A stretch of DNA of 52,655 nt, from NCBI GenBank assembly GCA_020848375.1, contig JADLAF010000214.1:1-52655 (forward strand), read 5' to 3'. The position numbers were made by a program, and so were the translations under genes. This DNA is from Ignavibacteriaceae bacterium. GTDB lineage: Bacteria; Bacteroidota; Ignavibacteria; Ignavibacteriales; Ignavibacteriaceae. The notes beneath the pieces were generated by a model. It had not been told where the DNA came from and did no database searches. It saw only the letters and a program-made list of their open reading frames with translations. The first letter of the stretch is position 1; every line of letters begins with the position of its first letter. Shown one piece after another: positions 1 through 52,655 of this stretch.

Positions 1-435
1 TCAGTTGTCGCGCTGTTCCATGACGTGCTCATCACGCTCGGGCTTTTCTCTCTTTTTTACGGATTAATACCCGGACTTAACCTTGAGATAAGTCTGACTG
101 TTGTTGCAGCATTTCTTCTGCTTATCGGCTATTCAATTAACGATACCGTTATCGTGTTTGACCGTGTAAGAGAAAATCTTAAACTACATAAGACAGAAGA
201 GTTAGAAAAACTGCTCAATGAAAGCATTAACAAAACAATGTCCAGAACCATCTTAACTGGCGGTACAACACTTCTCACCACCATTATCCTGATGATCTTT
301 GGCGGTGAAGTGCTCAGAGGTTTTGCTTTCACAATGACCTTTGGCATCATAGTCGGAACATATAGTTCCATTTTTGTGGCAACGGCATTAGTGCTTGAGT
401 ACACGAAGAAATACAATAAGAAGGTTACCTTCTGA
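1..435 (+). CDS. secF: Protein translocase subunit SecF, C-terminal part (5' truncated by window)
   Basis: Reading frame 1 is open from the first base, so the gene continues upstream of the window; 144 codons are visible. The first residues (ALFHDVLITLGLFSL) and the later GYSINDTVIVFDRVREN match the conserved fourth-to-fifth transmembrane region of SecF, and GGEVLRGFAFTMTFGIIVGTYSS matches in pieces the last helices. SecF with SecD uses the proton gradient to help the SecYEG channel export proteins and sits in the inner membrane. It could instead be the SecF half of a fused SecDF, because the upstream part is not seen. A GTG at 25 is an internal valine, not the start. The gene is followed by a strong terminator and faces the convergent phosphatase operon. 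Confidence 0.93.
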   Translation, partial: SVVALFHDVLITLGLFSLFYGLIPGLNLEISLTVVAAFLLLIGYSINDTVIVFDRVRENLKLHKTEELEKLLNESINKTMSRTILTGGTTLLTTIILMIFGGEVLRGFAFTMTFGIIVGTYSSIFVATALVLEYTKKYNKKVTF

Positions 436-456
436 TTTCATTGATATAGAGTTCCC

Positions 457-499
457 ATAAAAAAAGGGCTAAGGAAGAAAACCTTAGCCCTTTTTTTTT
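457..499 (+). terminator. Rho-independent terminator of secF, probably bidirectional
   Basis: An 11-bp perfect stem AAGGGCTAAGG (464-474) / CCTTAGCCCTT (482-492) with a 7-nt loop is followed by a T run on the plus strand. The A run on its left flank (457-465) makes it a good terminator for minus-strand transcripts coming from the phosphatase operon as well. The rest of 436-661 shows no gene. Confidence 0.9.
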
Positions 500-661
500 C
501 AGTCTTGAAGCATGTCAGATGAATAATAAATTCACCGGTATAAAGGGGTTAATAAATTTGCTGCTAATTGCTCAGTTTTGGATCACACGGATAGGCTAGT
601 GCTTAAACAAATTATTTACCCCTGTTCAATTCATATTTCGCACTTCAAAATTCATAATTCC

Positions 662-3232
662 TTACTCTGGTTTTACCAGCACAAGCGTAATATCATCATG
701 CTGACCTGCCTTACCGCTGAAACTTCTTACCGATTCAAATACTTTTTGCGACACTTGTTCAACTGGCTCTAACAGTGAGTCACGAATGATTTTAGAAAGT
801 CTGTCTGCCTCGTACATTTCACCTCTGTCATCCAAAGCTTCTGAGACTCCATCAGAGAAAAAAACCAAAATCTGATTCTGCATAAGCGGGAGTTCTACCT
901 CATGCAGCAGCTCGGCAAACCGGATAGCACCCCTGTCCAGCCCAATACCTATTCCCTGTGGTGCCTCAAAGCGCGCCCCTTCTGAATCAACTATCAGCAG
1001 CGGTGTATGTCCCGCTCTGGCGAATCTAACCGTTTGTTTATTGCTGTCAAAAAGCGCCACAGTCATTGTTACAAAAGAACTTCTGTCGAGCACCCTTGAA
1101 AGCTGATTATTCAGATTGATGAGAATCTCAGCCGGTGTAGTGTCTGCCTTACAGGCAATCTGCAGGAGCGTTTGAATTTTAGTCATATATAACGCGGCAG
1201 AGAGCCCCTTGCCTGAAACGTCACCAATGACTACAAACATTTTTGAGTCAGAAACTCTGATAACATCAAAATAGTCTCCGCCAACCTGCATCGCAGGAAT
1301 CATGTCACCCGCCACACTCAGATTGCCGAGTGACTGAATCTTTGCCGGCAGGAGACCCTGCTGAATCTTTCGGGCAAGTTCGAGATCCCGTTCCATCTTA
1401 ACTTTTTCGGCTTCAGCTTCATAGAGACGCGCGTTTTCAAGTGAGGTGGCGGTCTGGTTTGCAAGAGTTATCATCAGCTCAAGATCACGACCGCCAAACT
1501 GTTTACCGGTATAAGACAAACCGAATAGAAAGAACCCGATCAGCTTTTTGTTGGTAATGAGCGGCAGTATCGTATATACTCCTGCACCCTCAAGCCGTTC
1601 GTTATCATTAGGAAAGATCAGCCGTGCAGTCGTCTGATCAATAATCGGTTTTTCACCGGCGGAGTACCTTTGCTGAATTAGCGATGCAAAATTATCCGCA
1701 TGGTAAAATACATCCTCTGACAACTTCCCGTCTGCCCCGCAACTCCGTACAGTTTCCGTGCGATTTCCTTCACGCGCGATCAGTATGGCGCAGACGTTTA
1801 CCTGAAGCCGGTTTTTGAAGATATCTTCCAATGCGTCAAGTATCGTGTCAAACCCTACTATCTGAGGCAGACGCTGATTAAAATCTAAGATAACCTGCTG
1901 TATTTCAAACTGCACAGGAAAAAACTTTCTTGTCAGCAAATCCTGAAACTTATCCTTTGTCGGCTGAAAAAGCAACGCAAGAAAAATAAAGGTCATACCT
2001 GAGATTACAGTACGGTATTCAATTGGTACCACACCACCGACTGCCTGGCCTAGCACATAGACCGAGGCAAGATACAGCACTCCGAGTGTAAGCGTGGCGG
2101 CAGCATAAACTAATGTCGATTTCAGTACAACTGTTACATCAAGCAGATTATATCTGAATATCGAATAACCAAACGCAATAGGGAGCAGAACCAGCAGTAT
2201 AATGGGCGTGTAATACTCCGGTGAGTTATATATAACGTCTCCGAATATCGGGACAAGAACAGTACTGAAAATGAATCCGCCGATACCAATGTAAAATGAG
2301 ATGAGGATAGCAAATATCGGCCTTCTTTTTGCGCGGTCCTTATTTTTTACATAAGTTATGGTCAACAAAAAAAGTCCGGAGATAAATGCCGCATTTATGA
2401 AAACAAATATCAGAGGAAACAAGAGTGACTTAACTTCAACCTCGCTGGACAGATAAAAAAAGGAAGGTCTCGAGGTGAAAATGTTCAGAATAAAAAATGC
2501 AACCCAGCCGCCGGTGAGTATTCTTTTATAATTCTTCGCGCTTGTCCAAGCATGCGGCTCAGGAAAGACGGAAAAGAAATGAAAAATTGTGAACGGAAGC
2601 CGACTGACAATAATCAGCCAGATTAGAATAAGAATTGTAAATACCGGATCAACTGGTGCCAGAAAACCTGGCTTGCTCAGATTTCCTATTGAATTAGGAA
2701 CATACAGTAACGCTATGCCAAGCCCGGAACTGAAGAACAGCTTTTGCTGAAGACCTTCCGGTTTGGCCAGATAAGTAATATAACTTACAAACAGCAGTAT
2801 TACCGCAAAAAGCATAAGGGAAAACTGACTGTAAATAATCAGTTTCTTTATTTCAACCTTTACTTTACTTGTTTCATTCTGATTCTTTTTGAGGATGGTG
2901 TACTCAGCCAAATCCCCTTCATTCATCTTGTTAATGAGCGCCTGATACTCAAGATCATCGCTGAATGAACGTCCGTTAATTGCAATCAGTTTGTCTCCAT
3001 CCCTTATTCCTGCCTGCCAGGTTACCCCACCTTCTTTTACATTGCTGAAGATAAACACAACACTGTCTTTGCCGGCCTTCGTCTCAAGCCAGATACATTC
3101 ATCGTTTGAAATCCGGTTAAATGTTACGGTGCCGTATATATTAAATATAATAATTATGCCCATGATAGCGGTAGCAGCCGTTATCAGCTTAAGTCTGAAT
3201 TTGCCGTAAATTTCCTTAATCCGCAATAACAT
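662..3232 (-). CDS. PDZ / multi-TM / GAF / SpoIIE-type PP2C serine phosphatase
   Basis: This 856-aa protein has an N-terminal membrane helix (about residues 15-35), then a PDZ-like domain (about 55-130, with GVTWQAGIRDGDKLIAINGR). A block of about seven hydrophobic helices (about 130-385), a GAF-like region (about 450-600), a short coiled coil and a SpoIIE/RsbU PP2C domain (about 625-856) follow. The phosphatase metal-site motifs are intact: GGDYFDVI, GDVSGKG, FSDGVSEA and HDDITLV. The family dephosphorylates STAS anti-anti-sigma proteins and so releases sigma factors or other partners. The PDZ part between membrane helices should face the periplasm and could sense an envelope signal (inference). 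It is the last gene of a five-gene run, 3 bp after the double-GAF phosphatase. Confidence 0.88.
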   Translation of the reverse strand: MLLRIKEIYGKFRLKLITAATAIMGIIIIFNIYGTVTFNRISNDECIWLETKAGKDSVVFIFSNVKEGGVTWQAGIRDGDKLIAINGRSFSDDLEYQALINKMNEGDLAEYTILKKNQNETSKVKVEIKKLIIYSQFSLMLFAVILLFVSYITYLAKPEGLQQKLFFSSGLGIALLYVPNSIGNLSKPGFLAPVDPVFTILILIWLIIVSRLPFTIFHFFSVFPEPHAWTSAKNYKRILTGGWVAFFILNIFTSRPSFFYLSSEVEVKSLLFPLIFVFINAAFISGLFLLTITYVKNKDRAKRRPIFAILISFYIGIGGFIFSTVLVPIFGDVIYNSPEYYTPIILLVLLPIAFGYSIFRYNLLDVTVVLKSTLVYAAATLTLGVLYLASVYVLGQAVGGVVPIEYRTVISGMTFIFLALLFQPTKDKFQDLLTRKFFPVQFEIQQVILDFNQRLPQIVGFDTILDALEDIFKNRLQVNVCAILIAREGNRTETVRSCGADGKLSEDVFYHADNFASLIQQRYSAGEKPIIDQTTARLIFPNDNERLEGAGVYTILPLITNKKLIGFFLFGLSYTGKQFGGRDLELMITLANQTATSLENARLYEAEAEKVKMERDLELARKIQQGLLPAKIQSLGNLSVAGDMIPAMQVGGDYFDVIRVSDSKMFVVIGDVSGKGLSAALYMTKIQTLLQIACKADTTPAEILINLNNQLSRVLDRSSFVTMTVALFDSNKQTVRFARAGHTPLLIVDSEGARFEAPQGIGIGLDRGAIRFAELLHEVELPLMQNQILVFFSDGVSEALDDRGEMYEADRLSKIIRDSLLEPVEQVSQKVFESVRSFSGKAGQHDDITLVLVKPE

Positions 3233-3235
3233 TTA

Positions 3236-4912
3236 CTATCTGACCTTAAGAATAACCACCGTGATATCATCAGACTGGGGTGTAGCTTTAACAAACTCCC
3301 TCAGGTCATCCTTAATTACTTTCATAATCTCATCTGCACCAGAGGATGCATGACGTAAAATCAGAGATTCAAAACGCTCATCGCTGTACTCATCATCATC
3401 CGGATTCTTCGCCTCAGTCACGCCGTCAGTAAACAAAACAATCAGATCATCCTTTTGAAGTGACACATCCTCCGCTATATATGGAATCATGGTCGGAGCT
3501 ACACCAAAGATAATACCTCCTTTGTCCAGATGACTTATTTTTCCGTTTCGGATAAACAACGGCGGATTATGACCCGCATTTACATATTGCAGATTTTTTT
3601 CATCCGCATCCAGTATGAGCCAGAAGAAAGTAATAAATCTTCCATCGCTGGTGTTTTCGGTTATAAGATTGTTAATAAGACCGGTTGCCTCTTCAATGGG
3701 CAGATTTTGCTTAGCCGTTACCTTCAAAAATGCCTGAAGGTTTGCCATGAGCAACGCAGCAGGAACGCCCTTGCCTGAGACATCACCAACCGCTACTGTA
3801 TAAAGTGAATCGCCGGTTTGAAGGATATCATAATAGTCTCCTCCAATCTGCTTTGACGGGATGCTGTCAGCAGCAAATTCGATTTCAGGTATTTGTGGAA
3901 GAAACTTTGGCAGTAGATTTTTCTGTATCTCTTTTGCAATCTGAAGTTCCTCTTCCATCTTCTGCTTTTCGAGTGCTTCCTTAAAGAGGCGTTTATTTTC
4001 AAGAGCGTTAATGGCAAGCCCGCCAACCGAGTAGATAAATTCCCTGTCCTTCTCACTGTAGTCGCTTTTGTTTATCCGTGGTCCTAACACCATATATCCG
4101 CGCGATTCACCCTGCACCTGCATTGGTATGCACAAACTAACAGCAAAACTTTCAAGCCCCGGGAAAATATCAAATATCTCCCGCCCTTGCATTATTCTGT
4201 TTATCGAAACAGCGCTGCGTCCTTCAATAGTACTCATCAGCACTGCCTTCGGGTAAGTAGATTCAAGAATCCGCAGCCGGCGGTCATCGCAATAGATAAC
4301 AGCATAACCGGACATCATAAAATTGCCGAGCAATGAGTAAATAAGGAGTTTGCTGATTCTGCCTTCATCAACCAGTGCGCTAAACTCTTTACTGAGTTCA
4401 AAGAGTGAGCTCAGCGAGTTCAGCCGTCCATCCAGTTGACGGTTTAATACCTTCAGTTCTTCAATGAACTGAGAGTTTTCGATAGAAGTTGCCGCAAGAT
4501 TTAGAATTATTTTTAAAAATTCTTTTTCTTCGTCAGAATAGGGGGCTTTATTTATTTTCTCTCCAAGTGCGATAATGCCAAGTTTCTTGCGGGAGGATTC
4601 AATAACTTCAGTTATCTCAAAATGATGATCTTTCAGGAAAGATGAAATTCCGTTACTAACCCTGGTGGCGGTATCTGTAACATCCGGGAGCTTATCCGGA
4701 AAATCATGGGGCAAACCTTTTGAAGCTGCAATGTTTAATTCATCCCCTGAATACAAAGCAACAAATCCTTTTGTGGTAAGGAACTTACCAAAACAGCTAA
4801 AAAGCAGATTATTGAGGGTGAAATTAAGGTCAAGACTGGTATTGATTATGCGGCTGAATTCGATAAGTGCCGTTAAATTTCTCTGTACCCTTTGAGAGTC
4901 TGCATTAGTCAT
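3236..4912 (-). CDS. Soluble GAF-GAF-SpoIIE-type PP2C serine phosphatase
   Basis: This 558-aa protein has no membrane segment. Two GAF-like regions (about residues 10-160 and 175-315) are followed by a helical linker (EALEKQKMEEELQIAKEIQ) and a PP2C/RsbU catalytic domain (about 330-558). Metal-binding motifs are complete: GGDYYDIL, GDVSGKG, NAGHNPPLF, LFTDGVTEAKN and SDDITVVIL. It probably acts in the cytosol on a phosphorylated STAS protein such as the one encoded at 5349-5708. The ATG lies 6 bp after the stop of the HATPase gene, so the two are probably co-translated. The ligand of the GAF domains cannot be told from sequence. Confidence 0.88.
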   Translation of the reverse strand: MTNADSQRVQRNLTALIEFSRIINTSLDLNFTLNNLLFSCFGKFLTTKGFVALYSGDELNIAASKGLPHDFPDKLPDVTDTATRVSNGISSFLKDHHFEITEVIESSRKKLGIIALGEKINKAPYSDEEKEFLKIILNLAATSIENSQFIEELKVLNRQLDGRLNSLSSLFELSKEFSALVDEGRISKLLIYSLLGNFMMSGYAVIYCDDRRLRILESTYPKAVLMSTIEGRSAVSINRIMQGREIFDIFPGLESFAVSLCIPMQVQGESRGYMVLGPRINKSDYSEKDREFIYSVGGLAINALENKRLFKEALEKQKMEEELQIAKEIQKNLLPKFLPQIPEIEFAADSIPSKQIGGDYYDILQTGDSLYTVAVGDVSGKGVPAALLMANLQAFLKVTAKQNLPIEEATGLINNLITENTSDGRFITFFWLILDADEKNLQYVNAGHNPPLFIRNGKISHLDKGGIIFGVAPTMIPYIAEDVSLQKDDLIVLFTDGVTEAKNPDDDEYSDERFESLILRHASSGADEIMKVIKDDLREFVKATPQSDDITVVILKVR

Positions 4913-4918
4913 GGCACA

Positions 4919-5341
4919 TCAACCATCGCGTTTAACCATCGTAAGACGGTTGTATTTGCCTTTTACGGTATGGTACTCAACAAAATCCATCAGGGTGCGA
5001 ATGAGCATGAGACCAAGCCCGCCGACTCTTCTCTGCTTAAGATACTCATTCATATCAGGGTTCGGAACCTTGTCCGGATCAAATGAGTCACCAAAATCAG
5101 TCAGAGAAACAGTGCAGGTTCCTTCATCAACACTGAGGTGCAGTTTTATTTCCTTGGAATCATCAAAATGATATGCGTGTTTTACAATGTTGGTGGATGC
5201 TTCATCCACTGCCAGAATAATCGAGTCAATAGTCTTCTGGGAGATACCGGCCTGCGAGGCCTTCTCCTGAATGAACTCACGGATAGTTGCAAGTTCACCC
5301 GTAGTACTGGCTACCTTTAACTCGAATGTGTTCTGTTTCAC
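4919..5341 (-). CDS. RsbW-like anti-sigma / STAS kinase (HATPase_c)
   Basis: The protein (140 aa from the chosen start) has the GHKL ATPase motifs of the RsbW/SpoIIAB family: N-box ILAVDEASTNIVKHAY, G1-like DFGDSFDPD and G2 GGLGLMLIRTLMD. Such proteins phosphorylate a STAS partner and sequester a sigma factor or other target. The open frame extends to 5452, but that would overlap the STAS gene by 104 bp. I place the start at the GTG at 5341 (protein begins VKQNTFELKV), 7 bp after the STAS stop. No clear Shine-Dalgarno precedes it, so the start is uncertain. It sits between the STAS gene and two phosphatases, the classic order of a partner-switch module. Confidence 0.87.
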   Translation of the reverse strand: MKQNTFELKVASTTGELATIREFIQEKASQAGISQKTIDSIILAVDEASTNIVKHAYHFDDSKEIKLHLSVDEGTCTVSLTDFGDSFDPDKVPNPDMNEYLKQRRVGGLGLMLIRTLMDFVEYHTVKGKYNRLTMVKRDG

Positions 5342-5348
5342 GTATCTG

Positions 5349-5708
5349 CTATTTTTCAGATGACTGATTAAATTTTTGAATTCCCTCCTGCTGCGTAGGA
5401 AAAATTTCATACAGCAGCGGAAAGCCGAGCAGATCAAATATATTATATACATTCGGCTGCATTTCTGTCAGTTTTATATCACCGCCGTTACCACGCATCG
5501 TCTCAATAAAGGCCATAAAGACGCCGAGTCCCGCGCTTGATATATATTTAAGGTTACGGAAGTTTACCACAACCCTGTACTGCTGCCGCGTGAGCAGCTC
5601 ATTAAATGTGTTTTCAAGCCGCGGAGCGGTATGAGCATCAAGGAAACCCGAAAGTTCAATAACCTGTACATTTCCGGTCTCTGTTATACCAGCGTTAAAT
5701 TCCGCCAT
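5349..5708 (-). CDS. RsbV-like STAS anti-sigma factor antagonist
   Basis: This 119-aa single STAS domain has the signature NLKYISSAGLGVF. Ser57 or Ser58 occupies the position phosphorylated by RsbW-type kinases in SpoIIAA/RsbV. In the known mechanism the unphosphorylated form binds the kinase and frees its target, and SpoIIE-type phosphatases reactivate the phosphorylated form. All three activities are encoded in this operon. The ATG overlaps the end of the upstream phosphatase gene by 14 bp, which suggests translational coupling. The C-terminal tail after about residue 105 is polar and probably flexible. Confidence 0.9.
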   Translation of the reverse strand: MAEFNAGITETGNVQVIELSGFLDAHTAPRLENTFNELLTRQQYRVVVNFRNLKYISSAGLGVFMAFIETMRGNGGDIKLTEMQPNVYNIFDLLGFPLLYEIFPTQQEGIQKFNQSSEK

Positions 5709-7779
5709 GGTGAATTGTCTCCGTTTGTAAATTTTTTCTCCTGCGAAGTATCATCAGCGTTATATCATCATGCTGGGTTCCGCTTTCCGAAAAAAGCGTT
5801 ATCTCCTGAATGATTTTATTAGCCATATCTTCGGCCGGGAGCGTCTGATGTTTAATAATAATATCTTTTAGTGCACTCATTCCAAAATCTTCCATGTTTC
5901 CGTTCTTTGCTTCGGTTATTCCGTCAGTAAAGAAAATAAAAACATCATTTTCCTTAAGTTCAAGAGAAATTTCTTCAAGTGATGAACCAAACAGTTCTCC
6001 ATAATGAAGTCCGAGCCCTATACCACCGGGAAGTATTTCCTCCACAGAACCCTCCCGCAGTCTGAGTATTGGAAGATGGCCTGCCCTCACCATCCGTATT
6101 TCATCTTGACGATCGGATATACTGCAAAAAACCGCGGTCACAAAATGTCTTCTGTCCAATGAACGTTTTAGTATCTGATTCGTCCGGATCATCAGTTCTC
6201 TTGGTGAATCAGTCATCCGGCTCAGCGTGGCAAAAATACCCCGGATCTCAGCCATGATAAATGCAGCGCTAATTCCTTTGCCTGATACATCTGCTATTAC
6301 AAAACCAGTATCTCCGTTGCCAAGTTCAAAAAAATCGTAATAATCACCCCCCACTTCAAAGGCCGGTATAAATAATGCCGAAAGTTCAATATTCCGCATC
6401 ACCGGAAGTTCAGCGGGTATCAGTTTTCGCTGAATCTCGCGGGCAACGTCAAGTTCACGCTCCAGGCGTTCCTTCTCTATTGATTCCGCCAGTAAATGTG
6501 AATTTTCAAGTGCGATCGAAAGATAATCACTGAAAGTCTCAAATGCTGACATCTCCTCACTGTCATAAGGCAGGTTAACCTTCCTTGCTGTAAACAAATA
6601 ACCGTTTATGCGTGAGTGAGATTTAAGCGGTCTTACTGCCACAAACTGAAACCGCTCATCGGCTGCTTCATCGCTGCCAGTAAAAGAGGGCTGCATATAT
6701 ATGGTCCCCTGGGGCTGATTTCCGTTTCTGCCCAGAATCACTGAGTTGATGCGGTCTGCTGTTTTACTGCTGATATTTCTTGTTGCTACGGGAGCTATTG
6801 TAAGATTATCACCTGTTATCAGCCATGAAGCATCAGCCCCGCAAACTGTAAGAGCAAGTTCTGCCGCTGTTTCAGAAAGTTCACCCGGATCAAGTGCCTG
6901 ATTGATAAGCCGGCTGAAATACTGCATCGACGAAATCTCTTTCGTCTTCCTGTCAAAAACTTCTGCTGTAGGAAGATGAAATAGAGTTGTGAAAAACAGA
7001 AATCCAAAATATGCGATGCCGTATATACTTATCAGCATACCAAACAAATAGATCGCCGGCGAAAACTGCTCAAGTACAATATGATCGTCTCCCGCTAATC
7101 TGACAAGATTAATGGTGCTAAAGACAATGATACCAACCGAAATAAGCAGCAGCCGCTTTTTCTCCTTCTTATCAAGAAAGGCAATCCATGAAATCCTGAA
7201 TGAATTTATGGTAATCAGAATTATCGTATTAACAAATAAAGCTATATGGATAAACTGATAGTCATCAAACTGCTGAAGATTAAAAACAGCCGAAAGTGCG
7301 GTGAGTAATATAAAGAACAGCATCGCCTGATAATAGGTTTTCAGATTCTTTCTTTGCTTCAGAAAGAAGAGTTCACTCTGCATTACAAACCAGGTACCCG
7401 CAGCAAAAAGCAGTATTACTCCTGCCGTGAAATGCAGAGCACGCATCAGAAGCCCTGATTCCTGCAGTTTCCCGATACCACTGATGCCGGTTCCGGAGAG
7501 AATTCTCCCTTCCAGAAAAAGTAGAACAAACATCACCACCGAGGATGCAAGAATGTATTGCACCAGTTCGGTTGGCTTTTTGTTCAGCTTTTTCAGAACC
7601 ATAAGAACATTCAGAGCAAAGGCATAACCGAGGATTAGTATCAGCACATCACTCAACAAAATGACAAAGAACGTACCTCTGTCAAGGGGTAAAAACTGAA
7701 TTATCAGCAGGCCGAGGATGCCCGCAAACAATATCTGAGCCCGGATACTTTTAAGTATCTCCTGCACACTCAACTGCAT
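5695..7779 (-). CDS. Membrane GAF-SpoIIE-type PP2C serine phosphatase
   Basis: This 694-aa protein heads the partner-switch operon. Its N-terminal half (about residues 15-265) has about eight hydrophobic helices. A GAF-like region (about 290-440), a coiled linker (about 440-460, LERELDVAREIQRKLIP) and a PP2C/RsbU domain (about 460-690) follow. Catalytic motifs GGDYYDFF, ADVSGKG, RAGHLPIL, FFTDGITEAKN and QHDDITLMIL are all present. It probably relays a membrane signal to the STAS protein encoded by the overlapping next gene. The start is an ATG without an obvious Shine-Dalgarno. About 40 bp upstream lies an imperfect palindrome GGGTTTAATATAACCC (about 7820-7835) that could be an operator, but I have no stronger support for that. 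Confidence 0.87.
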   Translation of the reverse strand: MQLSVQEILKSIRAQILFAGILGLLIIQFLPLDRGTFFVILLSDVLILILGYAFALNVLMVLKKLNKKPTELVQYILASSVVMFVLLFLEGRILSGTGISGIGKLQESGLLMRALHFTAGVILLFAAGTWFVMQSELFFLKQRKNLKTYYQAMLFFILLTALSAVFNLQQFDDYQFIHIALFVNTIILITINSFRISWIAFLDKKEKKRLLLISVGIIVFSTINLVRLAGDDHIVLEQFSPAIYLFGMLISIYGIAYFGFLFFTTLFHLPTAEVFDRKTKEISSMQYFSRLINQALDPGELSETAAELALTVCGADASWLITGDNLTIAPVATRNISSKTADRINSVILGRNGNQPQGTIYMQPSFTGSDEAADERFQFVAVRPLKSHSRINGYLFTARKVNLPYDSEEMSAFETFSDYLSIALENSHLLAESIEKERLERELDVAREIQRKLIPAELPVMRNIELSALFIPAFEVGGDYYDFFELGNGDTGFVIADVSGKGISAAFIMAEIRGIFATLSRMTDSPRELMIRTNQILKRSLDRRHFVTAVFCSISDRQDEIRMVRAGHLPILRLREGSVEEILPGGIGLGLHYGELFGSSLEEISLELKENDVFIFFTDGITEAKNGNMEDFGMSALKDIIIKHQTLPAEDMANKIIQEITLFSESGTQHDDITLMILRRRKNLQTETIHHGGI

Positions 7780-7951
7780 CTTTGAATTCAGTAAACTACT
7801 CTTTTTCCTTGAATTTTGGGTTTAATATAACCCGCCAGCTTTCTGTCCGAAATGCTTAATGGATTAGCGGGTCAATTCCATGATAAATGTTCTGAAAACG
7901 TGGTAAAACGTCCTCAAAATTTACTAAAGATTGCGAATTTTGGCAGGAAAT

Positions 7952-7985
7952 AATAAAAAAACCCCGCCTTTTTAATTGACGGGGT
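7952..7985 (-). terminator. Terminator of the ECF sigma / anti-sigma operon
   Basis: On the minus strand ACCCCG and CGGGGT (7980-7985 / 7961-7966) pair around a 13-nt loop and are followed by a T7 tract. It begins 6 bp after the anti-sigma stop codon and separates this operon from the phosphatase operon downstream. Confidence 0.85.
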
Positions 7986-7991
7986 CTTGGG

Positions 7992-9566
7992 TTAAATCTC
8001 AATCGGCTTTTTGTCAGCTTTTTTCTCAGGTCTGACCTCCCGGCGGAAGTTTTCCATCTCTTCCCGAAAACGGTTCATTTCCCTTCTGAGCAGTTCCAGT
8101 TCCTTTTTAAGGTTGCTTGGGGTGCTAAACTTCAGTGCAAGGGAGTCCCCCCAGTTGAAGTTAAAGTACTTAGCCAGAGAATCTAAAGATTCCTGCTTAA
8201 AATTGTAGTTCCTGAAGGTTGATAAAGTGTCCTGAAAGAACTTGTGAAGCTGATTAAATACGGAGTCATTAAATACGGCTGCACCGCTGCCTCCCGGAAA
8301 GTTACCTTTGAACACAAAATTCTTGACGGAGTCAGGATTTACTGACTTCATTTTATACTTATACTCTTTCTTCTTACCGGGAGAATCAATTTTAACGGTA
8401 ACGGAAAACTGACGGATAGAAGAGGTCAGAGTATCAAGCCGTTCAAGCATATTATCAAGATCAGGCACTGAAAAAGTAAATCCTTCAACCTTCGGGACAA
8501 TAACCCTGCAATAGTTGGAATCGAATACAACCTGCAAATCATCATAATTTGAGAAAGAACTGCTCGGCGGTGTTACATCTTTGCGGAAATCAACTTTCAC
8601 TTTCAGATTTCCGGTGCTATTGTTAAAATTAGAGGAGATATCGTACCCGTCGGAGGTAAAACGCGCGACATCAACATCAAGCTGACGGCTGAATATGGTA
8701 TCCGCTGAGATGAGATAATAGAGATCACTCTTTGGCACATTTCTGATAGAGCCGGCGAGTTTCTTTAATTCGACTGGTGAAACAGGTACATCCGGGGAGT
8801 AAACAGCACCAACGTTTTTATTGACTGATGTTATATATGAGAACAAATCAGCCCTGAGGGCATTTTTATACTCCCAAAGATTGGAGTTCACCGCAACAGT
8901 GTTATTCTCATTAACCAGCACAGCGGTGGCAATTTCATCAGTATAGCTTTTCAGTATTGAATCAACCACGGCTATTTCAGCTTCTTTAAGACCGAGGGTG
9001 GTGACAAATGCATTGAATGATACCGGAGCGGAATTAAATCCGGCTGATTTAACCTCGATGATGCCTTTGCCTGAGGCGTCCGTACCGAATGACAGTATCT
9101 GATCAGACTCCTTATTAAGCGGCAGGATATTGTTAAAGGCAAAGTTGAACAGGTCTTCACTCGAAAATCCCGCTGTATATAAAAGCGGCTGAAGATTCGC
9201 TGAGTATAAATCAGTCAGATGCTCTTTCTGCATTGTGATGAAATCATCCAGGATTTGAGGTTCAAATCTGAACACCGCCATAAGAATCAGAGTAAGAGTG
9301 CCAAAAATCAGAACGGGCTTTCTGAGGAAGTAAAATCTTGATTTTGTGTCATCCTTTATCCTTCCCTGTAGTCGGGTATAAAAATATTCATCCTGTGGCA
9401 GAGGTGTTAAATTGCCAACAGATTCTTTTACAAATTTTAATCCGTCAAACTCCTTCTTAAGCGAGGGATTACTAAGCATCCGCTCCTCAGTCAGTGCCTT
9501 ATCTGCCTGGCTGAGCTCATTATCAAGATATGCGGAGAGGTTTTCTCTTTGTAGCATTTTATTCAT
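7992..9566 (-). CDS. Transmembrane anti-sigma factor with large extracytoplasmic domain
   Basis: This 524-aa protein follows an ECF sigma gene. Residues 1-75 resemble the anti-sigma fold (ENLSAYLDNELS, then a helical bundle) but lack the Cys/His zinc motif seen in many such proteins. One membrane helix lies at about 80-100 (PVLIFGTLTLILMAVF). Some 380 residues outside the membrane match nothing I recognise. The C-terminal 40 residues form a charged coiled coil (ELELLRREMNRFREEMENF) ending in a lysine-rich tail. The sigma stop and this ATG overlap as TGATG; a TTG one codon earlier (9569) is possible. The inferred role is to hold the sigma factor at the membrane until an envelope signal triggers release, probably by proteolysis. 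Confidence 0.78.
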   Translation of the reverse strand: MNKMLQRENLSAYLDNELSQADKALTEERMLSNPSLKKEFDGLKFVKESVGNLTPLPQDEYFYTRLQGRIKDDTKSRFYFLRKPVLIFGTLTLILMAVFRFEPQILDDFITMQKEHLTDLYSANLQPLLYTAGFSSEDLFNFAFNNILPLNKESDQILSFGTDASGKGIIEVKSAGFNSAPVSFNAFVTTLGLKEAEIAVVDSILKSYTDEIATAVLVNENNTVAVNSNLWEYKNALRADLFSYITSVNKNVGAVYSPDVPVSPVELKKLAGSIRNVPKSDLYYLISADTIFSRQLDVDVARFTSDGYDISSNFNNSTGNLKVKVDFRKDVTPPSSSFSNYDDLQVVFDSNYCRVIVPKVEGFTFSVPDLDNMLERLDTLTSSIRQFSVTVKIDSPGKKKEYKYKMKSVNPDSVKNFVFKGNFPGGSGAAVFNDSVFNQLHKFFQDTLSTFRNYNFKQESLDSLAKYFNFNWGDSLALKFSTPSNLKKELELLRREMNRFREEMENFRREVRPEKKADKKPIEI

Positions 9567-10135
9567 CAAATAAGTTCCTTTCTGAGAGGTTCAAGGGATT
9601 TTTTCAGAGTCTCGCGGGCTCTGAAAATTCTTGACTTCACCGTCCCCATCTCAACGCCTCCCAGCGCTTCTGCAATTTCCTGATAGCTGAGTCCTTCGAA
9701 GTCTTTCAGGACTAAGGGTATTCTCAGTTTTTCAGGCAGCTTACTCACCGCCTCTCTTACGATCTGACTGATATCGCTGTTGTCATCATGTGAGACCGAA
9801 AGAGAAGGGTCTTCATCATCAGAAAAAGGGGAAAAAATACTGCGAATTTTGGCTCTTCTGATGCTATCCCTGCATTTGTTTACAGTTATCCGGTAAAGCC
9901 ATGTGGTGAAACGGGACTCATATCTAAACTCTTTCAGGTGCTTGTAAACTGAGATGAATACCTCCTGGGTAATGTCATCAATCTGATCGGTATTACCAAG
10001 CGTCAGGAAAACGAGATTTCTTACTTTTTCCTTATGACGGTTCACCAGCGTTCTGAACGCCAGTTCATCACCTTCATTGAATGAGCGGATGAGTGCAAAA
10101 TCATCATTCAGAGTTAAGACTGATTCTGGTTTCAA
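9566..10135 (-). CDS. ECF-type RNA polymerase sigma factor (RpoE-like)
   Basis: This 189-aa protein has region 2 (DDITQEVFISVYKHL, TTWLYRITVNKCRDSIRR) and region 4 (GLSYQEIAEALGG, GTVKSRIFRARE) and no region 3, the hallmark of group 4 sigma factors. The start is a TTG preceded by AGAGGACAA, a good Shine-Dalgarno; no ATG fits the family length. The next gene is its probable anti-sigma factor. A GGAAC-N16-CGTC element just upstream suggests it transcribes its own gene. Confidence 0.92.
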   Translation of the reverse strand: MKPESVLTLNDDFALIRSFNEGDELAFRTLVNRHKEKVRNLVFLTLGNTDQIDDITQEVFISVYKHLKEFRYESRFTTWLYRITVNKCRDSIRRAKIRSIFSPFSDDEDPSLSVSHDDNSDISQIVREAVSKLPEKLRIPLVLKDFEGLSYQEIAEALGGVEMGTVKSRIFRARETLKKSLEPLRKELI

Positions 10136-10166
10136 TTGTCCTCTTTTGTTAATTAGTACTTATTAT

Positions 10167-10191
10167 GACGATAAATTTTTTACTAAGTTCC
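10167..10191 (-). promoter_or_regulatory. ECF-type autoregulatory promoter of the sigma gene
   Basis: Read on the minus strand, GGAAC (10191-10187) is followed after 16 bp by CGTC (10170-10167). This is the common -35/-10 pattern of RpoE/SigW-type promoters. It lies 32 bp before the TTG start of the ECF sigma gene and 5 bp after the LiaF-like gene, in an AT-rich gap, so it is well placed to be self-recognised. Confidence 0.75.
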
Positions 10192-10195
10192 GTGT

Positions 10196-10921
10196 TTAGC
10201 GGGTTCTTATCTCAGCCCCGCCAAAGATGGCAACGCCTCTTATAAAAACCGTCTGAGGAGTAAGAACGATATCTTCATCCCGCTTTCTCAATTTATTTGA
10301 AAATCCGCCAAAAAGCTGAACACCATCTACCTGGATTTTCCAGTCCCTCGGCACAATCAGTTCACACCCTCCGAAAATCGCAACTATTTCAATTTCAATT
10401 TCCTGAGAGTCAGCCGGCAGGCGGCAGTCTGTAAGATCAATTTCAGAACCGCCAAAAATGTTCGTTATTTTACCTCCTCTGAAGTTATCTGAGTGTATGG
10501 CTTTTTCCCCGCCGCCGAAAATGGCAATTTCATCAATGATATTCTTTGAATCAGAGCGGCTCATTACATTCCCGAGACGGGCAGATGCTGCAACGGTTTT
10601 TTTGTTTTTCATTACCAGGTATATTCCGATAATAATGATAATAACAGGCAAAAGGAGATTAAAATCAATGTTCAGATCAGGGAAAATCCTTCCGGTCATA
10701 ATAAGTGCGCCAATAAGAAACACAATCGAACCAAGCAGCTTATTTGAGGAATTAAGGTAAATAATAGCACCGACCAGCATTAAAAGAGCAGGAATGGAAA
10801 AAATTAAACCGGTAACTTCGCCGGAAATAATCTCCGCGCGTTCCAGAAGAATGGCAGCGCCTAAAACAATAAGCATAAGACCGATGATATTCTTGGGAGA
10901 TGCTGAAATACCTGATTTCAT
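10196..10921 (-). CDS. LiaF-like membrane protein with repeated IFGG motifs
   Basis: This 241-aa protein has four hydrophobic helices in residues 10-105 (for example IIGLMLIVLGAAILL and LLLPVIIIIIGIYLVM). A soluble C-terminal domain built from beta repeats follows, each with the motif IFGG (IAIFGGGE, TNIFGGSE, VAIFGGCE, VQLFGG, VAIFGGAE). This layout matches the LiaI/LiaF 'cell wall-active antibiotics response' family, whose members damp envelope-stress signalling in Firmicutes. The gene lies upstream of and on the same strand as the ECF sigma pair, so a role in envelope-stress response is a reasonable inference. The ECF promoter lies after this gene, so it probably has its own promoter. Confidence 0.75.
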   Translation of the reverse strand: MKSGISASPKNIIGLMLIVLGAAILLERAEIISGEVTGLIFSIPALLMLVGAIIYLNSSNKLLGSIVFLIGALIMTGRIFPDLNIDFNLLLPVIIIIIGIYLVMKNKKTVAASARLGNVMSRSDSKNIIDEIAIFGGGEKAIHSDNFRGGKITNIFGGSEIDLTDCRLPADSQEIEIEIVAIFGGCELIVPRDWKIQVDGVQLFGGFSNKLRKRDEDIVLTPQTVFIRGVAIFGGAEIRTR

Positions 10922-11088
10922 TAGCTATTTCTCACTTTCTGTATTTTATTTGTATAAAAGCAAAAATATTCAAGTTATGTACTAACGGCAATAATAATGT
11001 GATGAACGGAAAATTTATTGATTGCTAAATATTAGTAAAAAGCAAGAAAAAAAACACAAATAAAAAAAATTTAATTTCTACAGATTTC

Positions 11089-11120
11089 TTGCATTCGTAA
11101 AAGTCACATTGCTATATTTG
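11089..11120 (+). promoter_or_regulatory. Bacteroidota-type promoter of nrdJ
   Basis: TTG at 11089-11091 and TATATTTG at 11113-11120, spaced by 21 bp, match the -33 TTTG / -7 TAnnTTTG promoter pattern of Bacteroidota primary sigma factors. Transcription would begin near 11125-11128. The upstream 10985-11088 is very A+T rich and holds no gene. Confidence 0.62.
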
Positions 11121-11124
11121 CACT

Positions 11125-11307
11125 GCAGGGGAGAAAAACTTGTAGCCGGTTAGTTGCCCGAACAACTTATTGATAACCCTCGTTTATAATCAGAAACCGG
11201 CGAAGTTGAAACTTGAGAGGTACCCGGATCCTGCCAACAGGAAAAAGAGTTCGTTCATGGAGGATGAACTGAAATTACATTGTTTGAATCTTAAACCCCG
11301 ATATACT
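11125..11307 (+). promoter_or_regulatory. Structured 5' leader RNA of nrdJ, class unknown
   Basis: The 180 bases between the putative transcription start and the nrdJ ATG fold into several helices. AACTT (11137-11141) pairs with AAGTT (11203-11207) and GCCGGTT (11145-11151) with AACCGGC (11195-11201). Together they form a 12-bp long-range stem with a 3-nt/1-nt internal loop. Inside it AGTTG/CAACT (11152-11156 / 11163-11167) forms a hairpin. Then follow TCCTG-CCAA-CAGGA (11229-11242) and GTTCAT-GGAGG-ATGAAC (11253-11269). B12-dependent reductases are often riboswitch controlled, but I do not see the cobalamin-box consensus. The helices are seen in the sequence; regulation is inferred. Confidence 0.5.
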
Positions 11308-14300
11308 ATGCAAATTACTAGATACTACACCACCGCCGGAGAGTCTCCTTACTCATCTCTGAAGTTTGTTTCACGCACTTCAGAGATAAAAAACCCGGAC
11401 GGCTCAAGTATTTTTAGAATGGAGAATGTTCAGGTACCCGAATCATGGTCTCAGGTGGCAACGGATATCATTGCCCAAAAATATTTCCGCCGGGCAGGCG
11501 TTCCTGTTGCATTAAAAAAAGCCAACGAACAGAACATACCTGAATGGCTGCAACCTTCGCTTCCCGACGAAGAAGAACTTTCAAAATTACCGCAAAAAGA
11601 ACGTACCAGAGGCGAATCTGACTCAAGAGAGGTTTTTAACCGACTGGCGGGTAATTGGACCTACTGGGGCTGCAAGGCCGGCTATTTCGATTCTGAGGAA
11701 GATGCCAGAGCATTTTACGATGAAATTGTTTACATGCTCGCAAATCAGATGGCTGCGCCAAATAGTCCGCAGTGGTTTAATACCGGACTTAACTGGGCTT
11801 ATGGAATAACCGGACCCTCACAGGGCCATTTCTTTGTTGATTTTAAAACCGGAGAGCTGAATGCTTCCTCTGATGCCTACACCCATCCTCAGCCGCACGC
11901 CTGCTTTATCCAGTCAGTTGATGATGACCTGGTCAATGCCGGTGGTATAATGGACCTGTGGGTGCGTGAGGCACGCTTATTTAAGTATGGTTCAGGTACC
12001 GGCACAAATTTTTCAAACCTTCGCGGTGCGAGCGAAAGTCTTTCCGGCGGCGGCAAATCCTCCGGGCTTATGTCGTTTCTGAAAATTGGTGACCGCGCAG
12101 CCGGAGCAATAAAATCAGGCGGAACCACCCGCAGAGCAGCTAAAATGGTCTGCCTTGATATGGACCATCCTGATATTGAAGAATTTATCAACTGGAAAGT
12201 TGTTGAAGAGCAGAAGGTGGCTTCCCTAGTCGCCGGTTCAAAATTGAACAATCTGCATCTAAACGCAATCATGAAGGCCTGCTACGATGAGCATCCTGAA
12301 AATGACCGTTTCAACCCTAAATTAAATCTGAAGTTGCAGAGTGCTATCCGGGATGCCCGCAAAGCAATGATTCCGCAGAATTATATTGACAGAGTTGTTC
12401 AGCTTGCAAAGCTGGGCTACACCGCCATTGAGTTCCCGCTCTATGATGTTGACTGGAATTCAGAGGCCTATGCTTCTGTCTCAGGACAGAATAGTAACAA
12501 TTCAATCCGGGTGACCAATGAGTTCATGGAAGCTACCCTGACAGACGGCTATTGGAATCTTTACTGGAGAACTGAAAGATCAAAAGCTAAAAAAGAAAAC
12601 AGAGCTCCTAAGCCAAGTAAAACTGTTAAAGCCAGCGAACTCTGGGATCAGATTGCTTATGCTGCATGGACATCCGCTGACCCCGGTATCCAGTTCCACT
12701 CAACCATCAATGAGTGGCACACCTGCCCTGAAGGTGGGGAAATAAGAGCTTCGAACCCTTGCAGCGAATATATGTTCCTTGATAATACCGCATGCAACCT
12801 GGCCTCACTCAATCTACTTCGGTATTTTGATCTGGAGACTCACAAATTTGACATCAACGGATATCGTCATGCTTCGCGCCTTTGGACAATCGTACTTGAG
12901 ATCAGTGTGCTTATGGCTCAGTTCCCGAGCAAAGAGATAGCAGAGCTCAGCTACCAGTACAGAACTCTCGGTCTTGGATACGCAAACCTCGGTACATTGC
13001 TCATGGTTCAGGGTATCCCTTACGACAGTGATGAAGGGTTCGCCCTTTGTGGTGCCATCACAGCAATAATGCACATGACCTCTTATGCTACATCGGCAGA
13101 GATGGCAAAGGAATTCGGTCCATTCGCAAAATACAGTGCCAATCGCGACAATATGCTGCGTGTTATCAGAAACCACCGCGCGGCTGCTTATAATATGGAC
13201 AGTTCCAGATATGAAGGACTTTCCATCTCCCCGGTTGGCATTGACCCGCAGTTCTGCCCGGCTGATTTATTAGTAGCAGCTAAAGAGGATGCAGACCGTG
13301 CGCTTCTGCTTGGTGAGGAGTATGGCTTCCGTAATGCACAGGTTACGGTGATCGCCCCCACCGGCACAATCGGACTGGTTATGGATTGCGATACTACCGG
13401 TGTTGAACCAGATTTTGCATTAGTGAAATTTAAGAAACTGGCCGGCGGAGGTTACTTTAAAATTATCAATCAGTCAATTCCCCCCGCGCTCGAAAAACTT
13501 GGTTATAACGCTGATCAGATTGCTGAAATTGTTCGTTATGCACGTGGTGCCGGAACCCTCAAGGGCTCACCATTTATTAATGAAGAGTCCCTTAAGTTAA
13601 AGGGATTCACGGCAGATATCATCGAAAGAATTGAAAAATCTCTCCCTACCGTATTTGATATCAGTTTCGCTTTTAACAAATACACCATCGGGCAGGATTT
13701 TCTCGTAAAGAAACTTGGCTTCCAGGAAGAGCAGATTAACTCCATGAGCTTTGATTTGCTTAAGCAGCTTGGTTTCTCAAAACAAGAGATAAGTGCTGCT
13801 AACGATTATATCTGCGGCACAATGTCCGTGGAAGGAGCACCTTTCCTCAAGAATGAACACCTACCGGTTTTTGACTGCGCCAACAAATGCGGTAAACGCG
13901 GTACCCGTTTCATACGCGCTTCTGCTCATATCAAGATGATGGCGGCAGCTCAGCCCTTCATCTCCGGTGCTATTTCAAAGACTATTAACCTGCCGAACCA
14001 GGCCTCTATTGAAGATATTAAAGATGCTTATTTCAAATCATGGAAACTTGGTTTGAAGGCAAATGCACTTTACAGGGACGGTTCAAAACTCTCACAGCCG
14101 CTGAACAGCGTTACGGACGAAGAACTCGAAAGCATCATTGAAGATAAAGAGAAGAATGATATCGTAAAAATTGCTGAGCGTATCATTCATCGTTACATCG
14201 CTCATCGCAGAAAGTTGCCAGACAGAAGAACTGGTTATACGCAAAAGGCCAAAATCGGCGGTCAATCCGTATATATCCGAACGGGCGAATATGACAACGG

Positions 14301-14916
14301 TCAGCTCGGTGAAATCTTTATAGATATGCACCGTGAAGGAGCAACAGTCCGCAGTCTTCTTAACGTGTTTGCAATCTCCATTTCGCTCGGACTTCAGCAT
14401 GGTGTTCCGCTTGAAGAGTTTGTTGACGCATTTGTTTTTACACGGTTTGATCCGTCAGGACCGGTCACCGGAAACTCACGAATCAAATTTTCAACATCCG
14501 TTATTGATTACATCTTCAGAGAACTGGCTGTTAACTACCTTGGTCGCAATGACCTGGCTCATGTTGATCCGGACACAGCCGAGGGAAACAGTTCGCCTAA
14601 AAATGTTGTCAAGAGATTCGTTAGCGATTCTGAAGAAGATGATGACGATCTTGATTATGCAGGTGATCGGCTTTCGGATAAAGACAGAACAAAAGATGAC
14701 GGATTAAAACAGAGAAGCTCGATTTCACTGGCTCCGCAGGGGTCAAAGCCCATTTACGTCTCTGATGAGTCCGCCGGTCTGAAGTTCAAAGTAAAACAGG
14801 CAATAGAAAGCGGTTATACCGGTGATGTCTGCACGGAGTGTCAGAGTATGACTATGGTCCGCAACGCAACATGCCTCAAGTGCATGACATGCGGTGCAAC
14901 TACCGGCTGCAGTTAA
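11308..14916 (+). CDS. nrdJ: Adenosylcobalamin-dependent (class II) ribonucleoside-diphosphate reductase NrdJ
   Basis: NrdJ reduces ribonucleotides to deoxyribonucleotides with a thiyl radical generated from adenosylcobalamin and works with or without oxygen. The 1202-aa protein starts [20 protein letters not shown], the usual N-terminus. The open frame runs 46 codons further to a TTG at 11170, but that stretch is structured leader and does not look like protein. Class II motifs are visible: [11 protein letters not shown] with the active-site Cys, [22 protein letters not shown] and [11 protein letters not shown]. The C-terminus [18 protein letters not shown]...TCGATTGCS carries a zinc ribbon plus the redox cysteine pair. 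The length fits the long NrdJ form. No intein was noticed. It is a single-gene transcript with its own promoter and terminator. Confidence 0.95.
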
Positions 14917-14932
14917 AAAAATCATAATAGCT

Positions 14933-14967
14933 AAAAGGGCGGCAATGATGCCGCCCTTTTTGTTTTT
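14933..14967 (+). terminator. Terminator of nrdJ
   Basis: AAAAGGGCGGC (14933-14943), loop AATGAT, GCCGCCCTTTT (14950-14960), followed by TGTTTTT. It begins 16 bp after the nrdJ stop. Reading the other way it has only a short T run, so it would be a weak terminator for the convergent NlpC/P60 gene. Confidence 0.93.
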
Positions 14968-15262
14968 AAAGAACAGAAAAGAGCCGGACTAATTTCAGGC
15001 GGCTTTATGAAATTCACCCCACTATAGTTTCAATGAATCACACCCGGCATTCCGAATCATATTACATACATTAACAAATATTTTGGAAGCGACATAACCT
15101 GACAAAACCAAACAAAACTGAACGAATTGATATAACCATCAACATCAGAGTTCAGGTTATAAAAATGCGATTGATGGATAATGTTCTAAGGTTGGGGAAG
15201 AAAATTCTTAATTGTTTATTGCACTCGCAGTGTCCGCAATATATATTGCAGTTTTCTATAAG
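14968..15262. other. Intergenic region between convergent nrdJ and NlpC/P60 genes
   Basis: I find no coding frame with protein-like character here. It holds a 9-bp inverted repeat ATAACCTGA/TCAGGTTAT (15094-15102 / 15152-15160) interleaved with CCATCAA/TTGATGG (15136-15142 / 15171-15177), and a perfect 14-bp palindrome GCAATATATATTGC (15236-15249). None is followed by a T tract. Their meaning is unclear. Confidence 0.5.
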
Positions 15263-15940
15263 CTAATTGCTTATTACTCCAAGCACTCTTCTTGCTCCCA
15301 TGTATTTGCGGTCATAGTAGTTTTCCTCCATGGAAGAAATAATAACCCCGTGCTTGGAACTGGCGTGCGCAAAGAGACCGTTAGCTATATATATACCCAC
15401 ATGCCCCGGCTTTACACGGCGGCGGGTATCAAAAAACACTAAATCTCCAAAAACCAATTCTTCTCTGGCTGAAATCACATCACCCTGAGTGTATTGGTCG
15501 CGTGCAGTGCGGTGCAGCTTCAGGTTCCCCGCCTGCATAAAGACGTTTTGGGTAAAAGCGGAGCAGTCAATTCCATCCTCATCATTCCCGCCAAATTTAT
15601 AAGGTGTTTCATGATACATGATAATGGCCATCTTGAATTCATCTTCAAGATTAAGCGCAAGTGTTGAGTTGGTGGTTTTTTGGTCTTTGGGTATTGACGA
15701 AAAGGCATCTGCTATTTTGTAAGAGTTTTCACTTTGCAGTGTTGTGAACTCTGGGTCCTCATCATCCTGATCAGAAGTAAGGAGGGTATCAGTAGTTTGC
15801 GGCTCCTGATACCTTACCTTCTCCTCAATTTTCTTATAATCTTTGTTCTCCCCGTAACGGACTGTGCTTGTCGCGGGCGAACATCCGATAAGGATATATA
15901 TCAGCGGCACAACTGTCAGAAGAAGATAACGATTTGTCAT
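15263..15940 (-). CDS. NlpC/P60 family cell-wall peptidase, lipoprotein
   Basis: This 225-aa protein begins with a signal peptide ending in a lipobox (YILIGC, Cys20), so it should be lipid-anchored in the envelope. A low-complexity linker (about 25-95) leads to an NlpC/P60 domain (about 100-220). The catalytic Cys lies in DCSAFTQNVF, the His in KPGHVGIYI, and the third polar residue in LFAHASSKHG. Such enzymes cut D-gamma-glutamyl-diaminopimelate bonds in peptidoglycan. The ATG lies 6 bp after the primary sigma gene, so it is co-transcribed with it. Confidence 0.9.
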   Translation of the reverse strand: MTNRYLLLTVVPLIYILIGCSPATSTVRYGENKDYKKIEEKVRYQEPQTTDTLLTSDQDDEDPEFTTLQSENSYKIADAFSSIPKDQKTTNSTLALNLEDEFKMAIIMYHETPYKFGGNDEDGIDCSAFTQNVFMQAGNLKLHRTARDQYTQGDVISAREELVFGDLVFFDTRRRVKPGHVGIYIANGLFAHASSKHGVIISSMEENYYDRKYMGARRVLGVISN

Positions 15941-15946
15941 CTTTTA

Positions 15947-16801
15947 TCAGCCCAGGTAGGTACGCAGGTTCTTGCTGCGCGACGCATGGCGCAGTCTTCT
16001 GATCGCCTTTTCCTTTATTTGCCTTACACGTTCCCGGGTTAAACTGAATTTTTCACCAATTTCTTCAAGCGTGAGTGAATGTTCTTTGTTAAGTCCGAAA
16101 TACAGTCGGATAACTTCTGCCTCGCGTTCGGTAAGGGTTGAAAGAGCTCTTTCAATTTCCATCTTGAGTGACTCACTCATCAGATTATTGTCAGGTGTGG
16201 GCTGCTGGTCATTCTGAAGAACATCAAGCAGGCGGTTGTCCTCTCCCTGAGCAAAAGGAGCATCCATGGAAACATGGCGACCTGAGATCTTGAGGGTGTC
16301 TGCAACCTCATTCACATCCATATCAAGCTCCTGTGCCAGCTCGGAGGCACTCGGCTCCCGTTCATACTCCTGCTCAAGACTGCTGTATGCTTTACCAATT
16401 TTATTAAGTGCCCCGACACGGTTAAGAGGAAGTCTTACAATTCGGGATTGCTCCGCAAGTGCTTGCAGAATTGACTGCCTGATCCACCAGACCGCGTAAG
16501 AGATGAATTTAAATCCTCTGGTTTCATCAAATCTCTTTGCTGCTTTAATAAGACCCAGATTTCCCTCATTGATGAGGTCACCCAGGGACAATCCCTGATT
16601 CTGGTATTGTTTAGCCACACTCACAACAAATCGGAGGTTTGCCTTAGTTAATGCTTCAAGTGCAGACTGATCCCCTTTTTTAATTCTGATAGCTAATTCA
16701 ATTTCCTGATCGGGTGTTAATAAACTTACTTTGCCTATTTCCTGAAGATATTTATCAAGTGACTGGCTTTCCCGGTTTGTATATTGTTTGGTTATTCTCA
16801 C
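15947..16801 (-). CDS. rpoD: Primary RNA polymerase sigma factor (SigA/RpoD, short Bacteroidota-Chlorobi type)
   Basis: This 284-aa protein has regions 1.2 ([20 protein letters not shown]), 2 ([35 protein letters not shown]), 3 ([14 protein letters not shown]) and 4 ([20 protein letters not shown]). It lacks region 1.1 and the long spacer of proteobacterial RpoD, as in Bacteroidota and Chlorobi, which fits the TAnnTTTG promoters seen in this window. The start is GTG ([13 protein letters not shown]). It lies 15 bp downstream of an EutN-type gene. Housekeeping transcription is the expected role. With one such gene seen, I take it as the major sigma factor. Confidence 0.92.
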
Positions 16802-16816
16802 TTAGAGCACCTGAAT

Positions 16817-17080
16817 TTAGTTATTGATTGAGTCAATTATTCCGACAATTGAAGCATCAACCGGTGCCATATCCACCGGCAGAGGTATTACTGCTTCACT
16901 TGCGGTAACATAGAGTACTTTTTCCCCCGGACCGGCTCCGCTGGTATCCACTGCGATAAGCGGTTCCCCTTTCGGATTTTCATCAGAATCAACCGGTTGA
17001 ATTAGCATCAGTTTGAATCCTTCGAGGGCAGGATATTTTTTGGTTGCCCAGATATTTCCGATTACTTTTGCTAAATACAA
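16817..17080 (-). CDS. EutN/CcmL-type microcompartment vertex protein (BMC-P), second copy
   Basis: This 87-aa protein (TTG start, MYLAKVIGNIWATKKYPALE) has the family hallmarks AVDTSGAGPGEKVLYVT and PVDASIVGIIDSI. EutN/CcmL proteins form pentamers that cap the vertices of bacterial microcompartment shells. Relative to the first copy, the usual G-SAR loop after the GAG motif is replaced by TASEAVIPLP. No BMC-H shell hexamer or cargo enzyme is encoded nearby. A TATTTTTG element at 17103-17110 could be a -7 promoter box for this gene and rpoD, but no matching -33 box is evident. Confidence 0.87.
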   Translation of the reverse strand: MYLAKVIGNIWATKKYPALEGFKLMLIQPVDSDENPKGEPLIAVDTSGAGPGEKVLYVTASEAVIPLPVDMAPVDASIVGIIDSINN

Positions 17081-17139
17081 TCTGTATAAATTTTCAAGAT
17101 TGCAAAAATACGAAAATTAGGGGAGAAATCTGAGTCATT

Positions 17140-17424
17140 TCACTCTCCCTTGCCGGCATTCTTTACGTCCAGTCTGTCAACTATTGCCATTACGACTGCG
17201 TCAACCGGCTTATTTTTGGTATTGGTTGTCTGGCGAGCGGAGCTTCCTGTTGCAACCAGAACCACCTCACCGTGTCCGGCACCAACACTATCAACCGCAA
17301 CAACAAAATTGTCCTTTTCCTTATACTGCAAATCAAGCTGCCTGACGATCAGAAGCTTGGCTCCTGTAAGACTTTCATCTTTTCTGGTTGCCCAGACTGT
17401 ACCAATAATTTTTCCTAAAATCAC
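17140..17424 (-). CDS. EutN/CcmL-type microcompartment vertex protein (BMC-P), first copy
   Basis: This 94-aa protein (GTG start, MILGKIIGTVWATRKDESLT) shows the complete family pattern: kLLIV, AVDSVGAGHGEVVLVATGSSAR and PVDAVVMAIVDRLDV. It should assemble as a pentamer and cap vertices of a protein shell, or act alone. Its GTG overlaps the stop of the PIN-domain gene as GTGA, which suggests translational coupling. The two EutN copies differ clearly, so they are not a recent duplication. Confidence 0.9.
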   Translation of the reverse strand: MILGKIIGTVWATRKDESLTGAKLLIVRQLDLQYKEKDNFVVAVDSVGAGHGEVVLVATGSSARQTTNTKNKPVDAVVMAIVDRLDVKNAGKGE

Positions 17425-17825
17425 GTACCAACTCCTGAAACTATAAATTTAAGATCCGCGAATTCCGCTACCCCCTTAGGGTATTCCCCCATGCGTAACG
17501 TAGCTATTTTTATTTTATTTACCTTTGCTGTCGCCAGAAACAATGCCTTGTCGCTGCTCAGTCCTGAAAACAATTCTGATTCCGCCTCCAGTGCGTATCT
17601 TGAATGAACCCCAAGAACATTCAAGCCATTCAGCAGACTCCGCACTGCCGTTCTTTCGTGAGAATCTTCACATAAAGTAAACAATTCGACCGCGTTAATT
17701 ACCGAAGTAAAGCAGCTTTCCTCAGAAAGCAGAATTTCAAGCAGCGAAAAAGTTGCTTTTTCTCCTGGATCACTATGTGTTAGATGCTCCAAAAGAATAT
17801 CGGTATCCAATAACAGACCTCTCAT
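17421..17825 (-). CDS. PIN-domain protein (VapC-like ribonuclease)
   Basis: This 134-aa protein has a PIN-like pattern: acidic residues in LLLDTDILLEHL (Asp7, Asp9), SVINAVELF (Glu47) and SSDKALFLATA (Asp92). The usual fourth acidic site is replaced by TLRMGEYP, where Glu114 may serve. PIN domains cut RNA with divalent metal; VapC toxins are the best-known group. The gene overlaps the preceding 59-aa ORF by ATGA and the following EutN gene by GTGA. It could be a toxin, or a PIN nuclease recruited to this operon; the sequence alone does not decide. Confidence 0.8.
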   Translation of the reverse strand: MRGLLLDTDILLEHLTHSDPGEKATFSLLEILLSEESCFTSVINAVELFTLCEDSHERTAVRSLLNGLNVLGVHSRYALEAESELFSGLSSDKALFLATAKVNKIKIATLRMGEYPKGVAEFADLKFIVSGVGT

Positions 17826-18001
17826 TTTGGATTACCAAGGGTTCCTTTAACTTTCAGCAACTGCTTTATGATTTCCACCGGCATTTTCTGCAGTTTAGAC
17901 AACTTTTCTGCGCTGACTGTTTCATTTGTTCCAAACTTTTTCCGGTCTTCATATAAACTTGAGACGAACAGTCTGGATGATTCGGCAATCTTCATTTTCA
18001 T
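17822..18001 (-). CDS. Small 59-aa protein, candidate antitoxin of the PIN protein
   Basis: An ATG (18001-17999) overlapping the deoB stop as ATGA opens a 59-codon frame that ends in a TGA overlapping the PIN-gene ATG as ATGA. The protein starts MKMKIAESSRLFVSSLYEDR, contains the helical segment VSAEKLSKLQKMPVEIIKQ and ends LGNPK. It is basic and mostly helical. I recognise no AbrB, ribbon-helix-helix or Phd pattern with confidence. Size and position, immediately upstream of a PIN gene with overlapping codons, are typical of VapB-like antitoxins, so that role is inferred from context only. A second ATG two codons in is also possible. Confidence 0.7.
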   Translation of the reverse strand: MKMKIAESSRLFVSSLYEDRKKFGTNETVSAEKLSKLQKMPVEIIKQLLKVKGTLGNPK

Positions 18002-19161
18002 GAATTAAGAAAACTTACTCCCTGGAGTTCATTCTGAACCGAGAAAAACTCTGTTATACTTTTACCAACGTCTGAAAAACTACTCCTGGTCCCCAGATTT
18101 TTACCCTCTTTACCTCTTCTGTAAACCAGCAATGGCACATACTCCCTTGAGTGATCAGTGCTCAGGGTAGTCGGGTCATTGCCATGGTCAGCAGTTATAA
18201 TAATCATATCGGTTTCATCAGCAGAAGCCAAAATTTCAGGGAGCTGCTTATCGAACTCTGCCAAAGCCAGGGCGAAACCACGAGGATCATTCCTGTGACC
18301 ATAATAGACATCAAAATCCACTAAATTTGCGAAGATGAATGAATCCTTCTCTGACTTTATTGTCTGAATGATTCGCATTGTACCTTCTGAATTTGATTTT
18401 GTAGGTATCGCTTCATCAATTCCCTTATAATTAAAAAGATCACCTACTTTTCCGATTGAAATTGTTTTTACTCCGCCCTTTTGCAAATAATTAAATACTG
18501 TAGCCGATGGCGGGTCCATCGAAAAATCTTTTCGGTTTACAGTCCTTGAAAAATTTCCTTTTTTTCCGACAAATGGTCTGGCTATTACTCTGCCTACGAT
18601 CTCAGGCGGAACTAAAATTTCATTCCGTGTTACTTCACAAATTTTATACAATTCAGGAAGTGGTATCACATCTTCATGAGCCGCAATCTGAAAAACTGAA
18701 TCCGCCGATGTATAGATAATCGGATATCCGGTATTTATATGTTCTTCCCCAAGCTCTTTTATAATTTCGGTACCTGATGCAGCTCTATTTCCCAAAAAAC
18801 CACTAAGATTATTTTTCTCGAGAAATCTTTTTGTGATTCTCCCGGGGAATCCGTCCGGATAGTATGTGAAATCAAAATCAACATGAATTCCGGCAAGTTC
18901 CCAGTGTCCGGTGGTAGAATCCTTCCCTTTTGAAACTTCAGCCATTTTGCCGAATGAAGCAGACGGAAACGACACAGAGGGGACCCCCTGAATTAAGGAT
19001 ATATTGCCGAGTCCGAGAGCTTTTAAATTCGGGAGACTAAGTCCTTGTACTTTCCTTGCCATATTAACAAGTGTGTTACTACCTTCATCCTTATAGAAAT
19101 GCGCATCAGGTAGCTCACCTATCCCCACTCCATCAAGTATAATGAGAACGCAGTTATTAAT
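17998..19161 (-). CDS. deoB: Phosphopentomutase DeoB, with probable AUU start
   Basis: DeoB interconverts ribose/deoxyribose 1- and 5-phosphates and belongs to the alkaline phosphatase superfamily. Family motifs are clear: GVGIGELPDA, GKMAEVSKGKDSTTGHWE, FANLVDFDVYYGHRND, ITADHGNDPTTLSTDHSRE. The first usual start codon in frame is a GTG at 19128, but this lies after LIILDG, whose Asp is an essential metal ligand in the family. Upstream codons down to the stop of the previous gene include no ATG, GTG or TTG. An ATT at 19161 gives (M)NNCVLIILDGVGIG and is preceded by TAGGAA at good Shine-Dalgarno distance, so I propose an AUU start. The stop overlaps the next small gene (ATGA). Confidence 0.85.
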   Translation of the reverse strand: MNNCVLIILDGVGIGELPDAHFYKDEGSNTLVNMARKVQGLSLPNLKALGLGNISLIQGVPSVSFPSASFGKMAEVSKGKDSTTGHWELAGIHVDFDFTYYPDGFPGRITKRFLEKNNLSGFLGNRAASGTEIIKELGEEHINTGYPIIYTSADSVFQIAAHEDVIPLPELYKICEVTRNEILVPPEIVGRVIARPFVGKKGNFSRTVNRKDFSMDPPSATVFNYLQKGGVKTISIGKVGDLFNYKGIDEAIPTKSNSEGTMRIIQTIKSEKDSFIFANLVDFDVYYGHRNDPRGFALALAEFDKQLPEILASADETDMIIITADHGNDPTTLSTDHSREYVPLLVYRRGKEGKNLGTRSSFSDVGKSITEFFSVQNELQGVSFLNS

Positions 19162-19170
19162 TGACGTTTC

Positions 19171-21069
19171 CTATAATTGTAAAACTTTATTTCCGCCGGT
19201 CTCAGATGCCTTTTTAACGGCAAGGCGCAGATTTTCAAGAAGTTCATCCACATCTGTCCTTTCGGAGGAGTTAATCAGTCCTACTGACACTGTAAAGGTG
19301 GTGCTTTTACTGCCGGATGAAACCGGAATCCGTGCAATCCTTACCCTTATTTTATCTGCTCTCACGGCAAGATCCTGTTCATCATTATGAAGAAAGAAAA
19401 GTCCAAATGTCAGATCATCAAGCCGACCGCAAAAGCTGAGTGGGTCAAGCTCCTGATATAGTGCTTTAGCGAACTCCTTCATGGTAATTTTTATCATGTG
19501 CGGGTCGCTAAGCTCCTGCCGGTTTTTACCTTCGTCAATCTTGATGAGTGCAATATTGGAACGCAGATCAAGAATTTTTGCCTTTTCCAGTTCCTCTGTA
19601 ACACGTGTGCGGAAAAATGATGCCGAATAAACGCTGGTATCAGGATCAAAAGTTATCAGTGATTTTAGCCGGCGTATCTGTCCGAAGGCACGCATCAGGA
19701 TGCCAAACTGACCGGTTACCTTCCTAAGATAATCATGGTCACGCTGCGTGAAGGAATTTTTCTTCATATTCTCATAACAAAGAGCCCCCAGAACTTCACT
19801 GTTATAAATAATCGGGACAGCCAGAAATGAACCGTCCAGGATAATGCTTTCCTCATGATTAAAACGGTGCATTGATGCAGCGCTTAAATCTCCAATGCGA
19901 ACCTGACTTCCGGTATATACACATTTGCCGACTATAGTATTTTCACGGTCAATAACCGTATCAGGGTGGATATAACTGAATGTTTTAGGATTCATTACTG
20001 AAGAAATCTTAAACTGATCTTCCTCCTGGCGCCAGGTTACAAAAGTAAAACAGTCAGCTTCAACCAGAACTGAAGCAAGCGTGGCTATTGAGTGATATAA
20101 TGTGTGTTCATCATCAGTGGGGATATTCTGACTAAGAAAATCTGCGAACCCTTCTGAGCGCCTGTTTGCTATTGATTCAGCATGTTTATGTGCAAAAAGA
20201 TCTATTAAAACAGTAATAAGCCGTACGAACCGTCCGAGCATATACATTTGCTCAATCCCAAATGCATCAACCGTTTTTGAGTCAACTGCGAGGATACCGA
20301 TCAGATTGGAGTTATGAAAAACAGGAACTCCGAGAAAGCTCTTAATTTTCTGCGGCTGTGAATAGTATCTGAAGTTCTCCCTTTCACTTATTGGAGGGAT
20401 ATCTGTCAGTAACCCGGGCTCTTGTTTACTGATAATCTGTCCAAGTATATCATTCTGGATCTCCAGCTTTCTCTTTTCGATTTCATGGCTAACCGAAGCA
20501 TATTTTTCTATGGTCAGTGATGATTTTCGTTTGTCATACCAGAAATAAATTGCAGTATGGGCAGAGAATAATTCTCTGACAATAATAAGAATTCTTTCCA
20601 GAAGAAAGCTGAGTTGCTGGTTGGCTCCCACATCCAGAGGAAATTCTTCGGTGGCAAGATTTCGGAATTTCTCAAGACTCAGTTCCGGATCATCTCCTGA
20701 ACTGCTGATTTTATTCCCTATGGAGGAAATGTTGTTTTCCGTAAGAACCCGTGTGGATTTGCCAACAATAGCGAATCCTTCATCCACATGGTCAAGATTA
20801 ACATCTGTGTAGTCAGTCGGCTTCTTCGAGACAATTTCAAAATCATCTTCTTCCGGATCAATTATGGAATCAGATGCCCCCGGCTTTCCATTATCGGCAG
20901 GCGGTTCAGTCTGTGCCTTTTTATCTTTGTCGAGTTTAAGGAAAAGTAACACAGAGGTAATGAGCAGAACGACAAAGGTAACCGACTTTAAGAGAAAATC
21001 CTCAAAAAGAATGAACAGTACCAAAAGTGTAACAGCGGCCACAATCAGCAGCGCATTGCTGTATTTCAT
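19171..21069 (-). CDS. Membrane double-GAF protein with degenerate GGDEF domain
   Basis: This 632-aa protein has two N-terminal membrane helices (about residues 5-48) and an acidic/proline linker. Two GAF-like regions (about 145-300, with FLGVPVFHNSNLIGILAVDS, and 320-470, with FLAVPIIYNSEVLGALCYEN) follow. The C-terminal domain (about 475-632) ends VSVGLIN...ELLENLRLAVKKASETGGNKV, as in GGDEF domains. The GGDEF signature itself reads GRLDD, so cyclase activity is unlikely; it may bind GTP or a protein partner. It lies 53 bp after engB and 10 bp before the proposed deoB start, so it is part of the engB-to-NlpC run. Confidence 0.78.
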   Translation of the reverse strand: MKYSNALLIVAAVTLLVLFILFEDFLLKSVTFVVLLITSVLLFLKLDKDKKAQTEPPADNGKPGASDSIIDPEEDDFEIVSKKPTDYTDVNLDHVDEGFAIVGKSTRVLTENNISSIGNKISSSGDDPELSLEKFRNLATEEFPLDVGANQQLSFLLERILIIVRELFSAHTAIYFWYDKRKSSLTIEKYASVSHEIEKRKLEIQNDILGQIISKQEPGLLTDIPPISERENFRYYSQPQKIKSFLGVPVFHNSNLIGILAVDSKTVDAFGIEQMYMLGRFVRLITVLIDLFAHKHAESIANRRSEGFADFLSQNIPTDDEHTLYHSIATLASVLVEADCFTFVTWRQEEDQFKISSVMNPKTFSYIHPDTVIDRENTIVGKCVYTGSQVRIGDLSAASMHRFNHEESIILDGSFLAVPIIYNSEVLGALCYENMKKNSFTQRDHDYLRKVTGQFGILMRAFGQIRRLKSLITFDPDTSVYSASFFRTRVTEELEKAKILDLRSNIALIKIDEGKNRQELSDPHMIKITMKEFAKALYQELDPLSFCGRLDDLTFGLFFLHNDEQDLAVRADKIRVRIARIPVSSGSKSTTFTVSVGLINSSERTDVDELLENLRLAVKKASETGGNKVLQL

Positions 21070-21122
21070 AGTTCCTTTATCAGACTGAATAATTAAGGGT
21101 TTTGAAATATAATTAAAATTCT

Positions 21123-21719
21123 TTAACTTTTACAGAACTGTGTAAAATTTTGAATTCTGGAGGCAATAGCTTTTTTTCCTTCCAGCGAAACAGCGGAGTA
21201 AGGATAGATACCTTCTTGCAGGGTAAGCTCCGGAAGGATTGCCCTAACCTCTCTGACCGCCTCAGAAATCCGGTTTCGTTTCACTTTATCACACTTTGTA
21301 AGTATTACAGCAAAATTTAGTCTTTCCTCTACCAGGAATTGCCACAGCCCGACATCCAGTTTTGAGGGCTCATGTCGGGAATCAACTAAGGAGAAAATAA
21401 GGCGGTCTTCATTTCTCTGCCTGAGGAAATTCTCGGTCAGATGGGAGTATTTTGTAATTTCACTTTGCGAGGCCTTTGAGTAACCATAGCCAGGCATATC
21501 AACCAAATAAATATCAGTCGGAAGCAGAAAATAATTGATGGACCGGGTTTTACCCGGAGTAGAGCTGGTTTTGGCCATCCCGGGGACGTTCAGGAAGGTA
21601 TTAATGAACGATGATTTACCCACATTTGAGCGACCACAAAGTATTACCTCAGGTTTTTCATCCTTCGGTAACTCCTTCAAGTCAAAAACGGCCTTTAAGA
21701 ACGTAGCTTTCTCTGCCAT
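21123..21719 (-). CDS. engB: Ribosome-biogenesis GTPase EngB/YsxC
   Basis: This 198-aa protein has the GTPase boxes G1 GRSNVGKSS, G3 DMPGYG and G4 TKCDK, plus the switch region SSTPGKTRSINYFLL typical of EngB/YihA/YsxC. The family assists late assembly of the large ribosomal subunit. It follows the alpha-operon gene rplQ on the same strand but is separated from it by a terminator whose T tract ends 3 bp before this ATG. Its transcripts must therefore be read-through or nearly leaderless. Confidence 0.93.
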   Translation of the reverse strand: MAEKATFLKAVFDLKELPKDEKPEVILCGRSNVGKSSFINTFLNVPGMAKTSSTPGKTRSINYFLLPTDIYLVDMPGYGYSKASQSEITKYSHLTENFLRQRNEDRLIFSLVDSRHEPSKLDVGLWQFLVEERLNFAVILTKCDKVKRNRISEAVREVRAILPELTLQEGIYPYSAVSLEGKKAIASRIQNFTQFCKS

Positions 21720-21721
21720 AA

Positions 21722-21760
21722 TAAAAAAAAGAGTAACCCGAAGTGTTCCGGATTACTCTT
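21722..21760 (-). terminator. Terminator after rplQ, abutting the engB start codon
   Basis: On the minus strand a 12-bp stem with one mismatch, AAGAGTAATCCG / CGGGTTACTCTT (21760-21749 / 21740-21729), is followed by seven further T residues. It closes the ribosomal super-cluster 22 bp after the rplQ stop. Confidence 0.85.
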
Positions 21761-21782
21761 CCTCTAATAAATTAGTTTTGTA

Positions 21783-22253
21783 TTAAGCGTTGGCTTCAGC
21801 CGCTTTTCCGGCTTCTTCCTGCTTCTTTTCTTTTTTCTGTTTTGATTTTTCCGCACGTGATTCGCGCAGATCAGCGGCTCTCTTATTAGCCACTTCGTTG
21901 TAGTCAACCAGTTCAATTATTGCCATCTGAGCAGCATCGCCCAGGCGTCTGCCTCTTTTTATTACTCTGGTATATCCGCCCTTGCGGTCTTCAACCTTTG
22001 CGGCAATTTCGCCAAACAGCTCTTTTACGACTTCTTTGTCTTTAAGCCGGTCCATGATGAGCTTCTTGCGGTGTAAATCTCCGACCTTTGCCTTGGTAAT
22101 AATGGGTTCAATAAATGAACGCAGTTCTTTTGCTTTAGCAAGGGTAGTGGTAATTCTTTTGTGTTTAAGAAGAGAAATAGAGAGATTTCTCAGCAAAGCT
22201 TCTTTGTGAGAAGATGTGCGCCCTAATTTTCTTCCTTTGATATTATGATTCAT
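21783..22253 (-). CDS. rplQ: 50S ribosomal protein L17
   Basis: The 156-aa protein has the L17 core (MNHNIKGRKLGRTSSHKEAL, ITTTLAKAKELRSFIEPIIT, RRLGDAAQMAIIELVDY). A tail of about 35 residues rich in Lys, Glu and Ala follows, so it is longer than the roughly 120-aa E. coli protein. L17 binds 23S rRNA near the exit tunnel. It is the last gene of the alpha cluster, 19 bp after rpoA. Confidence 0.96.
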   Translation of the reverse strand: MNHNIKGRKLGRTSSHKEALLRNLSISLLKHKRITTTLAKAKELRSFIEPIITKAKVGDLHRKKLIMDRLKDKEVVKELFGEIAAKVEDRKGGYTRVIKRGRRLGDAAQMAIIELVDYNEVANKRAADLRESRAEKSKQKKEKKQEEAGKAAEANA

Positions 22254-22272
22254 TCTTCAATTCCTCAGCGTA

Positions 22273-23283
22273 TTAATTGTTGTCAGTTTCGGATTTAAGA
22301 TATTTATCTATATCCATTCCGAAATGCAAACCAAGTTTTTCAATATGTTCGGAAAGTTCCGCAAGTGATTTGCGACCGAAGTTTCTGTATTTCAGCAGTT
22401 CTGATTCTTCACGTCTTACCAGATCGCCAACACTTTTGATGCTTGCAGCTTTAAGGCAGTTATGAGCTCGGACGCTCAATTCAAGTTCATCAATACTCAT
22501 CAGAAGCGCTTTTTTTGTTTTTTCAACTTCAGGATCCTTCTCCGAACCTTCCTTTGGTGATTCGGGCTCAAGATTAAGACCTGTAAAAAGGTCAAGATGC
22601 TCTTTCATCAGCTTTGCTGACTGAGTCATTGCATCCTGAGCTGAAATGCTACCGTCTGTAGTAACATCTATCGTCAGCTTTTCGTAGTCATTTCTGTCTC
22701 CGATTCTCACATTTTCGATGTCATAACGGACATTTTTAATCGGGGTAAAAATCGCATCAATGGCGATTACTCCGATACCAAATTCGACAAACTTTGCCTC
22801 GGTGTTTTTTATGTCGTTAGCCGGAACGTAACCTCTTCCCTGACCAAGAATGAGCTCAATGTTAAACTTAGCAACACTGTTCATTGTTGCAATGTGCAGT
22901 TCAGGATTAAGCACTTCGACATCTGAAGTATGTTTTGTCAGATCGCCGGCAACAAACTCACCCTCACCGTTAAATGCAATTTCAATGCGTCCCGGTTTTT
23001 TGGTCAGTGCTTTCAGTCTGATCTGCTTCAGATTTAAAATAATCTCGGTTACATCTTCAACAACACCCGGAATGGTGGTGAACTCATGAAGAACATCACT
23101 GATCTTAATGCCGATGATTGCAGTACCCGGGAGGGATGACAGGAGTACTCTTCTGAGAGAGTTACCCAGAGTTGCGCCATAACCTCTTTCAAGGGGCTGC
23201 AGCGTAAATCTTCCGAATGTATCACTCTTGGTTGATTCATCAAGAATTACTGCCTCGGGCATTCTTAATTTTATCTGGTTCAT
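22273..23283 (-). CDS. rpoA: RNA polymerase subunit alpha
   Basis: This 336-aa protein has an N-terminal dimerisation domain (to about 230; GYGATLGNSLRRVLLSSLPG), a linker with an acidic stretch (about 240-260) and the C-terminal helix-hairpin-helix domain that contacts UP elements and regulators (LELSVRAHNCLKAASIKSVG, NFGRKSLAEL). It nucleates polymerase assembly. The order rpsM-rpsK-rpsD-rpoA-rplQ is the standard alpha cluster. Confidence 0.97.
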   Translation of the reverse strand: MNQIKLRMPEAVILDESTKSDTFGRFTLQPLERGYGATLGNSLRRVLLSSLPGTAIIGIKISDVLHEFTTIPGVVEDVTEIILNLKQIRLKALTKKPGRIEIAFNGEGEFVAGDLTKHTSDVEVLNPELHIATMNSVAKFNIELILGQGRGYVPANDIKNTEAKFVEFGIGVIAIDAIFTPIKNVRYDIENVRIGDRNDYEKLTIDVTTDGSISAQDAMTQSAKLMKEHLDLFTGLNLEPESPKEGSEKDPEVEKTKKALLMSIDELELSVRAHNCLKAASIKSVGDLVRREESELLKYRNFGRKSLAELSEHIEKLGLHFGMDIDKYLKSETDNN

Positions 23284-23314
23284 GTATATGACCTCTAAAT
23301 TTCTTTCTTAATTA

Positions 23315-23941
23315 TTATTTAGAATAGAGCTCAACTACCAACTGTTCATTGGCATTTAGAGGAATTTCACTTCGCTCAGGAAGCTGTAAAAATGTACCGG
23401 TTAAAGTTGCCTTGTTGACCGATAACCATGAGAACTGAGCATCAACAACCCTCTTAAGTGAGTTATGAATAAGCTCAAGATTTTTACTCTGGTCTTTCAC
23501 TTTAATTACATCGCCTGGTATAACAGTATAAGACGGAATGTCCACTAACTTGTCATTCACCAACACATGGCGGTGACGGACAATTTGACGTGCCGACTTA
23601 CGAGAGGGAGCAAAACCAAGACGATAGACAATGTTGTCAAGTCTGGTTTCAAGCAGTCTCACCAGGTTTTCACCGGTAATTCCCTTCTGTCTTGTTGCCT
23701 TCTCAAAATAATTTCTAAACTGAGTCTCAAGTACTCCGTAGGTTCTTTTGATTTTCTGTTTTTCCCTGAGCTGCACACCGTATTCAGAAATTTTAGATTT
23801 TCTGGACAAACCATGCTGACCGGGGGGATAATTTTTTCTTTCAAGAGGACATTTTTCTGTTAGACACTTTTGTCCTTTAAGATAAAGCTTCGTCTTTTCT
23901 CTTCTGCATAATTTACAAACTGATCCGGTATATCTTGCCAT
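23315..23941 (-). CDS. rpsD: 30S ribosomal protein S4 (zinc-binding type)
   Basis: This 208-aa protein has the S4 RNA-binding domain ([36 protein letters not shown]). The N-terminus carries four cysteines (C9, C12, C26, C31: [17 protein letters not shown]), so this is the C+ zinc form. S4 starts 16S rRNA body assembly and in several bacteria represses its own operon. Confidence 0.97.
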
Positions 23942-23959
23942 TTAGCGCATTCTCCTCGT

Positions 23960-24346
23960 TTAAACTCTTCTTCTTTTTGGTGGTCTGCAGCCATTATGAG
24001 GTATAGGAGTTACATCCTTGATAGATGAAACTTCCAACCCTGCAGTTGTCAGAGCTCTGATTGCAGACTCTCTTCCCGATCCGGGGCCTTTTACCCGCAC
24101 TTCGACTCTGCGAAGACCCATATCGTATGCTTCTTTTGCGGCTGCTTCAGATGTTACCTGAGCAGCATACGGCGTATTTTTTCTTGACCCTTTGAAACCG
24201 TTTTTACCGGCTGATGACCAGGAAATCGCATTGCCATATACATCAGTGAGGATTACAATTACATTGTTAAACGTTGCTTTTACGTGAGCAATTCCGTTTA
24301 CATCAACTACTGATTTTTTTTTAACTTTTTTTACTGCTTTTGCCAT
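23960..24346 (-). CDS. rpsK: 30S ribosomal protein S11
   Basis: The 128-aa protein shows typical S11 segments ([75 protein letters not shown]). It binds the 16S platform near the mRNA exit. The ATG is preceded by AAGGATTTATATAT. Confidence 0.97.
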
Positions 24347-24367
24347 ATATATAAATCCTTATCTCGG

Positions 24368-24751
24368 TTACTTCTTTGATACAGCTTTTTTCTTGCCGGC
24401 AACAGTCTTCCTCTTGCCCTTGCGGGTTCTGGAGTTTGTTCTGGTTCTCTGACCGCGAACCGGCAAACTGCGTCTGTGACGAAGACCGCGGTATGCACCC
24501 ACGTCCATCAGCCGCTTTATATTGAGCTGTACTTCAGAGCGAAGTGCACCTTCAACTTTATATTCCGCCTGCAATACCGAGCGGATCGCTGCCACTTCAT
24601 CCTCGGTAAGGGCTGAAACTTTCTTTTCTGGTGCTACATTAGCTGCCTGGAGAACATCTCCTGCAACCTTCGGTCCGATACCGAATATATACTGTAAACC
24701 GTAATAAACCTTTTTATTCTTTGGTAAATCAACACCGGCAATGCGTGCCAA
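24368..24751 (-). CDS. rpsM: 30S ribosomal protein S13
   Basis: The 127-aa protein begins [20 protein letters not shown] and contains [20 protein letters not shown]. The lysine-rich C-terminal tail reaches the P-site tRNA in known structures. It sits at the head of the alpha cluster, 18 bp after rpmJ. Confidence 0.97.
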
Positions 24752-24769
24752 ATTTTTACTCCTGTTTAA

Positions 24770-24883
24770 TTAACCTTGACGCTGTTTGTGTTTCGGGTTC
24801 TTACAAATTACCCGAACCACGCCTTTTCGTTTAATCACTTTGCAATTATCGCAAATTTTTCTGACCGATGACCTAACTTTCAT
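24770..24883 (-). CDS. rpmJ: 50S ribosomal protein L36
   Basis: This 37-aa protein ([20 protein letters not shown], then [17 protein letters not shown]) carries the zinc-binding set C11, C14, C27, H32, so it is the C+ form. It lies between infA (12 bp) and rpsM in the usual order. Confidence 0.97.
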
Positions 24884-24895
24884 CTCAGATCTCCG

Positions 24896-25114
24896 TTATT
24901 TATATCTATAAGTAATACGACCTTTAGAGAGGTCATAAGGAGAAAGTTCTATTGAAACTTTATCCCCGACCAATATCTTAATAAAATGCATACGCATTTT
25001 ACCTGAAATGTGCGCAAGAATCTCATGTCCATTTTCAAGTTTTACCTTAAAATGTGCATTAGGCAAAGTTTCTGTAACTGTGCCGTCAACTTTTATGGGA
25101 CCCTGTTTTGCCAT
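24896..25114 (-). CDS. infA: Translation initiation factor IF-1
   Basis: This 72-aa single S1/OB-fold protein ([55 protein letters not shown]) binds the ribosomal A site during initiation. Its ATG lies 1 bp after the map stop, so the two genes are coupled. Confidence 0.97.
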
Positions 25115-25115
25115 T

Positions 25116-25877
25116 TTATAATTTTGTTAAAATTTTCGGTTCACCATCGGTTATCGCGATGGTATGTTCAAAATGTGCTGATGGCTTTCTGTCTTTCGCG
25201 AATACTGTCCAGCCATCATCTGAAAAGACCACATCTCGTTTACCCATATTCACCATGGGCTCAACTGCAATGGTCATTCCTTTTTTAAGTTTCGCTCCAT
25301 AACCCTTTTTACCATAATTTGGTATCGAGGGGCTTTCATGAAGGTGCTTGCCTACACCATGACCGGTTAACTCCCGGACAATGGAAAAATAGTTGCTCTC
25401 GACATACGACTGAATCGCGAATGATATATCTTGTACCGTATTGCCGGCTTTCGCCTGCTCAAGTCCGAGATATAAGGACTTCTCAGTCACTTCGAGAAGT
25501 TTTGCAACCTCTGCGGAAACTGAACCAACAGGAACTGTTGTTGCCCCGTCTCCGTAATAACCATTTTTCAGAACGCCAACATCAACTGAAATAATATCCC
25601 CCTCTTTCAGTTTTCTGTTTCCCGGTATTCCGTGTACAACCTCCTCATTTAAAGAGGCGCAAATTGAACCGGGGAAATCTATGCTTCCCGCTTGTGAGTA
25701 TCCCTTAAACGCAGGGATTCCTCCTCGTGACAAAATATGTTCTTCCGCCATTCTGTCAAGTTCCAGTGTTGTTACACCGGGTTTAATATGTTTTCTTAAT
25801 AGCTCAAGAACTTCTGCAACAATCCGGCTGCTTTCGCTAATAAAGCCGATTTCCTGCTCAGTTTTCAGTATGATCAA
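25116..25877 (-). CDS. map: Methionine aminopeptidase, type I
   Basis: The 253-aa enzyme removes the initiator methionine. Metal ligands are in their known contexts: Asp in [18 protein letters not shown] (two Asp), His in [18 protein letters not shown], and Glu in AVEPMVNMG and [11 protein letters not shown]. It follows secY by 3 bp. The adenylate kinase gene that usually lies between secY and map in many bacteria is absent. Confidence 0.96.
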
Positions 25878-25880
25878 CTA

Positions 25881-27218
25881 CTAAGCTCTTCTGCCCTTTA
25901 ATCTTCCGGATTTCATAAATCCGTCATAGTGGCGAATCTTAAGCTGCGACTCAATTTGCTGAAGTGTATCAAGTGCTACACCAACAAGAATCAGAAGACT
26001 TGTGCCTCCGAAAAACTGTGCGAACTTACCTGATACCCCGAATGCACCAACAAATGCCGGAAGTATTGCAATAATCGCCAGGAAAAATGAGCCGGGCAGT
26101 GTGATTTTTGTTAAAATATTATCTATAAAATCAGAAGTCTGTTTACCAGGTCTTAATCCGGGAACAAATCCGCCCTGTTTCTTCATATTATCAGCTACAT
26201 CCTTCGGATTGAAAGCAATAGCCGTATAGAAGTATGTAAAGAATACGATCAGAATTGCATAAAGAAGTGAGTACACGGCTGAATCGTAATTAAAATATAC
26301 TGCGGTTGACTGAAGAAATTCACTGTCAGGGAAAAATGAAAGTACCGTACTCGGTATAAACATGATTGACTGAGCAAAGATGATCGGCATTACACCTGCT
26401 GTATTTACACGAAGCGGTATATAGTTTGTTACACCGCCGAAAACTTTTCTTCCGACAACTCTTTTAGCATACTGAACCGGTATTCTTCTTGTACCCTGCG
26501 TAACAAGTATAACACCCATTATTACGGCAACCATGAAGACCAGAAGGATAATTTCGACTATTACGTTTCTTTGTCCTGAGGAAAGTAATTGAATTTCATC
26601 AAGCACTGCATACGGGAAGCGGTCAATAATACCGATGAAGATAATCAGCGATATACCATTTCCGATACCTTTTTCAGTTATCTGCTCACCCATCCACATC
26701 ATAAAAACCGTACCTGAGGTAAGAATAATGATTGTAGAGAGTGTCCAGAAAAAGCCCTGAATTTCAGCAGGGATAATACCAAGTCCGCTGACTTCCATAT
26801 TGTTCAGGCGGATAGTTACACCCCAGGCCTGCATTGCCGATATAAGAACCGTACCCTGTCTGGTTAACTGAGTAATTTTCTTTCGGCCTTCTTCACCCTC
26901 CTGCTGGAGTTTTTGAAAGTAAGGAACAACCGCACCCATAAGCTGAATAATAATGGATGCGCTGATGTACGGCATAATACCGAGTGCAAAAATTGCAGCA
27001 TTCGAGAATGCACCACCTACGAAAAGATCATACAGACCAAACAGATTGTTTGTATCTGCATTATCCATCGCCTGCTTCAGCAAACCGGAATCAACACCCG
27101 GCAGTGTGATATGAGCACCAATTCTCACAACAAGCAGCAGTGCCAGGGTATAAAGTACCCTTTGGCGCAGCTCATGCACTTTGAATATATTTCTGAAAGC
27201 TTCGGTTAATTTCGACAT
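25881..27218 (-). CDS. secY: Protein translocase subunit SecY
   Basis: This 445-aa protein has about ten membrane helices and forms the export channel. Typical segments are LALLLVVRIGAHITLPGVDS, GIMPYISASIIIQLM, QITEKGIGNGISLIIF and GFVPGLRPGKQT. The frame stays open to 27272, but the first 18 codons overlap rplO. The ATG at 27218 (MSKLTEAFRNIFKVHELRQR) fits the family and lies 13 bp after the rplO stop. Confidence 0.96.
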   Translation of the reverse strand: MSKLTEAFRNIFKVHELRQRVLYTLALLLVVRIGAHITLPGVDSGLLKQAMDNADTNNLFGLYDLFVGGAFSNAAIFALGIMPYISASIIIQLMGAVVPYFQKLQQEGEEGRKKITQLTRQGTVLISAMQAWGVTIRLNNMEVSGLGIIPAEIQGFFWTLSTIIILTSGTVFMMWMGEQITEKGIGNGISLIIFIGIIDRFPYAVLDEIQLLSSGQRNVIVEIILLVFMVAVIMGVILVTQGTRRIPVQYAKRVVGRKVFGGVTNYIPLRVNTAGVMPIIFAQSIMFIPSTVLSFFPDSEFLQSTAVYFNYDSAVYSLLYAILIVFFTYFYTAIAFNPKDVADNMKKQGGFVPGLRPGKQTSDFIDNILTKITLPGSFFLAIIAILPAFVGAFGVSGKFAQFFGGTSLLILVGVALDTLQQIESQLKIRHYDGFMKSGRLKGRRA

Positions 27219-27231
27219 GTAATTCCGTTCG

Positions 27232-27696
27232 TTAAGTCGTAACCACGTTTGTAGTGCCGCCTGCAGCTTCAATCTTTTCTTTTGCGGATTTGCTGAAAGC
27301 TGCTGCTTCTACATTGATTTTACTTTTTAATGCACCGTTGCCTAAAATCTTATAAGGTTTTACACCCGAAGAAATCAGTCCGTTCTTGTAAAAAACTTTT
27401 GCGTCAAACAGTTCAACTGAAGAACCGAGTTTCTCAGCAAGCGCTTGAAGCTGATCAACGTTGATAACCTGGAAGTGAATTTTAAAAGGACTGGTAAAGC
27501 CGTATTTAGGAACTCTTCTCTGCAGCGGCATCTGACCGCCTTCAAACCAAGCACGCTGCTTGGCGCCTGAACGTGAAAGCTGTCCATTCATACCGCGGGT
27601 TGACTGCCCACCATGTCCTGAACCTTCACCGCGACCAACACGTTTTTTATTTTTGGTTGAACCCTTAGCAGGGGTTAAATTACTTAATCTGTCCAT
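27232..27696 (-). CDS. rplO: 50S ribosomal protein L15
   Basis: This 154-aa protein has the glycine/arginine-rich N-terminus (KKRVGRGEGSGHGGQSTRG) and the core NVDQLQALAEKLGSSVELFD. The ATG is preceded by TAGGATATATACA, whose TAG is the rpmD stop codon; the same 13-mer precedes rpsE and rplX. Confidence 0.96.
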   Translation of the reverse strand: MDRLSNLTPAKGSTKNKKRVGRGEGSGHGGQSTRGMNGQLSRSGAKQRAWFEGGQMPLQRRVPKYGFTSPFKIHFQVINVDQLQALAEKLGSSVELFDAKVFYKNGLISSGVKPYKILGNGALKSKINVEAAAFSKSAKEKIEAAGGTTNVVTT

Positions 27697-27706
27697 TGTA
27701 TATATC

Positions 27707-27898
27707 CTAGTCCTTCACTTCTTCAACTTTAACCATGTGAGACACTTTATTTATCATGCCTCTGATCTGAGGTGTATCGTTGACAATTTTAGAATAATTA
27801 GGTCTTCCTAATCCGAGGGCCTTGATCGTTCTTTTCTGATCAACCGGATAGTCGATCATGCTTTTGATCTGAGTTACTTTTAATTTCATTCTGAGCAC
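27707..27898 (-). CDS. rpmD: 50S ribosomal protein L30
   Basis: The 63-aa protein MKLKVTQIKSMIDYPVDQKR...ALGLGRPNYSKIVNDTPQIR is a complete short bacterial L30. It lies 5 bp after rpsE. Confidence 0.95.
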   Translation of the reverse strand: MLRMKLKVTQIKSMIDYPVDQKRTIKALGLGRPNYSKIVNDTPQIRGMINKVSHMVKVEEVKD

Positions 27899-27903
27899 CT
27901 ATA

Positions 27904-28419
27904 TCAGGGTTTAAATAAGTCGTTAATAGTTAAACCTCTTTTTGAAGCCATAGCTTTTGCTGTAATCAGACTCTCCAGTCCGTTCAGAGCCGCTTTAACC
28001 TGGTTATGAGGATTGCTTGAGCCAAGAGATTTGGTCAATACATCTTTTACACCTGCTGCTTCGAGCACTGCTCTCACACCGCCGCCGGCTATAAGACCCG
28101 TACCGGGGGAAGCCGGTTTCAGAAGCACTTTACCCGCGCCAAACTTACCAATGATGGTATGTGCAATTGTGTTTTTATGAATTTGAACGCGCACAAGGTT
28201 TTTCTTTGCGTCGTCAATCCCCTTTTGAATTGCATCGGTAACTTCATTGGCCTTACCCAGACCAACTCCTACCAGACCACTTTCATTGCCAACTACAACA
28301 ATTGCATTAAAGCTGAATCTGCGTCCGCCTTTGACAACTTTTGCTACACGGTTGATATGAACTACTTTTTCTTTGAGTCCTTCAACTTCATTTGACCGTA
28401 TATTTAAGGTTTTCTTCAA
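27904..28419 (-). CDS. rpsE: 30S ribosomal protein S5 (TTG start)
   Basis: This 171-aa protein ([40 protein letters not shown]) belongs to the accuracy centre of the small subunit. The frame stays open to 28491, but that reads into a tRNA-Gln gene and cannot be coding. I choose the TTG at 28419, directly preceded by TAGGATATATACA, identical to the leaders of rplO and rplX. Confidence 0.94.
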
Positions 28420-28462
28420 TGTATATATCCTAATGCTTAAAAAATTTTCTGTAATTTTCTGG

Positions 28463-28533
28463 CTGCCGAGGGAGGATTCGAACCTCCGCATACGGCTCCA
28501 AAGGCCGCTGTCCTACCGTTAGACGACTCGGCA
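28463..28533 (-). tRNA. tRNA-Gln (anticodon UUG)
   Basis: The 71-nt minus-strand sequence folds as a tRNA: acceptor TGCCGAG/CTCGGCA, anticodon stem GCGGC/GCCGT around loop CTTTGGA, and T arm GGAGGTTCGAATCCTCC. The discriminator is G and CCA is not encoded. It lies 4 bp after the rplR stop and 43 bp before the rpsE start, an unusual place for a tRNA gene. Confidence 0.95.
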
Positions 28534-28537
28534 ATGG

Positions 28538-28888
28538 TTAAAATTGTAAACCATTTTCGCGAGCACCGTCGGCAACAGCTTTTACACGGCCGTGATAACG
28601 GTATCCGTTCCGGTCAAACACTACAGCAGTGATGTTGGCTGCTTTTGCTTTTTCAGCAAGAAGACCGCCAATCATTTTGCTAAGTGCAATCTTTCCTTTT
28701 GCATTCTTTACATCTTCCTGTACGCTTTTTTCGAGACTGCTTGCAGTGACAAGAGTTTTGCCTGCAACGTCGTCAATCAATTGTGCATAGATGTGGCTGA
28801 GACTTCTGTAAACCGTCAGTCTCGGTCTCTCAGGTGTACCTGAGATTTTTTTTCTGATTTTTGTTTTTGATCTTAATCTTGTACTCAT
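28538..28888 (-). CDS. rplR: 50S ribosomal protein L18
   Basis: The 116-aa protein has [38 protein letters not shown] and [20 protein letters not shown], matching L18, which carries 5S rRNA into the large subunit. It follows rplF by 15 bp and is followed by tRNA-Gln. Confidence 0.97.
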
Positions 28889-28903
28889 AACGTCCGCCTT
28901 TGC

Positions 28904-29443
28904 TTACTTACCTGCTGTTTTACCGGCTTTTCTTCTGATCTGTTCGTCAGAATACTTAATGCCTTTGCCTTTATATGGTTCCGGCTCTCTGAATGATCTG
29001 ATCTTTGCTGCTACCTGTCCGACCAATTGTTTATCAATTCCTGATATTACAATCTGAGTCGGGGTAGTAACTGCCAAAGTCACACCAGCCGGCGGAATAA
29101 AATAAATTGGGTGAGAGTAACCGATATTGATCAGAAGATTAGTCCCTTTCAATTCAGCTCTGTAACCAACACCAACGATATCAAGGGTTTTTGAGAATCC
29201 GTTAGTAACACCCTGAATCATGTTAGCAGTCAATGCCCTCACTAAACCATGAAGAGAACGGTTCTCTTTCTGATCATTTGAACGGCTAAAGGACATTTCA
29301 TTGCCATCGAGCTTATAATCAATTGTTTTAGGTAATTCCGCTGAAAGTTCACCTTTGGGACCCTTAACGGTTATCACACCGTCTGTCACTTTTACGTTTA
29401 CTTTTTCCGGAATAACAACCGGTTTTTTTCCGATTCTTGACAC
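28904..29443 (-). CDS. rplF: 50S ribosomal protein L6
   Basis: This 179-aa protein begins MSRIGKKPVVIPEKVNVKVT and ends with REPEPYKGKGIKYSDEQIRR. It has the two-repeat L6 layout and is located near the factor-binding site. It lies 14 bp after rpsH. Confidence 0.97.
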   Translation of the reverse strand: MSRIGKKPVVIPEKVNVKVTDGVITVKGPKGELSAELPKTIDYKLDGNEMSFSRSNDQKENRSLHGLVRALTANMIQGVTNGFSKTLDIVGVGYRAELKGTNLLINIGYSHPIYFIPPAGVTLAVTTPTQIVISGIDKQLVGQVAAKIRSFREPEPYKGKGIKYSDEQIRRKAGKTAGK

Positions 29444-29457
29444 GATATTCTCCTAGC

Positions 29458-29853
29458 TTACCAAATGTGACAGAGAATTTCACCGCCAACAGAGTCTCTG
29501 CGAGCCTGTTTGTCGGTAAGTATTCCCTTTGATGTTGAAATAATTGCTATACCGTATCCGTTAAGAACTCTTGGGAGTTCATCAGCAGGAGCATATTTTC
29601 TGAGCCCCGGAGTGCTGATTCTTTCGAGTCCGCTGATTGCGGGTGCTCCGTTGGTATATTTTAACTGGACACGAAGATTTGACTTACCATCCTGTGTAAC
29701 TTCTGTGAAGTCGGTAATAAAACTCTGTTCCTTCAGAATGTTCAGGATTTCTTTCTTGATCTTAGAATACGGAACATCAAGCCGTCTTTTATTTGCTTTA
29801 ACCGCGTTACGTATTCTGGTTAAGAGATCTGCAATAGGATCTGTTACTGGCAT
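29458..29853 (-). CDS. rpsH: 30S ribosomal protein S8
   Basis: The 131-aa protein begins [20 protein letters not shown] and ends [11 protein letters not shown], matching S8. S8 binds the central domain of 16S rRNA and in E. coli represses the spc operon by binding the rplE leader; I did not identify that site here. Confidence 0.97.
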
Positions 29854-29868
29854 ATACTCATTTCCTCC

Positions 29869-30138
29869 TTACCAACTTGCCTTTTGAACTCCGGGGAGCA
29901 GCCCCTGAAGTGCTTTTTCACGAAGAACAAGACGAGAGATGCCAAACTTTCTGTAGTATGCACGAGCTCTTCCTGTTAACGCACATCTGTTGTGCTGACG
30001 GATTTTAGAGGAGTTTCTCGGAAGCGATTGCAATGCATCCCAATCACCCTTTGCCTTGAGTTCCTTGCGGAGTGCCTCAAATTTTTCGTGAAGTTTTTTT
30101 CTTTTTTCTTCTCTTGCAAAAAGACTTTTCCGTGCCAT
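29869..30138 (-). CDS. rpsN: 30S ribosomal protein S14 (zinc-free form)
   Basis: This 89-aa protein (KFEALRKELKAKGDWDALQS, RCALTGRARAYYRKFGISR) is the long C-minus form: it has a single Cys and no zinc ribbon. This contrasts with S4, L33 and L36 here, which keep their cysteines. Confidence 0.97.
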   Translation of the reverse strand: MARKSLFAREEKRKKLHEKFEALRKELKAKGDWDALQSLPRNSSKIRQHNRCALTGRARAYYRKFGISRLVLREKALQGLLPGVQKASW

Positions 30139-30147
30139 TAAAATCCT

Positions 30148-30798
30148 TTAATTTATTTCTTTCTTCCTGAAGGGGAAGCCGAATGAGGTGAATAATTCGA
30201 AAGCATCTGTATCAGACTTTGCACTGGTGACAAAGGTGATATCCATACCTTTAATTTTATTAACCTTATCAACGTTAATTTCAGGGAAAATAATCTGTTC
30301 TTTGATACCCAGGGTATAGTTTCCTCTTCCGTCAAAAGATTTGTCTGGAAGTCCCTTAAAGTCTCTTACACGCGGTAAGGCGATGTTGAGCAGTCTGTCC
30401 AGGAATTCAAACATTTTATCTTTGCGCAGAGTAACCATCGCACCGATCGGCATATTCTCTCTCAGTTTAAAGTTTGAGATTGCCTTTTTTGATTTTCTGA
30501 TGCTTGGTTTCTGACCTGCAATTGCTTCAAGTTCTTTTACTGCCTCTTCAATAATTTTCGGATCAGAAACAGCATCACCAAGACCCATATTAATTACAAT
30601 TTTTTTGAGAACGGGAACCTGCATGATGCTCTTGTACCCGAGTTTTTTGTACAAGGCCGGTCTGATCTGTTCATTATATACTCCGTGTAAACGGATTGGA
30701 ATTTTTACAAATGACTCAGCAGACTGCACAGGTTCTTCGCCAGAGCTCTTCTCTTCCTTCTTGCTCTTACTAACTTTGCGAACTTCTTTATTTGCCAT
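30148..30798 (-). CDS. rplE: 50S ribosomal protein L5 with N-terminal extension
   Basis: The L5 core ([60 protein letters not shown]) begins near residue 37. It is preceded by a charged segment [20 protein letters not shown] and more, making the protein 216 aa against about 180 usually. L5 contacts 5S rRNA and P-site tRNA. The ATG is the only one consistent with the upstream gene, but a later non-ATG start cannot be excluded. Confidence 0.94.
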
Positions 30799-30821
30799 GA
30801 CTGAAGTAACCTATCTGATTT

Positions 30822-31148
30822 TTACTTTAACATTTCGCCGGATTTCTTGCTGATCCGGACAAATTTTCTTTTCTTGTTGTCATCTCCAAGAATTTCCTGT
30901 GAACCAATTCTTGATGGTTCGCCGGATTTCGGATCAAGGATCATGACGTTCGATACATTAACCGGGAGTTCCTTTTCGAGGATACCGCCCTGCTGATTTC
31001 TCTGTGAAGGTTTAGTATGTCTTTTTCTCAGGTTAACACCCTCGATAATCACTCTTCCCTTTTCAGGAAACACTTTTAATACTTTTCCGGTCTTGCCACG
31101 GTCGTTGCCTGCAATTACACGGACGTTATCATTTTTTTTAAGTTTCAT
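30822..31148 (-). CDS. rplX: 50S ribosomal protein L24
   Basis: The 108-aa KOW-domain protein ([40 protein letters not shown]) initiates large-subunit assembly. Its start is preceded by TAGGATATATACAGTA, in which TAG is the rplN stop. Confidence 0.96.
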
Positions 31149-31161
31149 TACTGTATATATC

Positions 31162-31530
31162 CTATAAAACTTCTGGTGCTAATGAAACAATCTTCATGAA
31201 TTGTCTCTCGCGGAGTTCTCTTGCAACCGGTCCAAAAATACGTGTGCCTTTCGGATCGTTCTGATTGTTAATCAGGACAGCGGCATTTTCATCAAATCGT
31301 ATATAAGAACCGTCTTTTCTTCTGACTTCTTTTTTGGTTCTTACAATTACTGCCCGGCTTACTTCGCCTTTTTTTACTGCGCCGTTCGGAAGAGCTGCCT
31401 TCACTGCAACAACTATGATATCGCCGAGACTTGCATACTGTCTTCCGCTTCCGCCGAGGACTCTGATGCAGCGTACTCTTTTAGCTCCGGAGTTGTCCGC
31501 GACAATTAAATTGGTTTCTTCTTGAATCAT
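31162..31530 (-). CDS. rplN: 50S ribosomal protein L14
   Basis: The 122-aa protein ([60 protein letters not shown]) is full length and highly conserved. It lies at the subunit interface. It follows rpsQ by 14 bp. Confidence 0.98.
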
Positions 31531-31544
31531 CTTACTCCTCCTTC

Positions 31545-31805
31545 CTACTTCGCTTTCTCAACTATGCTGACCAGGCGCCATCTCTTATTCTTACTCAGTG
31601 GCCTGATTTCAGCGATCTTTACTGTATCGCCGATGCTGCATTCGCTCTTTTCGTCGTGAGCCATGAACTTCGTGGTCTTCTTAAAATATTTTTTATAGAT
31701 CGGGTGCGCAACCTGACGCTCAATAGCGACAGTGATGGTTTTCTCCATTTTGTTGCTTACGACAACACCGATTCTGGTTTTGCGTAATGCTCTTGTATTA
31801 TCCAT
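31545..31805 (-). CDS. rpsQ: 30S ribosomal protein S17
   Basis: The 86-aa OB-fold protein ([40 protein letters not shown]) is typical S17. It overlaps the end of rpmC by 8 bp. Confidence 0.96.
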
Positions 31806-32007
31806 TACTCTTGGCCTCTTTCGAATTCCGTATTTTTAATTCAGTCATCAGCTTGGCGATTGTCCTTTTGGCATCACCGAGTTTTGCAGTATTGGTCAAC
31901 TGTTTCAGAGCATGAGTGAACCGTAAATCTACAAGATTATTTTGCTCGTCCTGTAATCTTCTTGCCAGTTCTTCTGTTGTAAGCTGTCTAATTTCTGATA
32001 TCTTCAT
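31798..32007 (-). CDS. rpmC: 50S ribosomal protein L29
   Basis: The 69-aa helical-hairpin protein ([39 protein letters not shown]) sits at the tunnel exit, where trigger factor and SRP dock in known ribosomes. It lies 2 bp after rplP. Confidence 0.95.
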
Positions 32008-32009
32008 AA

Positions 32010-32441
32010 CTATGCTTTGGTTTGATTGACTAAGTCTCTTCTGGAAACTATTTTCGTTTTAATTGGAAGCTTATGACCGCAGTTCTTTAAAGCTTCAGCG
32101 GCTATTTCAGCAGAAACACCGCCTACTTCAAACATGATTCGACCGGGTTTTACAACAGCAACCCAGAATTCAGGAGCTCCTTTACCCTTACCCATACGTG
32201 TTTCAAGCGGCTTTTTTGAAACCGGCTTATCCGGGAAAATTCTTATCCAGATCTGACCGTCTCTTTTCATTGCACGCGCAAGTGATACGCGGCAAGCTTC
32301 AATCTGACGGCTGGTAATCCAAGCTGGTTCAAGGGCCTTCAGACCGTAATCGCCGAAATCAACATTTGAACCTCTGAAAGCTTTTCCGGTTCTGCGACCG
32401 CGGTGTGCTTTACGATATTTAACTCTTTTTGGTAATAACAT
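32010..32441 (-). CDS. rplP: 50S ribosomal protein L16
   Basis: The 143-aa protein ([60 protein letters not shown]) is full-length L16, which organises the A-site region of 23S rRNA. Confidence 0.98.
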
Positions 32442-32456
32442 TTAAATCTCCGTAGA

Positions 32457-33098
32457 TTAATCTGATGCTTTTTTACCGAGAATTTCTCCGCGGCAAATCC
32501 AAACCTTAATTCCGATTGAACCGTAAACGGTTTCAGCTCTGCCGTAAGCAAAGTCAATGTCGGAGCGCAGTGTATGAAGAGGAACTCTTCCTTCTTTATA
32601 CTGGTCAGTACGTGCAATTTCCGCACCGCCTAATCTGCCTGAGCACATAACTTTGATACCATCGGCTCCGCCGCGCATTGCAGCGCTGATTGCCTGCTTC
32701 ATCGCTCTTCTGTAGGAAACTCTTTTTTCCAACTGCTGAGCTATGTTATCAGCAACGAGGATTGCATCTTGTTCAGGTTTCTTGTTTTCAGTAATCTGAA
32801 TTTTTACATCTTTGTCAGTAAGTGACCTAAGTTCTTTTTCAATCTTGTTAATTTCTTCTCCTCCGCGTCCGATTACAACACCAGGGCGCGAGGTATGAAT
32901 ATTAATAACGATATTTTTTGAAGTTCTCTCAATAAGAATTCGGGAAATACCTGCCTTCTCAAGTCTGCTTTTAATGTAGCTGCGAATTCTGTCGTCTTCC
33001 TGCAGTTTACCAGTATAAGCTTTCTTTTCGAACCAGTTTGATTCCCAACCTCTGTTTATACCTACTCTGAATCCAATCGGGTGTGTTTTCTGTCCCAC
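32457..33098 (-). CDS. rpsC: 30S ribosomal protein S3 (GTG start)
   Basis: This 213-aa protein has the KH domain (GVVIGRGGEEINKIEKELRS) and the C-terminal domain (RAMKQAISAAMRGGADGIKV, DIDFAYGRAETVYGSIGIKV). The start is GTG, with AAGGAG 8 bp upstream. S3 lines the mRNA entry channel. Confidence 0.97.
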   Translation of the reverse strand: MGQKTHPIGFRVGINRGWESNWFEKKAYTGKLQEDDRIRSYIKSRLEKAGISRILIERTSKNIVINIHTSRPGVVIGRGGEEINKIEKELRSLTDKDVKIQITENKKPEQDAILVADNIAQQLEKRVSYRRAMKQAISAAMRGGADGIKVMCSGRLGGAEIARTDQYKEGRVPLHTLRSDIDFAYGRAETVYGSIGIKVWICRGEILGKKASD

Positions 33099-33111
33099 GT
33101 ATTTATGCTCC

Positions 33112-33456
33112 TTAAACTTCTTCTACAACGATGGTTAAATGGCAGGATCTTTTACGAATCCTGTATGCTCTGCCCATCGGTGCGGGAGAAATCCTCTTCA
33201 TCGTGGGGCCCTGATCTACGAAAGCTTCCCTGACAACTACATTAGATGTATCTATCCTGGTTGAGCCCTGATCATTATTAAGGAGATTTGCAACAGCAGA
33301 TCTTAAAACTTTTTCTGCGGTTTTAGCTGCGTGTTTGGGCTGAAAGTGTAATACTTCCAGTGCCTTCTCAACATTCATTCCGCGTACCAGATCAACAACC
33401 AGTCTCATCTTTCTTGGCGATGAGGGTATGAATCTGCAAACAGCTTTTGCTTTCAT
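33112..33456 (-). CDS. rplV: 50S ribosomal protein L22
   Basis: The 114-aa protein (FIPSSPRKMRLVVDLVRGMN, GPTMKRISPAPMGRAYRIRK) carries the long beta hairpin that lines the exit tunnel and contributes to macrolide sensitivity. It follows rpsS by 19 bp. Confidence 0.97.
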   Translation of the reverse strand: MKAKAVCRFIPSSPRKMRLVVDLVRGMNVEKALEVLHFQPKHAAKTAEKVLRSAVANLLNNDQGSTRIDTSNVVVREAFVDQGPTMKRISPAPMGRAYRIRKRSCHLTIVVEEV

Positions 33457-33475
33457 TTACTCTGAATCCTCTGAC

Positions 33476-33763
33476 TTATTTTGCTTTTGAAGCTTTCTCG
33501 GCCTTGGTGCCGGGATGAGCTCGGAAAATTCTTGTGGGTGAAAATTCACCTAATTTATGACCAACCATATTTTCTGTTACAAAAACAGGGATCATTTTAT
33601 TACCATTATGAACCGCAATTGTATGACCTACAAAATCCGGATGGATTGTTGAAGAGCGTGACCAGGTTTTAATGATCTTTTTCTGACCAAGCTTGTTCAT
33701 CGCATTGATTTTTGCGAGTAACTTCAAATCAATATATGGACCTTTTTTTACCGACCGTGGCAT
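33476..33763 (-). CDS. rpsS: 30S ribosomal protein S19
   Basis: The 95-aa protein ([58 protein letters not shown]) is typical S19, which binds the 16S head with S13. Confidence 0.97.
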
Positions 33764-33774
33764 AGTTTACTCTG

Positions 33775-34599
33775 TTACTTCCTGCGTTTGATAATATACT
33801 TATTCGATTCGTTCTTCGGCTTTCTGGTCTTCAGTCCTTTTGCCTTCTGACCCCATGGAGATACCGGATGTCCGCCGCCTGAAGTTTTACCTTCACCGCC
33901 GCCCATTGGGTGATCTACAGGGTTACGGGCAACACCTCTTGAGAGGGGGCGTCTTCCAAGCCATCTTCTTCTTCCGGCTTTGCCAAGACTGATGTTTTCG
34001 TGCTCTGAATTACCTACTGAACCGTAAGTGGCCATGCAGTCAAGACTGACCATTCTAACTTCACCTGAAGGAAGTTTTATCTGAGCCATATCACCATCTT
34101 TACCGATAAACTGAACCGCACATCCTGCTGATCTTCCGATCTGACCGCCTTTTTTCGGCTTCATTTCAACATTGTGAATAAAGCTTCCAAGAGGCATCTC
34201 TTTAAGCGGAAGAGCGTTTCCAACTTTAATATCTACACCTGATCCGGCAACTACTGTATCCCCGACTTTCAAGCCGGTCGGAGCCAGTATATATCTCTTG
34301 TCGCCGTCTTTATAAAAAAGAAGCGCAATACGAGAGGAACGATTCGGATCATACTCAATTGCTTTAACAAGTGCCGGAACACCGAACTTATCACGCTTGA
34401 AGTCAATAATTCTGTACTGACGTTTATGTCCGCCGCCTCTGTGGCGCGAGGTTATTCTTCCGTGGTTGTTTCTTCCTGCTGATTTGCTCAGAGGAGAAAG
34501 CAGCGACTTCTCAGGTTCGGTCTTAGTGATTTCCTCAAATGTATAATTTGAGCGGAATCTGCTGCCGGGAGTCGTCGGATTTAATTTTTTAATTGGCAT
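33775..34599 (-). CDS. rplB: 50S ribosomal protein L2
   Basis: This 274-aa protein begins [20 protein letters not shown] and holds the conserved loop [20 protein letters not shown], with the histidine important for peptidyl-transferase assembly. It lies 11 bp upstream of rpsS in standard S10 order. Confidence 0.98.
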
Positions 34600-34627
34600 G
34601 TACTGCTCCTAATTCCTGCTTCGTCTC

Positions 34628-34927
34628 TTAAACTTGTTCGTAAAGATTAATCGTCTGATCTTTTTTCAGAGTCACGTAGGCCTTCTTATAACGGGCTGTG
34701 CTTCCTGAATATCTTCCGCTCTTGCGGAACTGAGATTTGATCTTGCCCTTGTATTTAATAGTCTTAACAGATTCAACTTCAACGTTGTACTTCTTTTCGA
34801 CTGCTTTGGCAATTTCGATCTTGTTTGCACCGAACTCTACTACGAAACCGTACTTCGGATCCTTTTCGTCGGTGGACATCTTGGTAACTTTTTCAGTATA
34901 TAAAGGTTTTATAAGTATGCGAACCAT
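34628..34927 (-). CDS. rplW: 50S ribosomal protein L23
   Basis: This 99-aa protein (LIKPLYTEKVTKMSTDEKDP, EFGANKIEIAKAVEKKYNVE) is L23, the docking site for trigger factor at the tunnel exit. Its ATG shares one base with the rplD stop (TAATG). Confidence 0.97.
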   Translation of the reverse strand: MVRILIKPLYTEKVTKMSTDEKDPKYGFVVEFGANKIEIAKAVEKKYNVEVESVKTIKYKGKIKSQFRKSGRYSGSTARYKKAYVTLKKDQTINLYEQV

Positions 34928-35580
34928 TATTCTGCACTCCTTTTTCCAGCACCGGACATTTTCTCATTCAAAGCAAGTATCGCGCTCTTCTGGTAGATTA
35001 CAACCTGATTGTTCAGGATATCATAAGGAGCTGCTTTTTCAGATTCCATGACCTTAACTTTTGCAACATTTCTGCCTGAGCGGTAGATTTTATCATTCTT
35101 TCCGTTTGTAAGGAAAAGAATTTTCTTGCCGTTTACTTTCAGGTTATCAAGAATCTCTGTAAAGCTCTGCGTTTTGTATTCCGGAAGTTCAAAGTCTTCA
35201 ACAACCATAAGCTGTTTGTCCTGTACTTTATAAGTAAGGGCAGAGGCTTTAGCAAGAGTTTTAACTTTTTTGTTAAGATCCTGGCGATGATCTCTCGGCT
35301 TTGGTCCAAATATTGTTCCGCCGCCAACCCAGAGTGGTGATCTTGTTGTACCTGCTCTGGCTCCGCCTTTGCCTTTCTGCTTCCACGGTTTCTTACCACC
35401 GCCGCTTACTTCGCTTCTTTCCTTTGATTTGCTTGTTCCCTGACGCTGATTTGCAAGGAACTGCTTTACGGAAAGATATATAGCATGATCATTTGGCTTC
35501 TCTATTGAGAATACTGAGTCTGACAGATCAACTTTTTCTCCTGTCAGCGTACCGTCTATTTTATAAACATCTATCTGCAT
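34927..35580 (-). CDS. rplD: 50S ribosomal protein L4
   Basis: The 217-aa protein has the tunnel loop (GGGKKPWKQKGKGGARAGTT, RSPLWVGGGTIFGPKPRDH) and the globular domain. In E. coli L4 also represses the S10 operon. It lies 7 bp after rplC. Confidence 0.97.
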   Translation of the reverse strand: MQIDVYKIDGTLTGEKVDLSDSVFSIEKPNDHAIYLSVKQFLANQRQGTSKSKERSEVSGGGKKPWKQKGKGGARAGTTRSPLWVGGGTIFGPKPRDHRQDLNKKVKTLAKASALTYKVQDKQLMVVEDFELPEYKTQSFTEILDNLKVNGKKILFLTNGKNDKIYRSGRNVAKVKVMESEKAAPYDILNNQVVIYQKSAILALNEKMSGAGKRSAE

Positions 35581-35587
35581 TGCAAAA

Positions 35588-36214
35588 TCAACTTGTTTTA
35601 ATTATTTCAACGATTGAATTCACTGCACCGGGAATAGCACCTTTAACAAAGATGAGATTCTTTTCTGCAACTACTTTTACAACCTTCAAATTACGAACAG
35701 TAACATTTTCGTGTCCCATTCTTCCGGCCATTCTCTGACCTTTAAATACTCTTGAAGGGTAGGATGAAGAACCGATCGAACCCGGGGCTCTGAGACGGTC
35801 GCTCTGTCCGTGTGTTGTGCCTCCGACACCGCCGAAGCCGTGTCTTTTCATAACACCCTGAAAGCCCTTGCCTTTGCTCTTACCTTTGACTTTTACTTTG
35901 TCACCTTCTTTGAAGAGCTCGGCAGTTACATCATCACCGATTTTGAGTGAATTAGGATTACCGGATTTGAATTCCTTTACGACCTGAAAAGCCGGTAAGC
36001 CGTTCTTCTTATAATACACTTTAGTCGGATTAGGAAGATTTTTTTCCTTCCTCTCTCCGAAACCTATGGTCAGAGCTTCATAACCATCTGTTTCCGCCGT
36101 TCTAAGACGTACAACTTTGCAAGGTCCTGCCTGTATTACAGTCACCGGAATTATTATTCCGTTACTGTCGAAGATGCTGGACATTCCTAATTTTTTACCT
36201 AATAAACCGTTCAT
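35588..36214 (-). CDS. rplC: 50S ribosomal protein L3
   Basis: This 208-aa protein (MNGLLGKKLGMSSIFDSNGI, GTTHGQSDRLRAPGSIGSSS, RVFKGQRMAGRMGHENVTVR) is full-length L3, an assembly initiator that approaches the peptidyl-transferase centre. It follows rpsJ by 16 bp. Confidence 0.98.
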   Translation of the reverse strand: MNGLLGKKLGMSSIFDSNGIIIPVTVIQAGPCKVVRLRTAETDGYEALTIGFGERKEKNLPNPTKVYYKKNGLPAFQVVKEFKSGNPNSLKIGDDVTAELFKEGDKVKVKGKSKGKGFQGVMKRHGFGGVGGTTHGQSDRLRAPGSIGSSSYPSRVFKGQRMAGRMGHENVTVRNLKVVKVVAEKNLIFVKGAIPGAVNSIVEIIKTS

Positions 36215-36230
36215 CTTTTCTCCGAAGACT

Positions 36231-36542
36231 CTATGTTAACTTTATTTCGATATCCACACCGGCAGGTATATCAAGTTTGCCGAGCGCATCAATAGTCTTT
36301 GTATTAGAGTTGGAAATATCAATTATTCTTTTGTGAATGCTTAATTGAAATTGTTCTCTGGATTTTTTATCAACATGGGGAGAACGGTTAACTGTAAAAA
36401 TCGTCTTCTTAGTGGGAAGCGGTATAGGACCGTTAACCACTGCAGCCGTCATCTCTACAGTTTTGATGATCTTCTCGCATGATTTGTCGATCAGTGTATG
36501 ATCGTATGACTTTAATTTAATTCTGATATTAGAACCAGCCAA
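36231..36542 (-). CDS. rpsJ: 30S ribosomal protein S10 / NusE
   Basis: The 103-aa protein ([40 protein letters not shown]) is S10, which also pairs with NusB in antitermination and with NusG in transcription-translation coupling. It is the first S10-cluster gene and lies just downstream of a terminator-like hairpin after tuf. Confidence 0.97.
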
Positions 36543-36568
36543 TTTGAAATTCTCCTTGTTGAATATAG

Positions 36569-36596
36569 AAACAAAAAGGGAGGTGAAACTCCCTTT
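36569..36596 (-). terminator. Terminator or attenuator between tuf and rpsJ
   Basis: On the minus strand an 8-bp perfect stem AAAGGGAG / CTCCCTTT (36596-36589 / 36582-36575) with a 6-nt loop runs into TTTTTGTTTC. It starts 22 bp after the tuf stop and ends about 27 bp before the S10 start. It is probably leaky or regulated, because no complete promoter is evident between it and rpsJ. Confidence 0.8.
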
Positions 36597-36617
36597 CTGT
36601 GTTCCGTCAAATATATC

Positions 36618-37823
36618 TTATTCGATAATCTTTGTTACTACGCCTGAGCCAACGGTTCTTCCGCCTTCTCTGATTGCGAATCTGAGCTTCTCTTCCATGG
36701 CGATAGTTCCGATAAGTTCGATTGACAGTCTTACAGTCTCGCCTGGTAATACAACCTGCATTCCTTCAGGAAGGGTTGCTACACCAGTAACGTCTGTCGT
36801 TCTGAAGTAAAACTGTGGTCTGTAACCGTTTGCGAACGGAGTATGTCTTCCGCCTTCTTCTTTGGACAGGATATATACTTCGCCTTCAAACTTCTTGTGA
36901 GGGGTAATTGTACCCGGCTTTGCCAGTACCATTCCTCTTTCAATTTCGTTTTTGTCAACGCCTCTGAGGAGAAGACCTGCGTTATCACCTGCCTGGGCTG
37001 AATCAAGTTCTTTACGGAACATTTCAACACCGGTAACAACTGTCTTCTTGTGAGCGCCAAGACCGATAAGTTCAACTTCTTCACCAATCTTTACAGATCC
37101 TCTTTCAACTCTTCCGGTTGATACGGTTCCGCGACCAGTGATTGAGAATACGTCCTCCACCGGCATCAGGAATGGCTTGTCCATTGCTCTTTCCGGAATG
37201 GGTACATAATCGTCCACTGCCTTCATTAAATCCCAGATGCACTGATATCTTGGGTCATCAATAGGAGCATTAGCTGAACCTGCATCGAGTGCATGAAGTG
37301 CTGAACCACGGATGAAAGGTATGTCGTCGCCAGGGAATTCATATTTAGAGAGGATTTCTCTTAATTCCATTTCGACCAGATCAAGGAGTTCAGCATCGTC
37401 AACTGCATCCACTTTATTCATGAATACAACGATTCTTGGTACGCCCACCTGACGAGCCAGGAGGATGTGTTCTTTGGTCTGTGGCATCGCACCGTCAGTA
37501 GCAGCAACTACGAGAATTGCTCCGTCCATCTGCGCAGCACCGGTGATCATGTTCTTCACATAGTCAGCGTGGCCCGGGCAGTCAACGTGTGCATAGTGTC
37601 TTGCTTCAGTTGAGTACTCAACGTGAGCGGTAGCAATGGTAATACCTCTTTCTCTTTCTTCAGGGGCATTATCAATTGAGTCAAATGTTCTAACCTGAGC
37701 ATAACCTTTGCGGGCAAGCGCCATGGTGATAGCTGCGGTTAAGGTGGTCTTTCCATGATCTACGTGGCCAATTGTGCCAATGTTTACATGGGGTTTACTG
37801 CGGTCAAATTTTTCTTTTGCCAT
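36618..37823 (-). CDS. tuf: Elongation factor Tu
   Basis: This 401-aa GTPase delivers aminoacyl-tRNA. It has [10 protein letters not shown] (P loop), [15 protein letters not shown] (G3) and NKVD (G4), followed by beta-barrel domains 2 and 3 ([39 protein letters not shown]). The start has a strong Shine-Dalgarno, AAGGAGATACATTA. It follows fusA by 27 bp. No second tuf is seen at its other common site, before tRNA-Trp/secE. Confidence 0.98.
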
Positions 37824-37850
37824 TAATGTATCTCCTTAAGTTAAAATCTG

Positions 37851-39950
37851 TTATGCGTTAACTGCTTTTTTACCGGATGACTTTTCTGCAATTTCTTCAG
37901 CCAGTGACTTCGGAACTTCAGAGTAGTGAGAGAACTGCATAGTGTAGATCGCTCTTCCCTGGGTCATTGATCTGAGTACGGTTGCATAACCGAACATCTC
38001 TGAAAGTGGAACGATTGCTTTAATTACCTGAGCATCTTTTCTTGCGGTAAATCCTTCGATTCTTCCTCTGCGCGAGTTAAGGTCTCCCATAACGTCACCG
38101 AGGTATTCTTCCGGAGTAACTACTTCGACACTCATGGTCGGCTCCAGAAGTATTGGTTTTGCTTTACGTGCACCTTCTTTGAAGCCAATTGAGCCGGCAA
38201 CTTTGAATGAAATTTCGTCTGAGTCCACATCATGATATGAACCATCATAGATTTTCACTTTTACGTCAACAACCGGGAAACCGGCAATAACACCGTTTCT
38301 CATTGCTTCCTGCACACCTGCTGATACAGCGGGTACATATTCTTTAGGCACAACACCACCGACAATACCGTTAGTGAATTCGTAACCTTTACCCGGTTCG
38401 TTCGGTGATAATTCGAGCCATACATGACCATATTTACCACGTCCGCCGGACTGTTTTACAAATTTACCTTCGGCATTAACCGTATTTGTAATAGTTTCTC
38501 TGTAGGCAACCTGTGGCTTACCAACATTTGCTTCAACTTTAAATTCTCTCTTCATTCTGTCAACAAGGATTTCCAGATGAAGCTCGCCCATACCTGCAAT
38601 CAGTGTCTGACCGGTTTCTTCGTTTGAAGAAACTCTGAATGTCGGATCTTCATCAGAAAGTTTCTGAAGTGCATCAGACAATCTGTCCTGATCTGCTTTG
38701 GTTTTAGGTTCAATTGCAATTTCAATAACCGGTTCTGGGAAAATCATTTTCTCCATGATAACTGCATCATCTTCCATGCAGAGAGTATCACCGGTTCTGG
38801 TGAATTTCAGACCGACTGCCGCGGCAATATCACCGGCGCGTACTTCTGAAATTTCTTCTCTGTGGTTAGCGTGCATCTGCAGGAGCCGTGAAATTCTTTC
38901 TTTTCTGCCGCTAATTGAGTTATATACATAAGAGCCCGCGCTCAGTTTACCAGTATATACTCTGAAAAATGTTAATTTCCCAACAAAAGGATCGTTCATG
39001 ATCTTAAAAGCAAGAGCAGTGAATTTTTCATCTTCGGAAACTTTTCTCTTTACAAGATCATTGATATTTACGTGATGCGCTTCAATTTCACCTGCATCAA
39101 CCGGGGCAGGCAGAAATTCAACTACTGCATCAAGCAGTCTCTGAACACCTTTGTTTTTGAATGATGAGCCGCAAAGAACAGGGATGATTTTTCCCTGAAT
39201 AGTTGCCTGACGCAAAACTGCGGTTATTTCTGAGTCTGATATATCTTTACCCTCAAGATACTTTTCGAGCAGAGTATCATCCACATCAGACACTGCTTCG
39301 AGCATCTGTGTTCTATACTTTGTTGACAGTTCTATTAAATCGTGAGGAATTTCAATTTCGTCAAAAGTAGTGCCCTGTGTTTCAGCATGATACATACGGG
39401 CTTTATTTTTGATCAGATCAACTTCGCCGGCAAATAAATCACCTTCTCCAATAGGGAGAGTAATGGGTATTGCATTTGCGCCAAGGCGTTCTCTGATCAT
39501 CGAGAGAGCATTATAAAAATCCGCACCAATACGGTCCATTTTATTAATGAATGCAATTCTCGGAACGTTATATTTATCTGCCTGTCTCCAAACGGTTTCA
39601 GACTGTGGTTCAACACCGCCAACCGCGCAGAAAAGAGCAACAGCTCCGTCAAGAATACGGAGAGATCTTTCAACCTCTACGGTAAAGTCAACGTGACCCG
39701 GGGTGTCAATAATGTTTATCTGGTGATTGTCCCAGAAACAGGTAGTAGCAGCGGAAGTAATAGTAATACCGCGCTCTTTTTCCTGCTCCATCCAGTCCAT
39801 CGTAGCAGCACCATCATGAACTTCGCCGAGTCTGTGAAGCTTTCCTGTGTAGAAAAGAATTCTCTCGGTAGTAGTAGTCTTACCTGCATCAATGTGAGCC
39901 ATGATGCCGATATTTCTTACTCTGTCAATTGGTGTTGGGGTCTTAGCCAT
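37851..39950 (-). CDS. fusA: Elongation factor G
   Basis: The 699-aa translocase has G1 [19 protein letters not shown], switch 2 [20 protein letters not shown] and [10 protein letters not shown], then domains II-V ([40 protein letters not shown]). It is normal in length for EF-G, with no sign of an EF-G2 or FusB type. It lies 37 bp after rpsG. Confidence 0.98.
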
Positions 39951-39987
39951 CTATTTCGTTAATCCTAATTCTTCTAATATCTTTCAA

Positions 39988-40455
39988 TTACCACTTAAAA
40001 TGAGCAAAAGCTTTATTTGCTTCTGCCATTCTGTGTGTATCTTCTTTCTTTTTAACTGCAGAACCTTCACCGTTGTGAGCTGCAACAAGTTCACCTGCCA
40101 ACTTTGCAGGGAATGATTTCTCATTACGTGCACGGGAGTATTCTCTTAACCATCTGAAAGCAAGTGCAAGTCGTCTTTCAGGACGAACTTCCATGGGAAC
40201 CTGGTAAGTGGCACCGCCCACACGCCGGCTTCTGACTTCGATCACCGGAGAGATGTTTGCAATAGCTTTTCTAAAAACTTCAATGCCTGGTTTTTTAGTC
40301 TTTTCTTCAGCCAGACTGAATGCTTCATACACAGCGTTTGCAGCGGTAATTCTCTTACCGTCATACATAACAGCGTTGATAAATTTTGCAACCCAGAGGT
40401 CATTGAACTTAGCGTCCGGGAGTAAATATCGTTTTGCGGCTCGTTTTTTTCTCAT
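39988..40455 (-). CDS. rpsG: 30S ribosomal protein S7
   Basis: This 155-aa protein (RKKRAAKRYLLPDAKFNDLW, VEVRSRRVGGATYQVPMEVR, RNEKSFPAKLAGELVAAHNG) is typical S7, which starts assembly of the 16S head. It lies 2 bp after rpsL. Confidence 0.98.
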   Translation of the reverse strand: MRKKRAAKRYLLPDAKFNDLWVAKFINAVMYDGKRITAANAVYEAFSLAEEKTKKPGIEVFRKAIANISPVIEVRSRRVGGATYQVPMEVRPERRLALAFRWLREYSRARNEKSFPAKLAGELVAAHNGEGSAVKKKEDTHRMAEANKAFAHFKW

Positions 40456-40457
40456 AC

Positions 40458-40835
40458 TTATTTAGCTTTTGGTTTCTTAGCACCGTATTTGGAGCGGGCC
40501 TGTTTTCTGTCCTGAACACCGCTGGTATCTAAAGTACCGCGAATGATGTGGTAGCGAACACCAGGAAGGTCTTTCACTCTTCCGCCTCTGATGAGAACAA
40601 TAGAATGCTCCTGAAGGTTGTGTCCTTCACCCGGAATGTAGGCCGTTACCTCTATGTGATTTGTTAATCGTACTCTGGCAACCTTACGAAGAGCCGAATT
40701 CGGCTTTTTCGGGGTAGTTGTGTAAACTCTCGTACAGACACCTCTGCGCTGAGGGCAAGCATCCAAAGCCGGAGCTTTGTTCTTGCTCTTTACTACAACT
40801 CTGCCTTTTCTGACTAGCTGATTAATCGTAGGCAC
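40458..40835 (-). CDS. rpsL: 30S ribosomal protein S12 (GTG start)
   Basis: This 125-aa protein has the decoding-site loops [12 protein letters not shown] and [13 protein letters not shown]. Both lysines linked to streptomycin sensitivity are the wild-type residues. The start is GTG preceded by GAGGATATTT. A promoter-like element lies about 42-72 bp upstream, so the str cluster can be transcribed independently of rpoBC. Confidence 0.97.
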
Positions 40836-40876
40836 AAATATCCTCGTTTTGTCAATGTCAAAAAAAATTCAGACTT

Positions 40877-40907
40877 TAAATATACTCACTTCCTGACAAT
40901 TAGTCAA
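40877..40907 (-). promoter_or_regulatory. Bacteroidota-type promoter of the str cluster, overlapping a palindrome
   Basis: On the minus strand TTG (40907-40905) is separated by 20 bp from TATATTTA (40884-40877), close to the TTTG / TAnnTTTG pattern. An inverted repeat CTCACTTC / GAAGTGAG (40915-40908 / 40892-40885), with TGAC/GTCA also pairing inside it, spans the spacer. It could be an operator covering the promoter or an RNA hairpin after rpoC; no T tract follows directly. Confidence 0.55.
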
Positions 40908-40949
40908 GAAGTGAGCTAATGATTTATGTATTTTGGAGAGGAACCGAAA

Positions 40950-43900
40950 TTATTCGGTTACTTCTTCTTCAGCCGGGGGGGCTGGAACCTCTTCTACTTT
41001 TATCAAGAGGTTTCTATATTTCTTAAGGCCAGTTCCTGCGGGAATAAGTCTTCCCATCACAACGTTTTCCTTTAGTCCGCGTAAGATATCTACCTTCGCT
41101 GCGACTGAGGCATTTGTGAGAACTTTTGTGGTCTCCTGGAAAGATGCGGCTGAGATAAAACTTTCAGTGTTCAGAGCAGCCGATGTGATACCGAGTAATT
41201 GATGTGTGAAACTTGCGCTCACGCATTCTCTCACTTCGGTAATTTTTTTTCCTTTACGTTTCAAATCCGCGTTAAGTTCTTTGAACTTTGTGCGGCTAAT
41301 AATCGTTCCATCTTTGAGTTTACTGTCCCCCTTGTCAATTATAGCAACTGAGTTCCTGATTCTGTCGTTTTCATCGTTCAGTTCGACTTTGTCAACCTGA
41401 TCATCTTCGAGGAATCGGGTATCACCCGGATCGCTGATTCTGACTTTCTGGAGCATCTGACGTACGATAACCTCAATGTGCTTATCGTTAATCTTTACGC
41501 CCTGTAACCTGTAAACGTCCTGTATTTCATTTACGAGATATTCCTGTACCGCTGTAGGTCCGTTAATCCGCAGAATATCATGCGGGTTAATATGGTTTTC
41601 TGTTATTTTCTCGCCGTTCATAATCTGCTCTCCATCGAGAACCACTATGTTGTGGCTGAGCGGTACGTTATATTTCTTCTCAGTAGAACCGTCGAGCGAG
41701 GTTACAATGATTTCCCTGTAACCTTTTTTCTTGACTCCAAATTTAACAATTCCTACGATATCAGACAAGATCGCAGACTCCTGAGGAGTCCTTGCTTCAA
41801 ATAATTCTGTAACTCTTGGCAGGCCAGCGGTAATATCCTTCGATTTTGAGGCCTGTTTTGAGATCTTTGCAAGTACGGTTCCTGCCGAAACCATTTCATC
41901 CTCATCAACAGCAAGATATGCTTTTGACGGAATGCTGAAGGTTTTTGAGGTTCCGTCCTCCGCCTCGACAATTACACTCGGGGACATATTCTTGTCTTTA
42001 GACTCAATTATAACCTTCTGAACGTAGCCGGTCTGATCATCGGTAATCTGCTGGAAAGTAATATTTTCCTTCATATCACTGAACTTAATCTTACCCGCGA
42101 TATCAGTCAGAATGAGTGAGTTATACGGATCGTGCTTAAAGAGGATAGATTTCTTATCAACTTTGCTTCCATCTTCAATTCTCAGTTCAGCACCGTTTGG
42201 CACAGGGTGCTTCTTTGATAGAACGTTATTTTCGTTATAAATCTCAATAACGCCTCTTCTTCCGAGCACTACTTTAATCTTTGACCCGTCAAAAGCATCT
42301 TTCAGAACAAAGTTAATATTCTGGAAGCGTGCGGTTCCTACTGAATCAGCTTCCAAAAGTGACTGGCTGGCTTCTTTTGAAGCCACACCACCTGTGTGGA
42401 AGGTTCTGAGCGTAAGCTGAGTACCTGGTTCGCCGATTGACTGAGCCGCTATAACTCCTACAGCTTCACCGACCTCAACCAATTTTGCATTGGTAAGATT
42501 TCTGCCGTAACACTTAGCGCATACTCCCTGTTTTGACTCGCAAGTCAGAACAGAACGGATTTTAACTGATTCAAAACCGGTCGATTCAATCTTTCTTGCA
42601 ATGTCTTCGGTTACCATCTCGCCTGCTTCAATCATCAGGTCACCGGTTACAGGGTCATAAACTGAATCTGAAACCACACGACCAATGATTCTTTCAGAGA
42701 GTGATTCTCTTTCTTCATTTGCATCCTTAAGCGCGCTGACATTGATACCAAGGAAGGTACTGCAGTCAACCTCACTAATGATTACGTCCTGAGCCACGTC
42801 AACAAGTCTTCTGGTAAGATAACCTGCATCCGCAGTTTTAAGAGCGGTATCAGCAAGACCTTTTCTCGCACCGTGTGTAGAGATAAAGTATTCAAGTACT
42901 GAAAGACCTTCTTTGAAGTTTGCTATAATCGGGTTCTCAATAATTTCACCTGCTTGACCGGACATAGACTTCTGCGGTTTCATCATAAGACCGCGCATAC
43001 CTGCAAGCTGTTTAATCTGCTCCTGAGATCCTCTTGCTCCTGAATCAGCCATCATGTGAACTGAATTAAAACCACCGCTTACGGTTGAAAGGGTTTCCAT
43101 TACCACTTTTGCAACGTCATTGGAAGTATGGTTCCAAATATCAATAAGACGGTTGTATTTTTCATTGTCAGTAATAATACCCATATCGTAGTTGTTGGTA
43201 ACCAGTTCAACTTCCTTATTCGCCGCATCAATAAGCTGCTGCTTCTGATCGGGCACAACCAGGTCACTAAAACTGATCGAGATGCCGCCAGCAGTTGCAT
43301 ATCGGAATCCGAGGTCTTTAAGATCATCAAGGAATTTTGAAGTTACTTTGTTGCCCATCTTAACGAACATCGCACCGATGAACTTACCAAAGTTTTTCTT
43401 AATGAGAACCTGATTATAGTAACCCATTTCTTTGGGTACTATTTTGTTAAAGATTACTCTTCCGACTGTGGTTTCCATTAACACACCGTCAATGCGAACT
43501 TTAATAGCTGCATGAAGGGCGACCATGCGGTTATCATAAGCAACGGTAACTTCTTCAGAATCAGAAAAGGTCATTCCCTCACCAAGCGCGTTATCGAGTT
43601 TCTTGGTAAGATAATAACAGCCAAGAACAATATCCTGCGTCGGAACAACAATCGGACTTCCATTCTGCGGAGAAAGAATGTTGTGTGAGCTGAGCATAAG
43701 TAACTGTGCTTCGAGCTGTGCCTCGTGTGAAAGCGGAACGTGAACCGCCATCTGATCGCCGTCAAAGTCCGCGTTGAATGCAGTACATACCATCGGGTGA
43801 AGTCTGATTGCTTTTTCGTCAATCAGCACCGGCTGAAATGCCTGAATACCAAGTCGGTGAAGAGTTGGCGCTCTGTTGAGCAGTACCGGGTGTCCGTCAA

Positions 43901-45179
43901 TAATTTTTTCAAGGATTTCCCAGATAACCGGGTCTTTTCTTTCAACAATCTTTTTTGCGCTTTTTACCGTCTTGCTGTTTCCTCTTTCAATAAGCTTGCG
44001 GATGACAAACGGTTTAAAAAGTTCAACAGCCATATCCTTCGGAAGTCCGCACTGAAAGAGTTTCAGTTCGGGGCCAACAACGATAACTGAACGACCTGAG
44101 TAGTCAACTCTTTTACCGAGAAGGTTCTGACGGAATCTTCCCTGCTTGCCTTTAAGCATATCACTTAGTGACTTCAGCGGTCTGTTATTGTCTGAACGGA
44201 CTGCGCTGCCTCTTCTTGAGTTATCAAACAGAGCATCAACTGACTCCTGGAGCATTCTCTTTTCATTACGGAGAATTACTTCCGGGGCTTTAATATCAAT
44301 CATCCTCTTGAGACGGTTGTTGCGGATGATCACTCTGCGGTAAAGATCATTAAGATCGCTTGATGCAAATCTTCCGCCTTCAAGCGGTACCAGTGGTCTG
44401 AGTTCTGGCGGAATGATTGGTATATAACTAAGCACCATCCATTCAGGTCTGTTATCAACGCCTTCTTTAGGACGGAATGCTTCAAGCACTTTTAATCTCT
44501 TGAGAAGATCTTCACGCTTCTGCATGCTTGTCTCACCCCGAAGCTGATCACGCAACTCGTGGAAGAGATTTTCAATTTCAGTATGCTTGAGAAGCTCTTT
44601 AATAGCTTCTCCTCCGATTTTTGCGTAGAATTTATTCGGATCTTTGTCATCCAGCTTATCATTTCCCGGAGGAAGTGACTGAAGAATTTCAAAATACTGC
44701 TCTTCAGTGATAAGATCTTTACGGCTCAGACCGGTAGGCCCAGGATTAAGCACTACATACGATTCGTAGTAGATAATCCGTTCCAGTTCCTTTGAGCTGA
44801 AACCAAGAATGTTTCCGATTTTGGATGGAAGCGACTTAAAGAACCAGATATGAACAACGGGCACCGCAAGTGCAATGTGACCCATTCTTTCTCTTCTTAC
44901 GTTCTTCTGTGTTACTTCAACACCGCAGCGGTCGCAGATAATGCCTTTGTAACGGATTCTTTTATACTTTCCGCAATAACATTCCCAGTCGCGCGTCGGA
45001 CCGAATATTTTTTCGCAGAACAGACCGTCTTTCTCAGGTCTGTATGAGCGGTAATTTATTGTTTCCGGTTTGGTTACTTCACCATGTGACCGGTTAAGGA
45101 TATCATCGGGGCTCGCAAGCGTTATGCGGATGCTCTCGATATCCCTGCTGGTTGTTTCCTGTGTTCTGTTAATGGACAT
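40950..45179 (-). CDS. rpoC: RNA polymerase subunit beta'
   Basis: This 1409-aa protein carries the catalytic loop [12 protein letters not shown] and two zinc sites ([20 protein letters not shown] near the N-terminus; [16 protein letters not shown] near residue 880). Bridge/trigger regions ([28 protein letters not shown]) are also present. The C-terminus is acidic ([14 protein letters not shown]). It follows rpoB by 39 bp and starts with AGGAGATTGT-ATG. Confidence 0.98.
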
Positions 45180-45218
45180 ACAATCTCCTAATAATTGTTA
45201 TATATACCCGGTTCCGGA

Positions 45219-48200
45219 TTAACTAATTTTTATATCAAGACCAAGGCCTTGAAGTTCTTTAATTAATACGTTAAAGGATTCGGGTATATTCGGGTCCTGA
45301 ATATTCTGTCCTTTTACTATTGCATCATATACCTTTGTTCTTCCGGCAACGTCATCACTCTTAACGGTGAGAATTTCCTGAAGAATATGTGATGCTCCGT
45401 AGGCCTCAAGAGCCCAGACTTCCATTTCTCCGAATCTCTGACCACCGAACTGAGCTTTACCTCCGAGCGGCTGCTGAGTAATAAGAGAGTAGGGTCCGAT
45501 GCTCCTTGCATGAATTTTATCGTCAACAAGGTGACCGAGTTTAAGCATATATATATACCCGCAGGTAACCGGCGAATGGAATTTTTCGCCTGAGCGACCG
45601 TCAACAAGTTCAGCTTTAACTCCGTTCGGAAGTCCGGCTTTGCTTACCCATTCGTTTACATCTTCAGGGGAAGCACCGTCAAATACCGGTGTGGCAAATT
45701 TAACTCCGAGCTTCTTTCCTACCCAGCCAAGTGCGGTTTCATACAACTGACCAAGATTCATTCTTGATGGCACACCGAGCGGATTAAGAATAATATCTAC
45801 AGGAGTACCGTCGTCCAGGAATGGCATATCTTCGACCGGAACGATCTTAGATACAACACCCTTGTTGCCGTGCCTGCCTGCCATTTTGTCGCCCACAGAG
45901 ATTTTTCTCTTCTTGGCAACATAAACTTTAGCGAGCTGAAGAATTCCCGGAGGAAGTTCATCACCAAGCTGTAGTTTCATTTTCTCTCTCTTATATTCTT
46001 CTTCAAGAACATTAAGATACTGGAAATAGCTCTTATATAATTTTCTAACAAGTTCGCTTTGCTTGCTGTCATCAAACCATGCTTCAGCAGGTTCGTAATT
46101 CTTTATTAACTGGACATCTTCAAAATGACTGTCACTCAGTTTGGTATTTGCTTTTACTGCAACTTTGCCTTCGAGGTCTCTGATACCTTTGGTAGAATGA
46201 CCGACGCAGATTGATTTCAGTTTTGCAAGCAGTTTTTGATCGTGAATCAGGAAGCGGTTCTTGAAATCATTTTCAAACTGATCAAGTATTCTTTTTTCGT
46301 TCTTTTTGGTATCAGCTTCTTTTTTCTTCTTGCTGAAAAGTCTGGTTTTTATAACCGTACCGCGAAGCCCCGGTGTTGCTTTAAGCGATGCATCTTTTAC
46401 ATCACCTGCTTTGTCACCAAAGATAGCACGCAGCAGTTTTTCTTCAGGAGTCGGATCGGTTTCACCTTTAGGAGTGATTTTACCAATCAGTATATCTCCT
46501 TCCTTTACCTCCGCGCCGACTCGAATGATTCCGTTTTCATCAAGATTACGGAGTGTTTCATCGTTCACGTTAGGAATTTCGCGTGTGAGTTCTTCTTCAC
46601 CGCGCTTTGTTTCGCGTACCTGGGTTTCGAATTCTTCAATGTGAATGGAGGTATATATATCCTCGGCAACAAGACGTTCGCTCAGGATGATAGCATCCTC
46701 AAAGTTATAACCTCTCCAGGGCATGAATGCAACAAGGACGTTTCTTCCCAGTGCTAATTCGCCGCCCTGTGTAGCAAAACCGTCTGCAAGAACATCGCCC
46801 TTTTTAATGCGCTGCCCCCGTTTAACAATCGGTTTCTGGCTTATTGAAGTTTCCTGATTGGTACCGGAAAACTTAATCAGTTTATAGGTCTTAAGATGAC
46901 TGTCTTCAAATCTGAGCAGTGTTGCTTCTGAATCAGGATCGAAGTCATATTTAACCATGATTTTATCAGAGTCAACATAGTCAATTACTCCACTGTCCTC
47001 AGCAACAATAACCGCGCGGGAGTCCTTGGCTGCTTTGCCTTCCAGACCCGTACCAACAACCGGAGCTTCAGGACGGAGGAGCGGCACCGCCTGGCGCTGC
47101 ATGTTTGAGCCCATGAGTGCGCGGTTAGCATCATCGTGCTCAAGAAACGGTATGAGTGCAGCCGCCGCAGATACGATCTGTGCAGGTGCTACATCCATGA
47201 AGTCAATCTTTTCGGGAACCTCAATGGGGAATTCACCATGTTTTCTTGATTTAACTCTCTGATCAACAAATGAACCATCCTTGTTAAGGAGCGCATTTGC
47301 CTGAGCAATTGTTTTCTGATCTTCCATCTCAGCAGTGAGATAGATAAGCTCGTTTGTAACCTTGCCGTCTTTAACCACGCGGTACGGAGTTTCAAGGAAA
47401 CCATAACGATTTACGCGGGCATAGATCGTCAGTGATGAAATAAGACCGATGTTTGGACCTTCCGGTGTTTCAATCGGGCAAAGACGTCCGTAGTGTGTAT
47501 AGTGTACGTCACGAACTTCAAAGCCCGCTCTTTCTCTGGTAAGACCGCCTGGTCCGAGTGCTGACATTCTTCTCTTATGAGTAAGTTCTGCAAGCGGATT
47601 GGTCTGATCCATAAACTGAGAAAGCTGGTTGGTTCCGAAGAAGCCGTTAATAACACTGCTTATGGTACGGGCGTTAACCAGTTCAGAAGGAGTGAAGTTT
47701 TCCGAATCACGGATGTTCATTCTTTCTTTTATGGTACGTGCCATTCTGGCAATACCCACGTTAAACTGCGCGCCGAGCTGCTCGCCTACCGTTTTAACTC
47801 TTCTGTTACCCAGATGATCTATATCATCTGATTCTTCAAGACCATCTTTCATGCGAAGTATATACTTCATAATCTCGATGATATCTTCAGGCGTAAGGAC
47901 TGTTGTAGTTTCCGGAATTTCAAGCTTCAGCTTGTCATTCATGCGGTGACGGCCCACATCACCAAGATCATATCTCTTGTCATTAAAGAAGAGTTTTTCG
48001 ATGAGTGCCTGAGCAGCTTCAAGATCCGGCGGCTCACCGGTTCTTAACTGACGGTAAATGGCAAAGAGCGCTTCCTCACGGGAGTGAGAAGTATCTTTTT
48101 TAAGTGTATTAATAATAAGGTTCTGCTCAACTTTTGTATCGGTCTTGATTACCTTAATTACTTCAACTTCAGCTTCATGAATTCTTTCGAGATGATCTTC

Positions 48201-48980
48201 TGAGATTACATCTTCGCGGGTAAGAAAGATTTCACCGGTATTCATATCAACAACATCGCTTGCGATGGTGCGACCGATGAAATCTGCAATATTTACTTCC
48301 TTTACAGGAATCTCTTCAACTAAGTTAAAAAGCTCAAGAATCTGCTCATCGGTAACAAACCCTAAAGCGCGGAGCAGCATGGTTGAGGGGAATTTTTTTC
48401 TGCGGTCAATGTAGCAGTAAAGAATATAGTTAATATCAGTAGCGAATTCAACCCATGAGCCCTTCAGCGGAATAATTCTGGCTGAATAAAGAGGAGTATT
48501 GTTTGGGTGGAATGCTTTAGAGAAGGCAACACCAGGGGAACGATGAAGCTGAGTGACAACAACACGTTCGGCACCGTTAATAATAAAGGTTGCTTTGTCA
48601 GTCATAAAAGGAAGATTGCCGAGATAGACAACTTCTTCTACTGCATCAACCCACTCCTGTGTTTCCTGATCTTTTGCGGAAAGACGCAGTTTTGCCTTAA
48701 GCGGAGCAGAAAAGGTAAGACCCTTTTCGGTGCACTCAGCCATTGAGTAGCGCGGCTTTTCGATGTAGTATTCTACAAAATCGAGCCGGAAATTTTCTTT
48801 GTTATCAAAAATCGGAAAGTTAGATGTAAAGACCTGCTGCAGACCAAAGCTCTCCCTTTCTGCCGGAGCAGTGTGAAGCTGTAAAAAACCTTCAAAAGAT
48901 TCTTTCTGAATAGCTAAAAGATCGGGTACATCAAGAATTGGCTCAATCTGTCCGAAGGAAATTCTATTGTTATTTTCCAA
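45219..48980 (-). CDS. rpoB: RNA polymerase subunit beta (TTG start)
   Basis: This 1253-aa protein has CPIETPEGPNIGLISSL, the rifampicin-region sequence NQLSQFMDQTNPLAELTHKR (sensitive-type residues) and GEMEVWALEAYGASHILQE. The start is a TTG (MENNNRISFGQIEPILDVPD) with GGAG 9 bp upstream; no ATG suits. Upstream lies the rplL terminator and a 14-bp palindrome, ATACGATGTCGTAT (49007-49020). Confidence 0.97.
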   Translation of the reverse strand: MENNNRISFGQIEPILDVPDLLAIQKESFEGFLQLHTAPAERESFGLQQVFTSNFPIFDNKENFRLDFVEYYIEKPRYSMAECTEKGLTFSAPLKAKLRLSAKDQETQEWVDAVEEVVYLGNLPFMTDKATFIINGAERVVVTQLHRSPGVAFSKAFHPNNTPLYSARIIPLKGSWVEFATDINYILYCYIDRRKKFPSTMLLRALGFVTDEQILELFNLVEEIPVKEVNIADFIGRTIASDVVDMNTGEIFLTREDVISEDHLERIHEAEVEVIKVIKTDTKVEQNLIINTLKKDTSHSREEALFAIYRQLRTGEPPDLEAAQALIEKLFFNDKRYDLGDVGRHRMNDKLKLEIPETTTVLTPEDIIEIMKYILRMKDGLEESDDIDHLGNRRVKTVGEQLGAQFNVGIARMARTIKERMNIRDSENFTPSELVNARTISSVINGFFGTNQLSQFMDQTNPLAELTHKRRMSALGPGGLTRERAGFEVRDVHYTHYGRLCPIETPEGPNIGLISSLTIYARVNRYGFLETPYRVVKDGKVTNELIYLTAEMEDQKTIAQANALLNKDGSFVDQRVKSRKHGEFPIEVPEKIDFMDVAPAQIVSAAAALIPFLEHDDANRALMGSNMQRQAVPLLRPEAPVVGTGLEGKAAKDSRAVIVAEDSGVIDYVDSDKIMVKYDFDPDSEATLLRFEDSHLKTYKLIKFSGTNQETSISQKPIVKRGQRIKKGDVLADGFATQGGELALGRNVLVAFMPWRGYNFEDAIILSERLVAEDIYTSIHIEEFETQVRETKRGEEELTREIPNVNDETLRNLDENGIIRVGAEVKEGDILIGKITPKGETDPTPEEKLLRAIFGDKAGDVKDASLKATPGLRGTVIKTRLFSKKKKEADTKKNEKRILDQFENDFKNRFLIHDQKLLAKLKSICVGHSTKGIRDLEGKVAVKANTKLSDSHFEDVQLIKNYEPAEAWFDDSKQSELVRKLYKSYFQYLNVLEEEYKREKMKLQLGDELPPGILQLAKVYVAKKRKISVGDKMAGRHGNKGVVSKIVPVEDMPFLDDGTPVDIILNPLGVPSRMNLGQLYETALGWVGKKLGVKFATPVFDGASPEDVNEWVSKAGLPNGVKAELVDGRSGEKFHSPVTCGYIYMLKLGHLVDDKIHARSIGPYSLITQQPLGGKAQFGGQRFGEMEVWALEAYGASHILQEILTVKSDDVAGRTKVYDAIVKGQNIQDPNIPESFNVLIKELQGLGLDIKIS

Positions 48981-49023
48981 GGTTTGTTTCTCCGATAGTT
49001 CTTTTCATACGATGTCGTATCAA

Positions 49024-49060
49024 ATAAAAAAACGATAAGACGGATTACTCCGTCTTATCG
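49024..49060 (-). terminator. rplL-rpoB intergenic terminator / attenuator
   Basis: A perfect 12-bp stem CGATAAGACGGA / TCCGTCTTATCG (49060-49049 / 49044-49033) with a 4-nt loop is followed by seven T residues on the minus strand. It begins 58 bp after the rplL stop. In E. coli a partial terminator at the same site lowers rpoBC expression relative to rplJL; the same role is likely here. Confidence 0.92.
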
Positions 49061-49118
49061 GCAATGTTACTATTGCAATAATGTAGGGACGAAAAAAAAT
49101 AAAGTAATTTTTAAAAAA

Positions 49119-49502
49119 TTACTTTACCTGAACCGTTGCGCCTGCTTCTTCGAGCTCTTTCTTGATCTTTTCAGATTCGTCTTTGGATACAGCTTCTTTT
49201 ACGGTCTTTGGAGCACCGTCAACCAGATCCTTAGCTTCTTTCAGACCGAGACCGGTATGAGCGCGGACAACTTTGATAACGTTGATTTTGTTAGCACCGG
49301 CTGCGGTAAGAACAACATCAAACTCGGTCTTTTCTTCAACCGGAGCTGCTGCGGCAGCACCTGCTGCTGGCATTGCACCCATCATCATAGGAGCAGCAGC
49401 GCTTACGCCAAACTCTTCTTCAAGAGCTTTCTTTAATTCTGTTGCTTCAACTAAGGTTAATGCTTTGATTTTTTCTACTAATTCTGATACTTTTTCAGAC
49501 AT
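49119..49502 (-). CDS. rplL: 50S ribosomal protein L7/L12
   Basis: The 127-aa protein has an N-terminal dimer domain ([20 protein letters not shown]), an Ala/Pro-rich hinge ([15 protein letters not shown]) and a C-terminal domain ([37 protein letters not shown]). It forms the stalk that recruits translation GTPases. The ATG follows CAGGAGATATATA. Confidence 0.98.
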
Positions 49503-49533
49503 TATATATCTCCTGATCTGTTATTATTAAAAT

Positions 49534-50055
49534 TTATGCAGCTTTTTTCTTTTCGATCTCATCAATAACACTGACAAGCTCTCTGATAACTGCGTGAATG
49601 GTACCGACGATACCGGATGCAGGTGCATTTATGCTGCTGAGTATTGAAGCTATCACTTCTGGTTTGCTCGGCAGTGAAGCCAGCTCGTTTAAGCTGCTGC
49701 CGGGAAAATACTGTGCATCAATGCAGGCACCTTTTAAGGTGAATTTTTTCTTATCATCAAAATACTTTTTGATCACTTTGGCAGGTGCACCCGGGTTATC
49801 GAATGCAAATGCAAAGCCGGACATTCCGGGCAGCGACCCTTTCAGGTCTGCATACTTTCCGGTCTGGTCAACTGCTCGTGAGAAAAAAGTGTTCTTAACG
49901 ACTTTGTAAACAATTCCCTCTTTCCGGAATTCATCGCGAAGTTTGCTTATATCGCCAACGCCAACACCGGCATAGTCCACACAATAGACTGCCATGCTCT
50001 TGTTGATGAGTTCAGCAACCTCGTCAATTACTATTTGTTTTTCGTTTCTATCCAT
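49534..50055 (-). CDS. rplJ: 50S ribosomal protein L10
   Basis: This 173-aa protein (MDRNEKQIVIDEVAELINKS, YKVVKNTFFSRAVDQTGKY) is L10, the base of the L7/L12 stalk and in E. coli the repressor of this operon. The 70-bp gap to rplA contains an inverted repeat ATTACG/CGTAAT on the minus strand that may be part of an L10 leader, but I cannot confirm a match. Confidence 0.96.
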   Translation of the reverse strand: MDRNEKQIVIDEVAELINKSMAVYCVDYAGVGVGDISKLRDEFRKEGIVYKVVKNTFFSRAVDQTGKYADLKGSLPGMSGFAFAFDNPGAPAKVIKKYFDDKKKFTLKGACIDAQYFPGSSLNELASLPSKPEVIASILSSINAPASGIVGTIHAVIRELVSVIDEIEKKKAA

Positions 50056-50125
50056 TGTACTCCCGGATAATAAGGTTGTTAATCATTACGAACGAGAACT
50101 TAGAAGCGATTTAGTGCGTAATCTC

Positions 50126-50821
50126 TTAGTGTACAGCTACTTCCTCTTTCGAAACTCTAAGACCAGGCCCCATAGAGCTGGTGAGCGTTAAGCTCTTTAT
50201 ATATGTTCCTTTTGAGGATGCAGGTTTCAGTTTAACCACTGTATTCAGGAAGGCCTGAACGTTTTCAACCAATTGGTCAACTTCAAAATTTAGTTTGCCT
50301 AAGGAGGTGTGTATGATACCGGCTTTTTCAACACGGAAATCAATTTTACCGGCTTTAACTTCTTTTACTGCTTTTGCAACATCCATGGTAACCGTTCCGC
50401 TCTTTGGGTTCGGCATAAGTCCTTTAGGTCCAAGCATCTTGCCGAGCTTTCCTAATTCTGCCATTACATCAGGGGTTGCAATAATTACATCAACATCTGC
50501 CCAGCCGCCTTTAATCTTTTCGAGGTATTCTTCAAATCCGGCGAAATCTGCACCGGCTGAAAGAGCATCCTGCGCCTTGGGGCCTTTGGCGATGACGAGT
50601 ACTTTGACACTCTTTCCGGTTCCGTGTGGCAATGATACGGTTCCTCTTACGTTTTGATCTGCATGACGCGGATCAACACCAAGACGAATAGCGATATCAA
50701 GCGACTCCGTAAACTTTACGTTGGAGTGTTTCTTCAGTTCTGCGACAGCTTCTCTCAGAGTGTACTCTTTCTGAGTATTTACTGTCTCCTGAATTTTTGT
50801 ATATCTTTTTGATGCTTTCAT
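50126..50821 (-). CDS. rplA: 50S ribosomal protein L1
   Basis: The 231-aa two-domain protein (FTESLDIAIRLGVDPRHADQ, NVRGTVSLPHGTGKSVKVLV, KLGKMLGPKGLMPNPKSGTV) is full-length L1 of the E-site stalk. It lies 22 bp after rplK. Confidence 0.98.
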   Translation of the reverse strand: MKASKRYTKIQETVNTQKEYTLREAVAELKKHSNVKFTESLDIAIRLGVDPRHADQNVRGTVSLPHGTGKSVKVLVIAKGPKAQDALSAGADFAGFEEYLEKIKGGWADVDVIIATPDVMAELGKLGKMLGPKGLMPNPKSGTVTMDVAKAVKEVKAGKIDFRVEKAGIIHTSLGKLNFEVDQLVENVQAFLNTVVKLKPASSKGTYIKSLTLTSSMGPGLRVSKEEVAVH

Positions 50822-50843
50822 TTTTGATTCTTTTTAGGTGAAA

Positions 50844-51269
50844 TTATCCTTCTACGGTGATACCCATTGAGCGGGCTGTACCGGCAACCATACTCTTGGC
50901 TGCTTCAATATCATTTGCGTTAAGATCAGGCATTTTTAATTTTGCAATTTCTTCAACCTGAGCCATACTAACCTTACCGACTTTGTTTCTGTTCGGGATG
51001 GCTGAACCCTTTTCGAGCTTGGCTGCCTTAAGAAGGAGAACCGGAGCAGGAGGGGTTTTGGTAATAAAGGTGAATGACTTATCTGAGAATACAGTAATAA
51101 CAACCGGGATAATAAGTCCGTCCTGTGATGCTGTTCTTGCATTGAACTGCTTACAGAACTCCATAATGTTTACACCCTTTTGACCGAGCGCGGGACCAAC
51201 CGGTGGTGATGGGTTAGCTTTTCCTGCCGGAATCTGGAGCTTAATGTAACCTGTTATTTTCTTAGCCAT
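50844..51269 (-). CDS. rplK: 50S ribosomal protein L11
   Basis: This 141-aa protein ([60 protein letters not shown]) is typical L11 of the GTPase-associated centre. It follows nusG by 27 bp. Confidence 0.98.
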
Positions 51270-51296
51270 AGTTAAACCTGATTATCTCTTGTAATT

Positions 51297-51836
51297 CTAT
51301 TTTTCTAATTCTGCCTGATCAAAGTCAATTTCAACCGGTGTTTTTCTTCCGAGAATTGGCACCATCACCTTGATCTTCATTTTTTCTTCATTTACTTCTT
51401 CAACCTGACCGGCAAAAGACTTGAATGGTCCGTTAACAATCTTTACGGTATCACCGTGTCTGAACAGAGTTTCCATTCTTTCATCAACTGCATCAGGGTT
51501 TGCGCGGCTCATAAGAGCTTTTACTTCGTGAGCGGGAAGCGCTGTCGGGTGAAGACGCCCGTTACCCACAAAACCAAGTACAGATGTAGTAGTAAGGATA
51601 AACTCCTTAACAGCAGCATCCATTTCGCAGTTGATGAGCATGTGACCGGGAAGAAGATTTTTCGTTTTACTTTTCTTCTTACCGTCTTTAACCTCGAAAA
51701 CTTTTTCCATAGGGATGAGGATTTCCGTAACCTTTGCCTGAAGCTTTTCGTTATCCTTAAGCTCATGCTCGAGCAAGGTTTTCACCTTGTTCTCATGACC
51801 GGTAACGGTTTTAATCACATACCACTTATGTTCCAT
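51297..51836 (-). CDS. nusG: Transcription termination/antitermination factor NusG
   Basis: This 179-aa protein has an NGN domain (EHKWYVIKTVTGHENKVKTL, LLPGHMLINCEM) and a C-terminal KOW domain (GDTVKIVNGPFKSFAGQVEE). NusG binds polymerase and links it to Rho or to S10 on the ribosome. It follows secE by 9 bp. Confidence 0.97.
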   Translation of the reverse strand: MEHKWYVIKTVTGHENKVKTLLEHELKDNEKLQAKVTEILIPMEKVFEVKDGKKKSKTKNLLPGHMLINCEMDAAVKEFILTTTSVLGFVGNGRLHPTALPAHEVKALMSRANPDAVDERMETLFRHGDTVKIVNGPFKSFAGQVEEVNEEKMKIKVMVPILGRKTPVEIDFDQAELEK

Positions 51837-51845
51837 ATTTCCTGC

Positions 51846-52028
51846 TTAGTATATCGCTTTGAATAATTCGGTCAGACCGATATCCACCGCATACGTGAAA
51901 ACGGAAATAGCGAGACAAACCACAATAACAATCGTGGTTGACTCTTTAAGTTCTTCCTGAGTTGGCCAGGTAACTTTTTTCATTTCCTTGACCACATCAT
52001 TAACGAAGTTTACAATTTTATCTTTCAT
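51846..52028 (-). CDS. secE: Protein translocase subunit SecE
   Basis: This 60-aa protein starts MKDKIVNFVNDVVKEMKKVT, has the conserved WPTQEELKESTTIVIVV amphipathic segment and one membrane helix. The frame extends to 52073 but would run into tRNA-Trp, so the ATG at 52028 is preferred. It completes SecYE together with secY at 25881-27218. Confidence 0.95.
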   Translation of the reverse strand: MKDKIVNFVNDVVKEMKKVTWPTQEELKESTTIVIVVCLAISVFTYAVDIGLTELFKAIY

Positions 52029-52046
52029 AGCGTCTTTCGATACTTG

Positions 52047-52119
52047 CACGGCAGGAGGGACTCGAACCCCCAACCTGCGGTTTTGGAGACCGCTGCTCTA
52101 CCAATTGAGCCACTGCCGT
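52047..52119 (-). tRNA. tRNA-Trp (anticodon CCA)
   Basis: The 73-nt cloverleaf has acceptor ACGGCAG/CTGCCGT, D arm GGCTCAATTGGTAGAGC, anticodon stem GCGGT/ACCGC with loop CTCCAAA and T arm GGGGGTTCGAGTCCCTC. It lies 18 bp before secE and 12 bp after rpmG, the common tRNA-Trp/secE/nusG neighbourhood. Confidence 0.97.
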
Positions 52120-52131
52120 ATGGGTACTTAA

Positions 52132-52281
52132 TTATTTTGTCTCTTTATGAATGACATGCTTCTTGCACCAGCGGCAGTATTTTTTGTACTCAACGCGCTG
52201 GGGATGCGTTCTTTTGTTCTTTGTCGTGGAATAATTCCTTCTTTTGCACTCTGTGCACTCTAAGGTGATTATTTCTCTCAT
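52132..52281 (-). CDS. rpmG: 50S ribosomal protein L33 (zinc-binding form)
   Basis: The 49-aa protein [20 protein letters not shown] and on to [14 protein letters not shown] has two CxxC pairs, so it is the C+ zinc-ribbon form. The frame extends to 52374, but that overlaps tRNA-Thr, so the ATG at 52281 is chosen. It occupies the place where tuf often lies. Confidence 0.96.
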
Positions 52282-52316
52282 CGGAAGTATCCTGTTGTAT
52301 AAAAAGTAGTAATGAG

Positions 52317-52389
52317 AGCTGACGACCGGGATTGAACCGGTGACCTCATCCTTACCAAGGATGTGCTCTACCAACTGAGCTACGTCAGC
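52317..52389 (-). tRNA. tRNA-Thr (anticodon GGU)
   Basis: The 73-nt cloverleaf has acceptor GCTGACG/CGTCAGC, D arm GCTCAGTTGGTAGAGC, anticodon stem CATCC/GGATG with loop TTGGTAA and T arm ACCGGTTCAATCCCGGT. It lies 16 bp downstream of tRNA-Gly and 35 bp upstream of the rpmG start. Confidence 0.97.
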
Positions 52390-52405
52390 TTATTAAATAA
52401 GGTTG

Positions 52406-52478
52406 AGCGAGAGACGGGACTCGAACCCGCGACCAACAGCTTGGAAGGCTGTGACTCTACCAACTGAGTTACTCTCGC
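52406..52478 (-). tRNA. tRNA-Gly (anticodon UCC)
   Basis: The 73-nt cloverleaf has acceptor GCGAGAG/CTCTCGC, D arm ACTCAGTTGGTAGAGT, anticodon stem ACAGC/GCTGT with loop CTTCCAA and T arm GCGGGTTCGAGTCCCGT. CCA is not encoded. Confidence 0.97.
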
Positions 52479-52508
52479 GACACTGAAATCTGTTTCTCCA
52501 CAAGAAAA

Positions 52509-52543
52509 TAAAAGGTTAATCTGAGAATCAAATTAACCTTTTC
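52509..52543 (-). terminator. AT-rich hairpin between tRNA-Tyr and tRNA-Gly
   Basis: On the minus strand AAAAGGTTAAT and ATTAACCTTTT pair over about 10 bp around an 11-nt loop and are followed by ATTTTC. It may terminate or process the tRNA-Tyr transcript. The stem is weak, and it may simply separate two tRNAs of one precursor. Confidence 0.45.
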
Positions 52544-52549
52544 TCTAAG

Positions 52550-52633
52550 TGGGCGGCGAGGGATTCGAACCCCCAAAGGCGTCAGCCAACGGATTTACAG
52601 TCCGCCCCGGCTCTCCAACTCCGGCGTCCGCCC
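52550..52633 (-). tRNA. tRNA-Tyr (anticodon GUA)
   Basis: The 84-nt class II tRNA has acceptor GGGCGG/CCGCCC (seventh pair A-G mismatched), anticodon stem GCGGA/TCCGT with loop CTGTAAA, a long variable arm and T arm GGGGGTTCGAATCCCTC. It lies 22 bp from the window end, and an upstream promoter would be outside the window. Confidence 0.95.
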
Positions 52634-52655
52634 AGATTTTTTCAGAACAACAAAA

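What the first reader, a model, noticed from the sequence alone, without database searches (positions are those of the whole stretch)
16817..18001. PIN nuclease, small partner and two EutN vertex proteins chained into the primary sigma operon
Seen: deoB/59-aa ORF overlap as ATGA, 59-aa ORF/PIN as ATGA, PIN/EutN as GTGA; then a second EutN and rpoD follow closely. Known: EutN/CcmL proteins cap microcompartment vertices and PIN proteins cut RNA; they are not normally coupled. Inference: either these vertex proteins serve a shell encoded elsewhere, or they form shell-free pentamers with a role tied to RNA turnover or sigma expression. No shell hexamer or cargo gene is in the window.
Basis: partly seen in the sequence, partly recalled or inferred. 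Interest (0 to 1): 0.66.

Follow-up and report, generated by a model that had tools for sequence, protein, structure and literature searches.

The report
Vertex genes of a scattered DNA-sugar microcompartment
Two genes next to the main sigma factor of an uncultured Ignavibacteria bacterium encode corner pieces of a protein organelle whose other parts are scattered over the genome, and the enzymes that carry its packing tags indicate that it breaks down deoxyribose and ribose phosphates, probably from DNA and RNA.

Summary
The gene order is real: deoB, 59-aa ORF, PIN, EutN, EutN, rpoD, with 4-nt overlaps. The PIN-EutN coupling is not a functional unit. The two EutN proteins are BMC-P vertex proteins of a microcompartment encoded in pieces elsewhere. 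The genome also has a third BMC-P, two BMC-H and a PduT-like BMC-T beside a PduS/RnfC-like gene. This matches the published FRAG type, for which no signature enzyme was known (Sutter 2021). EutN-EutN-rpoD recurs in 37 of 40 BMC+ loci of the class. BMC genes co-occur with a deoxyribose-phosphate aldolase bearing an N-terminal encapsulation-peptide-like helix (42 of 45 BMC+ genomes; 1 of 74 BMC-, a weak chance hit) and an acetaldehyde-dehydrogenase-type enzyme (41 of 45; 1 of 74), which ends in such a helix in all 17 complete copies read. BMC+ genomes also have a long RpiB. deoB, in the window, feeds this pathway. I conclude: a dispersed SPU-type (nucleic-acid sugar phosphate) metabolosome. The 59-aa/PIN pair is a degenerate VapBC-like module that follows rpoD rather than the BMC.

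The parts
17998..19128 (-). deoB, phosphopentomutase; supplies (deoxy)ribose-5-phosphate, the predicted substrate of the organelle. True start is upstream (about 19158)
   Evidence: NCBIfam TIGR01696/NF003766 over cut-off; adjacent to BMC-P in 29 of 37 class loci; deoB in 33 of 45 BMC+ and 3 of 74 BMC- genomes
17822..18001 (-). 59-aa ORF, shortened partner of the PIN protein (80-119 aa in most relatives)
   Evidence: aligned with 13 homologues in the same position; no Pfam hit for it or for longer homologues
17421..17825 (-). VapC-like PIN protein with a non-conserved active site across its clade
   Evidence: PF01850 28.0 bits; clade profile matches VapC 7by2, E 2.4e-5; active-site survey of 30 sequences
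17140..17424 (-). BMC-P 1 (EutN/CcmL vertex protein)
   Evidence: PF03319 112.7 bits; closest solved chain 5v74, E 6e-23
16817..17080 (-). BMC-P 2 (EutN/CcmL vertex protein), TTG start
   Evidence: PF03319 100.9 bits; closest solved chain 5v74, E 6.5e-15
15947..16801 (-). rpoD, primary sigma factor; conserved downstream neighbour of the vertex genes
   Evidence: Sigma70 r1.2, r2, r3 and r4 domains; order kept in 37 of 40 loci
19171..21069 (-). GAF/GGDEF-like gene, conserved upstream context of the block, not part of the organelle
   Evidence: tblastn matches upstream of deoB/rpoD in BMC+ and BMC- loci

Best explanation
The two EutN genes encode vertex pentamers of a bacterial microcompartment whose genes are scattered over about seven places in Ignavibacteria genomes. 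The organelle takes in 2-deoxyribose-5-phosphate and probably ribose-5-phosphate, made from nucleosides with the help of DeoB (the window gene). Encapsulated DeoC splits deoxyribose-5-phosphate into glyceraldehyde-3-phosphate and acetaldehyde. The shell holds the acetaldehyde while an encapsulated CoA-acylating aldehyde dehydrogenase turns it into acetyl-CoA. A second RpiB with an added N-terminal domain handles ribose-5-phosphate. A PduS-like protein beside a PduT-like BMC-T with the pore cysteine probably carries electrons across the shell. Shown: the genes, their co-occurrence, the terminal extensions, the conserved vertex/deoB/sigma order. Inferred: encapsulation, flux, redox role. The 59-aa/PIN pair is a separate VapBC-like module that stays beside rpoD.
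For: Own genome: 3 BMC-P, 2 BMC-H, 1 BMC-T with PduS/RnfC-like neighbour; DeoC with about 70 extra N-terminal residues, EutE-type AldDH, long RpiB, DeoB (window). Class survey: DeoC extension in 42 of 45 BMC+ and 1 of 74 BMC-; AldDH in 41 of 45 and 1 of 74. Amphipathic DeoC N-terminus (20 of 20 BMC+, 0 of 20 BMC-) and AldDH C-terminus (GxGIS.xEI.KIIKEF). Relative G085 has a contiguous RpiB-DeoC-BMC-P-AldDH-BMC-H locus, three enzymes with such tails. In other phyla DeoC with the same extension has shell genes within 3 kb in 15 of 21 loci; unextended DeoC 0 of 10; Ignavibacteria none. BMC-T aligns with solved PduT-type chains including the cysteine.
Against: No expression, structure or enzyme data. 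The own MAG is 88.75% complete and its AldDH runs off the contig, so its own C-terminal tail is unseen. No PduL phosphotransacylase in the genome. Co-occurrence counts are not corrected for shared ancestry. BMC+ genomes G065 and G096 lack the DeoC extension but carry a different, PVM-like locus; G114 has no DeoC hit (74% complete). The AlphaFold helix for the DeoC tail has pLDDT about 60.
Confidence: 0.83

Rival explanations
1. PIN, its partner and the EutN proteins form one RNA-linked unit of shell-free pentamers acting on RNA turnover or sigma expression.
For: Translational overlap PIN/EutN in the window; 22 of 37 loci keep PIN directly before the first EutN.
Against: All 40 BMC-P genomes tested have BMC-H-domain genes. 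PIN is missing before EutN in 15 BMC+ loci and sits before rpoD without EutN in BMC-negative families.
Confidence: 0.03
2. The shell genes are vestigial or mis-regulated leftovers; no functional organelle is made.
For: Genes scattered in housekeeping operons with no dedicated regulator seen; many families of the class have no BMC.
Against: Shell genes, tagged DeoC and tagged AldDH are kept together across 11 families and absent together; reading frames are intact.
Confidence: 0.06
3. It is a metabolosome for another substrate, for example a sugar phosphate cleaved by the class II aldolase near the third BMC-P.
For: A class II aldolase gene lies near BMC-P3 in own and several relatives; a PVM-like locus with a class II aldolase exists in G013.
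Against: The aldolase lies in a ddl/rarA gene block and is missing near BMC-P3 in some BMC+ genomes; no terminal tag was examined on it, whereas DeoC is tagged in 42 of 45 BMC+ genomes.
Confidence: 0.08

Closest known systems
FRAG microcompartments (Sutter et al. 2021, PMC8217296)
   Same: Shell genes in several places, three BMC-P, Ignavibacteriae named as hosts, AldDH elsewhere
   Different: The paper gives FRAG no signature enzyme; here DeoC and RpiB with terminal extensions are proposed
SPU (sugar phosphate utilization) microcompartments
   Same: DeoC, RpiB and AldDH; proposed role in using products of DNA breakdown (PMC8217296)
   Different: SPU genes are clustered in a locus; here they are dispersed, vertices sit with deoB and rpoD, RpiB carries a different (TIGR02536-like) N-terminal domain, and BMC-T is PduT-like
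HO microcompartment of Haliangium ochraceum
   Same: BMC-P triplet; some hosts have an unlinked DeoC with an EP-like N-terminus (PMC8217296)
   Different: HO still has a main locus with shell genes together
PduS/PduT of propanediol microcompartments
   Same: BMC-T with the cysteine next to a PduS/RnfC-like gene
   Different: No diol dehydratase context seen; redox role untested
VapBC toxin-antitoxin pairs
   Same: Small upstream gene overlapping a PIN gene; PIN clade matches VapC
   Different: Partner matches no known antitoxin family; fixed chromosomal position beside rpoD; acidic residues not conserved

Membership tests
FRAG BMC | Shell genes spread over several genomic places | tested here: met
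   Four contigs in own genome; in the single-contig genome G113: P3 881 kb, BMC-T 2045 kb, BMC-H 2320 kb, P1P2 2423 kb
FRAG BMC | BMC-P triplet | tested here: met
   Three BMC-P in own genome and most BMC+ genomes
FRAG BMC | Published shell-protein subclades (colour HMMs) | not testable with these tools
   Those HMMs were not available
SPU BMC | BMC-associated DeoC (pfam01791 type) | tested here: met
   Extension in 42 of 45 BMC+ genomes
SPU BMC | BMC-associated RpiB (pfam02502) | tested here: met
   Long RpiB with BMC-type N-terminal domain; only 12 complete ones inspected, own included
SPU BMC | CoA-acylating AldDH | tested here: met
   41 of 45 BMC+ genomes, C-terminal helix in all 17 complete FRAG copies read
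SPU BMC | Enzyme and shell genes clustered in one locus | tested here: not met
   Dispersed in Ignavibacteria; clustered only in relative G085
SPU BMC | Enzymes enclosed in a shell | not testable with these tools
   Needs microscopy or proteomics
VapBC | PIN domain protein | tested here: met
   PF01850 over cut-off
VapBC | Recognised antitoxin upstream | tested here: not met
   No Pfam or PADLOC hit; weak AlphaFold model, pLDDT 67.5
VapBC | Conserved acidic active site | tested here: not met
   First acid D in 16 of 30, third D in 15 of 30, last site R/K in 23 of 30
VapBC | Growth arrest reversed by partner | not testable with these tools
   Bench test

The most novel reading that the evidence does not exclude
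The organelle is wired into housekeeping operons instead of one inducible locus: vertices with deoB and the primary sigma gene, hexamers in a relA-like/yqgF/upp/tmk block, the third vertex with dprA. It would then be a constitutive nucleic-acid-salvage organelle whose part ratios are set by housekeeping transcription, and this would give the FRAG class of microcompartments its function.
Probability: 0.4. Interest if true: 0.72.

Novelty: new variant of a known kind. Interest (0 to 1): 0.6.

Why it matters
The 2021 catalogue of microcompartments left FRAG types without a signature enzyme and expected their function to emerge from environmental correlation. Here the missing enzymes are found by their terminal extensions and by co-occurrence, which gives a testable function (deoxyribose and ribose phosphate from nucleic acids) for at least the Ignavibacteria FRAG set. 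It also shows that a microcompartment can stay intact across many families of a class with no locus at all, so locus-based surveys miss such cargo. Relatives named Melioribacter roseus and Stygiobacter electus carry the tagged DeoC.

Tried and rejected
PIN plus EutN as one unit: rejected because they separate in both directions. PduL as acyltransferase: absent. 59-aa ORF as an AbrB-type antitoxin: suggested by eye from longer relatives, but no Pfam, PDB-sequence or confident fold support, so left open. Anti-phage defence: no PADLOC hit. Three literature searches for a FRAG or DeoC-microcompartment assignment found only the 2021 catalogue or unrelated papers; subscription journals, preprints and supplements were not searchable. 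Sigma-70 promoter scan gave about what chance gives.

Full report
Observation. The block exists as described. On the minus strand deoB, a 59-aa ORF, a PIN protein and EutN-1 overlap by 4 nt each (ATGA, ATGA, GTGA), EutN-2 follows after 59 nt and rpoD after 15 nt. Pfam confirms two EutN_CcmL proteins, a PIN domain and a primary-type sigma factor; NCBIfam confirms phosphopentomutase.

Is there a shell elsewhere? Yes. The window's genome (3.46 Mb MAG, 88.75% complete) has four PF00936 matches: two BMC-H on C91 and one double-domain BMC-T on C220. It also has a third BMC-P on C99. The BMC-T lies directly after a PduS/RnfC-like gene and is closest to PduT-type proteins, keeping the pore cysteine. 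Sutter et al. 2021 (PMC8217296) describe such sets as FRAG microcompartments: shell genes in up to six places, a BMC-P triplet, hosts including Ignavibacteriae, and no obvious signature enzyme. Axen et al. 2014 (PMC4207490) noted seven BMC-P genes over five loci in Melioribacter roseus. So vertex genes away from other shell genes are known for this lineage.

Conservation. Of 119 genomes of the class, 45 have BMC-P; all 40 of these that were tested have BMC-H-domain genes. Around the BMC-P genes of 40 loci, EutN-EutN-rpoD is kept on one strand in 37. The three others are compact BMC loci. deoB is directly upstream in 29 and PIN directly before the first EutN in 22. The other shell genes also sit in recurring housekeeping contexts: BMC-H in a relA-like/yqgF/upp/tmk block, BMC-P3 beside dprA near rarA and ddl, BMC-T beside the PduS-like gene (gene names read from sequence by me unless a call is cited).

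What the organelle does. DeoB being in the vertex operon suggested a (deoxy)ribose pathway. Three searches over the class tested it. EutE-type aldehyde dehydrogenase (NF011927, E <= 1e-60) occurs in 41 of 45 BMC+ and 1 of 74 BMC- genomes. DeoB occurs in 33 of 45 and 3 of 74. DeoC is general, but the BMC+ ones are longer. Reading 20 BMC+ and 20 BMC- DeoC proteins, all 20 BMC+ copies have 68-80 extra N-terminal residues: an amphipathic helix (own: MNESDISRVINQVFLEK), conserved cysteines and a second helix. None of the 20 BMC- copies has it. A search with the extension alone hits 42 of 45 BMC+ genomes and one BMC- genome, the latter at E 0.003 over 39 residues and on another contig than its DeoC. 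AlphaFold gives a helix at residues 3-23 followed by a low-confidence linker, at modest confidence.

The AldDH of BMC+ genomes ends in a linker and a helix of the form GxGIS.xEI.KIIKEF in all 17 complete copies read; the one BMC- AldDH (G042) lacks it. The own copy is cut by the contig end. BMC+ genomes carry a long RpiB (own: L216:866-1504) whose added N-terminal domain matches TIGR02536 (ethanolamine utilization) in the copy scanned; the two BMC- RpiB read in full begin at the ordinary start of the enzyme. These are the enzymes that define SPU microcompartments, which the 2021 paper proposes to use DNA breakdown products.

Two independent controls. First, the relative G085 holds a contiguous locus RpiB - DeoC - BMC-P - AldDH - BMC-H - EutJ - CcmP-like BMC-T - 133-aa protein - BMC-P - BMC-P, with helix-like tails on RpiB, DeoC and AldDH. 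Second, a scan of 84,980 named genomes with the own DeoC (best 80 loci kept) shows that outside Ignavibacteria, DeoC proteins matching into the extension have shell genes within 3 kb in 15 of 21 loci. DeoC proteins without it do so in 0 of 10. Ignavibacteria loci have none nearby, as expected for dispersed genes. In the single-contig genome G113 the parts lie at 866 kb (AldDH), 881 (P3), 1741 (RpiB), 2045 (BMC-T), 2302 (DeoC), 2320 (BMC-H) and 2423 (P1, P2, deoB) of 3742 kb.

The PIN pair. PIN is missing from 15 BMC+ loci, and PIN lies directly upstream of rpoD without EutN in BMC-negative genomes of families f3, f4, f5, f7, f11 and f18; in G053 a decayed PIN remnant remains where the BMC-P genes are gone. 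Its strong-hit association with BMC is much weaker (23 of 45 against 9 of 74). Across 30 sequences the glutamate is invariant, but the first acid is D in 16, E in 12 and H in 2, the third site is D in 15, and the last acidic site is K or R in 23. So nuclease activity is doubtful in much of the clade. The partner is 59 aa here and mostly 80-119 aa in relatives, with a conserved C-terminal part and no recognised family. Its role is unknown; a link to sigma expression is possible but untested.

Mechanism, steps marked. Nucleosides give (deoxy)ribose-1-phosphate (established knowledge), DeoB gives the 5-phosphates (annotation), DeoC gives acetaldehyde (annotation), AldDH gives acetyl-CoA (annotation), the shell holds acetaldehyde (by analogy with EUT and SPU types), PduS/PduT pass electrons across it (inference). 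Localisation of any enzyme inside a shell is inference from the tails. The acyltransferase is not identified.

Limits. Counts are per genome and not corrected for shared ancestry; joint absences in several families help but this was not modelled. Literature coverage is open-access only.

Noticed in passing
window 19128-19160 (minus strand): The deoB reading frame extends upstream of the GTG at 19128 through LDGVG; no ATG/GTG/TTG is available there, so translation may start at a rare ATT near 19158, or the base calls are wrong.
   Followed up: partly
L236-L248 (G020, G059, G044, G001, G089, G115, G080, G107, G094, G103, G070, G116, G024): A VapC-like PIN gene, in most loci with a small upstream partner, sits directly before the primary sigma gene in many families of the class, with or without BMC genes.
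   Followed up: partly
L249 (G013), L067 (G065), L076 (G096): PVM-like compact BMC loci. In G013 the only BMC-P genes are in this locus, although FRAG-type BMC-H, BMC-T and extended DeoC persist elsewhere.
   Followed up: partly
L144:222-1091 and homologues: The DeoC extension has conserved cysteines, often several (CCKDGICTDNLC), perhaps a metal or Fe-S site.
   Followed up: no
L010:17055-17348 and homologues: A 97-aa protein of unknown family is encoded next to BMC-P3 in own genome and four relatives.
   Followed up: no
L051, L054, L056, L060, L066 upstream of BMC-P1: A 67-aa cysteine-containing (zinc-ribbon-like by eye) protein conserved between the GGDEF gene and BMC-P1 or rpoD.
   Followed up: no
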